From NCBI RefSeq assembly GCF_000011485.1, contig NC_005071.1:1987347-2051346 (forward strand): a stretch of 64,000 bases of DNA. Direction: 5' to 3'. A program made the position numbers and the translations under genes. The notes beneath the pieces were generated by a model that was given only the letters and a program-made list of their open reading frames with translations, searched no databases and had not been told where the DNA came from. The DNA is from Prochlorococcus marinus str. MIT 9313. GTDB taxonomy: Bacteria; Cyanobacteriota; Cyanobacteriia; PCC-6307; Cyanobiaceae. Each line of letters starts with the position of its first letter. Within the stretch, counting starts at the first letter, position 1. Of the stretch, positions 1-64,000 are shown in pieces.

Positions 1-411
1 TGGATCCCTGAGCAGGTCTTCTTCCTCCAACGCAGGCAATCTCAAAGGCTTCACCTGATCAGCAGCGCGGGGCGGCTCCTGCCAACGCCATCTCGCCCTA
101 GGTGCCCGATCAACACAAAGAGCCTTCAGCTCACGCTTCAAGGCACGGCGGACATCCCCGCGGGCCACTACCACGAAAAATTCCTTACGAGACGCAAGCC
201 CTGAGCTGAATGGGGCATTGCCATTGCCATTGAAAAGCCTTGCAGGGTCTGGCAACCAACGGGGCGTACAGATCCCTGGATCACTGGTGTCCGTTTCGAG
301 AAAGAGATGCACGCCATAGCCATCAGGCTCACTCACCACCGCCAGGCCGTCATGAGCTTGATGCCGCTGCAAGGGATAAATAGCCCAGCTGGGCTTGGAA
401 GACGACGTCAT
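1..411 (-). CDS. Conserved hypothetical protein (partial, runs off window start)
   Basis: An open frame reads leftward from ATG at 411 to the window edge without a stop, giving the first 137 residues. It begins MTSSSKPSWAIYPL and is soluble, with a charged central stretch (RGDVRRALKRELKALC) and no signal peptide or membrane segment. I do not recognise a family. The low-complexity NGNGN near residue 63 looks like a loop. It is divergent from the thioredoxin-like gene at 541, so the gap at 412-540 probably holds promoters for both. The C-terminus lies outside the window. Confidence 0.6.
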   Translation of the reverse strand, partial: MTSSSKPSWAIYPLQRHQAHDGLAVVSEPDGYGVHLFLETDTSDPGICTPRWLPDPARLFNGNGNAPFSSGLASRKEFFVVVARGDVRRALKRELKALCVDRAPRARWRWQEPPRAADQVKPLRLPALEEEDLLRDP

Positions 412-540
412 ACAGCCGTTAAGCACTACGGCCAAAGCCACTAACAGGAAGGTCTTACCTTTTGCATTGACTTGCTTCACGGCATTGATGCAGCCATGCA
501 AAGTCATCCTGAACCAGCATTGAAGGGCTGCTTTCCCAAC

Positions 541-1161
541 ATGGCCCTCACTCCCTCCACGATGCTGCCTCTCGGGACCCCCTTACCGGCGTTTGAATTG
601 AAGGTGGTACCCGGCACCAATCTTGAGATCGATGGCGGGCTTGGCGCCCTGAACACAATCAAAACAAGCAACCTGCCAACCAAGCCCCTCCTGCTGATGA
701 CGCTCTGCGCCCACTGCCCTTTCGTGAAACACATTGAAAAAGAACTGACCCATCTTGATCAGGACTACGGAGATTCCGTGCAGCTTCTGGCTATCGCCAG
801 CAACAGTCTGATCACTCATCCCCAAGACGGTCCTGAGCAGCTCGCGGCTCAGGCAAAGCAACAAGGCTGGCGGTTCCCTTATCTACTGGATACTGACCAA
901 AGCCTCGCCAAGGCCCTACAAGCCGCCTGCACCCCAGACTTCTTCCTATTTACCCCCTCTCCACAAGGACTGCAGCGACTCTGCTACCGCGGCCAACTGG
1001 ATAACAGCCGCCCTGGGAACGATGCACCTGTGACTGGATCGGACCTACGTGCTGCCTTAGATGCCGTTTTGAACGGGCAGGATGTCTCTCCCCACCAGCA
1101 GGCCTCAATCGGCTGCAACATCAAGTGGCACCCAGGACAAGAGCCCCCCTGGTTCGGCTGA
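541..1161 (+). CDS. Thioredoxin-like / peroxiredoxin-like redox protein
   Basis: A 206-residue cytosolic protein of the thioredoxin fold, closest in style to the AhpC/TSA-like redoxin group. The redox motif CAHC lies in TLCAHCPFVKH about 60 residues in, after the strand LLLMTL. LLDTDQSLAKALQAACTPDF follows as the cis-proline region (TPDF). It should act as a thiol-disulfide reductase or thiol peroxidase; the substrate is unknown. The frame is open further upstream (ATG at 508), but MALTPSTMLPLG at 541 matches how the family starts just before the LGTPLPAF strand. No clear ribosome binding site was seen. It lies 54 bases upstream of the aminotransferase on the same strand. Confidence 0.75.
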   Translation: MALTPSTMLPLGTPLPAFELKVVPGTNLEIDGGLGALNTIKTSNLPTKPLLLMTLCAHCPFVKHIEKELTHLDQDYGDSVQLLAIASNSLITHPQDGPEQLAAQAKQQGWRFPYLLDTDQSLAKALQAACTPDFFLFTPSPQGLQRLCYRGQLDNSRPGNDAPVTGSDLRAALDAVLNGQDVSPHQQASIGCNIKWHPGQEPPWFG

Positions 1162-1215
1162 TCTGCCACTTCAAAAGCTGCTAAACCGTCTTCGGCTCGG
1201 CTTAAGGTGCTTCTC

Positions 1216-2442
1216 ATGCAGGTGCCCCCTTTTAGCCTTACTCAACAGCTAGCCGAACTGGGGCCTGACCTTGATGAGGCGGTCTTGCGCGTGCTGCGCA
1301 GTGGCCAATACATCGGCGGCACCGAAATTGAATCTTTTGAACAAGCCTTTGCTAACTCCCTTGGCGTGCCTTTTGTCGTTGGTTGCAACAGCGGCACCGA
1401 TGCTTTGGTCCTGGCCCTGAGGGCACTGGATATCGGAGCAGGAGATGAGGTGATCAGCTGTTCTTTCAGCTTTTTTGCCACTGCCGAGGCAATCAGTTCG
1501 GTAGGCGCCACACCTGTCTTCGTGGACGTCGAAGCGGACACTTATCTCATCAACCTGGAACAAATCGAAGCAGCAATAACCCCAGACACCCGTGCTCTTT
1601 TACCAGTTCACCTTTTCGGCCGCCCCGTCAACATGGAGCAGCTGATGGCCATCGCCAACAAACATGGGCTGAAAGTGATCGAAGATTGTGCCCAAGCCAG
1701 TGGTGCAGCGTGGAACGGACGGTCCGTAGGCAGTTGGGGCGATGTGGGCTGCTTCAGCTTCTTTCCCACCAAAAACCTTGGCGGCGCTGGCGATGGTGGA
1801 GCCGTCAGCACACATGACGCAAAGCTTGCTCAGCGAATGCGAGAACTCGCTGTTCACGGAATGCCGCGTCGATATTTGCATACAGAACTTGGCTACAACA
1901 GCCGACTGGATGCCCTGCAAGCCGCCGTTTTAAACGTGAAACTACCAAGGCTTTCTTGCTGGGTTGAAAAGCGACAAGCCATCGCGACCCGTTATCAAAC
2001 GTTGCTCACAAACCTTCCTTGCCTCGAGCTTCCAGATCAAACAAAAGCAAGCCATCTGCAACATGCATGGAACCAATTCGTGGTGCGGGTAACGAGCTGC
2101 CCAATGAACCAAAGCAACTCTGAGAGCCTTGGCAAACCGTCAAAAAACAATGGCAGCAATACCCTGCCGGATAGCAGTTGCCGTGATTGGCTCAAACAAA
2201 GTCTTTTAGAACATGGCATTAACACCATCATTTACTACCCAATCCCGATCCATCTCCAACCGGCCTATGAAGGCCTAAGCCAAGGCCCAGGCAGCCTGCC
2301 GGTCACTGAACAGCTTTGCAGTCAAGTGCTGAGCTTGCCGATCTTCCCAGAATTGCGCGAAGAGCAGCAGCAACAGGTTGTCTCTATGTTGCAGAAGCTG
2401 CTGAGTCCAGCAACCACAACTCACATGAGCAAGGTTGCTTAA
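1216..2442 (+). CDS. DegT/DnrJ/EryC1/StrS-family PLP sugar aminotransferase
   Basis: A 408-residue PLP-dependent aminotransferase of the DegT/StrS class, which transfers an amino group from glutamate to a keto-sugar nucleotide for surface glycans. Visible family marks are SGQYIGGTEIESFE near the N-terminus, the cofactor contact GCNSGTDAL, EDCAQASGA, and the PLP lysine in FFPTKNLGGAGDGG. GYNSRLDALQAAVL follows. The ATG at 1216 fits the family start MQVPPFSLTQQL; a GTG three codons upstream is possible. An insert rich in Ser/Asn around residues 297-317 is unusual for the family. The sugar substrate cannot be told. It may serve the glycan clusters between 19 and 56 kb, although it is not in an operon with them. 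Confidence 0.85.
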   Translation: MQVPPFSLTQQLAELGPDLDEAVLRVLRSGQYIGGTEIESFEQAFANSLGVPFVVGCNSGTDALVLALRALDIGAGDEVISCSFSFFATAEAISSVGATPVFVDVEADTYLINLEQIEAAITPDTRALLPVHLFGRPVNMEQLMAIANKHGLKVIEDCAQASGAAWNGRSVGSWGDVGCFSFFPTKNLGGAGDGGAVSTHDAKLAQRMRELAVHGMPRRYLHTELGYNSRLDALQAAVLNVKLPRLSCWVEKRQAIATRYQTLLTNLPCLELPDQTKASHLQHAWNQFVVRVTSCPMNQSNSESLGKPSKNNGSNTLPDSSCRDWLKQSLLEHGINTIIYYPIPIHLQPAYEGLSQGPGSLPVTEQLCSQVLSLPIFPELREEQQQQVVSMLQKLLSPATTTHMSKVA

Positions 2443-2544
2443 AAAGCCTTATTTAATACCTGCTATTGCTTGTTATTAGGCACAACCTCCATAGATAAAT
2501 ACTGCTTCGCAGTAATACCAGAACAACCAGCGGGATAGTGATCT

Positions 2545-3105
2545 TTAGAGACCCAACAACTGACGCGCCCGATACCAAGCGGTAATGCTCTTGCCATCCA
2601 GAGCTTCATCACCACTAGCTAAGCAAGCATCGAATTCAGCTGGGGTCATATGCAGCACCTCAAGATCCTCGTCTTCATCACCAGCAGGAGATTCGCTCAG
2701 GGCTTTAAGGTCTCGGGCCAGAAAAAGGTGTATGACTTCATCGGAGTAGCCAGGACAAGGCAGCATCTGCCCCAAAGAATCCCAGCGAGCTGCGCTGTAG
2801 CCAGCCTCCTCTGCCAGTTCCCGCTCCATCGAAGCCTGGGGATCTTCCCCATCCTCAAGCGTGCCAGCAGGAAATTCCAGGATGCGGCGGGCTACCGCAA
2901 AGCGGTACTGACGAAGCACCACAACCCTGCCATCGGCAGTGATTGGCACCGCTAAGGAAGCACCAGGATGGCGAATCAGACCAAAGAGACCCTGTACCCC
3001 AATCGGCAGCTCAAAACGGTTGATCTCAAAACGAATCTTTCTTGCCTCTAACGCTGCTGTGGTTTCCAACAGCAAAGATGGCTCAGGGGGCGGAAGAGGC
3101 ACCAT
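2545..3105 (-). CDS. Nudix hydrolase, ADP-ribose pyrophosphatase type
   Basis: A 186-residue Nudix hydrolase, probably cleaving ADP-ribose or a related nucleoside diphosphate sugar. The Nudix box GX5EX7REUXEEXGU is complete: G in AGTLEDGED, then RELAEEAGY. The start is the ATG at 3105 (MVPLPPPEPS); a TTG at 3120 is also in frame. It is co-directional with folK upstream, 69 bases away, and probably shares its transcript. The gene is convergent with the DegT-type aminotransferase, with about 100 bases between the stops. Confidence 0.85.
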   Translation of the reverse strand: MVPLPPPEPSLLLETTAALEARKIRFEINRFELPIGVQGLFGLIRHPGASLAVPITADGRVVVLRQYRFAVARRILEFPAGTLEDGEDPQASMERELAEEAGYSAARWDSLGQMLPCPGYSDEVIHLFLARDLKALSESPAGDEDEDLEVLHMTPAEFDACLASGDEALDGKSITAWYRARQLLGL

Positions 3106-3174
3106 GTTGACCACAAACAAAGAACTCCCAGCATGGTGGCTGATGACCAGACAAGGACTTGAATTGCGCCACCC

Positions 3175-3807
3175 CTATTCAAGCCAGCCCAAATCAGGGG
3201 GAATACGGCGCGGCACCTGAGCCACTCCCGTTAGGGCCGCTGCAAGTGGCACCACGACAAAACTTCGTTCAATCAGACGGGGGTGAGGAAGGATTAGGGC
3301 CTCGTGCTGAACCTGTAGTGCGCCCCAGGCAAGCAAATCAAGATCCAGTGAGCGCGATTCCCAGCGCATCAACTCTGCCTGGCGATCTCGTCCGAAGCGC
3401 TTCTCCAGGGCCAGCAGTCTGGCTAACAAGGACAGCGCAGCCGCTTCACAAGGCTGCAACAAAGCAAGCCGCGGCCCATCCACCACAACTACCGCATTGA
3501 TGTAGACAGGCTGCTCGGGTGGACCGCCAACGGGGTCGGTCTCAAATAATGGCGACCAACGGCAACGCAAACCTGCAGGATTCACCCTTTCGCCCGATGC
3601 CTCTCCAAGCGATGTTGAGAGCCACTCATGGATGGTCTGCTCTAACTCAGGGCGCACTGCCCTCAAGGTGGCACGCGGAGGTCCAAAAGCACTAGCCAAA
3701 TTGGCTCCTAGTGCCACAGCTAACGTGCTTGGAGCAGAATAAGCAGTAGAAACTCCGAGTTGATCAGCGAGACTGGCGCACACGTCATCGAGCCGGGGGG
3801 ACTCCAT
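3175..3807 (-). CDS. folK: 2-amino-4-hydroxy-6-hydroxymethyldihydropteridine pyrophosphokinase
   Basis: A 210-residue HPPK, which transfers pyrophosphate from ATP to 6-hydroxymethyl-7,8-dihydropterin in folate synthesis. Family features are [38 protein letters not shown] and the signature [15 protein letters not shown], followed by [18 protein letters not shown]. The frame is open 87 codons further upstream, but that part lies over chlD and is low-complexity Ser/Pro/Arg. The ATG at 3807 leaves a normal-length protein and a 61-base divergent promoter gap to chlD. It is upstream of the Nudix gene on the same strand. Confidence 0.88.
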
Positions 3808-3868
3808 GGTTGCAAGCGGATCGGCCGCAACTGCCAACACAAGGTCCAGAGATCGAGCAGGCCAGGAC

Positions 3869-5950
3869 ATGGCCACTCGTGCTTTTCCTCTTGCCGCAAT
3901 TACAGGCCATGGAACGCTCAAGCTTTCACTGCTCCTAGCAGCGGTTGATCCAGAACTGGGTGGGGTGGTGATCGCCGGCGGCCGCGGCACTGGCAAATCG
4001 GTCTTGGCACGGGGACTGCATGCACTGCTACCGCCAATCGATGTGCTCGATCTGGAAGCCCTTAGCAAAGATCAGCAGACTTCACAAATTCATCGCCCCA
4101 TTGGTCTCAATCTGGATCCAAAGCTCCCTGAGGAATGGGACGAAGCCAGCCAACGCCTGATCACGAAACAGGGCGCCACCGATGAGGAGAACTCAAAGGA
4201 GCCACTGCCGAGCCGTGTGATCCCAGCACCCTTTGTGCAAGTTCCAATTGGCATTACTGAAGACAGACTTGTTGGCGCTGTAGACGTCACGGCCTCCCTA
4301 ACCAGTGGAACCCCTGTCTTCCAACCTGGACTACTAGCAGAAGCCCATCGGGGAGTGCTCTATCTCGATGAGCTCAATCTGTTGGATGACGGTATCGTCA
4401 ACCTCATGCTGGCGGCAGTGGGAGCCGGCGAAAACCGAGTAGAGCGAGAAGGCCTCAGCCTCAGCCATCCCTGCCGTCCACTACTGATTGCTACTTACAA
4501 CCCTGAAGAAGGGGCAATGCGCGACCACCTATTGGACCGTTTCGCCATCGCTCTCTCCGCCGACCAGCTGATCAGCAACGAGCAACGTGTTGAGATCACC
4601 GAGGCAGTACTGGCCCATGGCCAATGCAGTGTCAGCTTCGCTGCAAAGTGGGCCCAGGAGACCGAAGCACTAGCAACTCAGCTGCTACTGGCTCGTCAAT
4701 GGCTGCCCGATGTACAAATCAGCCACGCACAGATCGAATATCTGGTCAATGAAGCCATTCGTGGAGGCGTGGAAGGGCATCGCTCTGAGCTTTATGCAGT
4801 ACGCGTGGCACGGGCCCACGCGGCTCTCAGCGGCCGAGACCAGGTTGAAGCAGACGACCTCCAAGTCGCCGTGCGGCTGGTGATTGCACCGCGTGCATTG
4901 CAATTGCCGCCTCAAGAAGAGCAAATGGAGCCCCCCCCGCCAGAGCAACAGCAAGCACCGCCACCACCAGATCAATCGCAAGAAGACACTTCTGAAGAAG
5001 ATGAGGATGAAGAGGATGACGAAGACACCCCTGAAGAGCAGACATCACCACCGGTTCCAGAAGAATTCATGCTTGATCCAGAAGCAATTGCAATCGATCC
5101 AGACCTTTTGCTGTTTTCTGCAGCCAAGTCAAAAAGTGGAAACAGTGGGAACCGTTCGGCAGTCCTCAGTGACAGCCGTGGCCGCTACGTCAGGCCCATC
5201 ATCCCTCGTGGCCCTGTTCGACGTATCGCCGTCGACGCGACATTAAGAGCTGCGGCCCCATATCAAAAAGCTCGGCGATCCAGACAGCCGGATCGCACAG
5301 TGATTGTCGAAGAAGGAGATCTGAGAGCCAAGTTGCTGCAACGCAAGGCTGGTTCACTCGTCATTTTCCTTGTTGATGCAAGCGGTTCGATGGCTCTAAA
5401 TCGCATGCAGGGCGCCAAGGGAGCAGTCATTCGCTTACTCACCGAGGCCTATGAGAACCGAGATGAGGTTTCACTCATCCCATTCCGAGGAGAACAAGCG
5501 GAGGTTTTACTGCCTCCAACCAAATCGATTACTGCAGCAAAAAGAAGGCTAGAAGTGATGCCCTGCGGCGGCGGCTCTCCTCTCGCCCATGGTCTTACCC
5601 AGGCTGCTCGTGTGGGTGCTAACGCATTGTCTAAAGGAGATCTCGCCCAAGTTGTCGTTGTTGCCATCACGGATGGACGCGGCAATGTGCCTTTAGGGAC
5701 CTCACTAGGTCAGCCACAACTTGAAGGAGAAGATCCACCGGATCTAAAGCAGGAATTACTTGATGTCGCGAGCCGCTACCGCAGTCTGGGGATCAAATTG
5801 CTAGTCATCGATACCGAGCGTAAGTTCATCGGCAGTGGTATGGGCAAGGACCTAGCAGAAGCTGCCGCCGGCAAATACGTCCAACTGCCAAAGGCAACTG
5901 ATCAAGCGATTGCCGCCATCGCAATGGAAGCAATAGACCAGGTTAAATAA
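3869..5950 (+). CDS. chlD: Magnesium chelatase subunit D
   Basis: A 693-residue subunit of magnesium chelatase, which with ChlI and ChlH inserts Mg into protoporphyrin IX, the first committed step of chlorophyll synthesis. The order is: an AAA+ domain with a P-loop GGRGTGKS near residues 37-44, an Asp-rich Walker B region ([12 protein letters not shown]), a proline-rich then very acidic linker around residues 350-400, and a C-terminal von Willebrand A domain with the MIDAS motif DASGSM near residue 503. The ATG at 3869 ([15 protein letters not shown]) was chosen because the frame upstream overlaps folK's coding strand and lacks family similarity. It is divergent from folK. Confidence 0.95.
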
Positions 5951-6002
5951 TACTTAGGCCTATTAATTGATCACGCATATAGGCTCTAAAGAGCTTAATA
6001 CT

Positions 6003-6878
6003 TCAAGGTCTATTACCACTAGTTTGGGCCGGGTAAAGCTCATTAAAAAACTCACCAAGGCCAATCGTAACGCTACGCAAAGAATTCATGAATTGCGGAT
6101 CATTCGTAAGCTTTTCCACATCTCCACCCACTGCATCAAACTTTTTAGTAAGCGAGCGAGCGTAACTCACAGTCTGCTTGAGATCATTAACTGTTTTCGG
6201 GTTATCGAATGCTTCAACCACATTGTTGATATGGCCGGTTGCCAGATTGAGATTGGTAATCATCGGTTCAGCTCGAGCCACCTCATCCTTGAGCTGACTC
6301 ATTAATTTGGAGACATCTTCGGCGGTGCTCTCAATCTGCTTGGTGGAATCAACCAAATACGTGACCAACTTCTGCTTCTCTACCTCTTGCAGAATGCGCT
6401 CAAGTGTCTCTGTCACTGAAGAGATACTCACCGGAGGCTCACCCACAATCGTTGCCCCGTTACACAACACCTTGCTGCCAGAACAATCCATTGATCCAGG
6501 CAGGGGAGCATTAGCAGACAACGGCTGGCCAAGACTCACCAACGCCACCTGAGAATCACCCCCAAGCAATGAACTAGAGGCCACCTTGGCGACAACCGGC
6601 TTGGAAAGGCGCAGATCACCCTTATTGATTTCGAGGGTGGCCCGCACAGATTGGGAAGTCACATCGATTTTGACGACAGTGCCCACCAAGATGCCGCGAT
6701 AAGTCACGGGGGAACGTTCAGCAAGACCGGTTGCATCGGGGAAGTTCACCTTGATGCTCCAAACCTTGGCGCCAAGACGCACACCCCTTAACCAGAGCAA
6801 AGTTCCTGCAAAGGCAACCACGGCTCCAACGATGGAGAATCCGACAATCGCATCACGAACGCTACGTCGCATAGACAT
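6003..6878 (-). CDS. MCE/MlaD-family substrate-binding protein
   Basis: A 291-residue membrane-anchored MCE protein. A single N-terminal transmembrane helix (IVGFSIVGAVVAFAGTLLWL) is followed by one MCE domain (VNFPDATGLAERSPVTYRG, then LLGGDSQVAL) and a long helical, probably coiled-coil tail with repeated LxxL spacing. MCE proteins bind lipid in the periplasm or thylakoid lumen and serve ABC lipid importers (Mla, TGD2-like). Start ATG 6878 overlaps the stop of the ATPase gene as TGATG, so the two are translationally coupled. The permease (MlaE/YrbE/TGD1) is not in the window. Confidence 0.85.
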   Translation of the reverse strand: MSMRRSVRDAIVGFSIVGAVVAFAGTLLWLRGVRLGAKVWSIKVNFPDATGLAERSPVTYRGILVGTVVKIDVTSQSVRATLEINKGDLRLSKPVVAKVASSSLLGGDSQVALVSLGQPLSANAPLPGSMDCSGSKVLCNGATIVGEPPVSISSVTETLERILQEVEKQKLVTYLVDSTKQIESTAEDVSKLMSQLKDEVARAEPMITNLNLATGHINNVVEAFDNPKTVNDLKQTVSYARSLTKKFDAVGGDVEKLTNDPQFMNSLRSVTIGLGEFFNELYPAQTSGNRP

Positions 6879-7663
6879 CAATGCTCTTCAGGTTGCATTG
6901 GCCCGCGAAGACTACCGGTACGGAACTGGTCAACATAAGGATTATCCGTCTTACCGAAGTCTTCTATAGAGCCAGCCCAGTGAAACTTGCCTCCATAAAG
7001 CATCACCACCCTTTCTGCAGAACGTTCAATCGTGCTGCGTACATGGCTCACCACTACCGAACAACCTTTGGCCACTGTGGTGGTCTTAACAATTAAATCT
7101 TCAATTCGTGTGCACGCCACAGGATCAAGGCCAGCAGTTGGCTCGTCATAAAGCAATAGCGGCATCGCTGCGCTCTCCCGATCAGGATCATCGATCAGGG
7201 CCCTAGCAAAACTTACTCGTTTCTGCATGCCACCACTGAGCTGGCCTGGAAGTAGATCAGCCACATCGTAAAGCCCTACAGCTTCTAGACAAGCCATGGC
7301 TCGCTCACGAATCTCCTTCTGCTTAATGCGCCCTCCCCGCATCAACAAAAACCCCACGTTCTCCTCAACCGTGAGGGAGGCAAGCAACGCTGGGTTTTGA
7401 AAAACAAGGCGCACATCAGGGGGTTGCTCCTGATCAAGACGCAAATAAGCCTGCTGCTCACCAAAGAGACGAAGCTCTCCGCTGGTAGGCAACTCCAAAC
7501 CTGCCAGCAACCGCAACACCGTGGACTTACCAGCACCAGAGGGCCCCACGACCGCCAAGCGTTCCCCAGGCTGCATGACCAAGTTGACCTGATCAAGCAC
7601 TGGCCATTTTCCCCACTGCATGGTGAGATCACACATCTCGACCACGGGGGTGGCGTTTGACAC
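6878..7663 (-). CDS. ABC transporter ATP-binding protein (MlaF/TGD3-like)
   Basis: A 261-residue ABC ATPase with Walker A GPSGAGKS, signature LSGGMQKR, Walker B LLLYDEPTAGLDP and the switch histidine in VVVSHVRST. The signature form with GGMQ-R and its coupling to an MCE protein identify the Mla/TGD lipid-transport type. In cyanobacteria this type is thought to move lipids between membranes. The start is GTG at 7663 (SNATPVVEMCDL); an internal ATG nine codons in would trim the first strand. It is divergent from the YvcK-like gene, with about 200 bases between starts. Confidence 0.85.
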   Translation of the reverse strand: MSNATPVVEMCDLTMQWGKWPVLDQVNLVMQPGERLAVVGPSGAGKSTVLRLLAGLELPTSGELRLFGEQQAYLRLDQEQPPDVRLVFQNPALLASLTVEENVGFLLMRGGRIKQKEIRERAMACLEAVGLYDVADLLPGQLSGGMQKRVSFARALIDDPDRESAAMPLLLYDEPTAGLDPVACTRIEDLIVKTTTVAKGCSVVVSHVRSTIERSAERVVMLYGGKFHWAGSIEDFGKTDNPYVDQFRTGSLRGPMQPEEH

Positions 7664-7860
7664 AAATACCCTGTGCTGGGGACCGAGTCATTGTGCCCGG
7701 GATGTCGAAGAAGGAAAGCTTTCGTACAGTTGCGTTAAAGACCTATGGCCGGTTTGTCCCCGCGCATGTGACCTCGCCCAAACACCGCTTTACTCAGCGC
7801 CGCTCTCATCAGCGCCGCGCCAGTATCAAAGGGATAAAGGCTGCTAGCGAAAGGGGTCTA

Positions 7861-9183
7861 ATGATCCGTTCTCGCAGAGCAGTGAGTTGGCTCCTACCTG
7901 GACTGGTCGTCAAGCGCTGGCTGCTCACTTCGGGCCTGGGCCTTCTTATGGCACTTCTAGGAGCAGCCATCTGGGCGGACCTCAAGCCCATCTACTGGAT
8001 CATCGAGACCCTCGTCTGGCTACTGGGAACAATCACAACTGTGCTGCCACGCAGCATTACAGGTCCTTTAGTGGTCTTAATCGGAGCCGCCCTAGTGCTA
8101 TGGGGACAAAGCCGCAGCTTTGGTTCGATCCAACAAGCACTAGCGCCCGACAAGGACACCGTGCTCGTCGACGCCCTTCGTGCCAAAAGCAAACTCAACC
8201 GCGGCCCTAACATCGTCGCCATCGGAGGTGGAACAGGCCTCTCCACTCTGCTCAGTGGCCTGAAGCGCTACAGCAGCAACATCACAGCGATCGTCACAGT
8301 GGCTGACGATGGCGGCAGTAGCGGAGTCCTGCGTCGCGAACTTGGTGTTCAGCCCCCAGGCGACATTCGCAACTGCCTGGCTGCACTCTCAACAGAAGAA
8401 CCCCTGCTCACACGACTGTTTCAATATCGTTTCTCAGCAGGTAGTGGCCTAGAGGGCCACAGCTTCGGCAATCTCTTTCTCTCTGCACTATCAGCCATCA
8501 CGGGCAATCTAGAGACAGCCATCACAGCGTCTAGTCGAGTCCTCGCAGTTCAGGGTCAGGTCGTTCCCGCGACCAATGCAGATGTACAGCTCTGGGCGGA
8601 ACTGGAAAACGGCCAGCGCATTGAAGGGGAATCAGCGATCGGCAAGGCCCCAAGTCCAATCGTGAGGCTTGGCTGCTTGCCCGCACAACCACCAGCCCTG
8701 CCCCGCGCGCTAGAGGCAATCTCTAATGCAGACCTGATTCTTCTAGGACCTGGCAGCCTCTACACATCCCTATTACCCAATTTGCTTGTACCGGCCTTAG
8801 TTCGAACCATCCAGCAGAGCCGAGCACCGAAGCTTTACATCTGCAACTTAATGACTCAACCCGGCGAAACAGATGGCCTGGATGTTGTTGGTCACCTAAG
8901 AGCAATCGAAGCCCAACTCGCCAGCCTGGGCATCAGCCAGAAACTATTCAATGCCGTTTTGGCCCAGGATGACCTAGGAGAATCCCAATTGGTGAAGCAC
9001 TATCAAGCACGAGGCGCTGAACCGGTCAACTGTGATGCTCAAGCACTCATCGCCAAGGGCTATGAGTTGATGCAAGCTCCATTGCAAGGGAAAAGGCCTC
9101 GCGCAACACTGCGCCATGACCCACGCAGCCTTGCCCTAGCGGTGATGCGCTTCTATCGAAAGTATAAAAAGAGTGCTCAATAA
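7861..9183 (+). CDS. YvcK/CofD-like (gluconeogenesis factor) protein with N-terminal membrane anchor
   Basis: A 440-residue protein of the YvcK/CofD-like family. In Bacillus YvcK binds UDP-sugars and influences central carbon metabolism and cell-wall synthesis; the enzymatic role is unsettled. The Rossmann-like core starts near residue 118 with [15 protein letters not shown], then [21 protein letters not shown] and [13 protein letters not shown]. Ahead of it are two hydrophobic segments (about residues 18-37 and 57-80) that would tether the protein to a membrane. The frame is open further upstream over the divergent ABC gene, but ATG 7861 is preceded by a good Shine-Dalgarno (AAAGGGG), which decides the start. 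It ends 7 bases inside ndhJ, convergently. Confidence 0.85.
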
Positions 9184-9734
9184 GCATCCTGCATCTCATA
9201 AAAGTCTGGCTGCACATAATCTTTCCGCAGTGGCCAGCCCTTCCAGTCTTCAGGCATTAGCAATCTTTTCGGATGGGGATGTCCCTCAAAGTTGATGCCG
9301 AACATGTCAAAGGTTTCCCGCTCCTGCCAGTCAGCTCCGCGAAACAAGCCGTAGATCGATGGGAGCGAAGGTATGTCTTCACGGGATAAAAACACCTTGA
9401 GGCGTACCTCACGTACCTTGGCCGCTTCCGACGACGAATCTCCCACCCCCATCTTTGCAACCATTTCAGCCATGGCAACGAGATGGTAGAAGCAGACCAG
9501 CTGCTGGCCAGGGCCTTCGTCATAGCCACCCTGGCATTGAAGATAATCAAAACCATCAGCCTTGAGAGCTGCAACGATCACCTGCAGGAACATCGACTCC
9601 ACACCAATCACCTCCACACCAAGATGATCAGGATCAAGCAACTGATGCTCAAAACCCTGCTGGTTGAGCCAGCGGCTTACAGGTCCCGGTTCCGGACCCG
9701 CCGGCACCGGGGGCGTGGAAGGGGTCTCGCTCAT
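9177..9734 (-). CDS. ndhJ: NAD(P)H-quinone oxidoreductase subunit J
   Basis: A 185-residue NDH-1 subunit of the 30-kDa complex I family, part of the peripheral arm used in respiratory and cyclic electron flow on the thylakoid. Recognisable blocks are [20 protein letters not shown] and [34 protein letters not shown], here split for length, both conserved in NuoC/NdhJ. Its ATG overlaps the ndhK stop by four bases (ATGA), so it is last in an ndhC-ndhK-ndhJ operon. Confidence 0.96.
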
Positions 9735-10483
9735 GACTCGTAGGTTGATGAAGACTGAGAAGCTGGGCTGACATCAATTTCAGGGGTGTTCAACTCCGCA
9801 GCCATTGGTAGCCCAGCACCAGGCTTCAAGGCAGCTTTCTGGGTATCAGCACTCAAGTAGGCCCCGGTGACAATTGGCTCAACTCGCTTCATATGATGGG
9901 GCACTGTGAAGTAGCGGTGGGTCTGGGCAATCTTGATCCGCTCAGCAACCGATTCATCACCCACTTTTTTGCGTAACTTGATCACCGCATCAAAAATTGC
10001 TTCAGGGCGAGGTGGGCACCCTGGGAGATAGAGATCTACGGGGATGAGCTTGTCTACTCCACGCACAGCGGTAGTGGAGTCAGCACTGAACATGCCACCA
10101 GTGATCGTGCATGCACCCATAGCAATCACGTATTTAGGCTCAGGCATCTGCTCATAAAGCCTTACCAGGGCTGGAGCCATCTTCATGGTCACCGTGCCCG
10201 CAACGATCAGGAGATCAGCCTGCCGCGGAGAGCTTCGGGGCACCAAGCCAAAACGGTCAAAATCAAACCTTGATCCAATCAGAGCCGCGAACTCGATAAA
10301 GCAACACGCGGTGCCATACAGCAACGGCCAGAGACTGCTAAGCCGAGCCCAATTGTGAAGATCGTCCAGGCTTGTGAGAATGATGTTCTCACTCAAGTCA
10401 CTGGTCACACTGGGAGCGCCTACGGGGCCACAACTCGCTGCACGCAAGTCACGTACGGCATCGATGGAGGGGGTCACTGACAT
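9731..10483 (-). CDS. ndhK: NAD(P)H-quinone oxidoreductase subunit K
   Basis: A 250-residue NuoB/NdhK subunit carrying the N2-type 4Fe-4S cluster of NDH-1. Cluster ligands are visible: adjacent cysteines in [13 protein letters not shown], one in GACTITGGM and one in [10 protein letters not shown]. The C-terminal 40 residues are a variable tail. ATG at 10483 ([13 protein letters not shown]) was chosen; the frame is open 22 codons upstream but that would overlap ndhC. The start is four bases after the ndhC stop, and its stop overlaps the ndhJ start. Confidence 0.96.
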
Positions 10484-10487
10484 GAAA

Positions 10488-10850
10488 TCAACTCCACTCG
10501 AGGGCACCCTTGCGCCAGGCATAAGCCAGTGCAACAAGAAGGATGGCAATAAAAATAAGGGCTTCGATGAAAGCCAATAGACCTAAGCGATGAAATGCCA
10601 CAGCCCAGGGATAAAGGAAAACGGTTTCCACATCAAAGATGACGAAAACTAAAGCGAACATGTAGTAGCGAATGTTGAACTGAATCCAGGCACCACCAAT
10701 GGGCTCCATCCCTGATTCATAGGTCAGCTCCCGCTCGCCGGTGCGACTGCGAGGCGCCAAAAGCTTGTTGGTGACAAGCGCCAAGATCGGTACTGCTGCT
10801 GAGATCAGCAGAAAGCCGAGAAAAGCGTCATAACCCGGCAGCGCAAACAT
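10488..10850 (-). CDS. ndhC: NAD(P)H-quinone oxidoreductase subunit 3
   Basis: A 120-residue membrane subunit (NuoA/ND3 type) of NDH-1 with three predicted transmembrane helices. The conserved loop is [20 protein letters not shown] and the acidic membrane motif [15 protein letters not shown] 10850 ([16 protein letters not shown]) matches the standard start; an ATG at 10892 would add 14 basic residues. It is the first gene of ndhC-ndhK-ndhJ and divergent from rubA, with 83 bases between the starts in which both promoters must lie. Confidence 0.95.
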
Positions 10851-10933
10851 GGACAAGTACGACTTGCTTCTCAGTCTGGCATTCACTGCCATGGGCTAAC
10901 GCCGATAGAGTTATCCCATCTGACAGTGCAGCT

Positions 10934-11362
10934 GTGAGCGACAAAACCACACCTGCCGAAGACTCGACAGAAGCCGAATCAGTTGCTCAAACTGACGTTG
11001 ATTGTATGGCCATAGACACCATCGCCTCAGCAGAGTCCGACACCGATCAGCTCACCCATCGCTTTGAGTGCCGCAGTTGCGGTTACGTCTATGACCCAGA
11101 AGAAGGAGTCAAGAAGCTTGGCATCACTTCCGGAACAGCTTTCAAGGATCTCGATCCAACCAACTTTCGTTGCCCCGTATGCCGTGCCCGCATCGACGCC
11201 TTCAAAAACATCGGTCCTCGCAGTGCACCTAGCGGCTTTGACCAAAACCTCAACTACGGCATCGGCGTCAACCGCTTAACACCCGGGCAAAAGAATGTCC
11301 TGATCTTTGGAGGCCTGGCACTGGCCTTCGCCTTCTTCCTCTCCCTCTACTCACTGCGTTAA
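10934..11362 (+). CDS. rubA: Membrane-anchored rubredoxin
   Basis: A 142-residue rubredoxin of the thylakoid type required for photosystem assembly in oxygenic phototrophs. After an acidic, variable N-terminal 40 residues comes the iron site with two CxxC pairs: CRSCGYVYDPEEG and FRCPVCRARIDAF. A C-terminal transmembrane helix (VLIFGGLALAFAFFLSLYSL) follows a GQKN turn. It starts with GTG at 10934. It heads rubA-ycf48-psbEFLJ, an order conserved across cyanobacteria and partly in algae, which ties it to PSII assembly. Confidence 0.93.
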   Translation: MSDKTTPAEDSTEAESVAQTDVDCMAIDTIASAESDTDQLTHRFECRSCGYVYDPEEGVKKLGITSGTAFKDLDPTNFRCPVCRARIDAFKNIGPRSAPSGFDQNLNYGIGVNRLTPGQKNVLIFGGLALAFAFFLSLYSLR

Positions 11363-11374
11363 CGCATCCCTGCC

Positions 11375-12382
11375 ATGAGCCGCCTGTTCTCAAACCTTTT
11401 CAACCTTCTACTGATTGCGGCCATCGGGTTCGGCCTCAGTGGGTGCGTCACCAGCCGGCTTCCGGTCGCCAGCACCAGCCCATGGCAACCCTTGGAGTTG
11501 AACACTGAGTCAAATCCACTGGACATAAGTTTCTCTGACGCCAACCACGGCTTCGTTGTTGGTACCAACCGCTTAATCATGGAATCAAATGATGGGGGTG
11601 TCAGCTGGAAGAAGCGCAGCTTGGATCTTGAAGAAGATGAAAACTTCCGGCTCATCAGTATCGATTTCAACGGCAATGAGGGTTGGATCGCTGGGCAGCC
11701 AGGGCTGGTGATGCACAGCACTGACGCAGGCAAGAACTGGTCACGCCTGAAGCTTGAAAACAAACTCCCAGGGGATCCATATTTGATTACCAACCTAGGT
11801 CCCAATAATGCTGAGCTTGCCACCAACGCAGGTGCCATCTATCGCACAAGCGATGGTGGCACCACCTGGAAAGCAACTGTGAGTGAAGCGGCCGGTGCAG
11901 TGCGCGACCTCAGGCGCAGTGCAGCTGGCAATTACGTGAGCGTGAGCAGTCTGGGCAATTTCTTCTCCACCTTGGATCTAGGCCAGGATGTTTGGCAAAA
12001 CCATGAGAGGGTCAGCAGCAAGCGGGTGCAGAGCCTGGGTTATCAACCCAACGGTGAACTATGGATGGTGGCCAGGGGGGCCGAGATCCGCTTGAACGAT
12101 CAACCCGGAAACGTCGACAGCTGGGGAAAAGCGATGATTCCAATCACCAATGGCTACAACTACCTAGATCTGTCCTGGGATCCCAACGGAGGCATCTGGG
12201 CAGCGGGCGGCAACGGAACTCTTATTAAGACTCTGGATGACGGAAAAAGCTGGCAGATCGATCCCATGGGCGACACACAGCCCTCGAACTTGATCAGGAT
12301 CCTGTTCGACACCAGCTCTGAAAGCCAAGCCAAAGGGTTTGTTCTTGGGGAACGAGGCCACCTTCTGCGCTGGGTGGGCTAA
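11375..12382 (+). CDS. ycf48: Photosystem II assembly/stability factor Ycf48 (HCF136), lipoprotein
   Basis: A 335-residue luminal assembly factor that binds nascent D1 and helps form the PSII reaction centre. The N-terminus is a lipoprotein signal: a hydrophobic stretch, then lipobox LSGC, so it should be lipid-anchored on the luminal face. The body is a seven-bladed propeller. BNR-type repeats are visible as SNDGGVSWKK, STDAGKNWS, TSDGGTTWKA and TLDDGKSWQ. It starts 12 bases after rubA and precedes psbE by about 105 bases. That gap includes an AT-rich stretch (TTATAGGATCT) that could be a secondary promoter. Confidence 0.95.
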   Translation: MSRLFSNLFNLLLIAAIGFGLSGCVTSRLPVASTSPWQPLELNTESNPLDISFSDANHGFVVGTNRLIMESNDGGVSWKKRSLDLEEDENFRLISIDFNGNEGWIAGQPGLVMHSTDAGKNWSRLKLENKLPGDPYLITNLGPNNAELATNAGAIYRTSDGGTTWKATVSEAAGAVRDLRRSAAGNYVSVSSLGNFFSTLDLGQDVWQNHERVSSKRVQSLGYQPNGELWMVARGAEIRLNDQPGNVDSWGKAMIPITNGYNYLDLSWDPNGGIWAAGGNGTLIKTLDDGKSWQIDPMGDTQPSNLIRILFDTSSESQAKGFVLGERGHLLRWVG

Positions 12383-12488
12383 GGCTTGACCTACAGCCAA
12401 ATGAGCAACGCTCTGTAACCATGCCGTTCACCAGACGCAGTGTTGAGGCTCAGCCTTATAGGATCTAAAAGCTGATACGCCTGAGGCC

Positions 12489-12737
12489 ATGGCTGCTGGC
12501 TCCACCGGGGAACGCCCTTTTTTCGAGATCGTCACTAGCATCCGCTACTGGGTGATCCACGCTGTTACCCTGCCGTCGATCTTCCTCGCCGGCTACCTGT
12601 TTGTGTCCACGGGCCTTGCCTATGACACATTCGGCACACCTCGCCCTGATGCCTATTTCCAGGCAAGCGAAAGCAAGGCTCCTGTCGTTAGCCAACGCTA
12701 CGAAGCCAAATCCCAACTCGACCTGCGCCTGCAATAA
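12489..12737 (+). CDS. psbE: Cytochrome b559 alpha subunit
   Basis: An 82-residue single-span PSII subunit. The haem-ligating histidine lies in [12 protein letters not shown], followed by the transmembrane helix and the luminal segment [13 protein letters not shown]. With PsbF it binds one b-type haem bridging the subunits at the PSII core and is needed for PSII assembly. It is the first of four tightly spaced genes psbE-psbF-psbL-psbJ; three bases separate it from psbF. Confidence 0.98.
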
Positions 12738-12740
12738 GCC

Positions 12741-12890
12741 ATGGCTCAATCTTCTTCTGCACCTCTTCAAGCGCTTAACGTCCGTGTCTATCCGATTTTC
12801 ACGGTGCGTTGGCTCGCTGTACACGTCTTGGGTGTACCCACAGTGTTTTTTCTTGGCGCCATAACCGCCATGCAGCTCATCCGTCGCTGA
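12741..12890 (+). CDS. psbF: Cytochrome b559 beta subunit
   Basis: A 49-residue small PSII subunit. Translation gives [20 protein letters not shown], then [20 protein letters not shown] and ITAMQLIRR. The haem histidine is in WLAVHVLG, and the family ending MQLIRR is intact. One membrane helix is predicted. It lies between psbE and psbL, with 15 bases before psbL. Confidence 0.98.
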
Positions 12891-13025
<135 letters not shown>

Positions 13026-13037
13026 GGGATCTGAAGC

Positions 13038-13235
13038 ATGAGTACGAAACTTAAAGGCCCTGACGGACGCATACCTGACCGTCTTCCTGACGGCAGTCCA
13101 GCCGTTTCATGGGAACGCCGGTGGACAGAAGGGTCCCTACCCCTATGGTTAGTGGCCACAGTTGGTGGCATGGCTGTCCTCTCAGTCCTAGGTCTCTTCT
13201 TCTTCGGCTCCTTCACTGGAGTCGGTTCCGCTTAA
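13038..13235 (+). CDS. psbJ: Photosystem II protein J
   Basis: A 65-residue PSII subunit with one membrane helix ([22 protein letters not shown], described here in part) and the conserved [16 protein letters not shown] entry and GLFFFGSF exit. The N-terminal 35 residues ([19 protein letters not shown]) form the hydrophilic extension typical of marine picocyanobacterial PsbJ. It is the last gene of the psbEFLJ run; a hairpin follows about 20 bases after the stop. Confidence 0.97.
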
Positions 13236-13254
13236 TTTAGATTCAAGATTCTGT

Positions 13255-13289
13255 ATGTAAACCCTACCTAGCAGGGTGGGGACTTACAT
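13255..13289 (+). terminator. Hairpin downstream of psbJ, possible operon terminator or 3' stabiliser
   Basis: Two nested inverted repeats: ATGTAA (13255-13260) pairs with TTACAT (13284-13289), and ACCCT (13261-13265) with AGGGT (13273-13277). The loop is ACCTAGC and the outer strands are slightly unequal. No T-run follows, so it is not a classical intrinsic terminator. It sits between convergent psbJ and mtnP, 19 bases after the psbJ stop. Confidence 0.4.
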
Positions 13290-13325
13290 GCAGAGTTAGA
13301 TCTTCTAAAAAACAAAAACTGACCA

Positions 13326-14240
13326 TCAACTACCGCCAAACTCGCCCCAATAAGGCCTTGTAAAGAGGTCAAGTTTGCGGCGGGTTTTGTCAGTTACATG
13401 TTTTTTGGCGGTTAGCAAAGCATCTTCCAAAGCATTGTGAGCTGTGCTGACGGGACGAATATCTGCAACCATTTTGGCTGTTTCCCGAACGATCTTTGTG
13501 GCCAATTGTGCATTGGCCCTCAGATTTGCAAGCACCATCTCTACAGTCACGCTGTCATGGTGACCATGCCAACAATCGTAATCAGTCACCATTGATAAAG
13601 AAGCATAGGCAATCTCTGCTTCCCGAGCCAGGCGAGCCTCAGTGTGATTGGTCATTCCGATCACCATGCAGCCCCAACTCCTATACAACTTCGATTCAGC
13701 TCGAGTGGAAAAGGCCGGACCTTCCATCGCCAGATAGGTACCACTACGATGCAATTGGCGTCCATCCGGCATCAGGCTTTCGCCAACATCAGCTAATAAG
13801 CGAGAAAGCGTGAGGCAAAAAGGATCAGCCATTGCCACATGAGCCACCGCCCCATCTCCAAAAAAAGTCAGTGGTCGCTGATGAGTCCGATCAATGAATT
13901 GATCAGGTACCACCATGTCTAAGGGGCGCACCTGTTCCTGCAATGAACCAACTGCTGAAGGCGAAAGGATCCAACGCACACCAAGCGAACGCATCGCCCA
14001 AATATTCGCTCGATAGGGAACTTCCGTAGGCAAAAAAGTGTGATTACGCCCATGGCGAGCAAGAAACACCACCTCCATACCGTCAAGGGTGCCGAGTCGA
14101 AAAGAGTCCGAAGGCTTTCCAAAGGGAGTATCAATCTCCAATTCTTGAATGTTCTCAAGGCCTTCGATGGCATAGAGACCACTGCCTCCCAAAACTCCTA
14201 AACGAGCGCCTTCGAGAGGAGAAGTTGTGAGGCGATTCAA
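13326..14240 (-). CDS. mtnP: S-methyl-5'-thioadenosine phosphorylase
   Basis: A 304-residue phosphorylase of the MTAP/PNP family, which splits 5'-methylthioadenosine (a by-product of polyamine synthesis and other SAM reactions) into adenine and methylthioribose-1-phosphate. Motifs are LGGSGLYAIEG, the phosphate site ARHGRNHTFLPTEVPYRANI, TYLAMEGPAFSTRAES, and GMTNHTEARLAREAEIAYAS with the substrate Asp in VTDYDCWH. The first start in frame is a TTG at 14240, directly after an in-frame stop; no ATG lies near the N-terminus. It is divergent from mtnA, the next enzyme of the pathway, about 700 bases away. Confidence 0.93.
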   Translation of the reverse strand: MNRLTTSPLEGARLGVLGGSGLYAIEGLENIQELEIDTPFGKPSDSFRLGTLDGMEVVFLARHGRNHTFLPTEVPYRANIWAMRSLGVRWILSPSAVGSLQEQVRPLDMVVPDQFIDRTHQRPLTFFGDGAVAHVAMADPFCLTLSRLLADVGESLMPDGRQLHRSGTYLAMEGPAFSTRAESKLYRSWGCMVIGMTNHTEARLAREAEIAYASLSMVTDYDCWHGHHDSVTVEMVLANLRANAQLATKIVRETAKMVADIRPVSTAHNALEDALLTAKKHVTDKTRRKLDLFTRPYWGEFGGS

Positions 14241-14942
14241 TTAACGTCTTTCAGCTTTAAATAGCATAGCCCGTCAATAACTCGATCAATACTTATAGCA
14301 TTCAAGGGCTTCATATATATAACTGATAGCCGAAGTATCACATCAAGTCATGAGTTTAATTAGCAAATATTTATTCAACCTTCAAAAAATTAACTAGCCA
14401 AGGCCTCCAGCAGAAAGAATCCATCAATCCCTGAGATGACTTACAAAGTGTTTACGATCAAGATGCATGCACAACACGTGAAATAACAATTAAATGGTTC
14501 AAGCGGGCAATCATCTAAAGAGCCACCTTGATCCACTGCATTGGGTTGAACAAGAGCAAATCTTAACTGGCTTAAAAAGCATTTTAGAACCTGAAGGCGA
14601 GGTTTATCTTGTAAGGCTAATTAAAAAAGAGTTCACTTATAAATACAAGAGGCACTAACCCAGGCAAAGGTTAGACCAGGCCTAATGCTTTCATTCAGCC
14701 CAAAAGGTTACTGGTCCTAGCAATACTCAATAAGCCATACTTGACCTAATCTTCAACCATGACTTCAATGCAGAAGCCTTGCTCGCAGCAAGGCTCAATG
14801 TATTAGTAGCCAAATATCACAATGGGCAATTGCACCAGGATGAATTAGCCATGCAACCTGACCGCTTTAGAAATCAGGATCTGCCTAGGCATAACATCGA
14901 CTCGATCAACACTGCCCAGGATCATCTAAATGGTGAAATGTC
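14241..14942. other. AT-rich intergenic region between divergent mtnP and mtnA
   Basis: About 700 bases. It holds two weak open frames. One at 14494-14658 (+) would encode 54 residues starting MVQAGNHLKSHLDPLHW. The other, 14734-14946 (+), runs from after a stop into the mtnA start, with no ATG until late. Neither resembles a family I know. The rest looks non-coding; promoters for the two divergent genes must lie here. No tRNA or riboswitch was recognised. Confidence 0.5.
14494..14658 (+). CDS. Possible small protein upstream of mtnA, unknown
   Basis: ATG 14494 to TAA 14658 gives 54 residues, starting MVQAGNHLKSHLDPLHWVEQ and ending KKEFTYKYKRH. It is hydrophilic with a basic C-terminus. There is no clear ribosome binding site, but the codons look usable. 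I do not recognise it. It may be chance, or a remnant of a gene lost between mtnP and mtnA. Confidence 0.2.
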   Translation: MVQAGNHLKSHLDPLHWVEQEQILTGLKSILEPEGEVYLVRLIKKEFTYKYKRH

Positions 14943-16055
14943 ATGAACATTGATGGCACAGCCTGGCGCACCATCTGGCTTGAAAAAGATGGGCATTCAG
15001 TCGGCGTGATCGATCAAACCCAACTGCCCCACAAGTTCAGCACCCTCAAGCTCAGCAACTGCCAAGAGGCCGCAACCGCAATTAGCACCATGATAGTGCG
15101 TGGGGCTCCATTGATCGGAGTTACCGGAGCCTATGGATTAATGCTGGCCCTACAAGAAGACCCCAGCGATAACGCCCTAGAAGCGGCCTTTAAGCAACTC
15201 AATGCCACCCGGCCAACAGCAGTCAATCTGCGCTGGGCCCTCAAACGAATCCGAGACAAAGTAAAACCGCTTCAACCAGCTAAGCGGGCAGAGGCCGCCA
15301 GAGCCGAGTCTGCCCTCATTGCCGAGGAGGACGTGGCCATGTGTGAGGCCATCGGCAACCATGGCTTAGCAATCATCCAAAAGCTAGCTGCAGGCAGACC
15401 AAGCGTGCGGCAAAAAGAGCCCATACAAGTGCTCACCCACTGTAATGCTGGCTGGCTAGCCACCGTTGATTGGGGGACCGCGCTGGCACCGATTTACAAG
15501 GCCCACCGGGCTGGCCTAAACATTCATGTATGGGTTGACGAGACACGCCCCCGCAACCAGGGCGCAAGCCTCACTGCCTACGAACTAGGTCGTGAAGGCG
15601 TACCCCATACCGTGATCGTGGATAACGCGGGTGGGCACCTTATGCAGCAAGGATATGTTGACGCAGTCGTCGTAGGTAGCGACCGAACCACACGTAGCGG
15701 TGACGTGTGCAACAAAATCGGCACCTATCTCAAGGCCTTAGCGGCTCTAGACAACGGCGTGCCCTTTTATGTGGCCCTACCCGCCTCAACAATCGACTGG
15801 TCAATCTCGGATGGGGTCGCAGAAATCCCTATCGAAACCCGCTCGGCGATGGAAGTGACCCACATCCAAGGACGAAACAACAACGCTTCTAGCAACAACC
15901 AACTCACCACCGTGCAACTCACTCCCAATCAAAGCGAAGGATTCAACCCTGCTTTTGATGTAACCCCTGCGCGCCTCGTAACGGCCCTAATCACCGAACG
16001 CGGAGTCGCGGCAGCAAGCGAGACGGGCCTCATGGAGCTTTACTGCGATGATTAA
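14943..16055 (+). CDS. mtnA: S-methyl-5-thioribose-1-phosphate isomerase
   Basis: A 370-residue isomerase of the eIF2B-like family that converts methylthioribose-1-phosphate to methylthioribulose-1-phosphate. Family marks are MIVRGAPLIGVTGAYGLMLA, THCNAGWLATVDWGTAL with the catalytic cysteine, VDETRPRNQGASLTAYEL, and the catalytic Asp region VVGSDRTTRSGDVCNKIGTY. An Asn/Ser-rich insert near residues 307-315 is unusual. The start ATG overlaps the stop of a short open frame as ATGA. Together with mtnP and the aldolase at 16784 it outlines a methylthioadenosine salvage route. No mtnB, mtnC or mtnD is in the window. Confidence 0.94.
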   Translation: MNIDGTAWRTIWLEKDGHSVGVIDQTQLPHKFSTLKLSNCQEAATAISTMIVRGAPLIGVTGAYGLMLALQEDPSDNALEAAFKQLNATRPTAVNLRWALKRIRDKVKPLQPAKRAEAARAESALIAEEDVAMCEAIGNHGLAIIQKLAAGRPSVRQKEPIQVLTHCNAGWLATVDWGTALAPIYKAHRAGLNIHVWVDETRPRNQGASLTAYELGREGVPHTVIVDNAGGHLMQQGYVDAVVVGSDRTTRSGDVCNKIGTYLKALAALDNGVPFYVALPASTIDWSISDGVAEIPIETRSAMEVTHIQGRNNNASSNNQLTTVQLTPNQSEGFNPAFDVTPARLVTALITERGVAAASETGLMELYCDD

Positions 16056-16783
16056 AAATCAAAGCCAATGAATGCAAAAATATCACTACGGAAAGATTGA
16101 TAAATAGTTAGTCAAACTCAAGGTAGTCTTTAATCATAGAAAAATCTTCACAGCAGCACTCAATCCTCACTATCCATAGATGCTAAACATGAGATGAATT
16201 GAAATCACTAAGCTCGACTCAACTTACACACTCAAACACAAGGAAAATCCTTACATTGCCACTCCCTAAGGATTGACTGGAATCTATGCAAAAGAAGCAC
16301 ATCTTCATCGAGATTAAATGCTCTGCAAAAGACATGGTAATGCACATAGCAAACTTTCATTCCTCAGCTTTACATCTTTCCAACACCAGATCTAAAATAG
16401 TTCATTAGATCTAGAGCTCGAAAACAATCAACAGAAGGCTGCTCGACTAGACAGGAATAGCCAACATTATACTCTGCTATATATGGCTCCACAATCATTT
16501 AAAAGACTAAGCATCCTAGGCTTCAGAACTTTTATATCAACATCTTTTTCATCTACAAAGCCCAGACGAAACAGCATGTGCACAATAACCAATCAGTAAA
16601 AATTCAGCCAGCTGGCTGAGAATCTCTTCAGTCAACACTTCATGCCAGGGAATTATAATTCTTGGCATGACAACATCTCAACGAACTGCCTAATAAAGCT
16701 TTGAGCCTTAAACATCAGCAAAGGAGAAAGCAGAGGAACTTCAGCGCGACTGAAGTAACGTTCCCGTCGATACGCACCAATCA
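16056..16783. other. AT-rich intergenic region with palindrome, mtnA to aldolase gene
   Basis: About 730 bases with no credible open frame on either strand. It contains a near-perfect palindrome at 16642-16668, described separately. The high A+T content resembles the other long gaps of this genome and suggests regulatory or decayed sequence. Confidence 0.5.
16642..16668. repeat. Near-perfect palindrome upstream of aldolase-dehydrogenase gene
   Basis: ATGCCAGGGAATTA is followed by TAATTCTTGGCAT. The arms match except for one bulged base and one mismatch near the middle of the arm, around the self-complementary core GAATTATAATTC. It lies 115 bases before the start at 16784, so it could be an operator, or a hairpin in the 5' leader if transcription starts upstream. 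Confidence 0.45.
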
Positions 16784-18931
16784 ATGACGTGCCAAAACCG
16801 CTGGTCGGATGCCGAGGCACAAGCTGCCATCAAGTCTTACGCCGCGCAGGACGTCTCTGAAGACCTGGCTCTCCGCACTTACACAGCCCGTCTGCTCGGC
16901 TCAGATCCCCAGCTGGTGCTGCATGGAGGAGGCAACACCTCGGTTAAAACCAGCTGCATAGGATTGTTTGGCGATCACATACCAGTGTTGTGCGTGAAGG
17001 GCTCGGGCTGGGACCTATCAACCATCGAGCCGGCCGGCCATCCTGCTGTGCGATTGGAGAACCTGCAGGCCTTAAGAGATCTATCTGCACTTAGCGACGA
17101 AGACATGGTTGCAGCTCAACGCAGCAACCTGATCGATCCATCGTCACCCAACCCTTCGGTTGAAGCACTCCTACACGCGTTCTTACCAAGCAAATTCGTC
17201 GATCACACCCACGCAGTAGCTGTTTTAGCCCTAGCAGATCAACCAGATGCCCAACAGATCTGCCGTGAACTCTACGGTCGACGTGTCGCGATTGTTCCCT
17301 ATGTCATGCCTGGCTTTCAACTAGCCTTAGCCGCCATCAAAGCCTACGAGCAAGCAGAAGTAGAAGCAGCTCAAGCGGGAGTTGAACTTGAAGGGATGGT
17401 GCTTCTCAAGCACGGCTTATTTTCGTTTGGACCCACAGCACAACAAAGCTACGAGCGAATGATCAACTTGGTGCGTAAGGCGGAAGAGCGTCTTGGGGAA
17501 ACCCCAACGCTTTGCCTACCACCACCAACCAATCCAGCTCCTAAAAAAAACATCGCTGCGATTCTGCTCCCACTTTTACGTGGTGCCCTGGCTCAATCCG
17601 CAGCTGTGCATAACGCCCCCCAACGTTGGCTTATGGAGTTGCGCTCAACCCCACTGGCACTCCAACTAGTAAATGACATTCACCTCCAAGACTGGTCTCG
17701 CCGTGGAGTCGCGACCCCCGACCACGTGATCCGAACCAAACCCTGGCCTCTCATTCTCAAAAAGCCTCCACAACTCCAAGGAGATGAAGCGATTGAATCC
17801 TGCCACGTGCTGGAGGAATGGCTCCACTCAGCAAAACTGGCATTAGAGAAATACATCAACTCATATCAGGATTACTTCGAGCGTCAGAATGCTCGCGTTG
17901 GAAGCCATAAACAACACCTCGATCCACTACCAAGGCTGATCGCAATCCCTGAACTTGGCCTCGTTGGCCTAGGACGTTCAACCGCCGAAGCCAATGTCAC
18001 CGCAGATATTGGTGAAGCCTGGGCCGCCACACTGATGGCAGCTGAATCAGTGGGACGTTTTCAACCAGTCAACGAGGCAGATACCTTCGAGATGGAGTAC
18101 TGGAGTCTCGAACAAGCAAAGCTCGGCAAGGGCAAAGAAGCACCACTGGCACGCCATGTTGTCTTGGTCACTGGTGGTGGTGGTGGAATTGGTGCAGCGA
18201 TCGCCCTTGCCTTCGCCAAGCAAGGTGCACAAGTTGTCGTACTTGACAAGAATGGTGAAGCCGCAACAACGACTGCCAAAGAATGTGGCTCAAGCGCTCT
18301 CGGACTGAAGTGCGACCTCACCAATGCGTCTGAGGTCCATGATGCATTCACGACAATTGCAGCTTGCTTCGGGGGTTTAGACATCGTGGTATCCAATGCT
18401 GGGGCGGCTTGGAGCGGAGACATTGCCACTCTTCCAGAATCCAAGTTGCGAGCAAGCTTCGAGCTCAACCTATTTGCTCACCAGCACGTTGCACAAGCTG
18501 CAGTTCGCCTGTTTCGAGCCCAGGGCAATAGAACGACAGAAACCAGCAAATCTTTAGGCGGACAGCTGCTCTTCAATGTCAGCAAGCAAGCGCTAAACCC
18601 AGGCCCTGGTTTTGGAGCTTACGGAATTGCAAAAGCTGCATTGCTGGCACTTATGAAGCAATACGCCCTGGAAGAAGGGCCCTCAAGCATTCGCTGTAAC
18701 GCCATCAATGCAGATCGGATTCGGTCCGGCCTGCTCGATCAAGCAATGATTCGAGAACGAGCGGAAGCGCGCGGCATCAGCGAAGCCAACTACATGGGTG
18801 GGAACTTGCTCGGTGCAGAAGTCCGAGCAAGTGATGTGGCAAATGCTTTCGTAGCATTAGCCTTAATGCCGCGAACCACTGGTGCATTACTGACAGTAGA
18901 CGGCGGAAATGTTGCGGCGATGGTGCGTTGA
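16784..18931 (+). CDS. Class II aldolase fused to short-chain dehydrogenase (RhaD-type aldolase/alcohol dehydrogenase)
   Basis: A 715-residue two-domain enzyme. Residues 1 to about 430 are a zinc-dependent class II aldolase/epimerase: LVLHGGGNTSVKTS binds the phosphate, VDHTHAVAVLAL and VLLKHGLFSFG supply metal histidines. Residues about 455-715 are a Rossmann short-chain dehydrogenase: LVTGGGGGIGAAIALAFA binds NAD(P), VSNAGAAWSG follows, and YGIAKAALL carries the YxxxK pair. The fold order matches the bifunctional rhamnulose-1-phosphate aldolase/alcohol dehydrogenase family. No rhamnose isomerase or kinase is nearby. It follows mtnP and mtnA, so methylthioribulose-1-phosphate is a more likely substrate (inference). 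The start ATG 16784 has no strong Shine-Dalgarno. Confidence 0.88.
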   Translation: MTCQNRWSDAEAQAAIKSYAAQDVSEDLALRTYTARLLGSDPQLVLHGGGNTSVKTSCIGLFGDHIPVLCVKGSGWDLSTIEPAGHPAVRLENLQALRDLSALSDEDMVAAQRSNLIDPSSPNPSVEALLHAFLPSKFVDHTHAVAVLALADQPDAQQICRELYGRRVAIVPYVMPGFQLALAAIKAYEQAEVEAAQAGVELEGMVLLKHGLFSFGPTAQQSYERMINLVRKAEERLGETPTLCLPPPTNPAPKKNIAAILLPLLRGALAQSAAVHNAPQRWLMELRSTPLALQLVNDIHLQDWSRRGVATPDHVIRTKPWPLILKKPPQLQGDEAIESCHVLEEWLHSAKLALEKYINSYQDYFERQNARVGSHKQHLDPLPRLIAIPELGLVGLGRSTAEANVTADIGEAWAATLMAAESVGRFQPVNEADTFEMEYWSLEQAKLGKGKEAPLARHVVLVTGGGGGIGAAIALAFAKQGAQVVVLDKNGEAATTTAKECGSSALGLKCDLTNASEVHDAFTTIAACFGGLDIVVSNAGAAWSGDIATLPESKLRASFELNLFAHQHVAQAAVRLFRAQGNRTTETSKSLGGQLLFNVSKQALNPGPGFGAYGIAKAALLALMKQYALEEGPSSIRCNAINADRIRSGLLDQAMIRERAEARGISEANYMGGNLLGAEVRASDVANAFVALALMPRTTGALLTVDGGNVAAMVR

Positions 18932-18963
18932 CGCCTACATGCACATGCATATCAAGCTATCGA

Positions 18964-19986
18964 TCAAACCTCATAAAAGCTTCGATACCACTGAGAAAAG
19001 CACTCCACCCCCTCTGCGATTGGGGTCGACGGCCGAAAATCCACCCAGGCCTCAAGAGCAGATGTATCAGCAGCGGTGGCCATCACATCACCAGGTTGCA
19101 TCGGCTGGAAGTCCTTCACCGCTTCCCTCCCGAGAGAGTTCTCCAAGAACTCAATAAAATGCATCAACTCAATGGGCTGGCTATTACCAATATTGAAAAG
19201 ACGGTGGGGCACAGCAGCGGTGGCTGGATCAGGGTTCCGCGGATCGAAGCCTAAATTTGCGGTAGCAGGCTTGTCGCAACACCGAAGTAGCCCTTCAACG
19301 ATATCGTCGATATAAGTGAAATCACGCTGCATCTTGCCGTAATTGAACACCTTGATGGGCTCGCCGGCAAGAATCGCCTTGGCGAAGAGCATCGGAGCCA
19401 TGTCCGGGCGGCCCCAAGGTCCGTACACAGTAAAAAAGCGCAATCCTGTAGCAGGCAAGCCATACAAATGGCTATAGGTGTGAGCCATCAATTCGTTGGC
19501 CTTCTTGGTGGCTGCATAGAGACTCACCGGGTGATTCACAGGCTGTTGCTCGTGAAAAGGCAAGTTGCGATTGCCACCATATACCGAGCTACTGGAGGCA
19601 TACACCAAGTGCTGCACTCCATGATGCCGACATCCCTCAAGGATATGACCGAAGCCCACCAAATTGGCCTGAATGTAGGCCGCCGGATTCTCCAATGAGT
19701 AGCGAACCCCTGCCTGAGCCGCCAAATTAACGACCACCTCAGGCTTCTCAGCCTTAAACAGTTCCTCTATAGCTGCACCATCTTCCAAGGCTATTGGATA
19801 AAAAGTCCAAGACGCTTTAAGGGAAGCCGCTTCAACCTGAGCAAGTCGTGCCCGCTTCAAAGACGGATCGTAGTAGTCATTCAGGTTGTCAATGCCAATG
19901 ACACGGTCACCCTGGGCTAACAGCCTCTGAACGAGGGCAGCACCAATGAATCCTGCAGCACCGGTAACAACAACGCATCGACTCAT
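18964..19986 (-). CDS. UDP-glucuronate 4-epimerase (NAD-dependent epimerase)
   Basis: A 340-residue extended short-chain dehydrogenase with VVTGAAGFIGAALVQRLL for NAD, the family's DNLNDYYDPSLKRARL, active-site SSSSVYGGN and YAATKKANELMAHTYSH (YxxxK), and FFTVYGPWGRPDMAP. These fit UDP-glucuronate 4-epimerases, which give UDP-galacturonate. ATG 19986 overlaps the stop of the UDP-glucose dehydrogenase gene as ATGA, so the pair converts UDP-glucose to UDP-glucuronate to UDP-galacturonate. The frame is open eight codons further up but would overlap more. It is convergent with the aldolase gene. Confidence 0.88.
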   Translation of the reverse strand: MSRCVVVTGAAGFIGAALVQRLLAQGDRVIGIDNLNDYYDPSLKRARLAQVEAASLKASWTFYPIALEDGAAIEELFKAEKPEVVVNLAAQAGVRYSLENPAAYIQANLVGFGHILEGCRHHGVQHLVYASSSSVYGGNRNLPFHEQQPVNHPVSLYAATKKANELMAHTYSHLYGLPATGLRFFTVYGPWGRPDMAPMLFAKAILAGEPIKVFNYGKMQRDFTYIDDIVEGLLRCCDKPATANLGFDPRNPDPATAAVPHRLFNIGNSQPIELMHFIEFLENSLGREAVKDFQPMQPGDVMATAADTSALEAWVDFRPSTPIAEGVECFSQWYRSFYEV

Positions 19987-21431
19987 ACAGCACCATCTCC
20001 AACTCGCCAAAGCATCAAACCTGACGATTTCACAACTTCTGGATCGACAACAGCGCGAGCATCAAACACCCAGGCAGGTTGACGCATCAAAGGGGCCAAG
20101 GTGACCCAATCAAGCTGTCTAAACTCATGCCACTCAGTCAGGATCAGCGCAGCATCAGCACCAGCGACTGTATCGGCAACGCTAGTGCCGGACCACCAGG
20201 TTCCTTCACCGCTAAGGGCGGCACGGGTAGGGCCTGCCTGGACATCTGGCGGGGAACTAGCCGACAGCTGCAAATCAAACGCAATCTGTTGCGGATCCAC
20301 CTTCGGATCATAAATAGCCAGCTGAGCACCCTCCTCCAGCAGATCATGTGCAATACGAATCGCCGGCGCTTCTCGAGTGTCGTTGGTGTCTGCCTTAAAA
20401 GCAAAGCCGAGCAGTGCCAGCCGCTTACCTGTAACCGTTCCAAAAAGCTTTTGAACCACCAAACGAGAAATGCGGTGCTGCTGCCAAGTATTGAGAGCTA
20501 CCACATTTTCCCAATAGTCCGCCACATCCGGCAAACCAAAATGACGACAAAGATAAACCAGATTGAGGATGTCTTTCTGAAAACAACTCCCACCAAACCC
20601 AGGCCCAGCTTGAAGGAACTTGGAGCCAATGCGAGTATCGCTTCCAATAGCGCGCGCCACCTCACGCACATCCGCACCAGTGCGTTCGCAAAGAGCCGCC
20701 ACTGAGTTAATGGAACTGATGCGCTGAGCAAGAAACGCATTGGCGGTGAGCTTGGAGAGCTCACTGCTCCAAAGATTTGTAAGCAGAATTTTCTCAACTG
20801 GCACCCAATGGCCATAAATCTCTGCCAAAGACTGAATGGCAACGGGGTTTTCACCACCGATCAACACACGGTCCGGCGACTCCAAATCACGAATCGCCGT
20901 GCCCTCGGCAAGGAACTCCGGGTTGGACAACACAGAAAAACTGATCGGTAGCTCTCCATCAACCGCCTGCCGCTGAGCTGCCTCAAGAATCGAACGCACA
21001 ACTTCAGCGGTTCGCACTGGCAGCGTGCTCTTCTCAACCACAATCGTGTGACCCTGCGCAGATTGAGCAACCTGACGAGCGCAAGCTTCCACCCAACGCA
21101 GATCACTGGCCTGACCCGCCCCCAGCCCTTTTGTTTTGGTTGGTGTATTCACCGAAATGAACACCATGTCAGCAGCAGCAATCGCAGCGTCCACATGCGT
21201 AGAGAAAGTGAGATTGCGCCCGCGAGCCCGCTCGACCACCGCATCCAACCCAGGCTCATACACAGGCAGTTTGCTGAGATCAAGGTCATTCCAAGCTTCA
21301 ATGCGGGCCTCATTGAGGTCCACCACGGTCACCTGTATCTGTGGACAGCGATCGGCAATCACCGCCATAGTCGGACCGCCTACATAACCCGCACCAATGC
21401 AACAGATGTTGCGGATCGGAAAGGCAGCCAT
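19983..21431 (-). CDS. ugd: UDP-glucose 6-dehydrogenase (eukaryotic-type)
   Basis: A 482-residue dehydrogenase oxidising UDP-glucose to UDP-glucuronate with two NAD. The N-terminal CCIGAGYVGGPTMAVIADRC and the catalytic cysteine in GFGGSCFQKDILNLVY are clear. The length and details (GPTMAVIA, KTKGLGAGQASDLRWVE, FQKDILNLVYLC) resemble animal and plant enzymes rather than the shorter bacterial Ugd, a known feature of some cyanobacteria. It is first of a two-gene operon with the 4-epimerase. Confidence 0.92.
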   Translation of the reverse strand: MAAFPIRNICCIGAGYVGGPTMAVIADRCPQIQVTVVDLNEARIEAWNDLDLSKLPVYEPGLDAVVERARGRNLTFSTHVDAAIAAADMVFISVNTPTKTKGLGAGQASDLRWVEACARQVAQSAQGHTIVVEKSTLPVRTAEVVRSILEAAQRQAVDGELPISFSVLSNPEFLAEGTAIRDLESPDRVLIGGENPVAIQSLAEIYGHWVPVEKILLTNLWSSELSKLTANAFLAQRISSINSVAALCERTGADVREVARAIGSDTRIGSKFLQAGPGFGGSCFQKDILNLVYLCRHFGLPDVADYWENVVALNTWQQHRISRLVVQKLFGTVTGKRLALLGFAFKADTNDTREAPAIRIAHDLLEEGAQLAIYDPKVDPQQIAFDLQLSASSPPDVQAGPTRAALSGEGTWWSGTSVADTVAGADAALILTEWHEFRQLDWVTLAPLMRQPAWVFDARAVVDPEVVKSSGLMLWRVGDGAV

Positions 21432-21534
21432 AGCGTTGTAAACAGCGAGTTCAACAAAAGATGAGGGGAGAGACCTGCTCAGTCATGGCAAAAAATTAAG
21501 TGGAACCTCCGCCTGGGAAGAAAGTTATACGAAG

Positions 21535-22845
21535 TCATTCTCGAACCAAACAAACAAGACCAGTGACATCGTCGAGTCGATGGAGTTTATCGATAGGAGT
21601 CGGATTGGCTTGAGTTTTTGCCTCCTGCAAATACTTAAGGCGTCCCTCGCCCCGCTCGGCCTCATCATCACCAATCACCAAGGCCCAGGTAGCCCTACTG
21701 CGACCGGCACGCTTGAACTGCTTATTAAAGGCAGCTCCAGAACTATCCAGCTCCACCACGAGCCCCGCAGCCCGTAGCTGATGGGCAATGACCAGGGCGA
21801 CTCGTTCCGCCTGCTCTCCCCGATTCACCACATAAAGATCCGGCCTCGTGGAAGCCCTTAAGCGAGCAGCTGATCCACTTGGATTAATACTCGCCGCAGC
21901 CTCCAGCAAAAGCATCAACCGCTCCATACCAAAAGCCCAACCAAAAGCGGGAGTGGGCGCCCCCCCTAACTGCTCAACCAACCCGTCATATCGTCCTCCT
22001 CCACAGACTGTGGCCTGGGCCCCAAGCTGATCGCTAGTGATCTCAAAAGCGGTATGGCCGTAGTAGTCAAGGCCGCGCACAAGACGAGGATTGAGTTGGA
22101 AAGGGATCTGGAGAGCCTCCAAGTCGACCTGAACCTCCTCAAAGCGGGCCTTACTCTCCACGCTGAGCGCCTCAAAAAGCGTGGGAGCATCCTGCAACAA
22201 TTCCTTTATTGCAGGGTGTTTACTATCAAGGATACGCAGTGGGTTGGTATACAAACGCTTGCGTGAATCGTCATCAAGCTCTTCACTGCGGGCTTCTAGC
22301 CACGCCACAAGCTCCTCTCGATACTTCTGTCGATCCTGAAGGGTGCCGAGGCTATTGATCTCCAGAACAAGACCTTGCACGCCCAAGTCGACCAGAAGTG
22401 CCCAGGCCAATGCAATGACCTCAGCATCACTACGAGGACTGCCAACCCCGAGATACTCCACACCAATCTGGTAAAACTGTCGTTGCCGACCAGCCTGAGG
22501 TCGCTCATAGCGAAACATTGGACCGCCATACCAAAAACGCTGTGGCCCCTGACTCAACAAGCCGTGCTGTAGAGCAGCACGCACAACAGAAGCGGTTCCC
22601 TCCGGCCGAAGGGTGCAGGATCGATCACCCCGATCAACAAAGGTATACATCTCCTTTCCAACAACATCCGTAGCTTCACCAATGCCACGTGCGAAGAGTT
22701 CAGTCACTTCCAAAAGAGGCGTACGAATTTCCTGCAATCCTGCTCTGCGGAAGTGATCTCGCGCAACGCTTTCTACCGCCTGCCAGCACCTCGTCTGTTC
22801 CGGTAATAGATCCACCATTCCTCGCAGGCTCTGCAGCTGAGTCAC
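21535..22845 (-). CDS. hisS: Histidyl-tRNA synthetase
   Basis: A 436-residue class II synthetase. Motif 2 region [20 protein letters not shown], the histidine-specific motifs [14 protein letters not shown] and [16 protein letters not shown], motif 3 near [17 protein letters not shown], and a C-terminal anticodon-binding domain ([20 protein letters not shown]) are all present. The start is GTG at 22845 ([15 protein letters not shown]). It is the only gene in this orientation here, about 100 bases upstream of ugd's start region, and has an independent role in translation. Confidence 0.96.
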
Positions 22846-23749
22846 TCTTCACCAACAACCAGTAGGCAGTCTGCCGGGCCAGTGATCACCAAGCTCAATA
22901 AACGAGGCAACCAAACAAGTTGCGCAATGCCCCTGACCTATTGGCGAGGATGCCGGTCGCTGGCAACCACCACAACGGATCAAGCCACAAGCGATCTGCC
23001 CAAGCCCAGCAAGCCTTGAAATCAACAGGGAATGGCACCACCTTGAGCCCCTTACGCCCAAAAAGCCCTGAGCAGGACTCCTATGGAAAGTACCGCTCAC
23101 AAGAAGAATCCTGATAGACAATGATGCGTTAACTGATCTCAACAACTGACTGATGGTGGTGGCCTCTGCTGCTGTATTCATCACTGGCGGAGTCCTGGCC
23201 ATTGCGGTACCAATGTGGGCCTAAAAAAGCACCAGAGAATTACCACGCCAACAAGCAATTGAATGAGGCTCAATCCCAGAGGCAAACGATTGATGCGCAA
23301 ATAGCTGATCACGAGTAGAAAAGCTCTCGGAAGTAGGCGATGGTGGCTCGAAGCCATCAATCTGGTTTATTTGATGCTGCCAACGAAATGTGGAAATACC
23401 AAATCAATATCTGACCGGCGCTGCAATTGAGCATCGCTAGGCAAGAGTTTGTTCATTCATCGATAGAGAAGGATTGATTCGCTCGCACACCAGCTCAGCC
23501 AAGTTTCAGGTCATGACTTCAGCGAGGTCCCGAAGCCTTCGAAGTCTTGGATGGAGTTCAGGGTTGAGCTGCTGCCTTGACGACTAAGGTTCTGAACATT
23601 GATGGACAGCTCACTGTCACAACGAAAGGGGGTCGACGATGCCCTGCAGACTCTGCAATGGCTCATCTGATCAACTGATCATTTCAAGAGTCTTATGAAA
23701 TGGAACAGTTACAGCTCCTAGCCTGACTGCCTAAGTCATTTAATTTGCG
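22846..23749. other. Long intergenic region between hisS and galE
   Basis: About 900 bases, less AT-rich than the other gaps. It includes one 23-residue hydrophobic open frame (23153-23224) and a 24-residue one at 23340-23414 starting MVARSHQSGLFDAANEMW. The later part (23450-23700) has no open frame of length on either strand. Nothing here is recognisable as RNA. It could be the worn remains of a lost gene; I cannot identify it. Confidence 0.45.
23153..23224 (+). CDS. Possible 23-residue single-helix membrane peptide
   Basis: ATG 23153 to TAA 23222-23224 encodes MVVASAAVFITGGVLAIAVP followed by MWA. It is almost entirely hydrophobic and would make one transmembrane helix, like the small PSII, cytochrome b6f or NDH-1 subunits of cyanobacteria. 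It does not match any I can name. No Shine-Dalgarno is visible, and chance cannot be excluded. Confidence 0.25.
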   Translation: MVVASAAVFITGGVLAIAVPMWA

Positions 23750-24796
23750 ATGGCCGAGTTGTTGATCACGGGTGGTGCCGGGTTCATTGGCAGTCACACC
23801 TGCCTGGTGCTTTTGGAAGCCGGCCACAGGCTGGTGATACTCGACAACTTTTCCAATAGCTCAGCTATTGCCTCAAAAAGGGTAGCCGAACTTGCTGGAG
23901 TGGCCGCTCAAGAGCGAATGCTCGTATTGGAGGGCGATATCCGCAATAGCAACGATCTAGATCGCGCTTTCAACTCAATGGAAAACGGCATTGCAGCTGT
24001 GGTGCACTTCGCGGGGCTCAAGGCAGTTCATGAATCAGTTCAGTTGCCACTGAAATACTGGGATGTGAATGTGGCTGGCAGCCGCTGCCTACTGGAAGCC
24101 ATGCAACGACATAACTGCCGCACGATTGTTTTCAGCAGTAGTGCAACGCTCTATGGCTATCCCGAGCAAATCCCAATCCCTGAAACGACTAGGGTGCAAC
24201 CGATCAATCCATATGGTCAAAGCAAGGCAGCGGTGGAGCAGTTACTAGATGACCTGGCCTGCAGCGAACCTGGTTGGCGCATTGCCCGATTGCGCTATTT
24301 CAATCCAGTTGGAGCCCACTCCAGCGGCTGCATCGGCGAAGATCCCAAGGGAATACCCAACAACCTTTTCCCTTTTGTGAGCCAAGTAGCAGTAGGCCGG
24401 CGAGCAGAACTCCAAGTATTTGGAGCCGATTGGCCTACACCCGATGGGAGTGGTGTGCGCGACTACATCCATGTGATGGACTTAGCTGAGGGACACCGAG
24501 CTGCACTGGAGGTCCTGCAACGAGAGGAACCGCAACTCCTCACTCTTAATCTCGGCAGTGGCAAAGGCCACTCGGTGTTGGAAGTCGTGCAGGCCTTTGA
24601 AAAGGCAAGCGGCCAACCCGTTCCATACAGCATTAACCAGCGCCGCGCTGGAGATGCCGCATGTAGCGTCGCAGATCCAAGACTGGCCGCCGAGCGGTTG
24701 GGATGGTACACGCAGCGCAGCCTGTCAGACATGTGCCGCGACAGTTGGAATTGGCAGAAGGCCAATCCACAGGGCTACAGCCAGAAACAACAATGA
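23750..24796 (+). CDS. galE: UDP-glucose 4-epimerase
   Basis: A 348-residue extended short-chain dehydrogenase interconverting UDP-glucose and UDP-galactose. Marks are LITGGAGFIGSHTCLVLLEA for NAD, DNFSNSS, VHFAGLKAVHESV, FSSSATLYG and NPYGQSKAAVEQLL (YxxxK), and the GalE-specific RYFNPVGAHSSGCIGEDP. It is followed after about 65 bases by the sugar-phosphate transferase on the same strand, which suggests joint use in glycan assembly. Confidence 0.94.
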   Translation: MAELLITGGAGFIGSHTCLVLLEAGHRLVILDNFSNSSAIASKRVAELAGVAAQERMLVLEGDIRNSNDLDRAFNSMENGIAAVVHFAGLKAVHESVQLPLKYWDVNVAGSRCLLEAMQRHNCRTIVFSSSATLYGYPEQIPIPETTRVQPINPYGQSKAAVEQLLDDLACSEPGWRIARLRYFNPVGAHSSGCIGEDPKGIPNNLFPFVSQVAVGRRAELQVFGADWPTPDGSGVRDYIHVMDLAEGHRAALEVLQREEPQLLTLNLGSGKGHSVLEVVQAFEKASGQPVPYSINQRRAGDAACSVADPRLAAERLGWYTQRSLSDMCRDSWNWQKANPQGYSQKQQ

Positions 24797-24861
24797 AACC
24801 ATTGTTATTCACCAAGACCAACACATAGCCAGGCCAGACCTAGGGTCACCAAGTCGCTGTG

Positions 24862-26190
24862 ATGCCCTTGTCCTGGCGCAATCCTCGCCGCAACTTACTG
24901 ACTTGTGTAGGCCTAGATCTGATTGGCCTAGTGGGAATCCTGGCTGGATTATCAAGCATCTGGTCACAACCGCTAACGGGACAGCTTGGCTGGATGGTGA
25001 CAACAATCACGGCCTATTTACTACTGGGCTGGCTATTGGGCACATACACCCTGCTGAACTGGCACCGTCTGCCCCGCTGGACACTGATCCAACGCCTTGG
25101 GCTTTGCCTACTGACCACATTGATGCTGGTGGCGATCCTGCGCTGGGTGATCAATCCACCACTAGACATCTGGCTGGTGCACCGCAGCACCCAGATGTCA
25201 TGGCTGCTACCAACAACACTGTGGTCACTCCTGGTGCGAGTCAGTCTGCGCAAGGGGAGACTTCAGGCTGAAGAGCCCAAGCTGATCCTTCTATCCTCCA
25301 AAACGGAAGCAGATCAAACCCTTCAAGCCTGGCGAAAAACACCCACACGACTCATGCCGAAATGGCTACCTGCTGCAGAGGTAGCAAAACAACAAGGGCC
25401 ATTAGTAATAGCTGTATCACCCAACCTGAGGCAGCACGCTGATTACAAAAAATTACTGGAAAGATTGGAGCAACGCGACCCCCGCGAATGCAACCTGACA
25501 ACACCTCTTGCCCTTGCAGAGCGACAACTCGAACGACTGCCTCCAAAGCTGCTGCCCGAAGCCTGGCTGAGCTATGCCGAAATTCCCTGGAGCATGTTGT
25601 TCAGCCCTCAACGCCAACTCAAGCGAGTAGCAGATGTGGTATTGGCAATGCTGCTATTGGCGGTGACAACACCGCTATTGCTGCTGCCAGCGGCCCTACT
25701 GATCTGGTTAGAAGATCGCGGTCCGATCTTTTACATCCAGGAACGCAGCGGCTGGTTAGGCAAGCCATTCATGGTTCTGAAGCTCCGCACGATGAAAGTG
25801 GTACCACCTGATGCACCCATCAGCTGGACAATTCCGGGCGACCCACGCATCACCCGAATAGGCAACTGGCTGCGGCGCTCGCGCCTCGATGAACTCCCTC
25901 AGCTCATCAACGTGCTGCGTGGTGACATGAGCCTGATTGGACCGCGACCTGAACGTCCTGAAATAGAGCATGAACTGGAAGAAAGCATTCCCCACTACCG
26001 CAAGCGCCACTGGATGCGCCCGGGATTAAGCGGCTGGGCCCAGGTATGCGCACCCTATGCAGCAAGTGTGGAGGATTCAGAGCTCAAACTCTCTTACGAC
26101 CTCTATTACCTCAAATACTTCAGTAGCTGGCTAGATCTCATGATCCTGCTACGCACAATTAAAACGGTGCTCAAGGTGGGTGGTCGTTGA
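24862..26190 (+). CDS. Undecaprenyl-phosphate sugar phosphotransferase (initiating exopolysaccharide transferase)
   Basis: A 442-residue polyisoprenyl-phosphate hexose-1-phosphate transferase of the WbaP/CpsE type, which loads the first sugar phosphate on the lipid carrier at the inner membrane. Four or so N-terminal transmembrane helices (residues 12-110) lead to a soluble middle, then a re-entrant helix (ADVVLAMLLLAVTTPLLLLP) and the catalytic domain: GPIFYIQERSGWLGKPF, VLKLRTM, RRSRLDELPQLINVLRGDMS and GPRPERPE. ATG 24862 follows an in-frame GTG. It lies downstream of galE. Confidence 0.9.
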   Translation: MPLSWRNPRRNLLTCVGLDLIGLVGILAGLSSIWSQPLTGQLGWMVTTITAYLLLGWLLGTYTLLNWHRLPRWTLIQRLGLCLLTTLMLVAILRWVINPPLDIWLVHRSTQMSWLLPTTLWSLLVRVSLRKGRLQAEEPKLILLSSKTEADQTLQAWRKTPTRLMPKWLPAAEVAKQQGPLVIAVSPNLRQHADYKKLLERLEQRDPRECNLTTPLALAERQLERLPPKLLPEAWLSYAEIPWSMLFSPQRQLKRVADVVLAMLLLAVTTPLLLLPAALLIWLEDRGPIFYIQERSGWLGKPFMVLKLRTMKVVPPDAPISWTIPGDPRITRIGNWLRRSRLDELPQLINVLRGDMSLIGPRPERPEIEHELEESIPHYRKRHWMRPGLSGWAQVCAPYAASVEDSELKLSYDLYYLKYFSSWLDLMILLRTIKTVLKVGGR

Positions 26191-26264
26191 ACATCTCGCC
26201 ACAGGCAATACGGTCAACTGCCAACGCAATGCCAAGCCTCAACTCCATGCTGCGCTGATAAACC

Positions 26265-28457
26265 ATGACGGCTGATCACCTCGTTCTGGCCGGGGGGGGA
26301 CATAGCCATGCCCTGATACTGCGTCGCTGGGCCATGCGTCCCCAACTCCGACCTGCAGGACTGATCACCCTGATCAACCGCCACAGCACCACCCTCTACT
26401 CCGGCATGGTGCCTGGTCTCATAGCCGGTCATTACAGACACAGTGAAATCGCAATCGACCTCCGTCGCCTCACCGACCGAGCTGGCGTAGCACTCATCAT
26501 TGCCGAAATCACAGCAGTGGAAACCCACCACAATCGCCTGCTCCTCGCCAAGCGTCCCCCCATACATTTCCAACGAATTAGTTTCGATGTGGGCGCCGAA
26601 ACCTTCAACAAGGACCCTTACCTTGAACGAAGCCAGGCGGCACTGGCAATGCCAATCAAGCCTTTGGAGCCTGCCCTGGCATGGCTTGAACAGCAAGACA
26701 GTCAGAGGTTGCTCAATGATTCCACGCCCCTGACGGTGATCGGGGCTGGCCTGGCGGGAGTAGAAGTGGCGCTCGCCCTTCGTCAACGCTGGCCCAAGCG
26801 CCCTTTAAATCTGCAGGCGCATCATGGGCAACCCAGACCAGCTCTAAAACAAGCCCTCTCCAGGGCCGCAATCGTAGTAGTACCAAGCGGAACCCCTTTG
26901 AGTGGCCCCGCCCTGCTCTGCACTGGCAGCCAAGCCCCCGCTTGGCTTGCTACCAGTGGCTTTCCCGTGGATCCCTTTGGACGTGTTCGCACCACTAAGA
27001 CACTTCAAGTCATCAACCATCCCCACTGCTTCGCCGTCGGCGACTGTGCGGTGATTGATAAGGCCCAGCGGCCAGCCGCAGGGGTATGGGCCGTGCAAGC
27101 CGCAAAGCCCCTTGCCCAAAACCTAGAGCGACTCAGCCGTAGACAACCCACCCGTCCATGGCAGCCACAACAGCTTGCCTTGCAAATACTGGGAAGTCAG
27201 CTGACCTCAGGGAGGTTCACCGCCTGGGCTTTTTGGGGCGACCTGATCATCGGGCCCCATCCCTGGCTTTGGTACTGGAAAGAAGCTATCGATCGGCGCT
27301 TCATGGGCAGCTTTAACGAACTCCCAAGCATGAGCGGAGTTCTCAAGCGACAGGAGAGCATGGCTTGCCGAGGTTGCGCAGCCAAATTGGCTGAGAAGCC
27401 GTTAAACGATGCCCTAAAGCAGGCAGGCCTAGGAGCTCTTGGGCAACAACCTGAGGACGCTGCCTTGATTGCCAGCACATCATCAGGCGACAGCTTGCTG
27501 CAAAGTGTCGATGGTTTCCCTGCACTGATCAGCGACCCCTGGCTTAATGGTCGCTTAACCACACTGCATGCCTGCTCAGATCTTTGGGCCAGTGGTGCGC
27601 ATGTGATCTCTGCACAGGCTGTCATCACTCTGCCCAAGGTGTCCTCTGAACTTCAACAAGAGTTGTTGGTCCAAACGCTCAAAGGAATCCAATCAACCCT
27701 CGAACCGCAAGGCGCCAAATTAATTGGAGGGCATACCCTCGAAGCCCGCAGCATTCCGCCCAAACCAATCAATCTTGGGATCCAGCTCACCCTTAGCGTT
27801 AACGGCAAGGTGGCTTCTGGACGTGTGCCTTGGAGCAAAGGTAAGCTGCAATCGGGAGATGTCCTCCTGCTCAGCCGCCCCATAGGCAGCGGAGTGATCT
27901 TTGCTGCAGCCATGGCAGGAAAAGCTCACCCAGAGGATCTCGACGCTGCACTTGCGCAGATGACAATCAGCCAGCACAACCTCCTGGCAGCGCTGCGCAG
28001 CCTTGAAGAAAGGCATAAAGGAATGCAAACCATTCATGCATGTACCGACATCACCGGCTTCGGACTACTGGGCCATCTCGGAGAAATGCTTAGTGCAAGC
28101 AATCACCAACGCCATAGAGCAGGGCTACAACCTCTACGTCTCATCCTCGAAGCCGCCGCCATTCCCTCCCTGCAGGGTGCTCTACTGCTACTCAAAGCTG
28201 GCTATTCGAGCACCCTGGCCCCAGCCAATCGCCGCAACTGGCACTTGCTCAATCCAAGCATCAATGGCGAAGCCGCGCCGATCGAAATCGCACTGAACGA
28301 TGTAACACCAGGCAGTGAACACCACCAGGCACTGCTCGAACTCATGGTGGATCCACAAACCTGTGGCCCATTACTCCTGGCCTGTTCAACCAAGATCGCC
28401 TCAGAACTTCTAAGGGATGGGCCTTGGCAACGCATCGGTCAGGTTCAGCCGATGTAG
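26265..28457 (+). CDS. selD: Flavoprotein (NDH-2-like) fused to selenide, water dikinase
   Basis: A 730-residue fusion. Residues 1 to about 370 are a pyridine-nucleotide-disulfide oxidoreductase with FAD site LAGGGHSHALILRRW, a second dinucleotide site VIGAGLAGVEVALAL and FAVGDCAVIDKAQRPAAGVW. Residues about 385-730 are selenophosphate synthetase: CRGCAAKL carries the catalytic Cys and Lys, and CTDITGFGLLGHLGEML and MVDPQTCGPLLLA are family blocks. The product makes selenophosphate from selenide and ATP. The oxidoreductase part may deliver or reduce the selenium (inference). No selenocysteine tRNA or other sel gene was seen here, so use in tRNA 2-selenouridine is the likelier sink. Confidence 0.9.
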   Translation: MTADHLVLAGGGHSHALILRRWAMRPQLRPAGLITLINRHSTTLYSGMVPGLIAGHYRHSEIAIDLRRLTDRAGVALIIAEITAVETHHNRLLLAKRPPIHFQRISFDVGAETFNKDPYLERSQAALAMPIKPLEPALAWLEQQDSQRLLNDSTPLTVIGAGLAGVEVALALRQRWPKRPLNLQAHHGQPRPALKQALSRAAIVVVPSGTPLSGPALLCTGSQAPAWLATSGFPVDPFGRVRTTKTLQVINHPHCFAVGDCAVIDKAQRPAAGVWAVQAAKPLAQNLERLSRRQPTRPWQPQQLALQILGSQLTSGRFTAWAFWGDLIIGPHPWLWYWKEAIDRRFMGSFNELPSMSGVLKRQESMACRGCAAKLAEKPLNDALKQAGLGALGQQPEDAALIASTSSGDSLLQSVDGFPALISDPWLNGRLTTLHACSDLWASGAHVISAQAVITLPKVSSELQQELLVQTLKGIQSTLEPQGAKLIGGHTLEARSIPPKPINLGIQLTLSVNGKVASGRVPWSKGKLQSGDVLLLSRPIGSGVIFAAAMAGKAHPEDLDAALAQMTISQHNLLAALRSLEERHKGMQTIHACTDITGFGLLGHLGEMLSASNHQRHRAGLQPLRLILEAAAIPSLQGALLLLKAGYSSTLAPANRRNWHLLNPSINGEAAPIEIALNDVTPGSEHHQALLELMVDPQTCGPLLLACSTKIASELLRDGPWQRIGQVQPM

Positions 28458-28674
28458 TGGTTGCTGCTCATTCAAGTGAAGTTGGATAATGAGAGTCACC
28501 GACAGTGAAAGTCCTCAACGTGCAACGCAACACACGCTTGTAATCAATCTGTGGGCCATCCTCCCGACATGTATACCCACCTTGTTCAGCTCTCTTGAAC
28601 AGGGGGGCTTAAGCCGACAACGCATTGATTGGTCAGGACCACTACTCCCAGCCCAAAGCGCCACCAGAACAACA

Positions 28675-29934
28675 TCACCTCAACGCCACCTGCTGATCGA
28701 TCAGCTCCAGCCTGAGCCGCTGTAATTCGGCCCCCAAAGCCGGACCTGGTCGCCAGCCCTGATCAATCAAAGCCTGTGCCGATACAGGAGACTTCACCTG
28801 CCGCCAACGCCCCCACCAACGCAGCAAGGGTCGCCACATCGGTACACCCAAGCAAACGCAAAGAGCAACCGCCTCTGGCTGCCAACCATTGCCCTCCAGG
28901 GTTTCGCACCAGCGAGCGGGTGACCACGTCGACAAACTCTCAGCGACCTCTAGCGAAGCCAACAAAATCTGCAATTCGGCCGCTTCAGCCAACAACCTTT
29001 GCTGCAATTGTGGCAACTGCAAGCGTTCTGCCATAGCCAGAGGATCCGCAGCTCCGGCCACCAATGCTGTCAGCAACGGCAGCTCCAAACGCCAGGCCCA
29101 GCGCATTCGACGATGCCAGTTTTGATCAGCCTGAAGGCCCTCATCAAGTAACACCAGAGCTCCCCAGTCCTGCAAATGAGCCACTGCCTTCTGCCAAGGC
29201 TCCCTTTCCAATAACAACTCCAGCTCCATCCGCAAGCGCGTGGAAAGAGCTGGCGGTGCCAGCTTCGGCGCTTCGCCAGGATGCCACGCCCAAGGCCAGG
29301 ATTGAAGAGTGGAGCGCACCTGAGCAAGAGCCTCAGGCGCCAAAACAAAACCAAGCCGGGCCGCATAACGGGCCCCTCGCACGACTCGCGTCGGATCATC
29401 CGCGACACTGTTTGAATGTAAAAAAACCAGCTGTCGCATGGCTAAAGCCGCCCAGCCATCATGGGGATCCAACAAGGTCATCCCTGGCAACTCCAAAGCC
29501 ATGGCATTCACCGTGAAGTCCCTTCGGGCTAAGTCTTCTTCGAGATGACCCTCCGTGACCTGCGGGTTTTGTCCAGGAGATGCATAGGTTTCTTGCCGAG
29601 CAGTGGCTAAATCAAGCAAGACCCCATCAACCACAAGTTCCACCGTTCCGTAAGCCCCATGCACACGCAGCTGCGGCAACTGCTCTGGCCCTAAATGACG
29701 GCGAAGCGCCTTAGCTAAAACCACCGCTGAACCCTCCACCACCAGATCAAGATCAGGCAAACCTCGCCAGGGATCAAAATGAACCCGATGCAACAGGCCA
29801 TCTCGAACCGCACCACCCACCAAGGCAAGTCGTTTAATCCCAACCTCTGACGCAACTTGCTGCAGTACCGCCAACAAACCCATTGGCAAACCTGGTCCAT
29901 CGAATCCAGGCTCTGGCTTCACCAGACTCTCCAT
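28675..29934 (-). CDS. CCA-adding / poly(A) polymerase-family tRNA nucleotidyltransferase
   Basis: A 419-residue class II nucleotidyltransferase. The head motif is LVGGAVRDGLLHRV, the catalytic Asp pair DLDLVVEG, then RRDFTVNAMALELPG and DDPTRVVRGARYAARLGF with the nucleotide-choosing arginines. It should add or repair the CCA end of tRNAs; cyanobacteria often split C- and A-adding enzymes, so one of these partial activities is possible. Its ATG (29934) overlaps the start of kdsD on the opposite strand in the palindrome CATG, leaving no room for separate leaders. Confidence 0.85.
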   Translation of the reverse strand: MESLVKPEPGFDGPGLPMGLLAVLQQVASEVGIKRLALVGGAVRDGLLHRVHFDPWRGLPDLDLVVEGSAVVLAKALRRHLGPEQLPQLRVHGAYGTVELVVDGVLLDLATARQETYASPGQNPQVTEGHLEEDLARRDFTVNAMALELPGMTLLDPHDGWAALAMRQLVFLHSNSVADDPTRVVRGARYAARLGFVLAPEALAQVRSTLQSWPWAWHPGEAPKLAPPALSTRLRMELELLLEREPWQKAVAHLQDWGALVLLDEGLQADQNWHRRMRWAWRLELPLLTALVAGAADPLAMAERLQLPQLQQRLLAEAAELQILLASLEVAESLSTWSPARWCETLEGNGWQPEAVALCVCLGVPMWRPLLRWWGRWRQVKSPVSAQALIDQGWRPGPALGAELQRLRLELIDQQVALR

Positions 29935-30976
29935 GGCGGTGGTATGCAGGAGAATTACCGCATCATCACGAACTTACAGTTTGTCTGCCCTCACCCGCTG
30001 CCTGCAGGAAGAGGCTGCCGCCATCGCCGTCGCTGCCGAACGACTGAGCAGCAGCCAAGTAGAAAAGGCATTGGTCTTGCTTGAACGCTGTAGTGATCAA
30101 CGCGCCAAATTGGTGATCACCGGCGTAGGCAAAAGCGGCATTGTTGCACGCAAAATCGCTGCCACCTTTTCCTCTATCGGCCTAATGGCCCTTTACCTAA
30201 ACCCCCTCGATGCAATGCATGGCGATCTGGGAGTGGTCGCCCAAGAGGACGTCTGCCTACTGCTCTCCAACAGCGGTGAGACTGCTGAACTGTTAGAAGT
30301 GCTTCCCCACCTCAAACGACGTGGCACCGCTCGCATCGCTCTGGTTGGGAAGCCCGACTCATCGCTTGCACGCGGTAGTGACGTGGTGCTTGAAGCAAGT
30401 GTTGATCGAGAAGTGTGTCCGTTGAATCTTGCCCCCACCGCCAGCACAGCGGTGGCCATGGCGATCGGTGATGCCCTTGCTGCGATATGGATGGAACGTC
30501 GCAACATCTCACCTGCAGACTTCGCGTTCAACCACCCAGCCGGTTCGCTCGGCAAACAGCTCACCCTCACCGCTTCGGACCTAATGGTGCCAGTTGAAAA
30601 GGTCCAGCCACTACAACCCAACACCAGTCTGCAAGAAGTGATCTGCAAGCTGACCCAAGATGGTATTGGTAGTGGCTGGGTGGAAGACCCCTCCACCGCC
30701 GGACTGCTGCTGGGCCTCATTACCGATGGTGATCTACGCCGCGCCCTGCGTGATCACAGTGCCGAGAATTGGGCCAGCCTCAGTGCTGCAGAACTGATGA
30801 CAGCCGATCCAATCACCGTGGACGCTGATCTGCTCGCAGTCGAAGCGATCAAACAAATGGAATGCAACCGTCGCAAACCCATCTCAGTACTGCCCGTCGT
30901 AGGCCCTGACAGCTCAGGCAATCTGTTGCTCGGACTACTACGGCTTCATGATCTGATTCAAGCAGGGCTGACATGA
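29933..30976 (+). CDS. kdsD: Arabinose-5-phosphate isomerase, KpsF/GutQ family
   Basis: A 347-residue enzyme making D-arabinose-5-phosphate from ribulose-5-phosphate, the first step to KDO. The sugar isomerase domain shows VITGVGKSGIVARKIAATFS, LYLNPLDAMHGDLGV, LLSNSGETAELLEVLPHLK and FAFNHPAGSLGKQL. Two CBS domains fill the C-terminal half (LITDGDLRRAL is in the first). The only ATG is at 29933. The first 18 residues look unlike the family, so a downstream non-ATG start is possible. The stop overlaps kdsC's start by four bases (ATGA), making a kdsD-kdsC operon. Confidence 0.92.
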   Translation: MAVVCRRITASSRTYSLSALTRCLQEEAAAIAVAAERLSSSQVEKALVLLERCSDQRAKLVITGVGKSGIVARKIAATFSSIGLMALYLNPLDAMHGDLGVVAQEDVCLLLSNSGETAELLEVLPHLKRRGTARIALVGKPDSSLARGSDVVLEASVDREVCPLNLAPTASTAVAMAIGDALAAIWMERRNISPADFAFNHPAGSLGKQLTLTASDLMVPVEKVQPLQPNTSLQEVICKLTQDGIGSGWVEDPSTAGLLLGLITDGDLRRALRDHSAENWASLSAAELMTADPITVDADLLAVEAIKQMECNRRKPISVLPVVGPDSSGNLLLGLLRLHDLIQAGLT

Positions 30977-31569
30977 GCGGCACTACCCTGATCTCTCGAA
31001 CCCACCCCCGTTACTGGAACCGAGAGCTGCAATGGCGACTGCAGTGGAAGGCATTAGCTTCCATCGATCTACTGGTGATGGATGTTGATGGAGTCCTTAC
31101 CGATGGTGGGCTATGGCTTGATGCTCACGGCGAACTGCAAAAGCGATTTGATGTGCGCGATGGACTGGGACTACGACTGCTCCAACAAGAAGGCCTGACA
31201 CTAGCCTTGCTGAGTGGTGGCAAAGGAGGAGCGACCGAGGCGCGCGCCAAGCAGCTCGGCATTCAGCACTGTTTCGTTGGCATCAAAGACAAAACCGCCG
31301 CACTCGCAGAACTGCAGCAACAGCTCAACCTGTCGCAATTAAACACCGCATTTGTCGGCGATGACCTCAATGACCTCATCGTGCGCCCTCTGGTCAAGCT
31401 TTTGCTAGCCCCTGCGGATGCCTGTCGTCCCCTCCGATCTCAAGCCGATGCCGTACTCCAGCGCCGTGGGGGGCATGGTGCCGTGCGAGAACTCGCAGAA
31501 CGCCTACTAAAAGCCCGTGGTCAATGGCATCAACTGCGCAAGAAAGGCTGGAAGGAGCGCAATGACTAA
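30973..31569 (+). CDS. kdsC: 3-deoxy-D-manno-octulosonate 8-phosphate phosphatase
   Basis: A 198-residue HAD phosphatase that removes phosphate from KDO-8-phosphate. HAD motif I is MDVDGVLTDGGLW, motif II LALLSGGKGGATEARAKQLG, motif III the lysine in GIKDKTAAL and motif IV FVGDDLNDL. It has no cap domain, as expected for tetrameric KdsC. It overlaps kdsD by four bases, and its last codons overlap the start of the broken sulfotransferase gene. Confidence 0.93.
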   Translation: MSGTTLISRTHPRYWNRELQWRLQWKALASIDLLVMDVDGVLTDGGLWLDAHGELQKRFDVRDGLGLRLLQQEGLTLALLSGGKGGATEARAKQLGIQHCFVGIKDKTAALAELQQQLNLSQLNTAFVGDDLNDLIVRPLVKLLLAPADACRPLRSQADAVLQRRGGHGAVRELAERLLKARGQWHQLRKKGWKERND

Positions 31570-32413
31570 AACAAACTCGACGACACAACAAGGGGTCTTC
31601 CTTCTCGGGGTTGGCGCGCAAAAAGCCGGCACGTCGTGACTCCATCTACAGCTACATAACAGAGCCGATGCAAATTTTGGCTTCTGCAAGGAAGATCACA
31701 TCCACGATGCATTCACTGTGCAAAAGCTAGTCCGCTACAGACAACAACAAGGTTCATGGCTCAAGCCACGCACTTGGCGTCGCAAACGCTTCTTTAAGGA
31801 TACTGGGCGCTATTACGACTACTTTTACAATCTGCTCAGACAACCTCATATCAACCTAACCGGAGACATTACCCCCTCCTATTCATGCCTAAGCGCCAAT
31901 ACCCTGATGACAATCAAACGTGAATTTACGCAACGTGGGATTCCTGTTCGACCGGTTTTTCTGATGCGTGACCCCATTGAACAAGTGATTTCCAGCCAAC
32001 GCATGAAACTGCGTAAACGCGGACAAAAAGACCCATCGCAAGAGATAGAAGCCCTTCGGTCTCTTGTTAACAAACTGCCAAAACGAGTCTCGATTCGCAG
32101 TAATTACGCACAGACTTTGGGCGCCCTAGACGAAGCCTTTGGTCACGAAAACTGCTTCATCAGCTTCTACGAAACATTGTTCACACAGAAAACTTACGCG
32201 AACCTATGCAAATTCCTAGACATTAACTACAAAGAGCCACGCTTGGGACAAAAGATCAATGTAAGTGCTACAAATACTCTCATACCAGAAGATATTATAG
32301 AGCAGCTAGGGCTGTGGCAATAGCCTATCTGCTACGCAGTCAAAAATCAATTGCCGAATGTCAATATTGAATCAATATGGTCAACATCTGCAACTTGGAG
32401 CAGAGAGCAATAA
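31562..32413 (+). pseudogene. Sulfotransferase-family gene with two in-frame stop codons
   Basis: From ATG 31562 the frame encodes a cytosolic PAPS-type sulfotransferase. The 5'-phosphosulfate loop reads GVGAQKAGTS, then a TGA at 31637-31639 exactly where the family has Trp (TGG), then LHLQLHNRADANFGFCKED and the rest in the same frame: LTGDITPSYS, FLMRDPIEQVISSQRMKLRK (3'-phosphate Arg/Ser region) and ENCFISFYETLF. A TAG at 32321-32323 follows LGLWQ; beyond it the same frame continues PICYAVKNQLPNVNIESIWS, the usual C-terminal style, to TAA 32413. The first stop is clear; the second is less certain. The start overlaps kdsC. Confidence 0.75.
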
Positions 32414-32437
32414 ATGCCATTCACCCTGACTTCAATG

Positions 32438-33259
32438 TCAAGATTTCAAGGCACATTCCCTTGCTTCTTCCAACTGCTCAACCGTATCCACTGAAAGGGA
32501 TGTCCCCTCAACTGCAAAGGTAGAAATCGTATGACCAGCTTCAATCAATCGCAATTGCTCTAGACGTTCAAGAGCTTCCAAAGGCGAAGGCGGCATACCT
32601 GACCAGCAGGCCAACACATCTCCTCGAAAGCCATACATCCCCACATGCCCCCAGTAGGTGGCATGGCGATGCCAATCCAAAGGGTCCACATCGCGCACAT
32701 GCGGAATCGCCGAGCGAGAAAAATAAAGTGCTCGGCCGTCAATAGCCAATAAGGTCTTAACCACATTGGGGTTATGAATGGTCTCGGGCTTGAGTCGGTA
32801 AACCGGAGTTATCACAGCTGGAACAATCTCTCTCTGCTCGAACTCCATCGCCATTGTCGTCACCACCGCAGGGTCCAAGAACGGCTGATCTCCTTGCACA
32901 TTGATCACTGCAGTCATAGCCAACCGCTGTTGCTGCTGCTGCTGATCCCAACCATCAGCTTGCTCATCCCAGGCCATGGCAACCAAATGATCGGCAACCG
33001 AAGCAATCCTTTCGCTACCTGAATTGCATGAAGCCGAAGTCATCAACACCGAGAAACCCCAGTCTTCCGCCATCTCTTTCAATCGATCACTATCCGTGCA
33101 AAGGACAACTGCATTTGGCCCATGAGCCTGACTGCAGCGCTCAAGAACACGCTGCAGCATTGGCATCCCGCCGATATCTGCCAGAACCTTATTGGGCAAT
33201 CGCGATGATTCAAGCCTTGCAGGCACGGCCACGACACTGCGTTGAACTCCCATCGGCAT
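32438..33259 (-). CDS. kdsB: 3-deoxy-manno-octulosonate cytidylyltransferase (CMP-KDO synthetase)
   Basis: A 273-residue nucleotidyltransferase activating KDO with CTP. Marks are VAVPARLESSRLPNKVLADI, MLQRVLERC, INVQGDQPFLDP, YFSRSAIPHVRD and HVGMYGFRGDVL. ATG 33259 overlaps the upstream gene's stop as TAATG; ATG 33253 is also possible. A run of six glutamines (CTG repeat at 32927-32944 on the plus strand) sits in a loop between the substrate-binding strands and may vary between strains. It is translationally linked to the glycosyltransferase upstream. Confidence 0.93.
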   Translation of the reverse strand: MPMGVQRSVVAVPARLESSRLPNKVLADIGGMPMLQRVLERCSQAHGPNAVVLCTDSDRLKEMAEDWGFSVLMTSASCNSGSERIASVADHLVAMAWDEQADGWDQQQQQQRLAMTAVINVQGDQPFLDPAVVTTMAMEFEQREIVPAVITPVYRLKPETIHNPNVVKTLLAIDGRALYFSRSAIPHVRDVDPLDWHRHATYWGHVGMYGFRGDVLACWSGMPPSPLEALERLEQLRLIEAGHTISTFAVEGTSLSVDTVEQLEEARECALKS

Positions 33260-33972
33260 TAATCCCATAGCTTCATCGCATCATCACGAGCACTAAACCA
33301 TTCAGCCGCCAAGGCACCACCCATCGTGCGCTGTTCGCGGAACCATGGTCCACCCAAAGTCCAATGCAGTAACTGGGGTCGTGACTGCCCAACTGAAAGC
33401 TCAGGATCCTCCTGAACACCAACCAAGTGGTTCCAAAGCCCACCCTCAATGGCTCCAATCTCATGATCACCAGCAAGCCAGTGGAAACGATGCAAATCAA
33501 GCCCCGTGGCCGTACTCACATAATCGACGGTTAGAGCGGTGCAACGACTGCAATTCAGCATCATTAGCGAGCTCCAGTTCTTTTTCGGGTAGGGGCTCTG
33601 AACCTCACCCAAGAATTTCTTCGTTTCTCCTGGCTCATGCTCATGCTTAACGCACATCACGGCCATCTGTTCATCGCGCTGGGCCCATAGCTCCGCGATA
33701 TCACCACGGCAGAGCATGTCGCAGTCCATAAAAATCGCCCAGTCTTGATAACCCATGAGCTTCGGCACAAGAAACCTCGTGAAGGAAAATGCCGTGCTTT
33801 GCTTCGGATCGCGCTCCCGCCGAAACAAGCCCTGGCCTTCCAGCTGAGGAGTGACCAAAGGGGTTATTGCCAGCGGCATCGAGCTGTGCTGGTAAAGGCT
33901 GTCGATCAAAACATTGGTCGCAGCTCTTTCACGCGGGTCGTAACCGATATAAATCGGTATCGGCTTGGTCAT
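33259..33972 (-). CDS. Glycosyltransferase with DxD motif (GT8-like)
   Basis: A 237-residue soluble protein with IPIYIGYDPRERAATNVLID at the start, TAFSFTRFLVPKLMGYQDWA, and the metal-binding DCDM in AIFMDCDMLCRGDIAELW. This is the layout of GT-A retaining transferases similar to family 8. HRFHWLAGDHEIG and LLHWTLGGPWF near the end would complete the active site. The acceptor is unknown; coupling to kdsB suggests LPS-core or related glycan work. A broken paralogue lies at 44918-45579 on the same strand. Confidence 0.75.
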   Translation of the reverse strand: MTKPIPIYIGYDPRERAATNVLIDSLYQHSSMPLAITPLVTPQLEGQGLFRRERDPKQSTAFSFTRFLVPKLMGYQDWAIFMDCDMLCRGDIAELWAQRDEQMAVMCVKHEHEPGETKKFLGEVQSPYPKKNWSSLMMLNCSRCTALTVDYVSTATGLDLHRFHWLAGDHEIGAIEGGLWNHLVGVQEDPELSVGQSRPQLLHWTLGGPWFREQRTMGGALAAEWFSARDDAMKLWD

Positions 33973-33985
33973 GACTCAAATGTTT

Positions 33986-34003
33986 CGCTCATGAAAATGA
34001 GCG
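33986..34003. repeat. Perfect 7-bp hairpin with GAAA loop
   Basis: CGCTCAT and ATGAGCG enclose GAAA. It sits 14 bases before the start of the glycosyltransferase gene at 33972, in its 5' leader, and downstream of nothing intact on the plus strand. It could be a leader hairpin; no T-run supports a terminator on the plus strand. Confidence 0.3.
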
Positions 34004-34114
34004 TAGACCTTTCTCATCTTACCAACTCAATGGTGCAGAAACCCAAGCCGAATCAGGCGCAACAAAATTCAACGTCGTAGGGCTATGACTTGAGCATGGT
34101 GACAAAAACAATGA

Positions 34115-34523
34115 AGCCCAACCAGCGAGCAGAAGGAAGCGCATCTAAAAGTCATTTCTTCCATTCGAGAATGGCAACGCTTCTTGTATGGCACGTACGA
34201 TGCAATGAAACACATCGCTCTAAAAACTAGAAAAAAAGGGAAGCCGGTTAATATCATTTTCTCAAAGTCCTGATTTAAACACTCTCACTACCTGACACAA
34301 ATACATCATGATCGCATTGTCCTGTTCGACGTCGACAATCGCACTCATACGATCATTTCAGGCATCAACCAAGGCCAACACTACTCTCCAAGGTCAGGGG
34401 ATTTTTCCTCGATATCGACACAAGTAAAAAATCGAGAAGTACAATGTCGACTTGGGCCCATACAGACAAATCTACCAATTTAAACCTGAACTCAAGAACA
34501 GAAGTATTTATCGACATCATTAA
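34115..34523 (+). pseudogene. Relic of the 3' end of a large membrane-protein gene (paralogue of 39157-40959)
   Basis: Three frames, read in turn, reproduce the last 120 or so residues of the protein encoded at 39157-40959. Frame 1 gives QRFLYGTYDAMKHIALKTRK and GKPVNIIFSKS, then a TGA at 34271 where the intact copy has Trp, then FKHSHYLTQIHHDRIVLFDV. GDFFLDIDT needs one more T in the run near 34402 (five here, six in the intact copy). IEKYNVDLGPYRQIYQFKPE and LKNRSIYRHH lie in a third frame and end at TAA 34523. The 5' part of the gene is gone. Confidence 0.75.
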
Positions 34524-34648
34524 TACAAAACCAACAGCTCATTTTGCTCGAATCTTCATATCGATCCACTCTAGTTATTCAACTAATGATCTTTTGAATA
34601 CACAAGTCTCTGATTTAATTGCCTCACCCATGGCAACAGCAAGGCCAG

Positions 34649-35418
34649 CTAAACCAAACTCGACGAGTGCCCCATCCAAGCACCCTTGCAACGGATCGAT
34701 GCCCCACGGTTGGCATCAAAACTCATCTGGTTGCCCGCAAGGATGTGACTCGTGGAATGTTGCGTTGGCTGGAGCCTTTGCTCATCGAAAGGGATTTCCA
34801 GCCAGGCACAGAGCCGCCGCACACTCCTCTCAGGGTCAAGCGCCAACTGCTCGTAACCGAGCCGAAACACCGGGCGACCGCTGGCCTGCAGCAATCGGTC
34901 CTGACGAGCATTCACCCGACACCAGCGCAGCAGCGGCTTCAGGCCAGGTAGCCAATGCTTCTTGAGACGACCATCCCTGGAGCGGGAATGGGCCCAGCTA
35001 CGTACATCTCGGGTGAGATAAAGAATACGAATTTCAAGGGCCGGATCATCAACAAACGGCAACACCATTTCGTCCTGATAGGACTTCACCATCCACTCAA
35101 TTGCATCCCCCTGCTGCTTGACATGATGGTCAACTTCAGCAAGCAGCTGCTGCAACTTTTCAACAAGGGGGAAATGGTCGTGTGCAGGTAACCATTCGAG
35201 AAAGGCCCCCAAACCGGACAGCTCCACGCGGTTCTGCCACAAGTACACAAACGCTGATGACGGAATTCAGCCCTAAGACGAGCAGGACCACGTTGCTCTT
35301 CACCTGGTGAAGGAGTCCGCAAAATGCATAGAGCCTCTCCTAGTCCGATCATGCGTGGGTGGCTCCCCAATGCCAAATCGAGAATGGTGGTGCAGCTATG
35401 GCCCAGGCCTCGGATCAA
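34649..35418 (-). pseudogene. Sulfotransferase-family gene broken by a frameshift
   Basis: The upstream frame (from TTG 35418, with no ATG) gives RGLGHSCTTILDLALGSHPR, MIGLGEALCILRTP and LCTCGRTAWSCPVWGPF. The downstream frame continues LEWLPAHDHFPLVEKLQQLL, YLTRDVRSWAHSRSRDG and FRLGYEQLALDPERSVRRLC to a stop at 34649. The two join if one C is restored at about 35198-35204 (CCTTTCTCGAA in place of CCTTTCCTCGAA). An intact copy would be about 255 residues with an N-terminal phosphosulfate loop (RGLGHSCTT). A TAA a few codons before the TTG suggests the original start is lost too. It lies just downstream of uvrD. Confidence 0.75.
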
Positions 35419-35449
35419 GAGCAGTTTTTATATGCCATGTCCTCATGGC

Positions 35450-37858
35450 CTAATCCAAAGGCTCAATCGGGGCCAAACGTGGATCAAGAATCTTTGGCCC
35501 CATACCAGCAAACTTGACAGCAATCGACACTTTTTCGCCACTGCCGAAGGTATGGGTAATCTCCCCTTCGCCAAAGCTGGAATGAACGACCCGGTCGCCC
35601 ACGACCCATGCCTTGCCTGGAGCAGGCCCAGCCTGCCGCCGCCGCACTGCATTGCTAGGGGCTCCGCTCACACCACCGACTTTGATCCTTTGATTGTCAG
35701 CGCGATCAACCCGCGTCAAACGGTCAAGCCGTCGCTCACGCCGTAATGCCACACCACCAATTTGAGGGAGATCACCCTGCACCAAACCCTCGGGCAACTC
35801 AGCAAGAAATAGTGAGGGAACAGCAGGCTGTCGCATGCCACCCCAAAGTCTTCGCTCACTGGCATGAGACAAAAACAAACGTTCTTTGGCACGTGTCATC
35901 CCCACATAGCAAAGGCGTCGTTCTTCCTCCAAAGAGGATTGATCATCAAGGGAGCGATAGCTAGGGAAAAGCCCCTGCTCCATACCAACCAGAAAGACCA
36001 AGGGAAACTCCAGTCCCTTACTGCTATGCAAGGTCATTAACGTCACCCGATCAGCAGCCGTATCCTTGCTATCAGCATCGCTGGCCAACGCAGCGGAGGC
36101 TAAAAAGCCCTCAAGATTGCTCTCTTCATTTTCTTCCTGGTATTGCAAAGCAGCATTCACAAGTTCTTGCAAATTGCGTCGCCTCTCCTCTGCCTCATCG
36201 GTAGCTTCAGTTATCAGCTCACTGATATAGCCACTCTTCTCCATCACCTGCTGAATCATCTCCGAAGGAATCTGATCTTGACTCGAGCATTGCAAGTCAT
36301 TGATCAATTCACAGAACTGCAACAACCCCTTCGCCGATCTGCCTCCTAGTGAGCGCACTGCTTCGGCATCACTCACCACATCCCACAAAGGAATCCCAAG
36401 TTGATTGGCAGCATCAGCAAGTCTCTGCAAGGTGGTCTTGCCAATGCCTCGCTTGGGCACATTGATGACTCTGAGCAGGCTCACCGTATCGGCGGGGTTG
36501 ACCAATAAGCGTAAATAGGCCAAAACATCCTTGATTTCACGCCTGTCATAAAAACGTAATCCGCCCACGACAATGTAAGGAATACGCCAACGCACCAACG
36601 ACTCCTCAATCGCCCTTGACTGGGCATTGGTGCGGTACAACACTGCCACATCTCCCCAGCGAAATTCTGGATGAGCAGCTTCCAGCATGCGCATTCGATG
36701 CACTACAGCTTCAGCTTCTGCGATCTCATCGTCACAGCGAGTAAGGGTGATCAACTCCCCCTCGCCACGGGTAGCTCGCAATACCTTGTCAATCCGCTCT
36801 GTATTGTTAGCGATCAAGGCATTAGCTGCCTCCAGAATTGTTGAGGTAGAGCGATAATTCTCCTCCAACTTCACCATGGTGCGAGTGGAATCGTCTGATG
36901 CTTTGTCGCCAAAGTCGTCCTGAAAGCCCATTAAGATCGTGAAGTCAGCCGCACGGAAGCTGTAGATGCTTTGATCTGCATCGCCGACCACAAAAACTGA
37001 ACGGCCCTGCCAATCCTCAAAGGTTTCAGGTTCACGACCATCGGTAACCAACAACTTGATCAACTCGTACTGAGTGCGATTGGTGTCTTGGTATTCATCA
37101 ACCAACACATGTCGAAAACGATTGTGCCAATAACGTCGTATCTGCTCGTTCTGCTGAAGTAACTGGACGGGCAACAACAGCAGGTCGTCAAAATCAAGAG
37201 CGTTGTTCGCCGCTAATGCCTTGCGATAACGCCGATACGTCTCAACCGTGAGCTTGCCTCGCTGACCATCGACCTGTGCTGCCAATTGATCAGGAAACCA
37301 GCCTTGATTTTTGGCGTTACTAATCGCCCAGCGCACCTTCTTAGGCTCAAAGCGCTTGGGATCGAGCTGTAGCTCCTGAGTCACAATCTCCTTAACCAAA
37401 CTCTGGGCATCGGCCTCGTCGTAAATCGAGAACTGCTTCGTCCAGGTGAGTCCCTCCTTGTCTTTGAACTTGTCTATGTCGTAACGCAACATTCGCGCGA
37501 ACAGGGCATGGAAGGTGCCGATCCACAGCTCCTTGGTCACCTCGCGGTAGATGCGGGTGCGCAGCTGACGCTGCTCCACAGGTGGCAGGGTGCTCCAGGG
37601 CTGCCCAAACTGACTCTGCGCAAGACGCTGAGCCAGCAACAGCTCAAGACGCTCCTTCATCTCCCGGGCCGCCTTGTTGGTGAAAGTCACCGCAAGGATC
37701 TGAGACGGATCGGCTCCGTGTTCGCCGATGAGATGGGCGATGCGATGGGTCAGAGCTCGCGTTTTGCCGCTGCCCGCACCGGCCACCAACAACAACGGGC
37801 CCTCGTGATGATCCACCGCCCTTCGCTGAGCGTCATTGAGGCCAGCCAGGAAACTCAT
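35450..37858 (-). CDS. ATP-dependent DNA helicase, UvrD/PcrA type
   Basis: An 802-residue superfamily 1A 3'-5' helicase for nucleotide excision and mismatch repair and for clearing recombination intermediates. Motif I LLLVAGAGSGKT, Ia AVTFTNKAAREMKERL, II VLVDEYQDTN, III VGDADQSIYSFRAAD, IV NYRST, V TLMTLHSSKGLEFPLVFLVG and VI YVGMTRAKERL are all present. A C-terminal tail ends in a Tudor-like PcrA domain (DRVVHSSFGEGEITHTFGSG). ATG 37858 follows an in-frame TTG. It is divergent from the O-antigen-ligase-like gene by 54 bases. Confidence 0.94.
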   Translation of the reverse strand: MSFLAGLNDAQRRAVDHHEGPLLLVAGAGSGKTRALTHRIAHLIGEHGADPSQILAVTFTNKAAREMKERLELLLAQRLAQSQFGQPWSTLPPVEQRQLRTRIYREVTKELWIGTFHALFARMLRYDIDKFKDKEGLTWTKQFSIYDEADAQSLVKEIVTQELQLDPKRFEPKKVRWAISNAKNQGWFPDQLAAQVDGQRGKLTVETYRRYRKALAANNALDFDDLLLLPVQLLQQNEQIRRYWHNRFRHVLVDEYQDTNRTQYELIKLLVTDGREPETFEDWQGRSVFVVGDADQSIYSFRAADFTILMGFQDDFGDKASDDSTRTMVKLEENYRSTSTILEAANALIANNTERIDKVLRATRGEGELITLTRCDDEIAEAEAVVHRMRMLEAAHPEFRWGDVAVLYRTNAQSRAIEESLVRWRIPYIVVGGLRFYDRREIKDVLAYLRLLVNPADTVSLLRVINVPKRGIGKTTLQRLADAANQLGIPLWDVVSDAEAVRSLGGRSAKGLLQFCELINDLQCSSQDQIPSEMIQQVMEKSGYISELITEATDEAEERRRNLQELVNAALQYQEENEESNLEGFLASAALASDADSKDTAADRVTLMTLHSSKGLEFPLVFLVGMEQGLFPSYRSLDDQSSLEEERRLCYVGMTRAKERLFLSHASERRLWGGMRQPAVPSLFLAELPEGLVQGDLPQIGGVALRRERRLDRLTRVDRADNQRIKVGGVSGAPSNAVRRRQAGPAPGKAWVVGDRVVHSSFGEGEITHTFGSGEKVSIAVKFAGMGPKILDPRLAPIEPLD

Positions 37859-37912
37859 CAAACATCCGATTTGGGCTCACCTTAAATTCGGTATTACCAA
37901 AACAGGGAAGGA

Positions 37913-39154
37913 ATGCACCGCAACCGCCTGATCCGGTTCGCACATGAAACAAGGCCGGTTGATGCTCTTTTCGCCGCCAGTCTTTTTCTCGGACTTGAAC
38001 GAAGTCACCACGCATGGACGCTGGGCCTGCTGACCGCCTGGATCGGCCTTCGATGCTGCATACAAATATTTCATGATCGGAATCAAAGGAATTGGCGACA
38101 ACAGAACCTCTTTCAGATTGTGATCTCGAGCCTTGTTTTTTTTCAGGCAAGAACAATCATCCGGCTTGACGACCATCCAGGTGCTTCCTTTTACATCTTG
38201 ATCGTCGCCGCTCTTAGCGTCGGAGCTACTTATCTCATTGACGACTGGACACGCCTTCTGCGCTGGATCAGCTGCTCGGCCTTATTTATCAATACAAAAT
38301 TGATCTGGATTGCTTCTTCGGGATACCCAGCTGGAAGTAGCGACAATTGGCTTACCGCAGTCAATAATCAAATTTTCGAACTAGGATTTGGAAGAGTAAA
38401 TGCATTGGCATCCGTTATTGCACTCACCACAATTCTCTGTTTTTACGGTTTAAGGAGAGATCGTCAGCCAATCGCAAAGGTAATTCATACCCTGGGGTGC
38501 ATCAGCGGTTATGGACTTTGCCTACAGACAGGCTCACGCATGGCAGCTGGAGTGCCCCTAATCGCAGCCATGGCAGCATTCGCCATTTGCATCAAGGATT
38601 ACATTCCAAATCGCTCAGCTCGACGCATACAAACATGGATTACTTCAGCCACGGCTGGGTTGATCGCCGCCGCTATTTGGGCCACTGCAATTCAGCCTGA
38701 TATAGGAGTAGGAATGGCCAGCGAAAAACTCAGACTGAGCTTCTGGCAATGCTGGCTTCAAAATTCTATTTTTGCAGGGAATGGAAAGATCGTCCATGGC
38801 ATTGGATACAACCTGGAAAACATGGTTAATGCCTGCAACAATCAATCTGCAGACAGCGGCCTAATCCAATTAATCGGACAGCATGGTCTATTGGGTCTAC
38901 TTGCCATAGGACTATTACTAACTCTTTTAATCCGCAGTCTTTTGAGTCAACGCACGGAGGACAGGAAGTCGATCACACACCCATGCCGACTGCACTGCTC
39001 CTGGTCCGAGGCAGGGATGGGAAGCCTGTTGACAGTCTTACTCTGCAATTTGACAACGCCCGCTTATCTAGGAAGCTTTGTAGGAGCCGCACTGACCGGC
39101 CTTGCACTTTCAATGAGCCTGGTCCGAACCGATTCCGAAACAACTGTTAAATAG
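37913..39154 (+). CDS. Polytopic membrane protein, O-antigen ligase/polymerase-like
   Basis: A 413-residue protein with roughly 10-11 hydrophobic segments. A periplasmic-type loop near residues 260-320 carries the polar run SFWQCWLQNSIFAGNGK and NNQSADSGLIQLIGQHGLLG. The sequence 'H-G-L-L-G' after such a loop is typical of Wzy/WaaL-type O-antigen polymerases and ligases. It would polymerise or attach glycan chains at the outer face of the inner membrane. It is two bases upstream of the next membrane protein and is AT-richer than housekeeping genes. Confidence 0.65.
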   Translation: MHRNRLIRFAHETRPVDALFAASLFLGLERSHHAWTLGLLTAWIGLRCCIQIFHDRNQRNWRQQNLFQIVISSLVFFQARTIIRLDDHPGASFYILIVAALSVGATYLIDDWTRLLRWISCSALFINTKLIWIASSGYPAGSSDNWLTAVNNQIFELGFGRVNALASVIALTTILCFYGLRRDRQPIAKVIHTLGCISGYGLCLQTGSRMAAGVPLIAAMAAFAICIKDYIPNRSARRIQTWITSATAGLIAAAIWATAIQPDIGVGMASEKLRLSFWQCWLQNSIFAGNGKIVHGIGYNLENMVNACNNQSADSGLIQLIGQHGLLGLLAIGLLLTLLIRSLLSQRTEDRKSITHPCRLHCSWSEAGMGSLLTVLLCNLTTPAYLGSFVGAALTGLALSMSLVRTDSETTVK

Positions 39155-39156
39155 AA

Positions 39157-40959
39157 ATGTCAAAGTCAAAACATCCATTAATTGTCTGGATGGCAAGCTT
39201 TTTTGCTGCCCTGCTGACCCTTGCATTTGTCGCTCACCAATGGGTCGAAGCAAATCGCGACCTCTGGCCCAATCCACGATCAGAGGAAGGGCTAGCCATA
39301 ACCTTGAATTACAACATAGTCAGTCATGCTCTTTTCTTATTGGCTCTGGCAGCAATACTGGCCTGGCTGCTGAATCAAACACGTCAGAAAGCATCCAGAG
39401 ATCCGCATTCGTCGCGAGGCAAACCACTCAAGAGGCAAAGAGCATGGAAAGCAGTATCTCAGCACCCATTTGCCACGGTGATTTTCACCGCTTGCGCCAT
39501 TTTCATGGTGAGCGAAGCCAGCTGGTTTTATAAAGAAATCATCGGCTGGTTTGACGATATCCAGGCAGGCTACCTGCTTGATAATTTCTCGTTACGAATG
39601 AATCTATTTCGAGAAACTATGTCTCGAAACGATTTTCGCTTTTACCCCTTGGCCTTCCAGGACCTACAAATTCTCAGTTGGTTAACACCATATCCAAAGA
39701 TCTGGATGATTTTCAATGTAGCACAAATGATCGCCACAGTAATACTTGGTGCCAAAATTGCTGATCTCACCGTGAAGCATAAACAAGGGCGCGAAGCAAT
39801 CGCGATGTTTGCAATTTTATTTATATTCATAGCCCCAAGTGCCTACAGTTATTTTCAATTTATTTACAGCGAGCGTATTGTGACTCTTTTATTTGCTGGC
39901 CACCTATATGCCTACATAAATTATAAACTTAAAAAGCAAATTCTATCACGAAATGCCGCGATCGCCTGCGCCTTAATTGGAATTTTCTTCAAAGACACCG
40001 CAATACTTTTATTTCTTTCACCTGCAGCAGTAACGCTTGCGCTGGGCAATATAGGCCTAGTAACAAACATGCCTAAGCCCAGCGAAACTTCATTTAAAGG
40101 TTGGATTTCAGCGTACAAAGCAGAACTAGCAATTATGAGCCTGGCTCTATTCTTTATAATATGCTTTGCATACTTAAGCTACCTGCCTAGCTTATATGTA
40201 GGCGGAGATCGCTACGACGCTGAACTAAAATTTGTACGTTTTGTGCCAGATTTACGCCTCTTCATTCTTTCCATCTATACAGCGATTAGGTCTTTTCAAA
40301 TTCTCAAGAAAAAGGAGACTCCAAATCCAGTCGACGGCGCAAATTTCGGAGCACTTGCATATGTATTCGCTCTTTATTACTTTGTTGGATACCGCTCCAG
40401 CAACTATATGGCACTGCCAATGCATTTTGTTGCTGTCATCGACATCCTCATTGCATGGCAATCCTGCATCAAGCCATGGTTAGAGAAAAGAATTGGTCCT
40501 AACAAAACAAGTTTTGCAGGAACATTTTTAAGTGTTGCAATTATTTACGGTGAGCATATGTTTCCAAACACTTTTTATCACCGCATCAAAGATATGACCA
40601 TGACACAGCGCTCATGGGCAGCAACATACAAAAAATCTGATGAAATCTTGCGCGCCGCACGCGAAACAGGCCAACCAGTGAACGTTATTTTCTCCAAATC
40701 ATGGTTCCGGCGATTCAGTCACTTAAAACAATTGAAATATGATCGACTTATTTACCTCAACGAAGATACAAAAGAATATTTAATCGTTGACGGAGTTGGC
40801 AAGGGTGGCTTCCATCAACCACAAATAGGTGATTTTTTCTTAGACCTTGATACTGGTCGCCACCGGATAAAAGAATTTGGCATCAATATTGACGGATTTG
40901 TGCCCATTTACGAATACGCAGAAAATCTCAAGAACGGCAGAATTTATATAAAGCGCTAA
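39157..40959 (+). CDS. Large polytopic membrane protein of unknown function
   Basis: A 600-residue protein with 10 or more hydrophobic segments, concentrated in residues 12-120 and 200-470, and a soluble C-terminal domain of about 110 residues (PVNVIFSKSWFRRFSHL, GDFFLDLDTGRHRIKEFG). I do not recognise the family; a lipid-linked GT-C glycosyltransferase would fit the shape and position. It starts two bases after the ligase-like gene, so the two form an operon. The gene is visibly AT-rich compared with uvrD, which suggests acquisition. The C-terminal domain has a decayed second copy at 34115-34523. Confidence 0.7.
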   Translation: MSKSKHPLIVWMASFFAALLTLAFVAHQWVEANRDLWPNPRSEEGLAITLNYNIVSHALFLLALAAILAWLLNQTRQKASRDPHSSRGKPLKRQRAWKAVSQHPFATVIFTACAIFMVSEASWFYKEIIGWFDDIQAGYLLDNFSLRMNLFRETMSRNDFRFYPLAFQDLQILSWLTPYPKIWMIFNVAQMIATVILGAKIADLTVKHKQGREAIAMFAILFIFIAPSAYSYFQFIYSERIVTLLFAGHLYAYINYKLKKQILSRNAAIACALIGIFFKDTAILLFLSPAAVTLALGNIGLVTNMPKPSETSFKGWISAYKAELAIMSLALFFIICFAYLSYLPSLYVGGDRYDAELKFVRFVPDLRLFILSIYTAIRSFQILKKKETPNPVDGANFGALAYVFALYYFVGYRSSNYMALPMHFVAVIDILIAWQSCIKPWLEKRIGPNKTSFAGTFLSVAIIYGEHMFPNTFYHRIKDMTMTQRSWAATYKKSDEILRAARETGQPVNVIFSKSWFRRFSHLKQLKYDRLIYLNEDTKEYLIVDGVGKGGFHQPQIGDFFLDLDTGRHRIKEFGINIDGFVPIYEYAENLKNGRIYIKR

Positions 40960-41599
40960 AAGGTTGATTTAAATCACTTGCTTCATGTTCAATCATAGAT
41001 TGGCTTTAAAAAGTGCACTTAGCATCAACAACTTATTCATAAACAATTTACTTGCACCTTGATCTTTTGTATTTTTTCATGCAATCCCTACAGCAAATAG
41101 AATCGACAGGCTTTCTTCGTTATTATTTCCCCACTTATATCCCAGCATGCAACGATCCAGACATAGCCAAAAAGCCAAAGCCAACGTAACTGAGCAATTC
41201 GACTCGAAAGACGTCAACAACCATTACTTGTCTCCTAAAAAGCAAAAATAATGATTTGATAATTGACAGTACGCTACATCCTCATATGCTTAAACTAGAA
41301 AAGAAAGCATTTCTAACTAGACCAAAAAATACTAGCCAGCAAAGCCTTGCATGACAATTTCACAATGAAACGAAGGAGTTTTAATTGCCTTCAATACTTG
41401 AAAAAACTTGGTGCATTAAAACCCATTCGCAAACTTTATTGCACCAGGGGGCAATCAAAACAACTTCAAATCCAAAAATGGCAATGCCATATCACTTCAA
41501 ACAAAAGCAAAATAGGAAAACTTCGGGGCTTTTCTTAATTGACTCAATGCAAAAAACTAAAGCAGCTAAAGAGCAGATTCGAAGCATTCAGCAACGTTA
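40960..41599. other. AT-rich intergenic region after the membrane-protein operon
   Basis: About 640 bases with many runs of A and T. One small frame (ATG 41365, or TTG 41347, to 41538) would give a basic protein of about 57 residues starting MKRRSFNCLQYLKKLGALKP. It has no recognisable family and no clear ribosome binding site. The rest holds nothing I can identify; it separates convergent transcription units. Confidence 0.5.
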
Positions 41600-42868
41600 C
41601 TAACCTGGCTTTTCCAAACACAGTATGTCACTCCAGATAGGATCGAGAGTATCCCATGAATAGGCGTCCATAAACTCAGCAGCCGCGTCACCTAACCGAC
41701 AGCGCAAAGCTGGATTCTCCGCCATGGCTTGCATGGCCTCTGCCAATAAAGTGACTTTCTCGGTAGGAACAACCCAACCGCTTTTGCCATGTACCACCAC
41801 CTCCAAAGGACCAGGTGATGCATCGCTGACGATCACCGCAAGACCACTTCCCATCGCTTCAAGCAGTGAGTTGGGCATACCCTCAAAACGAGAAGAGAGC
41901 ACGAAGACTGCATCTCTGTGATACAGAACTTGAGGATTTCGCTGAAACCCCATGAATCGCACTTGACCTCTTGGCAGTAGCGAAGAAGCCAGTGTCTCAA
42001 GCGAGGCTCGCTCTGGACCATCTCCAGCAATCAGCAATGGCCACATCTCTCGAAGTGGTTCTGGCAGTTGGGCATAGGCCTGAATCAAAAGATCAATGCC
42101 TTTCTGAGGCACCAGGCGGCAAACTGCCAAAAAACAAGTGCCCGACGCTGGCTCATCCGAATGATTGCCCGGATGAGAATCCACAACCAAAGGATTCGGC
42201 AACAAGCGCATGTCATCAGCCATCGCTGGATGGCAGTGCTGGAGCCCCTCAAGCACCCCAATCGTATTGGCTGTAATGACATCCGCTCTCTGCCACAACC
42301 AAGACCGAAGCCTTAGCCATGGGAACGACTGCTTCTGGAGACGCGGATCATTGCGTTCCGATACCACAAGATGACCGGGCAATGCCCACATAGCCTGGCA
42401 GCAGAGCAAGTTAGTGCGAGTGAGCAAAGACAGCACGCGGGCAGGCTTTCCCGCGTACAGGAGATCTCTCAACAATGTCGCCTGAACGCCCGAAGCGCTG
42501 GACACCAACCACTGCACAAACAAAGGCGCCTGGCCTGGAACCAACCTCTTCAGGACTTTCCATCCGATCACGAGGCTGATCCAAGCCAGAGATCGTCGAC
42601 CCCAGGTGCATGAGAACCGCCAGATGCGCGCTATGGGAGCGCGATTGCTCGTGGTTTCTGCAACTGCAGGCCCAAGATCGACCCAACGCAAGCCCTCCGG
42701 AACAGCATGCGACAAGGGTTTATCAGGCAACAGAGTGACAAGCGTCACCTGGCGTCCTTGCACCAGAAAATGCTCCGCTGCCATCAACGCCACTTTCTGG
42801 GCTCCACCTGGCCCCAGATGGGGCAAGACGATCACAAGATCGCTACCAGCAGGCAAGGCCGCCGTCAT
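41600..42868 (-). CDS. Glycosyltransferase family 4
   Basis: A 422-residue GT-B transferase. The donor-fold start LVIVLPHLGPGGAQKVALMA has the glycine-rich acceptor loop; the C-terminal half shows CFLAVCRLVPQKGIDLLIQA, LIAGDGPERASLETLA, and the nucleotide-sugar motif SRFEGMPNSLLEAMGSGLAV (E-x7-E). ATG 42868 overlaps the stop of the gene upstream as TGATG, so the two are coupled; an ATG 21 bases earlier would overlap more. The donor and acceptor are unknown. It belongs to the surface-glycan set. Confidence 0.85.
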   Translation of the reverse strand: MTAALPAGSDLVIVLPHLGPGGAQKVALMAAEHFLVQGRQVTLVTLLPDKPLSHAVPEGLRWVDLGPAVAETTSNRAPIARIWRFSCTWGRRSLAWISLVIGWKVLKRLVPGQAPLFVQWLVSSASGVQATLLRDLLYAGKPARVLSLLTRTNLLCCQAMWALPGHLVVSERNDPRLQKQSFPWLRLRSWLWQRADVITANTIGVLEGLQHCHPAMADDMRLLPNPLVVDSHPGNHSDEPASGTCFLAVCRLVPQKGIDLLIQAYAQLPEPLREMWPLLIAGDGPERASLETLASSLLPRGQVRFMGFQRNPQVLYHRDAVFVLSSRFEGMPNSLLEAMGSGLAVIVSDASPGPLEVVVHGKSGWVVPTEKVTLLAEAMQAMAENPALRCRLGDAAAEFMDAYSWDTLDPIWSDILCLEKPG

Positions 42869-43887
42869 CAGTTCATTGATGCGTGGCACTGCTGAAGACG
42901 CTTTGCCAAGAGTGCATTCAATTCCTTGAAAGAAGAATGATTCAGCAACTGGGATGTGCGCCGAATGCCCATGTCACGCGTGACAACATCCGTACTACGT
43001 AGTTGCTGCAAAGACTCTTGCAAGTTCACCATTAAACCGAGGTGATTTTCCTGAGTTTTAGAGAAGCTATCCCCGGACTGACTGAGACAATCACGACGAA
43101 CAGCCTCCTCAACGACACGGAGCTCCGTTTGCGTCCGTTCCATGGCATCAGGAACATTGGAAGCAGGGATTAAGGCGCCAATTGCCAAACAACGCGACAG
43201 ATTGCTTGACATGCGCAGACAAGCATCGGCATTGAGCTGCGGATAACGCAACTTCGAAGCCACCTCCATCACCTCAGACCAGACCCAGGCGAGAGCCTGA
43301 TCATTCCCCACTAACACAGCAAGATGATAAAAGCAGGTACACAGGGAAATTAAAAGTTTGGCCTGATTGCGCCGATTCGATGCTGTGCATCCATACACAG
43401 CGTCATCAGCAGCGAGCTGGTTGACAAGAGGATGAATAGACAGAAGTAATGATGATGCTTTCGCTGTATCACTCAGCTTGATCACCAAATAGCTCTGAGC
43501 AATCAGCGAGTAGCAACGATGGCTCGGCAACAAGTCGTGCAGTGTGGACAAACCCTCCAAAGCCAAAAGCCGATCCTGTGCATCTTGCGGACGCGATCCC
43601 GTTCGAAAGAGCAGACGCTCAACGGCGCGATAATCGCCATCTTGCAAGCGAGGAACCAACAAAGAAAATGCCTGATCGAGTTGTCCCGCTCGAAAGGCCA
43701 GCGTGCACTGCATGGATTGCACATCAGCATCCCCAGGGCGACGACAGGCCGCTAGATGGGCCACGACTGCTGCTCGCCGATAAAAATGCAACTTGAGACT
43801 GGCTTCAAACAGTCGATAAAAACCAGATCGAGGACACAACCAGCCTGAGCTCAGGCGACAGACCCAAAAGCGTGCTTCATATCTCAA
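42868..43887 (-). CDS. Hypothetical protein, helical (TPR-like)
   Basis: A 339-residue protein of unknown function with no signal peptide or membrane segment. It is strongly alpha-helical, with repeated Leu/Ala heptads and blocks such as LYRRAAVVAHLAACRRPGD-like helices near residues 30-55, resembling degenerate TPR pairs. The first usable start is a TTG at 43887; the real start could be an unusual codon further up, towards the stop of the ATP-grasp gene at 43920. It is coupled to the family 4 glycosyltransferase downstream (TGATG), so a role in the same glycan path is likely. Confidence 0.6.
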   Translation of the reverse strand: MRYEARFWVCRLSSGWLCPRSGFYRLFEASLKLHFYRRAAVVAHLAACRRPGDADVQSMQCTLAFRAGQLDQAFSLLVPRLQDGDYRAVERLLFRTGSRPQDAQDRLLALEGLSTLHDLLPSHRCYSLIAQSYLVIKLSDTAKASSLLLSIHPLVNQLAADDAVYGCTASNRRNQAKLLISLCTCFYHLAVLVGNDQALAWVWSEVMEVASKLRYPQLNADACLRMSSNLSRCLAIGALIPASNVPDAMERTQTELRVVEEAVRRDCLSQSGDSFSKTQENHLGLMVNLQESLQQLRSTDVVTRDMGIRRTSQLLNHSSFKELNALLAKRLQQCHASMN

Positions 43888-43919
43888 GCGCTGAGTACGC
43901 CTTTTGAGGCCATGAATGA

Positions 43920-44906
43920 TTACAGCTTTATCTCCTTGCCGATGGCGAGATCGAAAGCAAAGGGATCAACAGACTCACTTCCACTTCCAGGGAAAAAGGT
44001 GAATTCTCCAAACATCACACGAGACACCATCACTCCAGACATCACCTGCTTGACACTATAAAGATCCACACGCAAATAAGGAAATTCGCGAGAGAAAGCG
44101 GAAGCCATCTCCAGCATCTCATAAAAAGTGTCAGGTCGCTGAGGTATGACCTCAGGCTGAGGATAAACCCATTTCACAGGCTGAAGCTGCCATGAAGGAT
44201 GAAGTATTGCGATCGTTCGTTTACCAGAGCGCAATCCCTGATTGACCTGAATCATCAAACAGCGCCCACGACTCATGTGAAACTTATAATCAACCAGCTC
44301 CTCTCCATCCACAGGTTCAATCAGTTCCTCAATCAGAAGACGCCGCGGAACTGGCCAGTACGCCCATTCATGCTTGTAGACACCATAGGGGTATTGAAGC
44401 CATGCCCTTGATTGCACGCGCAACGCGTCAAGATCAAAGGCTTGACTCTGATCGACAAAGAGATTCGCGCCCGATCGATGGGTGGCCTTAATCAGAAAGC
44501 GTTGAGGAAGTTCATGCCAACGGATCTCTGAAACATCTTTCGTCACAGCCAAAGTGCGCGCAACATAGAGACGGAACCCATGCTGATGAGCCCACTCCAG
44601 CGCCAATTCTTTGGCAAAAATCTTATCAACAGCCCGAACAAAAATCCTTGGAGATCGCCTAATTTTGAGAACCGTGATCTTGTGGTGAAAGGTGCATGGA
44701 TGATGCAGACTTAGCTCATACCCAGTTCGTTCTCGAAACGCTCGGTGTAACTCTGGGTAGCCACAAAGACGCTCTTTGATCTGAAAGCAACGTCCGCGAA
44801 TTTCATAGACGGGTGGTGTTTCCCAAAGCCAAAGTCTGAATCGATTGAGTCGCTTCAGTGGCATAAGCCACTGTTCCCTCCAGGTCGTGATGTCATTCGC
44901 AGGCAT
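43920..44906 (-). CDS. TupA-like ATP-grasp protein
   Basis: A 328-residue protein of the TupA-like ATP-grasp family, found in polysaccharide loci, where it may ligate an amino acid or a similar group to a glycan. Visible blocks are FHHKITVLKIRRSPRIFVRA, VDKIFAKELALEWAHQHGFR, FLIKATHRSGANLFV (ATP lysines), LLIEELIEPVDGEELVDYKF with acidic metal ligands, and YLRVDLYSV with GEFTFFPGSG. ATG 44906 (MPANDITTW) was chosen because the frame above it lies in the broken glycosyltransferase and is compositionally odd. Confidence 0.8.
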   Translation of the reverse strand: MPANDITTWREQWLMPLKRLNRFRLWLWETPPVYEIRGRCFQIKERLCGYPELHRAFRERTGYELSLHHPCTFHHKITVLKIRRSPRIFVRAVDKIFAKELALEWAHQHGFRLYVARTLAVTKDVSEIRWHELPQRFLIKATHRSGANLFVDQSQAFDLDALRVQSRAWLQYPYGVYKHEWAYWPVPRRLLIEELIEPVDGEELVDYKFHMSRGRCLMIQVNQGLRSGKRTIAILHPSWQLQPVKWVYPQPEVIPQRPDTFYEMLEMASAFSREFPYLRVDLYSVKQVMSGVMVSRVMFGEFTFFPGSGSESVDPFAFDLAIGKEIKL

Positions 44907-44917
44907 CGGCACACTGG

Positions 44918-45579
44918 CTAAGACGCTTGTCGAACAGATCTCGGCAAGGGTCCCATTTTGCACTGCTGGCCCAGGCCAGCAAGGGACCAGAACAACAGCA
45001 GCATGGGAGCCAGCGGAACCTGCACATCCACAAGGTGATTCCAACCGCCCTCGATGACTCCGATCTTATGGTCGCCCTCCAGCCAATGAAAGCGATGCGG
45101 CTCTAAGCCTGTGGACGTATTCACGTAATCCACAGTGAGTTTGTTGCAACGACCACAGTTCAGCAGCATCAACGAACTCCAGTTCTTCTTCAGATAAGCG
45201 CTCTGCACCTCCCCGAGGAACTTCACGGTCTCCCCCGAAATGTTCATGCTGCACACGCATTGCGCCATAGCGGTCATCCCGCTGATCCCAAAGTGCCTTG
45301 ATATCGGCGCGGCACAACATGCCGCAATCCATAAAAAGCGCCCAGCCGTGATAGCCCATAAAGCGGGGAACGAGAAACCGTGTGAAGGAGAAGGCTGTGC
45401 TCTGCTTCGGGTCGCGCTCGCGTCGGTAGAGGCCCTTGAGCTTCCAGTTGAGGCGTCTCCAGCGGCGTGATCGCGAGGGGAACCGAACTGTGCTGATAGA
45501 GGCTGTCAATCAGCACATTTGTTGCAGCCCTCTCCCTCGAGTCATAGCCGATGAAAATCGGGATTGGAGCCGTCAACAT
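44918..45579 (-). pseudogene. Broken paralogue of the GT8-like glycosyltransferase at 33259-33972
   Basis: Three frames, read in order, match the intact copy. Frame A (ATG 45579): IPIFIGYDSRERAATNVLID and VPLAITPLETPQLEAQG. Frame B: YRRERDPKQSTAFSFTRFLV and FMDCGMLCRADIKALWDQRD. Frame C: SGETVKFLGEVQSAYLKKNW, SSLMLLNCGRCNKLTVDYVN and HRFHWLEGDHKIGVIEGGW. The frameshifts fall near 45435 and 45245. The metal motif is DCGM rather than DCDM, and one residue is missing in EGGWNH. The 3' end decays just before the ATP-grasp gene. Confidence 0.85.
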
Positions 45580-45656
45580 CCGCCTTCATCACGTGATGGA
45601 TTGAGATTAAGGCTGCTACTGCAAGAGCCCTAGGCTCCTAAACATCAAAGCTTTAA

Positions 45657-46511
<855 letters not shown>

Positions 46512-46678
46512 TTAAACAAACTGAAGATCAACTCTAAGTTGATTGCTGCCTACTGCTGACTGGAAGTCACCCATTGAGCATTCAAGGCAGCCACCCCAGG
46601 TGCCAAGACCAGGGTGATGATGCCGGTCCATCTCTGAGCGAATCAACAACAACTTGCGTTTCGGGGTATCCACACAGA

Positions 46679-47800
46679 TCAAAAGTGGGTAGTGGAACGA
46701 ATCTGCTGCTGCAGAAATCGTGTCAGATCCTGCAAATGATGCTCGAGCGTGAATGCAGCCAACACCCGCTCCCGGCCAGCCAGCCCGAACTGAGCGGCGA
46801 GATTGGGATCGGCCATCAGCCTTGTCATCGCTTCAGCCATCCCGTCCACATCGTTTTCCTCCACCAGCAGCCCAGTGCTGCCATCCAGCACCACATCAGG
46901 AATCCCCGCATGGAGTGTCGCCACCACCGGTAGACCACAGAGCTGAGCCTCCATCACCGAAACAGGATTGCCTTCACTATCGCCATCGGGAGCAATCTGG
47001 GAGTGCTGCACAAACACCCTCGCCTGACGCATCAATGCAGCCACCTCCGATTGTGTTTTAACGCCCAGGAAGCGAACCCGATCCTGCACCTGCAACGCCT
47101 GCACCAAACGACGAGCTTCCGCAAGCAACGGTCCCTCACCCACCATCCACAACTCACCTTGGGGTTGGCCCGCAAAAGCACGAATTGTTTGGAGAGGGCC
47201 TTTCTTGGCAACAAATCGCCCCACAGCAAGGAACACCGGCGCTGCGAGGGCCGGATCACCAACTGAGAACAAGGCTGGATTGGCGCCCGAGGGGCTGATC
47301 AAAATCGTCGACGGTGACGCTCCCAGCTGCTCCAACGTGGTGGCCATCGGCCTCGATTTGCACACCACACCAGAGGCAATGCTAACGAGCCGCCGATAGC
47401 GAGAACGCAAAACACCAAGGCGCCGATTTGCAGAAAGATCCGAGCCCCGGAAATGAACCACAAAAGGCACATCGACACGGGCAGCCGCCTGCATCACCCG
47501 CACCGCATGGAAGCCAAACTCGGCCAACACCACATCGGGTCGATGCCTGCGGATCAAGATCCACGCTACGAACGCTGCAGGAAGCTCGGCCAAACGAAGC
47601 CAACCCAAGCGAGTGAAGATTTTGCTGAGCAGCACTCCCAAGCCATAAGCAAACCTGCCTGGCTGATCCAAGGGGAATTCATCGCCGAAGTAAGCGCTGA
47701 CCTCAAACGGCAAGCCGGCCAGATTCGCACGAACAAACGTTTCCGAGGCAACCCGGCGGGTTGGCGCAAACACCAATAAGCGCTGGCGAGAATCAGTCAT
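46679..47800 (-). CDS. Glycosyltransferase family 4
   Basis: A 373-residue GT-B transferase: LLVFAPTRRVASETFVRANL at the start, VVHFRGSDLSANRRLGVLRS, a donor-domain entry FLAVGRFVAKKGPLQTIRAF, WMVGEGPLLAEARRLVQAL, and the donor motif DSEGNPVSVMEAQLCGLPVV (E-x7-E). It resembles colanic-acid WcaL/AmsK-type enzymes. ATG 47800 lies seven bases after the stop of the next glycosyltransferase gene. It is the last gene of a minus-strand glycan operon running from about 52 kb. Confidence 0.85.
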   Translation of the reverse strand: MTDSRQRLLVFAPTRRVASETFVRANLAGLPFEVSAYFGDEFPLDQPGRFAYGLGVLLSKIFTRLGWLRLAELPAAFVAWILIRRHRPDVVLAEFGFHAVRVMQAAARVDVPFVVHFRGSDLSANRRLGVLRSRYRRLVSIASGVVCKSRPMATTLEQLGASPSTILISPSGANPALFSVGDPALAAPVFLAVGRFVAKKGPLQTIRAFAGQPQGELWMVGEGPLLAEARRLVQALQVQDRVRFLGVKTQSEVAALMRQARVFVQHSQIAPDGDSEGNPVSVMEAQLCGLPVVATLHAGIPDVVLDGSTGLLVEENDVDGMAEAMTRLMADPNLAAQFGLAGRERVLAAFTLEHHLQDLTRFLQQQIRSTTHF

Positions 47801-47807
47801 GACGTCG

Positions 47808-48989
47808 TCACTCGGAAGGGAGGAGTTGCTCCAAGCGTTCGAGGCATCGCTTCCGAAGCAATTCCGATGCGAAGCGCTGACGCACGGCCTGAGCTTCCCG
47901 CCCCAAGCGTTGGCGCAGATCAGAGTCAATCAGCATGGCGTCAAGTTGATCAACCCAGAAAGCATCAGGCCTCTCTGCCGGTATCAAGATCCCGTCATGG
48001 TCAGACGTGATCAATTCCGAAGGCCCCTGGGGACAATCCGCTGCAACACAGCAACAGCCTGCTGCCATGGCCTCCAGCAACACATTCGGAAACCCCTCAT
48101 AACGAGAGGCCAACACAAACAGAGTCGCTCTGTCATACCAATCCGCCATGTTGCCGACTCGACCAGGCAAATGAATCCGATCCACCAAGTCAGGGCGATC
48201 GTGCACCCGCGCCAAGAGCTCGATTTGTTGGTCCCGGCCTCGGTAGGGCCGCTGATCCAAACCAACGAGCACGAGCTGCAAATCCTGATGACGGTCGGCA
48301 AGCGCCAAAAACCAATCGATCAGGCGATCGAAACCCTTTTGATGGGCCTTCGTTCCAACACCAAGAAGCACAGGAGCGTCACCGCTCACACCAGCATCTG
48401 CAAGCCAACTGCAAGGATCCAGCTGCGGATCAAACACATCGAGGGGCCACTGCACCGGATTTGGCAACAACAACTGATCACGCACACCGAGATGAGCTGC
48501 TTGCCAATCGGCCACGACCTGTGTCTGCACCAGGTGCAGTGCAGCCCAGGGATATACCCATCGACGTAACAGGCGCCAGACCAAACCAATCCGTTTCAAT
48601 GGCGGGAAATTTCTCTCCGACACCACCGTGGGGATCCCCAGCCCCCGAGAAGCCAAAAGCAATTTGACAGCAGGGATCGAGGTGACGCCAATGGCCAGAC
48701 TGATCTGCTCACGCTTGAGCCAGCGTCGCAAGCGCCAAACCCGCACAGGGAATCCGACAACACCAAGCCATCGAACCCACCTGCTGTCGGAGGTTTCCAC
48801 CAAACGTTCAACACCATCAGGCAAGGGATAGAAATCCCAATTAAGTGGTTTTCTCGTCAGCAGAACTGGCGACCAACCCGCATCCCGCAACCATGACGAC
48901 CAAGTAAGGGTGATGCGCTCAGCACCACCGAGTTTGAAACTATCGATGTAGAGCACCACGCGCCGCATCGACACCTCGCTGCTGCTCAT
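47808..48989 (-). CDS. Glycosyltransferase family 4
   Basis: A 393-residue GT-B transferase: VVLYIDSFKLGGAERITLTW is the N-terminal acceptor loop; LLGVGTKAHQKGFDRLIDWF, LVLVGLDQRPYRGRDQQI and SRYEGFPNVLLEAMAAGCCC (E-x7-E) mark the donor domain. The order is that of PglH/RfaB-like retaining transferases. ATG 48989 overlaps the stop of the preceding gene as ATGA. It sits in a coupled glycosyltransferase run with an ABC exporter upstream. Confidence 0.85.
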   Translation of the reverse strand: MSSSEVSMRRVVLYIDSFKLGGAERITLTWSSWLRDAGWSPVLLTRKPLNWDFYPLPDGVERLVETSDSRWVRWLGVVGFPVRVWRLRRWLKREQISLAIGVTSIPAVKLLLASRGLGIPTVVSERNFPPLKRIGLVWRLLRRWVYPWAALHLVQTQVVADWQAAHLGVRDQLLLPNPVQWPLDVFDPQLDPCSWLADAGVSGDAPVLLGVGTKAHQKGFDRLIDWFLALADRHQDLQLVLVGLDQRPYRGRDQQIELLARVHDRPDLVDRIHLPGRVGNMADWYDRATLFVLASRYEGFPNVLLEAMAAGCCCVAADCPQGPSELITSDHDGILIPAERPDAFWVDQLDAMLIDSDLRQRLGREAQAVRQRFASELLRKRCLERLEQLLPSE

Positions 48990-50194
48990 GCACCGGTCAC
49001 CTGGACTCGCGAGTGCGACCCAAAGCGCGCGAGCAGCCCTTGCTGTTGAAGGATCTCGAGCATCGCCTCCGTTCGAGTTTGATATGTCTGAGTCCGTGCT
49101 CTGGCAAGGCGTTGATCCAGATTGGGCCCTTGACCAGCCAAGACTGCTCGAATCGCCTGTTCAAAGATCTCGACCTGAGGCTCGCAAAGGCAAGCCACGT
49201 CGGCATGAGCAATCAAAGCGGGAATCGCTGTGGCCACCACAGGTAACCCTGCAGACAAATACTCGAAGAATTTCATCGGGAACATGTTGCGGGTGTAGCC
49301 GTTGAGCTGCAAAGGCAGAAGGGCCACATCCACGTGGGCTAACCAGGCTGGTAATGCTTCATAGGGCTGTGGACCAACCAACTGAACATTTGGGCAACTC
49401 TCCAGAGCAGCCACATCCGTAGACGGATCACATTCGCCAACCGGACCAATCAGCACAAAATCCCAGCCAGGATTACGACTGATCAGATAATTCAAGAGCC
49501 TGAGATCTAACTTGTAGGCATCAATCGCCCCCATAAATACGAGTCGAGGACGAGGACTTGATCTTAAAGATTGTGGGCAAGTTAAAGGCTGAAGCGCATG
49601 ATTGAAATGACGATAATCGGCCACATTGCCAAACATTCGAGCAGCTTGATTCCAGCGAAGATGAGTGGCCTGCAATTCAGGCGAGGTGGTGAACAGCACA
49701 TCAACCTGACGCGACAACTGCCGCTCATTGACTTCGATCAGCTGAGAAGGCATACCTGGCTGCTCCTGAATGCGATCGACACAGTGGTAAACAGAAGCTG
49801 CAAAACGGCTGAGATCGAGATAGAGAGTTGTGAGGGGGTTATAAGTCCATAAAATCTGGAATCGGAATTTCAACGATCGAGTCGCCACAAACAATCCAAT
49901 TCGCAGCAGAAAACGATTCAAAGCCAATTTCAAACCTGAATGCCCACCAGGGATGACTGGGGGCGACCAGACCCAGAGGTTTTTGTGACGCCTATAGGGC
50001 AACCGAATCATTCGGCGAAGACGCCGAATGATTCGGGCTCGGTCCGCAATTCCAACCCGAGGTGCACGAATCCCAAGCGATTCCACATACAACACACGGT
50101 GGCCAGCCTCAGCCAGCGCAAGAGCCGTATGCTGCTTATTGGTCCACAGTGGATGATCCCAGTCTGCGGTGGAAAGAACAATAAAATCGGCCAT
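48986..50194 (-). CDS. Glycosyltransferase (GT4/GT-B type)
   Basis: A 402-residue GT-B protein: FIVLSTADWDHPLWTNKQHT at the start, WTYNPLTTLYLDLSRFAASV, YHCVDRIQEQPGMPSQLIEV, a donor domain with LVFMGAIDAYKLDLRLLNYL and VLIGPVGECDPSTDVAAL, and MFPMKFFEYLSAGLPVVAT with the acidic donor residue. It is like the transferases of the exopolysaccharide H type. ATG 50194 is five bases after the ABC exporter's stop, and it overlaps the next gene by four bases. Confidence 0.82.
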   Translation of the reverse strand: MADFIVLSTADWDHPLWTNKQHTALALAEAGHRVLYVESLGIRAPRVGIADRARIIRRLRRMIRLPYRRHKNLWVWSPPVIPGGHSGLKLALNRFLLRIGLFVATRSLKFRFQILWTYNPLTTLYLDLSRFAASVYHCVDRIQEQPGMPSQLIEVNERQLSRQVDVLFTTSPELQATHLRWNQAARMFGNVADYRHFNHALQPLTCPQSLRSSPRPRLVFMGAIDAYKLDLRLLNYLISRNPGWDFVLIGPVGECDPSTDVAALESCPNVQLVGPQPYEALPAWLAHVDVALLPLQLNGYTRNMFPMKFFEYLSAGLPVVATAIPALIAHADVACLCEPQVEIFEQAIRAVLAGQGPNLDQRLARARTQTYQTRTEAMLEILQQQGLLARFGSHSRVQVTGA

Positions 50195-50199
50195 GAGAA

Positions 50200-52017
50200 C
50201 TATTCAACTTCGATTAACGCCATTTCTCGGAAACTGGCCGACTCTCTCTGCAGTTCTTCAAACGTGCCATTGGCAATAATTTTGCCGTTTGCCATTTCAT
50301 AAATTTGATCACACTTCTTGACCGTCGACAAGCGATGCGCAATCACAATTGTGGTACAGCGGCGTCCAACAATATCAAGAGCCTGCATTACATCATGCTC
50401 AGTTTTGTTATCGAGGGCACTTGTCGCCTCATCCAACACAAGTACTTTTGCCTTGCGGAAGAAAGCTCGAGCCAGAGAAAGTCTTTGCCGCTGACCGCCA
50501 GAAAGTTTCACACCATTCTCACCAACCATGGTAAATAATCCATAAGGCATCTGACTCACATAGTTATCAAACTGAGCAGCCTCCAAAGCGACCCAAACAT
50601 CATCATCATTGATGGATTCAAGATCTTGACCGAAGGCAATATTTTCCCGAATACTTGCATCAAGAAGGCGAATATCCTGGGGGACAAGTGCGCAATTGGC
50701 CTGCCATGCTGGCACCTCCTCTTCATTGAGCGGAACACCGTCTAGCGAGAGTTCACCTCGCGTGGGAAGAAATAACCCCAGCAAGAGATGAGCCAATGTG
50801 CTCTTACCGCTGCCTGTTCGGCCAACCAAAGCAATCCTTGAACCTACGGGAATCGTCAGATTGACATCTCGAAGCACCTCTTTCTCAGTACCGCCATAAG
50901 TAAAACCCACGCCCTCCAGTTCAATAAATCTGCGTGGCATGACTCCCTCGGGAGTGGGCACCCCGGGGGACGACAACACAAGTCGATCAGGGGTCATGCT
51001 CAACAACTGCAAAGCATCCTTAATTTCAGGCAGGCCGCCTCTGAGCTTGTTAATGCTACGAAACATCGATTGCAGGGGAGACGAGATGCGCAACAACGTG
51101 ACCAGGACTGCTGCCAAAATCGGCACAGCTTCACGAATTTTCTCTGTATCACCAGCCAGCAATGCCGGAGCCAGACCAACCAAAAACAGGATGGTGATAC
51201 CTGCAGGCTCAATGATGAACCGTGGCACATCAGGCAAAAGCTTGGACAGACGGTCATAACGCTTCGCGACAACTCCATCTCGAGAGAATCTTCGAACAAA
51301 GAATTCATCAGCAGAATAAATTTGCACATCTCTCATTGACCTCAGAGACTCCATCAAATATAAATTGATCCGCCGCGAGTAACGCAACTTCTGCTTCGTT
51401 GACAAACGCAAGTATGGGGTAATGATTACTGAAGCAATGACATAGGCAGCCAACATCAAAACGAAAATCAACAGGGCATCCCAGCCAAGTACAAATACCA
51501 CTCCAACAAGTAGCACTAAAACTGAAAGCGTGTTACCAACAATTGTAATCAGAGGTGTAACAACTGTCGTCGAAACACGGTTAAGTATTCTATTAAATCT
51601 CTCCGAAAGATGAGCAGTTCGATTGTGAGTAAAGAACTCATAACGCTGCAGCATCAAGTTGGCATAGACCTTATTAACTAAATCTGTCCAAATCTCCGCA
51701 CTGAGCAAACTCTGCATCAAAGAGACACCAAATCGGATCGCCGAGGTGAACCAAAAAGAGGCAATTAATAGCCCTAACAACCATCCGGTTTGATCAAGAA
51801 TGCCACCGCCAAAAAAACGGATACCCGGAATGCGATCATGCAACGTCGCTCCCGACATCACCCCTACCAACCTGGCCAGCAGACCAACCAGCAGCATGTC
51901 AAGCAAGCCCTGAAAAAAGGAGGCCAGCAAAACAAGAATCAGAAGGTTGATGCGCTTAGAGGGAAGTTGACGGAGTAGCTCTCTTAGTTCCTTCCAGGTC
52001 TGGCTTTGCAAGAGCAT
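50200..52017 (-). CDS. ABC exporter, MsbA/PglK-like lipid or glycolipid flippase
   Basis: A 605-residue half-transporter with an N-terminal six-helix membrane domain (residues about 20-320) and a C-terminal ATPase: Walker A LVGRTGSGKSTLAHLLLGLF, Q-loop CALVPQDIRLLDASIRENIA, signature VKLSGGQRQRLSLARAFFRK, Walker B VLVLDEATSALD and switch TIVIAHRLSTVKKCD. It probably exports a glycolipid or lipid-linked oligosaccharide made by the glycosyltransferases encoded downstream. ATG 52017 (MLLQSQTWKELREL) was preferred over an upstream one at 52059 that lies in odd sequence. Confidence 0.88.
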   Translation of the reverse strand: MLLQSQTWKELRELLRQLPSKRINLLILVLLASFFQGLLDMLLVGLLARLVGVMSGATLHDRIPGIRFFGGGILDQTGWLLGLLIASFWFTSAIRFGVSLMQSLLSAEIWTDLVNKVYANLMLQRYEFFTHNRTAHLSERFNRILNRVSTTVVTPLITIVGNTLSVLVLLVGVVFVLGWDALLIFVLMLAAYVIASVIITPYLRLSTKQKLRYSRRINLYLMESLRSMRDVQIYSADEFFVRRFSRDGVVAKRYDRLSKLLPDVPRFIIEPAGITILFLVGLAPALLAGDTEKIREAVPILAAVLVTLLRISSPLQSMFRSINKLRGGLPEIKDALQLLSMTPDRLVLSSPGVPTPEGVMPRRFIELEGVGFTYGGTEKEVLRDVNLTIPVGSRIALVGRTGSGKSTLAHLLLGLFLPTRGELSLDGVPLNEEEVPAWQANCALVPQDIRLLDASIRENIAFGQDLESINDDDVWVALEAAQFDNYVSQMPYGLFTMVGENGVKLSGGQRQRLSLARAFFRKAKVLVLDEATSALDNKTEHDVMQALDIVGRRCTTIVIAHRLSTVKKCDQIYEMANGKIIANGTFEELQRESASFREMALIEVE

Positions 52018-52191
52018 GGACACGCCGCACAATTCTTCTCGGAGGCAGACGAAACGCAAGCATCCTTAAAGCGCAAGTTACCGGTTGCCAACCTCCACAA
52101 TCAGCAACAGGTCGGCCAGCCAGGTAACCGATTGACCCTCCCCAAGCCCCCTAGTCGATGCAGCAGCTCATCAGAAAGACACAAGCCACAA

Positions 52192-53229
52192 TTAGCAGCG
52201 AGAGATCAGCCGTCTCAAAAACCTCAATATTCGGCCAACCTTTCGATTGAATCGCAACAGAAAGGTTGGAGACCTCCTGAGGGGCACTTCATCTGACGGC
52301 ATGGTCTCAATAGCAGCCAGCGCCGATCTCCAACGCGACATCAAAGCCGTTTCCGTATGTTCACTTAACAGCTGATTGAGCCGCTCCTGCGTTGGACGCC
52401 AAGCCGACGGCTCTCGCACAGATTCGCAAATCCGTCGCACATCCCAGGCGAGACTGCCGCAACCAATCTGATGGCCAACCACACTCGGCTCAAGGGTATC
52501 GGCGAGCGCATGATTGAAACTGCTGAACACAACGCAGCCGCAAGCCATCGCCTCTAGAGGGGGCAAGCCAAAGCCCTCACTCAGGCCATTACTCCGCCAA
52601 TACTCAGCCGAATCGTAGATATAAACCTTGGAAGCGTTGAACAGAGCGACCAGGTCCTCCACCCAGCCACTCTGAACCACAACCTTCAGCCCTAGCTTTC
52701 TCAAGGCAGGAACCAATTGCCCCAACACATAACGGCTACTCTTTCGCTCCTGCACCAAGACATCGATGGAGCGATCTCCAGCTTCAGCCACAGCTACTCC
52801 AAGCCGAGCACCTCTCTCCAACCAATGGGGTTCTAAGGCATTAGGCACCAAAAAAAGAGGATTGCGAGGTGCCCGGTCAGCCCAGTAGCCAAGGGTATTC
52901 CTGCTCACCGCGAAGACAGGAACCCCTGATGGAAGATCAAATCCATAGCCGCTGCTATGGGCGTGATAAATCACATGCCGCCCCCTTAGACGCCGTAATA
53001 ACTTCGGCACTTCAAACCCCCAGCTCACCACCCAAAGCGTTTCTCCTGGAGCTGGTTCTTGCTGCAAAAGATCATCCAAAAACAGATAATCGTCCTGACG
53101 GGTCCGATAGGTGACCAAATCAGTAGGTAGAAGCCTGTTCACCAACCTTGCGGTATGAAGCGCCACTGAAAGACCACCGCAGCGATAGCGATCAATAGTC
53201 CCCGGAACCAGAAAAAAGACGCGACGCAC
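52192..53229 (-). CDS. Glycosyltransferase (GT4-like)
   Basis: A GT-B-like protein of about 345 residues. Blocks are VFFLVPGTIDRYRCGGLSVA, VVSWGFEVPKLLRRLRG, HVIYHAHSSGYGFDLPSGVP, DVLVQERKSSRYVLGQLVPA and SNGLSEGFGLPPLEAMACGC, the last holding the donor E-x7-E motif. The family-like part begins right after GTG 53229, which I take as start. The frame stays open to a TTG at 53406, but those extra residues are rich in Trp and Cys and look non-coding. No ATG is near. It is in the same orientation as the ABC exporter, about 175 bases upstream of it. Confidence 0.75.
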   Translation of the reverse strand: MRRVFFLVPGTIDRYRCGGLSVALHTARLVNRLLPTDLVTYRTRQDDYLFLDDLLQQEPAPGETLWVVSWGFEVPKLLRRLRGRHVIYHAHSSGYGFDLPSGVPVFAVSRNTLGYWADRAPRNPLFLVPNALEPHWLERGARLGVAVAEAGDRSIDVLVQERKSSRYVLGQLVPALRKLGLKVVVQSGWVEDLVALFNASKVYIYDSAEYWRSNGLSEGFGLPPLEAMACGCVVFSSFNHALADTLEPSVVGHQIGCGSLAWDVRRICESVREPSAWRPTQERLNQLLSEHTETALMSRWRSALAAIETMPSDEVPLRRSPTFLLRFNRKVGRILRFLRRLISRC

Positions 53230-53989
53230 AGGGGCGAGGGGACTAACCGATGCAGAACTATGCCGCAGTTTGATCAAATCTGACGATTGCAATCCCCTCA
53301 GACCACCACATCCTCGGTGCTGCCACCTCCTTGGCGGCACGTGAACAATCCACAAACAGGACCTTCCCAATTGCAGACACCAAGTTGCAATAACTGGAGA
53401 GATCAACCACGCCTTTGAGCAAAGAGCTCACGAAACCAGTGTTCTCGGCCATCGTATGGGCTGCCTTAATGCCTTCTCTCAGTGCGCTCGCCAGGACTAC
53501 CACCATTTGGAACACAAACCTTTTACAGGTGAAAGGGCATTAAAAATAGCTGGTGCGTCATGAAATCATCGATTGCAGAGAGTTAAGAGAACACCCTCCC
53601 CGCTGAACTGATTTGCATCAAGAAGGCGGCACTAAAGCCACAAGCTCCACGGCTGTATTAGTAGCGCAAGATCAAGGGTCTCACCCTCAAACCAACTGCA
53701 AATCTGTGGATCATGCCTTCAGCAAGTGAAGATGGATTGAGTAGCTGGCATATACAGACTCAAGGCATGACGATTCAATCTGGCCCTGAGCAAACTCCAA
53801 GTGATGCATCTTGTAGCGACTGCATCCAGTCTCCTGAAGCGTACCAATCTTGCAGGATCAATCAGTGCCATGCCATTACGGTTGCGGCACTTTGATGTTG
53901 TCCCTGATGAGGAATCGCTTTGCCATGTCATGTCTATTGCTACTCGATCATCTCAAGGCGATGAATGCAATCCTTGAGACTGTGCTGCC
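53230..53989. other. Intergenic region with two small unexplained frames
   Basis: About 760 bases before the GtrA-YdjC gene. On the minus strand, 53258-53515 (GTG start) encodes 85 residues including SALREGIKAAHTMAENTGFV and SSLLKGVVDLSSYCNLVSAI, with natural-looking codons but no known family. On the plus strand, 53870-53977 encodes 35 residues starting MPLRLRHFDVVPDEESLCHV. Either could be a remnant of a lost gene. Nothing else is recognised. Confidence 0.4.
53258..53515 (-). CDS. Possible small protein or gene remnant, unknown
   Basis: GTG 53515 to a stop at 53258 gives 85 residues. ATG codons 4 and 22 are alternative starts. The middle (ENTGFVSSLLKGVVDLSSYC) reads like a real protein and has bacterial-type codon use. 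It overlaps the possible 5' extension of the glycosyltransferase at 52192. I cannot assign a family; it may be a fragment left by deletion. Confidence 0.25.
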   Translation of the reverse strand: MFQMVVVLASALREGIKAAHTMAENTGFVSSLLKGVVDLSSYCNLVSAIGKVLFVDCSRAAKEVAAPRMWWSEGIAIVRFDQTAA

Positions 53990-55297
53990 ATGAATTTGCA
54001 GCCATTGGCTGAACGGGTAGGGCGTTATGGACTAGTCGGACTAGCAGCTGCAGCCATACACGCAACGGTGCTGGTGCTCATGGCAAAGCTCATACCGTTC
54101 TGGCTGAGCAACCTCAGTGGCTTCTTAGCCGCCTCATTGGTCAGCTATCTAGGCCATGCCCTATACACCTTCCGTTCAGAAACAACTGGACAGCGCTTCG
54201 CACGTCGCTGGTTGCTTCTGCAGTTCAGTGTCAATGTCAGCGTGAGCGCACTATTGCCATTGGCGCTCAGCCCTTGGGCTTCACTACCGATCACCACAGT
54301 GATGCTGGTTTTTACACCGACATTGCTCAATGCTCTGATCTGGTCAAGGGCAGCCCGATTCAGCGTGCGCCGGCAGCAACGATCTAACAAGACGAAGCCT
54401 CAACTGCATGCCGATGACCTAGGTCTCACCAACGCGACCAACACCGCCATCCTTGCTCTTGCTGCGGCCAGGCAGTTGGACAGCGCCAGCCTGCTGGTAA
54501 ACGGCAATGCCGTTGAGTCCGCTATTGAACAAAGTAGAAGCTACCCCAGCCTTCAACTTTGCTTGCACCTCTGCCTAAGCGAAGGTCGAGCAGTAGCGCC
54601 CCCTCAACAAGTGTCTGAACTCATTGATGATGCAGGGCGGCTCAAATGCTCTTTTGGGACGTTAATGCTGGCATCATGCCTACCTAAAAATGCGCCAAAA
54701 CGACGAAGACTTGAGAGGCAACTTCGCTGTGAACTGAATTCTCAAATCCAGCGATTTCGAGAACTCACTGGACTCACCATCATCGCCATTGATGGCCATC
54801 AACATGTGCATCTGGTGCCAATCGTGCTCGATGTGATCCTCGAACTAGCCCCTGAGCAAGGAATCAGCTGGTTACGCACCACTGCTGAGCCCTTGCCTAT
54901 TGGGCTGTCATCACGCTACTGGCTAACAGCTCTAACGAATGGTGGCTGGTTGAAGTGGCTTGTGCTGCAGAACCTCACTCGCATGGCTTTACCACGACTG
55001 CGCAAAGCGTTAGTCGCGACCAACGCCCGATTTGCCGGCGTGCTTTTCACAGGGCGAATGGTGGATGCTCCGCTCAAAGCTGCTTGGGAAGAACTCACAT
55101 CTGTTTCATTCTCACCACCGCAAACACAACCTTTGCTGCTATCGCATCCAGCTGCACCGCTAAAGCCAGAAGAGATTCATAAGGGCCTAACAGATTTCCC
55201 TTTATCTCGTACATTTTTCTCCTCCACATGGCGTCAACTGGAGTGGCAAGCAGTCAAAAAAATACAAGCCAGTGCCTCCACTCAAAGTGAACCATGA
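53990..55297 (+). CDS. GtrA-like flippase domain fused to YdjC/ChbG-like deacetylase domain
   Basis: A 435-residue fusion. Residues 1 to about 130 match GtrA: four transmembrane helices with RYGLVGLAAAAIHATVLVLM, NLSGFLAASLVSYLGHALYT and FRSE, ending ALIWSRAARFSVRR. GtrA proteins are thought to flip lipid-linked sugars. Residues about 137-420 match the YdjC/ChbG/HpnK carbohydrate deacetylase family: LHADDLGLTNATN has the metal Asp pair, HLCLSEGRAV supplies histidines and AIDGHQHVHLVPIV follows. The two halves are joined by a short basic linker. It is convergent with the GtrB/ArnC-like gene and overlaps its end by 16 bases. Confidence 0.82.
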   Translation: MNLQPLAERVGRYGLVGLAAAAIHATVLVLMAKLIPFWLSNLSGFLAASLVSYLGHALYTFRSETTGQRFARRWLLLQFSVNVSVSALLPLALSPWASLPITTVMLVFTPTLLNALIWSRAARFSVRRQQRSNKTKPQLHADDLGLTNATNTAILALAAARQLDSASLLVNGNAVESAIEQSRSYPSLQLCLHLCLSEGRAVAPPQQVSELIDDAGRLKCSFGTLMLASCLPKNAPKRRRLERQLRCELNSQIQRFRELTGLTIIAIDGHQHVHLVPIVLDVILELAPEQGISWLRTTAEPLPIGLSSRYWLTALTNGGWLKWLVLQNLTRMALPRLRKALVATNARFAGVLFTGRMVDAPLKAAWEELTSVSFSPPQTQPLLLSHPAAPLKPEEIHKGLTDFPLSRTFFSSTWRQLEWQAVKKIQASASTQSEP

Positions 55298-56256
55298 ATG
55301 GCCCTAATGAAATAGTGTGGCCTGGCTTTAGTATCCACATAGATCCGACCGATGTACTCGCCAAGTACACCGATACCAATCAATTGAATACCCCCCAAAA
55401 ACAGAACCGCCACAATCAGTGAGGCATAGCCAGGAAGGTCAACTCCATTAAAAATCGTGATCAAAACGATCACTGCGGCGTAAAGCAAACTAATTAAGGA
55501 AACTACAAGGCCCAAAAAACTCCAAATCTTTAGAGGAATCACTGAGAAGGAAAAGATGCCATCAAGGGCATAGCTCCATAGCTTCAGGGGGCTCCAGGAG
55601 CTACGACCTCCCATTCGTTTCACCCTGCTGTAACTAAGCTCGACACTGCGATATCCGGTCCAAGGAAGTAAACCTTTGGAGAAACGACTGAATTCACGCA
55701 TTTGAGTTAGGGCTTGCACAACCGGTGCACTGAGTAAACGAAAATCTCCTGCCCCATCAATCAGTTGAATGGAATCCACTACCCGGTTGAAAACGCTGTA
55801 GAACCAGGAGGAAGTTGTTACTTTCAACCTTGATTCCTGATCACGATCGTCACGGACTGCAGTAACAACCTCAGCACCACCACGCCAAGCCTGAGCCATC
55901 TGCGTAATCAACTCTGGCGGATGCTGAAGATCTGAATCAATCAGCACCACAGCATCGCAGTGGTCCTGGGCATAATCCAAGCCGGCCAGCATTGCCGATT
56001 CTTTACCAAAGTTCCTTGTGAGCTCCAACAAAGTGACTGGAGTAGAAGCCTTAGAGCCAACAAATCGCTGCTGCCATGAGCGGATCTGAGCCACCGTGGC
56101 GTCACGTGAGCCATCATCCACCAGCAACAGATGACTGACTTCCGGCAAGGCAAGCACTCGTTCGATGAAGTGGCAGATCACAGCCTCTTCATTGAAACAG
56201 GCAGCTACTACCCAGATCTGACCAGGCAAACGCTCTGAAATTGATGATCTCTCCAT
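55282..56256 (-). CDS. Polyprenyl-phosphate glycosyltransferase, GT2 (GtrB/ArnC/DPM1-like)
   Basis: A 324-residue inverting transferase that moves a sugar from a nucleotide donor to undecaprenyl phosphate. The GT2 domain shows VVAACFNEEAVICHFIERVL, HLLLVDDGSRDATV, LTRNFGKESAMLAGLDYAQ, the metal motif LIDSDLQHPPELI and GAGDFRLLS. Two C-terminal membrane helices (residues about 233-257 and 267-292) and the end LGEYIGRIYVDTKARPHY are classic for this group. ATG 56256 is preceded by an in-frame GTG. It is convergent with the GtrA-YdjC gene, its probable partner. Confidence 0.9.
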   Translation of the reverse strand: MERSSISERLPGQIWVVAACFNEEAVICHFIERVLALPEVSHLLLVDDGSRDATVAQIRSWQQRFVGSKASTPVTLLELTRNFGKESAMLAGLDYAQDHCDAVVLIDSDLQHPPELITQMAQAWRGGAEVVTAVRDDRDQESRLKVTTSSWFYSVFNRVVDSIQLIDGAGDFRLLSAPVVQALTQMREFSRFSKGLLPWTGYRSVELSYSRVKRMGGRSSWSPLKLWSYALDGIFSFSVIPLKIWSFLGLVVSLISLLYAAVIVLITIFNGVDLPGYASLIVAVLFLGGIQLIGIGVLGEYIGRIYVDTKARPHYFIRAIHGSL

Positions 56257-56398
56257 CACTCACTATGGACGTAGAACAGCACTACTGAATTCGAGAAGAA
56301 TTTGGCAAGCTCAAGCTAAGTCGCTTAAGTCTGGTCGTCAGGGCCACCACCAAGACATAGGCTCGCCTGAGCACGCGTCACCGTCGCGAACGTTTCCC

Positions 56399-57823
56399 AT
56401 GGCTCAGTTCGAGAAACTCTCCCCACCAAGCCAGGGCACGGCCATCCGCTTCGTGAACGGTCAGCCAGTCATACCCAACGAGCCAATCATTCCCTTCATC
56501 CGCGGTGATGGCACAGGTGTGGACATCTGGCCGGCGACCCAACGAGTGCTGGATGCAGCTGTAACAAAGGCCTATCAAGGCGTGCGTCGTATCGAATGGT
56601 TCAAGGTCTATGCAGGCGACGAGGCCTGCGATCTCTACGGCACCTACCAGTACCTACCAGAGGACACCCTTGAAGCGATCCGAACCTATGGGGTCGCCAT
56701 CAAAGGTCCCCTCACGACTCCAATTGGTGGGGGCATCCGTTCCCTCAATGTGGCCCTACGTCAAATCTTCGATTTGTATTCCTGCGTCCGCCCATGTCGC
56801 TACTACAAGGGCACACCCAGTCCCCACAAACGGCCTCAGGATCTTGATGTCATCGTCTACCGAGAAAACACGGAAGATATCTACATGGGGGTGGAATGGG
56901 AAGCCGATGATCCAGTCGGCAAGACATTGCGCGAACATCTCAACACTGTCGTCATTCCCGCCAACGGCAAGCTCGGCAAACGCCAGATTCCTGAAGGCTC
57001 AGGCATCGGCATCAAGCCGGTAAGCAAGCACGGCAGCCAGCGTCATATCCGCAAAGCGATTCAACATGCTCTTCGGCTAAAGGGCGACAAGCGCCACGTC
57101 ACCTTGGTGCACAAAGGCAACATCATGAAGTTCACTGAAGGAGCCTTCCGTGACTGGGGCTATGAACTCGCCACAAGTGAGTTCCGCGACGTGTGCATCA
57201 CCGAAAGGGAGAGCTGGATTCTCGGCAATCTTGAAAACGATCCACAACTAAGCATCCAAGCCAATGCCCGCATGATCGAGCCTGGCTACGACAGCCTCAC
57301 GCCTGAGAGAAAGGCCAGCATCGATGCCGAAGTGCACGGCGTGCTGGATGCCATCGGCACCAGTCATGGCAACGGCCAATGGAAAGCGATGGTGCTTGTC
57401 GATGACCGCATCGCCGACAGCATCTTCCAACAGATCCAAACACGGCCGCAGGAATACTCAATCCTGGCAACACTCAACCTCAATGGCGACTACATCTCCG
57501 ACGCAGCCGCGGCGATGGTGGGCGGATTAGGCATGGCCCCGGGAGCCAACATCGGCGAGAACGCTGCCATCTTCGAGGCGACCCACGGAACAGCACCCAA
57601 GCATGCCGGCCTTGATCGCATCAACCCTGGATCGGTGATCCTCAGCGGCGTGATGATGCTGGAGTTTCTGGGCTGGCAAGAAGCCGCAGACTTGATCACA
57701 AAAGGGCTCAGTGCTGCGATTGCCAATCAACAGGTCACCTATGACCTGGCTCGCCTCATGGACCCACCCGTAGACCCTGTGAGCTGCAGTGGCTTCTCTG
57801 AGGCCGTCATCAGCCACTTCTAA
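56399..57823 (+). CDS. icd: Isocitrate dehydrogenase (NADP+)
   Basis: A 474-residue prokaryotic-type enzyme that oxidatively decarboxylates isocitrate to 2-oxoglutarate, the carbon skeleton for ammonium assimilation in cyanobacteria. Visible motifs are IPFIRGDGTGVDIWPATQRV, GGIRSLNVALRQIFDLYSCV with the substrate serine, YRENTEDIYMGVEWE, VTLVHKGNIMKFTEGAFRDW, LNLNGDYISDAAAAMVGGLG and EATHGTAPKHAG for NADP. It starts 142 bases from the divergent glycosyltransferase. A long non-coding gap follows. Confidence 0.96.
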   Translation: MAQFEKLSPPSQGTAIRFVNGQPVIPNEPIIPFIRGDGTGVDIWPATQRVLDAAVTKAYQGVRRIEWFKVYAGDEACDLYGTYQYLPEDTLEAIRTYGVAIKGPLTTPIGGGIRSLNVALRQIFDLYSCVRPCRYYKGTPSPHKRPQDLDVIVYRENTEDIYMGVEWEADDPVGKTLREHLNTVVIPANGKLGKRQIPEGSGIGIKPVSKHGSQRHIRKAIQHALRLKGDKRHVTLVHKGNIMKFTEGAFRDWGYELATSEFRDVCITERESWILGNLENDPQLSIQANARMIEPGYDSLTPERKASIDAEVHGVLDAIGTSHGNGQWKAMVLVDDRIADSIFQQIQTRPQEYSILATLNLNGDYISDAAAAMVGGLGMAPGANIGENAAIFEATHGTAPKHAGLDRINPGSVILSGVMMLEFLGWQEAADLITKGLSAAIANQQVTYDLARLMDPPVDPVSCSGFSEAVISHF

Positions 57824-58750
57824 GGCTAACGCCCTAAAAATTTCCAGCTGTAATCAATGATTATTAGCCATAGTGAAAGGTTCATTTTTATCGGCAAACG
57901 CAAGACTAGATCGACTGCAATAGGAATTACCTTCCTAGCACATGCAATCAAAAAACATCATTACGCCATTAGGGAAAGACAAAGAAATAGAAGAAAGCTA
58001 GGCCACACAAAGCCAATATATTTAACACCTTAGTGTAAAAATTTTTCTACCTATCAATGCTCACGCAGCGAAAGCTGGCCTGCCTTTAGCTATCTGAAAA
58101 GGTGAAGGAAATTGACTACCATACTCATATCATGCCCAGGAAAACCTTAAAGTACTTCTAGCCAAGTATTTGGAAATCCTATTTCAACTTCTGCTTCCCC
58201 TGCAATCCATGGCATCTCGCAATTTCTCAATAGTTCTCGTCAATAGGCAAAGTCTCAGCGATGAAGCCTTGATGCATTTCTCAACAGCTCAAAAATCGAA
58301 GGCATCGCAAGACGCAACCAAGAGATGCATACATTAAACGGCAAGCCCGCTGTCAATCAAACATGTCGCCATGAAAATATTCAGGCCGAAGCGAATCAAA
58401 TCTTTGAGGCATTCAATCTTCCCAGTAACCCCAAAATACCGAAAGCAAAGAAACAATTCTGCCGTGAGCAACGACATGATCGAGATGTTCTCAATAGCGA
58501 GCAAGCCGCAAGCATGAGATTCATTTTAAACGCGAAATCGAGTTGCCTGGCTATAATTAATGAAAGATCAATGCCAGCAAATTAGGTGCTATTTTTCGCT
58601 CATTTTTTCATTCAAAGCTAACAACGAAATGCTGGTACCGAAAAGCAAATCTTCAGGCAACAGCCAACGGTATTGAGAACGATCGCCAATAGTGATGGCA
58701 CATCCTGCCAGCATGCGACAGAGCGGCATGGAAGTCGCCAGACTCAAAGC
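57824..58750. other. AT-rich intergenic region between icd and glcF-like gene
   Basis: About 930 bases. Two small overlapping frames are present: 58209-58337, 42 residues starting MASRNFSIVLVNRQSLSDEA, and 58325-58585, described separately. There is no recognised RNA or repeat. The region before 58200 shows no frame of length on either strand. Confidence 0.45.
58325..58585 (+). CDS. Possible small hydrophilic protein, unknown
   Basis: ATG 58325 to the stop at 58585 gives 86 residues, highly charged, with a helical middle (QAEANQIFEAFNLPSNPKIP). There is no signal peptide, no membrane segment and no double-glycine leader motif. I do not recognise it. The AT-rich setting and lack of a ribosome binding site make chance likely. 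Confidence 0.2.
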   Translation: MHTLNGKPAVNQTCRHENIQAEANQIFEAFNLPSNPKIPKAKKQFCREQRHDRDVLNSEQAASMRFILNAKSSCLAIINERSMPAN

Positions 58751-60196
58751 ATGACTTCTGTTGACGTCACGCCAAACCAAACTGACAAGGCCCTGAGCAG
58801 CCTCCCAGCAGACGCCACCGACCCCTGCGTGCACTGCGGTTTCTGCCTGCCAACCTGCGCAAGTTACCGAGTGTTAGGCACTGAAATGGATTCACCGCGA
58901 GGGCGAATCCACACCCTCAAGGCTATCGACAACGGTGAGCTGGAGCTTGATGCCACCGTCGCTAGCCACTTCGACTCCTGCCTAGGTTGCTTTGCCTGTG
59001 TGAGTGCCTGCCCCTCAGGAGTTCGCTACGACCAGCTCATCGAGGCGACGCGCCCTTTACTGAACCAAGCAGAACTTCGCAGCCCCTGCCAGAACCACTT
59101 TCGTCAAGTTCTACTGAAGTTGCTCCCCTATCCCGGCCGACTGCGCGCCCTTCTGCAACCTTTGCGTGCCTACGCGGGGACACCAATACAAGCGCTCAGC
59201 CGCCGCCTAGGCATCAACAAAATTCTTGGGCCCCAACTGGAAGCGATGGAGGCCTTGTTGCCTACTCTTGCAGCAGAAAATTTTCAGGATGATCTGCAGG
59301 TTCTCCACCCCGCAACAGGTCAACGCCGCAGCAGAGTGGGGCTTGTTCTTGGCTGTGTGCAACGTTGCTTCGATCCCAACGTGAACCAAGCCACTATTGC
59401 CGTGCTGCAAGCCAATGGCTTTGAAGTCGTTGTGCCAAAAGATCAAGGCTGCTGCGGCGCCGTCTCCCACCACCAGGGGCAACTCAACCAAACCCGAGAG
59501 CTAGCCGAGAAGCTTGTCAAAAGCTTTGCCAATGTTGTCGGCCCAGGGCGACCTGCTGGAGCCGAGCCCTTAGAGGCTGTGCTGGTGGCCGCCTCGGGCT
59601 GTGGCCACACCATGAAGGCCTACGGCGAACTCCTCAATGAGAAAAAAGGGTTCAACATTCCCGTCTTCGATGTGCATGAATTCCTTGCGGAACACGGCCT
59701 CGCCAGCAACTTTCAGCAAAGCCTTCAGCCTCTTACCCATCACAATGGACAGCCTGCAAGCCCCCAAACTCCTCTGAAAGTTGCATACCACGATGCCTGC
59801 CACATGATTCATGGCCAAGGAATCCAAGCCCAACCAAGAAAACTATTGAAGGCCATTCCACATCTAGTTTTGAGCGAAGCCACAGAAGCCGGAGTTTGCT
59901 GTGGAAGCGCCGGAATTTATAACTTGGTCAACCCTCAAGAAGCTGCCGAGCTGGGGAGAATCAAGGTTGCTGACCTCAGCAACACTGGAGCTGAGCTGAT
60001 TGCCAGCGCCAACATTGGCTGCACCTTGCAACTCCGCCGCCATCTGGATGGTGATGTGGCAGTCGCCCATCCAATGGAACTACTGGCCTGTGCTGCCGGC
60101 CTCCATCAATCGCCAGGCATCCAAAAGGGTTTGAGAATCACCAAGATTTCCGGGGAAGGTCAGGATCGGCAGATCAACCAAGCCATCTCCAGCTAA
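58751..60196 (+). CDS. glcF: Glycolate oxidase iron-sulfur subunit (GlcF-like Fe-S oxidoreductase)
   Basis: A 481-residue Fe-S protein of glycolate dehydrogenase, which recycles photorespiratory glycolate to glyoxylate. Two 4Fe-4S sites are intact: CVHCGFCLPTCASY and CLGCFACVSACPSG. The two C-terminal CCG domains show DQGCCGAVSHHQGQL with CGHTMKAYG, and DACHMIHGQ with CCGSAGIYNL. ATG 58751 (MTSVDVTPNQ) was preferred over one 26 codons upstream. The last 39 codons overlap the convergent kinase gene by 117 bases. The extra tail is longer than usual, as if the original stop were lost. Confidence 0.88.
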   Translation: MTSVDVTPNQTDKALSSLPADATDPCVHCGFCLPTCASYRVLGTEMDSPRGRIHTLKAIDNGELELDATVASHFDSCLGCFACVSACPSGVRYDQLIEATRPLLNQAELRSPCQNHFRQVLLKLLPYPGRLRALLQPLRAYAGTPIQALSRRLGINKILGPQLEAMEALLPTLAAENFQDDLQVLHPATGQRRSRVGLVLGCVQRCFDPNVNQATIAVLQANGFEVVVPKDQGCCGAVSHHQGQLNQTRELAEKLVKSFANVVGPGRPAGAEPLEAVLVAASGCGHTMKAYGELLNEKKGFNIPVFDVHEFLAEHGLASNFQQSLQPLTHHNGQPASPQTPLKVAYHDACHMIHGQGIQAQPRKLLKAIPHLVLSEATEAGVCCGSAGIYNLVNPQEAAELGRIKVADLSNTGAELIASANIGCTLQLRRHLDGDVAVAHPMELLACAAGLHQSPGIQKGLRITKISGEGQDRQINQAISS

Positions 60197-61468
60197 AGGC
60201 CGCACCAACGACAAGCCTGGCAAGATTTGCCCCTCCAGCTGCACCATCTCCAAGCCCAGCCCTTCTGCCAACAGAGTATGGGTTGTAATTCCACCCTTAC
60301 TGATCAAATAGCCCAACCTCGGCGCAAGAGCAGCCGCCAGACGAGCCATCAATTGAGCCAAAGCAACGCCAAAGCTCAGCCTTGCAGCTGATGTTGAGCA
60401 ATCCAATTCACCACGACTCGTGAACAACACCGGTGTACGACCGATGGCAAGCACCTCACCAAGCTGATTGAAGCAATGCTGCTCCAAATCAGCCAAGCGC
60501 CCATCAGAAAAGCCCCTCTGCAAGATCTGCGCCAAGCGGGGAACTGGCAATTCCACCCCCATGCACTCTGGCGCCTCGAGTAAACATTCCAACTGAGCAT
60601 CAGCCAGAGGAACGTGGGAACCAACCATCACCAACCCAGGCCATCGTTGACCTGAGTGATCGCTACGTCGCATGCCAGCCAAACCATCAGCAGCAAGAGG
60701 TTGAGGTACAAGATCTGCCAAAGCATTGAGCAAACTTGCTGCAGAGCGAAACAGAAAACGCTTATGACCAACCAACTGCCTTACCGCTTCTGCTAAGGCC
60801 AGCAATTGCTCAGAACGCTCCGCATCCACCACCACAGACTGATTGTGATGAAGCCGAGCCAACCAACGACGCAACTCTGTGCGGCCTGTTTTCAATGGCT
60901 TCGCAGCATCTTGATTTTCAACAGCCGCATCCAACTGCGCAAGGCAGAGGCGCTGAACAGTTTGCGCTCGGATCTGCCCACCACTTTTCTCCTCTAGCCA
61001 AGCAGGGAGATCACTGGTGCTGTAACCAAACAAGCGATCTTTGGCAAAAGCACTGAAATGCACCGGCTTGCCATCAAGCAAATGCACGCCATTCACCGTG
61101 GTGCGCCCTCCTTCGAGGAAGGCAGGAACATGCAGCGTCGCATCGAAGGGGCCGAGCTCCTCAGCGATCACCTCAGGCTCCAAAACGCCATGACCGCGCA
61201 GCGTGGAGTCACCGCGACTGACCACAACAACTTCCGCTGCTGACATCCCTTCCGCCGCGAATGCTTGCCGCAAAGCAGAACAAATCTCACGATTGCGGGA
61301 TGCCGCCTGATCAGGGGCTAACGCACGTGTGTTGGCCAGCACAAACAAGAGTGGCGAAGGGTGGCGCAACCCATCCCGCAACACATCAACATCCCAGCGC
61401 AGCAGCAGCAGACAGCCATGCACAGTCTGGGAGCCGGTGGGGTCGTCATCAAGCACCACAATCTTCAT
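60080..61468 (-). CDS. Four-carbon acid sugar kinase family protein (DUF1537/OtnK-like)
   Basis: A 462-residue kinase of the four-carbon acid sugar family, which in bacteria phosphorylates 3-oxo-tetronates (threonate, erythronate). The N-terminal domain has VVLDDDPTGSQTVHGCLLLL, VVSRGDSTLRGHGVLEPEVI and VPAFLEGGRTTVNGVH; the C-terminal nucleotide domain has LISKGGITTHTLLAEGLGL. ATG 61468 was preferred over one 18 codons upstream that overlaps the divergent gene. It sits between glcF- and glcE-like genes on the other strand, which suggests a link to C2-C4 acid metabolism, though the substrate is unknown. Confidence 0.85.
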   Translation of the reverse strand: MKIVVLDDDPTGSQTVHGCLLLLRWDVDVLRDGLRHPSPLLFVLANTRALAPDQAASRNREICSALRQAFAAEGMSAAEVVVVSRGDSTLRGHGVLEPEVIAEELGPFDATLHVPAFLEGGRTTVNGVHLLDGKPVHFSAFAKDRLFGYSTSDLPAWLEEKSGGQIRAQTVQRLCLAQLDAAVENQDAAKPLKTGRTELRRWLARLHHNQSVVVDAERSEQLLALAEAVRQLVGHKRFLFRSAASLLNALADLVPQPLAADGLAGMRRSDHSGQRWPGLVMVGSHVPLADAQLECLLEAPECMGVELPVPRLAQILQRGFSDGRLADLEQHCFNQLGEVLAIGRTPVLFTSRGELDCSTSAARLSFGVALAQLMARLAAALAPRLGYLISKGGITTHTLLAEGLGLEMVQLEGQILPGLSLVRPLAGDGLVDLPILTFPGNLGDSQTLLDAWRLMEAGSTGQ

Positions 61469-61482
61469 GGCACCATCGTGAC

Positions 61483-62709
61483 GTGAAAACGTTCTTCGCC
61501 GATACCGCCAACGTGCCAGCACCTGCTACGGCAAAGGAGCTGGCCGCTCTTGTTGCAGAGCTGCATGCAGCGGCAACCCCCTGGCTGCCCTGTGGTCTTG
61601 GCAGCCGTCTGCAATGGGGGCCGCCTGTGGAGATACCTTCACAACCAATCAGTGTGAGTGGTCTCAAGCGCATCCTTGATCACGCTGTCGACGACCTCAC
61701 GATCACTGTTGAAGCAGGCCTGCCGCTGGCAGAGCTACAAATGGTTTTGAAAGAACACCATCAATGGCTAGCCGTCAACTGGCCCAGGGGAAGCCAAGCC
61801 AACACAGATCCCAACAGTGCTGGCAGTGTGGGCGGGTTGGTGGCTCGTGGCCTCGCCGGCGGTTTGCGACAGCGGCATCTTGGTATCCGCGACCAACTGA
61901 TCGGAATCGGACTCCTGCGTAGCGATGGCATTGCTGCGCATGCTGGAGGCCGGGTAGTCAAAAACGTGGCTGGCTATGACCTCATGCGCCTGCTGTGCGG
62001 CAGTTGGGGCAGCTTGGCTCTGATCACGGAACTCACTCTGCGCTGCCAACCAATCCGCCCAGCACACATCGGCCTTCGCCTTGATGGTTCTCTGGAAGCG
62101 CTGGAAGCATGGCGAGCTGCACTATTGCGCACCAGCTTCACCCCGGAATACTGCGATTGGATCAAAACAGATTTAGCAAACTGGCATCTCAACATCGGTG
62201 TGGCCAGCGTGAGCGATCAAGCCGTCAACGACCAAATAGGCCATCTCAAAGCCCTCGCCAATCAACATCAACTGGGCACAAAACAGCTCGACTGGCTCGG
62301 CCCCCATCAAGAGCCACACCCATCTGAAGGATCCTTCGATAGCAACCATTGGCTGGTACGGGTAGCGCTGCAACCAAGCAACATTCACCGGCTGATCGCC
62401 AGCAAAGAACTGCAAGCTCTCAACGGCTGGCATTGGCAGCTTGCCGCTGGCGCTGGCATCGGCGACGGCTGGCAAATATCAGCAGACAACGCCAAAGGGA
62501 TCAGCCAAAGCGAGGATCTCAAAGCGCTGCGCCTCGAGATTGCTCGCCTCGGCGGCCAGCTCACGCTCCTGCAGCAACCCAGCCAAGCTGGCGATCACCT
62601 GCCTGCTTGGCTGGATGCACCATCAAGGCCACTGATTGAAGCTGTGAAGCAACAATTCGATCCAAAGCAACAGCTAGCGAGAGGCCGATTGCCAGGAGTT
62701 GCTGGATAA
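61483..62709 (+). CDS. glcE: FAD-binding oxidase, glycolate oxidase subunit GlcE-like
   Basis: A 408-residue flavoprotein of the PCMH/FAD_binding_4 class. PWLPCGLGSRLQWG and the FAD loop PNSAGSVGGLVARGLAGGLR are clear, followed by GGRVVKNVAGYDLMRLLCGS, the GlcE-type mark. The end QQFDPKQQLARGRLPG is the usual FAD-oxidase tail. It lacks the C-terminal catalytic extent of GlcD, so it fits GlcE. GTG 61483 gives the natural start; the frame is open upstream, but over the divergent kinase gene. Only 14 bases separate the two starts. GlcD is not in the window. Confidence 0.85.
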   Translation: MKTFFADTANVPAPATAKELAALVAELHAAATPWLPCGLGSRLQWGPPVEIPSQPISVSGLKRILDHAVDDLTITVEAGLPLAELQMVLKEHHQWLAVNWPRGSQANTDPNSAGSVGGLVARGLAGGLRQRHLGIRDQLIGIGLLRSDGIAAHAGGRVVKNVAGYDLMRLLCGSWGSLALITELTLRCQPIRPAHIGLRLDGSLEALEAWRAALLRTSFTPEYCDWIKTDLANWHLNIGVASVSDQAVNDQIGHLKALANQHQLGTKQLDWLGPHQEPHPSEGSFDSNHWLVRVALQPSNIHRLIASKELQALNGWHWQLAAGAGIGDGWQISADNAKGISQSEDLKALRLEIARLGGQLTLLQQPSQAGDHLPAWLDAPSRPLIEAVKQQFDPKQQLARGRLPGVAG

Positions 62710-63321
62710 CAAATAACGAAAGGCAATTATACTAAGGTGCGAAAGCCGAGGATGATTATTAGATGCAATAATTGCATCTAATAAATGCAGCACTTAATCA
62801 TTCACTTCATGCAGATCCAAGTGGCAATAGGCGAAGAATTTTGCAGACTTGTCATGAGCAAACTACCAAGGCTCATGAGAAAAAAAGAAAGCGATGATCT
62901 TGATATCAGAATAGTCATATGAGCTGAATTCCGGAGCATTGGCTTTCTGAATTCAAGGCAGTCATAAGGAGGTGGAATAATATCCTTAATCTAGATCTTT
63001 TGTCATTGCCAAAGAGTAAATGGTGGCCATACAATAGCCTCTTGAGATTCGCAACTGAAAAGTTTGCTTGGAATAGATGCTATTGCTTGATTTCACGGAC
63101 CCTCAACTAAATCTGGCTTAATTTCATTCCATACCAATCCTAAATCAAAACATAGAAGGTGTGCGACGAAAACATAACAACTACAAAAATTTCAGCTTAC
63201 TTTTAGAATTAATGTGAGCAAGATCACAGCAATATGTAAGGCAGAACATATACCCTTCAAAGTTTCAACCGATATTGTTTCCATGGAGGAAAAGACTTTT
63301 ATCAATTAAAAACTATAAAGA
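62710..63321. other. AT-rich intergenic region with perfect palindrome
   Basis: About 610 bases, very AT-rich. It carries the palindrome at 62756-62784, described separately. GGAGGTGG at 62969-62976 resembles a ribosome binding site, but no credible frame follows it. No RNA gene was recognised. The region must hold the promoter of the secreted-protein gene at 63322. Confidence 0.5.
62756..62784. repeat. Perfect 29-base palindrome
   Basis: TTATTAGATGCAAT is followed by one A and then its exact reverse complement ATTGCATCTAATAA. It lies 47 bases after the glcE-like stop. Its symmetry is complete over 14 bases per arm. The arms are AT-rich, with no T-run after them. It may be a hairpin at the mRNA end or a protein-binding site. 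It could also act on the divergent or downstream gene. Confidence 0.6.
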
Positions 63322-64000
63322 ATGACTTCCTGCAAAACTAAGCTTCAGTCTCTCAGTTCAGCTTTCTATCAAAGCAGTCTTACAAAGAGCGCTTTTACCA
63401 TCGGAGTTGCTGGCACAATTTTGGGGTTGTCTACGGCTCCAGCATTCGCAGACGCAATGGGGTTGGGCTGGTGCGTCCACAACTGCGGCTTTGGGCTTGA
63501 GGATAAGATTACAGCAGCCCATGTGCATTTGAGACTGCACGTTAAGTTACAAAAGCAAAGCCTTATTCAATGCATGGATAAAGCTTATCTTATTGAGCAT
63601 AAAAGACATGGACCAGCTAAAATCGTAAGCTTTTTATCAAAGCGGTTCGAGCTCCCTATTGCGATTTTCTACGTTGGAATGGGAAATGTTTTTGACAAGA
63701 ATTCTGAAGGCAAACCCGTTATGAAGGCAGCCACCAAATGGCTAGGCAAAAAAGGAGGTTACATTAAATTCGATCATAGCTTTGTTGATACTAATACAAC
63801 CAAGAGAGTTGCTAGCAAAATTGCCCATGCGCTAATGCACTATAGTGGATTTAAACATATTAAAGATATTCATCACCCACTGCATCCAAATACTGTTCCT
63901 GCACAAATTGAGGCATGCATCCTGAAAGGTAGTCCCAATAACTACAATGGTTTTGGAAATGATAAATATAACTCAAAGGATGTCGTAGGGATTGGGATTG
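63322..64000 (+). CDS. Secreted protein with metzincin-like zinc motif (partial, runs off window end)
   Basis: From ATG 63322 the frame is open to the window end (226 codons). Residues 1-44 form a signal peptide: a Lys-containing start, hydrophobic FTIGVAGTILGLSTAP, then AFADA for signal peptidase. The mature part has a Trp/Cys cluster (GLGWCVHNCGFGLEDK) and, at residues 169-179, HALMHYSGFKH. This fits the zinc pattern HExxHxxGxxH of metzincin proteases except that Glu is Ala. I do not recognise the family. The gene is AT-rich, unlike its neighbours, which suggests accessory origin. Confidence 0.65.
   Translation, partial: MTSCKTKLQSLSSAFYQSSLTKSAFTIGVAGTILGLSTAPAFADAMGLGWCVHNCGFGLEDKITAAHVHLRLHVKLQKQSLIQCMDKAYLIEHKRHGPAKIVSFLSKRFELPIAIFYVGMGNVFDKNSEGKPVMKAATKWLGKKGGYIKFDHSFVDTNTTKRVASKIAHALMHYSGFKHIKDIHHPLHPNTVPAQIEACILKGSPNNYNGFGNDKYNSKDVVGIGI

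Follow-up and report, generated by a model that had tools for sequence, protein, structure and literature searches.

In Prochlorococcus marinus str. MIT 9313, a GtrA membrane domain and a YdjC/ChbG-like deacetylase domain are parts of a single protein, and its gene faces that of a GtrB/ArnC/PgfS-like family 2 glycosyltransferase (GT2). This fusion is real, conserved and mechanistically sensible, and the coupling of deacetylation to transport is the interesting, hypothetical part of it. With a probability of roughly two in three, the two proteins serve to produce and export an amino sugar carried by polyprenyl phosphate, by way of loading, deacetylation at the cytosolic face, flipping and transfer. 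Because the deacetylase and the presumed flippase are one chain, the assumed order of deacylation before flipping can be put to the test in a single protein.

The fusion gene, its partner and the predicted active site

The two genes were found in a stretch of 64,000 nucleotides (the window) from a genome that consists of a single contig of 2,410,873 bases. The fusion gene lies at 53990..55297 on the forward strand and encodes 435 amino acids, the stop codon being within these coordinates. Both domains are present in this single open frame, as the earlier note had claimed, and each is above its Pfam cut-off: GtrA_DPMS_TM (PF04138) matches residues 12-96 with 40.4 bits against 26.1, and YdjC (PF04794) matches residues 139-423 with 144.2 bits against 29.7. 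In the AlphaFold2 model, the GtrA half covers residues 3-130 (53996..54379, forward strand) and has four helices; behind helix 4 lies a positively charged linker (residues 119-138; 54344..54403, forward strand), seen in an alignment of 37 orthologues. The deacetylase half, residues 139-423 (54404..55258, forward strand), was assigned from Pfam, fold and a PDB sequence match, the last of which was obtained for this half only. The partner gene occupies 55282..56259 on the reverse strand and starts with GTG or, alternatively, with ATG at 56256. Its product, classified from the open reading frame, Pfam, NCBIfam and a family search, matches Glycos_transf_2 with 86.5 bits against 23.3, and two hydrophobic stretches were recognized by eye in its C-terminal part. 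The genes are convergent and overlap tail to tail by 16 bases (55282..55297), exactly as previously described. Among the best 80 of 483 relatives, the nearest named record is that of Prochlorococcus sp. MIT 0701, whose fusion protein is 95% identical.

By curated sequence cut-offs, the fusion and its partner belong to the YdjC and GtrA families and not to HpnK, ChbG, ArnC or PgfS. The models nearest to the GT2 are those of PgfS and ArnC, both scoring under their equivalog cut-offs (248.9 against 500 bits and 140.3 against 529 bits, respectively). For the fusion, the top named NCBIfam models are HpnK (TIGR03473, 120.1 bits) and chitin disaccharide deacetylase (NF002559, 78.3 bits), and from these one may suppose that the substrate of the YdjC half is some other sugar, either free or bound to a lipid (a glycolipid, say), by analogy with HpnK, whose substrates are hopanoids, and ChbG, which acts on chitobiose, with the GT2 serving a different pathway. 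This is rather improbable. Both scores stay under the cut-offs of 232.6 and 227 bits, the GT2 is linked to the fusion in 80 of 83 genomes, and YdjC sequences from hopanoid contexts form a clade separate from the fused ones. Moreover, no match to the hopene cyclase model TIGR01507 was obtained in the window genome at E 0.001, in a search whose control was positive in only 2 of 14 genomes. On the missed HpnK cut-off, the missing cyclase match and the separate clade, a hopanoid route was rejected for this genome. The tree used here and below was made by a quick search with SH-aLRT values only, from 78 rows hand-picked among 138 usable ones; L086, L117 and L195 (ChbG) were left out as too short, and L071 for its lack of YdjC. 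Its 14 hpn rows were labelled by position, and 11 of the 14 loci have at least one hopanoid marker.

The metal-ligand motifs HADD and GHQHVH are both found in the fusion protein. When it is aligned to E. coli ChbG, D142 and D143 (codons at 54413..54418), H193 (54566..54568) and H270 (54797..54799), all on the forward strand, fall on D10, D11, H61 and H125; H386 (55145..55147, forward strand) does not pair with ChbG H206 in this alignment and is matched to it solely through an LxxHP-like motif. In Klebsiella ChbG, D11, H61 and H125 are described as binding the metal, with D10 and H206 as the proposed base and acid (PMC9402603). The earlier note had considered that orthologues might lose these ligands. 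No such loss is seen: none of the seven positions D142, D143, H193, H270, H274, H386 and R415 varies among 37 fusion proteins, namely those of more than 390 amino acids from the fetched loci, a part of the 83 described below.

In these 37 orthologues, the N end, loop 2-3 and the linker carry on average 2.73, 4.46 and 4.84 K/R residues and loops 1-2 and 3-4 only 0.41 each, and the bias holds in every one of the 37; the mean D/E content of the linker is 0.43. Thus, by the positive-inside rule, the deacetylase half is predicted to be cytosolic. AlphaFold2 (75 rows) gave a model with a mean pLDDT of 90.3 and a pTM of 0.82, in which four helices (residues 3-31, 37-64, 72-92 and 100-130) lead into a barrel. 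In a comparison with the PDB by VIA-align, whose rows cover residues from about 131 onward and so the deacetylase half, the matches were 2i5i (Z 24.4) and ChbG 7vi8 (Z 23.9, rmsd 2.8 over 239), and ArnD 8t0j was more distant (Z 10.7, rmsd 3.2 over 194). By Pfam score, metal and catalytic residues and modelled fold, the YdjC half is a YdjC/ChbG family member and a predicted deacetylase. The GtrA half is a GtrA family member by its Pfam score and the four membrane helices of the model, and flipping is its putative function.

Conservation of the fusion and loss of its deacetylase half in picocyanobacteria

Some match to the fusion protein was found in 106 of 400 genomes of its own family, and in 83 of the 400 the match is near full length; many of these 83 genomes are single contigs. 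One TGA occurs inside the matched stretch in 14 of the 83 rows, and in the three of these 14 that were examined (G316, G180 and G075) both domains are still in one open frame. A strong GT2 orthologue (at least 386 bits) lies on the same contig in convergent orientation in 80 of the 83, with a gap between the two matches of at most 150 bases in 77 of these 80 and of 544, 1226 and 1939 bases in the other three. As to the three genomes without a strong GT2, G052 has a diverged convergent GT2 (31%), and G286 and G336, both incomplete drafts, show weak GT2 matches only. Conversely, the strong GT2 is present in 84 genomes, and the four that do not show a full-length fusion match (G131, G098, G246 and G302) all keep part of it.

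At the level of loci, some genomes being represented twice, the YdjC domain was found in 78 of 79 examined. All 78 have the convergent GT2, at a stop-to-stop distance of -132 to +126 with one exception of 1927, and in 75 of them the two domains share a single frame; the remaining three are a broken gene in G098, represented twice, and a contig end in G246. The pair persists amid differing other neighbours (L061, L065-L070). In a search of the phylum, 166 of 377 genomes gave a match; among the matches listed, which do not extend to the weakest, 19 are near full length, all in the own family, and the remainder cover just one of the two domains, GtrA in G131 and YdjC in all others. Viral contigs yielded two distant YdjC-only matches.

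These counts bear on whether the fusion could be a sequencing or gene-calling artefact or a chance local event, to which the stand-alone GtrA of G131, G183 and G231 might point. With near full-length copies in 83 of 400 genomes and one frame in 75 of 78 loci, practically no room is left for such an origin, which is refuted by the conservation of the fusion. The fusion is neither a matter of chance nor a local frameshift, and it is conserved in the family. The earlier note had asked whether the domains are separate genes in most strains: no cyanobacterium with GtrA and YdjC as separate neighbouring genes was seen among the loci examined, and such genes are common in Pseudomonadota.

The deacetylase half has been lost or broken in a few cases. 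G131, a single contig, keeps a 144-amino-acid GtrA and the convergent GT2 and has no YdjC at the locus; in the draft G098, stops break the YdjC part while GtrA and GT2 are open; and G183 and G231 have GtrA alone. G131, with its GtrA and GT2 and no deacetylase half, shows that transport cannot depend strictly on deacetylation; in this genome, either an acetylated form of the sugar is accepted or GtrA and GT2 have another role. Ten further family genomes have a more distant stand-alone GtrA, with a related GT2 8-48 bases away on the same strand in 10 of 10 compared. In the tree, the 15 fused YdjC rows are one clade with an SH-aLRT of 98. It is plausible that an ancestral GT2-GtrA pair gained the deacetylase once in picocyanobacteria.

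Several other features adjoin the pair. Just upstream of the fusion, at 48986-53406 on the reverse strand of the window, two family 1-type glycosyltransferases stand around an ABC exporter, a block found beside the fusion in many, not all, related loci. A heme oxygenase gene remnant lies at 53258-53515 on the reverse strand (PF01126 positions 3-44 of 204, E 9e-7, at 53369-53494), and an intact copy is present elsewhere in the genome (G000:C1:1788419-1789033). A heme oxygenase-like gene (cluster c4) adjoins the fusion in many related loci.

Partner genes and the proposed pathway

In the pathway that we favour, the GT2 would act first, at the cytosolic face, and attach an N-acetylhexosamine to polyprenyl phosphate, giving polyprenyl-P-HexNAc. 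The YdjC half, tethered at this face by the GtrA half, would then remove the N-acetyl group with its metal-dependent ChbG-type active site. The GtrA half would move the carrier to the periplasmic face, and a GT-C transferase there would transfer the free hexosamine to a glycan or lipid of the cell surface. The LPS of marine Synechococcus has been described as containing glucosamine and galacturonic acid in minor amounts, and its lipid A as carrying one galacturonic acid and no phosphate (PMC4515613), so that, as far as the composition given in that source goes, a hexosamine acceptor in LPS is possible.

The last step has candidates in related loci. An ArnT-like PMT_2 open reading frame (69.4 bits, Pfam) precedes the fusion by 7 bases on the same strand in L066, and two ArnT-like GT-C genes lie upstream of it in L065. 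Against the favoured pathway, the window genome has no GT-C gene next to the pair, and its own ArnT-like gene, found in 355 of 400 family genomes, occurs mostly in those without the fusion. The GT-C of L091 was found in 52 of 201 genomes, and a comparison of the lists by hand showed a full-length fusion in 24 of these. Neither gene is specific, and co-occurrence singled out no acceptor GT-C. A DUF2079 membrane protein (Pfam) is encoded near the fusion in L051 (13304-14728), and members of its cluster, c31, adjoin the fusion in L067 and L068; L067-L070 have another membrane-protein cluster, c26, in common. The c31 and c26 proteins are possible GT-C partners.

Outside cyanobacteria, relatives of the deacetylase are encoded next to these partners, in genes of their own. 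Named genomes were scanned, and the best 80 of 483 relatives, chosen by short peptide patterns, comprised four cyanobacterial fusions (L094-L097), which were set aside, and 76 other loci. Within 4 kb of YdjC, 64 of these 76 have a GT2, 48 a GtrA (counting the fused domain of L120 itself) and 39 an ArnT-like gene; 32 loci have all three and 12 have none. Beyond 4 kb, a search of 659,377 bases of the same loci in all frames found neither GT2 nor GtrA nor ArnT-like genes. Near and far sequence was scored alike, in all frames, by iterated profiles partly trained on hits from these very loci. With a greedy gene caller on 61 of the 76 loci, profiles made from cyanobacteria only found GT2 in 47, GtrA in 24 and ArnT in 21, and iterated profiles found 47, 27 and 30 nearby and 1, 1 and 0 elsewhere. 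In L120, a proteobacterial metagenome-assembled contig, YdjC (residues 11-261) and GtrA (288-403) are fused in reverse order in one frame (9980-11194, forward strand), next to GT2 and ArnT. This protein groups with L109, far from the cyanobacterial fusions; thus, if the single contig is right, the halves have been joined at least twice. GtrA adjoins YdjC on the opposite strand in many Pseudomonadota loci (e.g., L106, L115, L116 and L173), and opposite-strand neighbours recur in the GT2-YdjC-ArnT module as they do in the window pair.

From this survey of the best 80 of 483 relatives, GtrA is a candidate flippase for the NaxD-type modification with amino sugars. The window pair has the adjacent GT2 of that type, as do 80 of 83 fusion genomes, and the adjacent ArnT-like GT-C is absent beside it and present in L065 and L066. 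Several observations speak against the favoured pathway as well: the fused YdjC is a deep clade of its own, whose joining branch to GT2-linked YdjC has an SH-aLRT of only 56, HpnK, an enzyme of hopanoid synthesis, is the named model that fits it best, G131 lacks YdjC, and all of the partners are missing from 12 of the 76 loci.

Alternatively, the GtrA half may serve as a membrane anchor and docking subunit, keeping the deacetylase close to the GT2 and to the lipid that the GT2 produces, and the carrier would be flipped by some other protein. The Pfam name of the domain, GtrA/DPMS transmembrane domain, agrees with this, and so do the one-chain GT2-GtrA protein also encoded by the window genome and the 10 of 10 compared deacetylase-less family GtrA genes that follow a same-strand GT2 by 8-48 bases. 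GtrA proteins are, moreover, only thought to be flippases in the literature (PMC8035078). However, separate small GtrA genes adjoin GT2 and ArnT in many bacteria, and three-component systems have GtrA as the presumed flippase (PMC8035078), so that a mere anchor is unlikely. The one-chain GT2-GtrA protein (L001, 739-1866, forward strand; G000:C1, about 2070267-2071394) is the only other GtrA found in the window genome and is another joining of a loader with GtrA.

Going beyond the pathway of loading, deacetylation and flipping, we tentatively suggest that the fusion is a substrate-gated flippase, in which the cytosolic deacetylase hands its product to the GtrA helices and the exported form is the N-deacetylated polyprenyl-P-hexosamine. 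GtrA would likewise be the flippase of the wider GT2-YdjC-ArnT (NaxD-type) module, and the two opposite-order fusions would mark the hand-over. Few photosynthetic cells in the sea are as abundant as picocyanobacteria. The prediction for them is a free surface amino sugar that varies between strains, and its amino groups would alter the charge of the surface and might affect encounters with phages and grazers.

Comparison with known systems

In the Arn pathway (ArnC, ArnD, ArnE/F and ArnT), a protected amino sugar is loaded on undecaprenyl phosphate, deprotected, flipped and transferred. The earlier note had modelled the pair on this pathway, and the logic of loading, deacylation and flipping has held up, given the partners in the 76 loci, the GT-C genes of L065 and L066, the active site, the predicted cytosolic topology and the fold; the window GT2 is also ArnC-like. 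ArnD as the closest precedent has not, because it belongs to another deacetylase family and its fold match is distant (Z 10.7). In addition, GtrA is not ArnE/F, and ArnD and the flippase are separate proteins. The closest precedent is NaxD with FlmF2 and FlmK.

In hopanoid synthesis, HpnI-HpnK, a YdjC deacetylase also acts on lipid-linked GlcNAc; here, by contrast, the hopene cyclase match is missing, the HpnK cut-off is missed and the clade is separate. In the NaxD route of Francisella, FlmF2 is a GT2, NaxD a YdjC-family deacetylase and FlmK an ArnT-like transferase, the same set of a YdjC deacetylase, a GT2 and an ArnT-like enzyme. They are separate proteins there, the YdjC of the cyanobacterial fusions branches deeply in a clade of its own, and the Francisella loci L124 and L156, which have arnT, GT2 and YdjC in a row, showed no GtrA within 4 kb in any frame. 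FlmF2 has been named ArnC-like (PMC8149597), and NaxD an N-acetylgalactosamine deacetylase (PMC9431647). For Acinetobacter, the enzymes for galactosamine transport and attachment to lipid A were given as not identified in 2022 (PMC9431647). The loci L138 and L147, with YdjC, GT2, GtrA and ArnT in a row, provide candidates for both functions.

Titles and the beginnings of abstracts in the literature searched, which holds few subscription papers, contained no GtrA-YdjC fusion, and no paper with both GtrA and YdjC was found in it. Three-component glycosylation systems have GT-A, GtrA and GT-C parts and a C55-P-sugar, and no deacetylase is mentioned in the available part of their description (PMC8035078). 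The GpgSDF (PMC12713373) and HexSDF (PMC10128005) gene sets are described as a synthase, a deacetylase and a flippase for an amino-sugar lipid; they differ in being three separate genes of other families, with phosphatidylglycerol or a glycolipid in place of the polyprenyl carrier. In Brucella, gtrA, wcaA, chbG and arnT are listed as consecutive genes and labelled as polysaccharide biosynthesis/modification, the same four gene kinds in a row, but as separate genes (PMC10746212). The fusion is thus probably the known logic of the Arn and NaxD routes in fused form, for which other bacteria use separate neighbouring genes.
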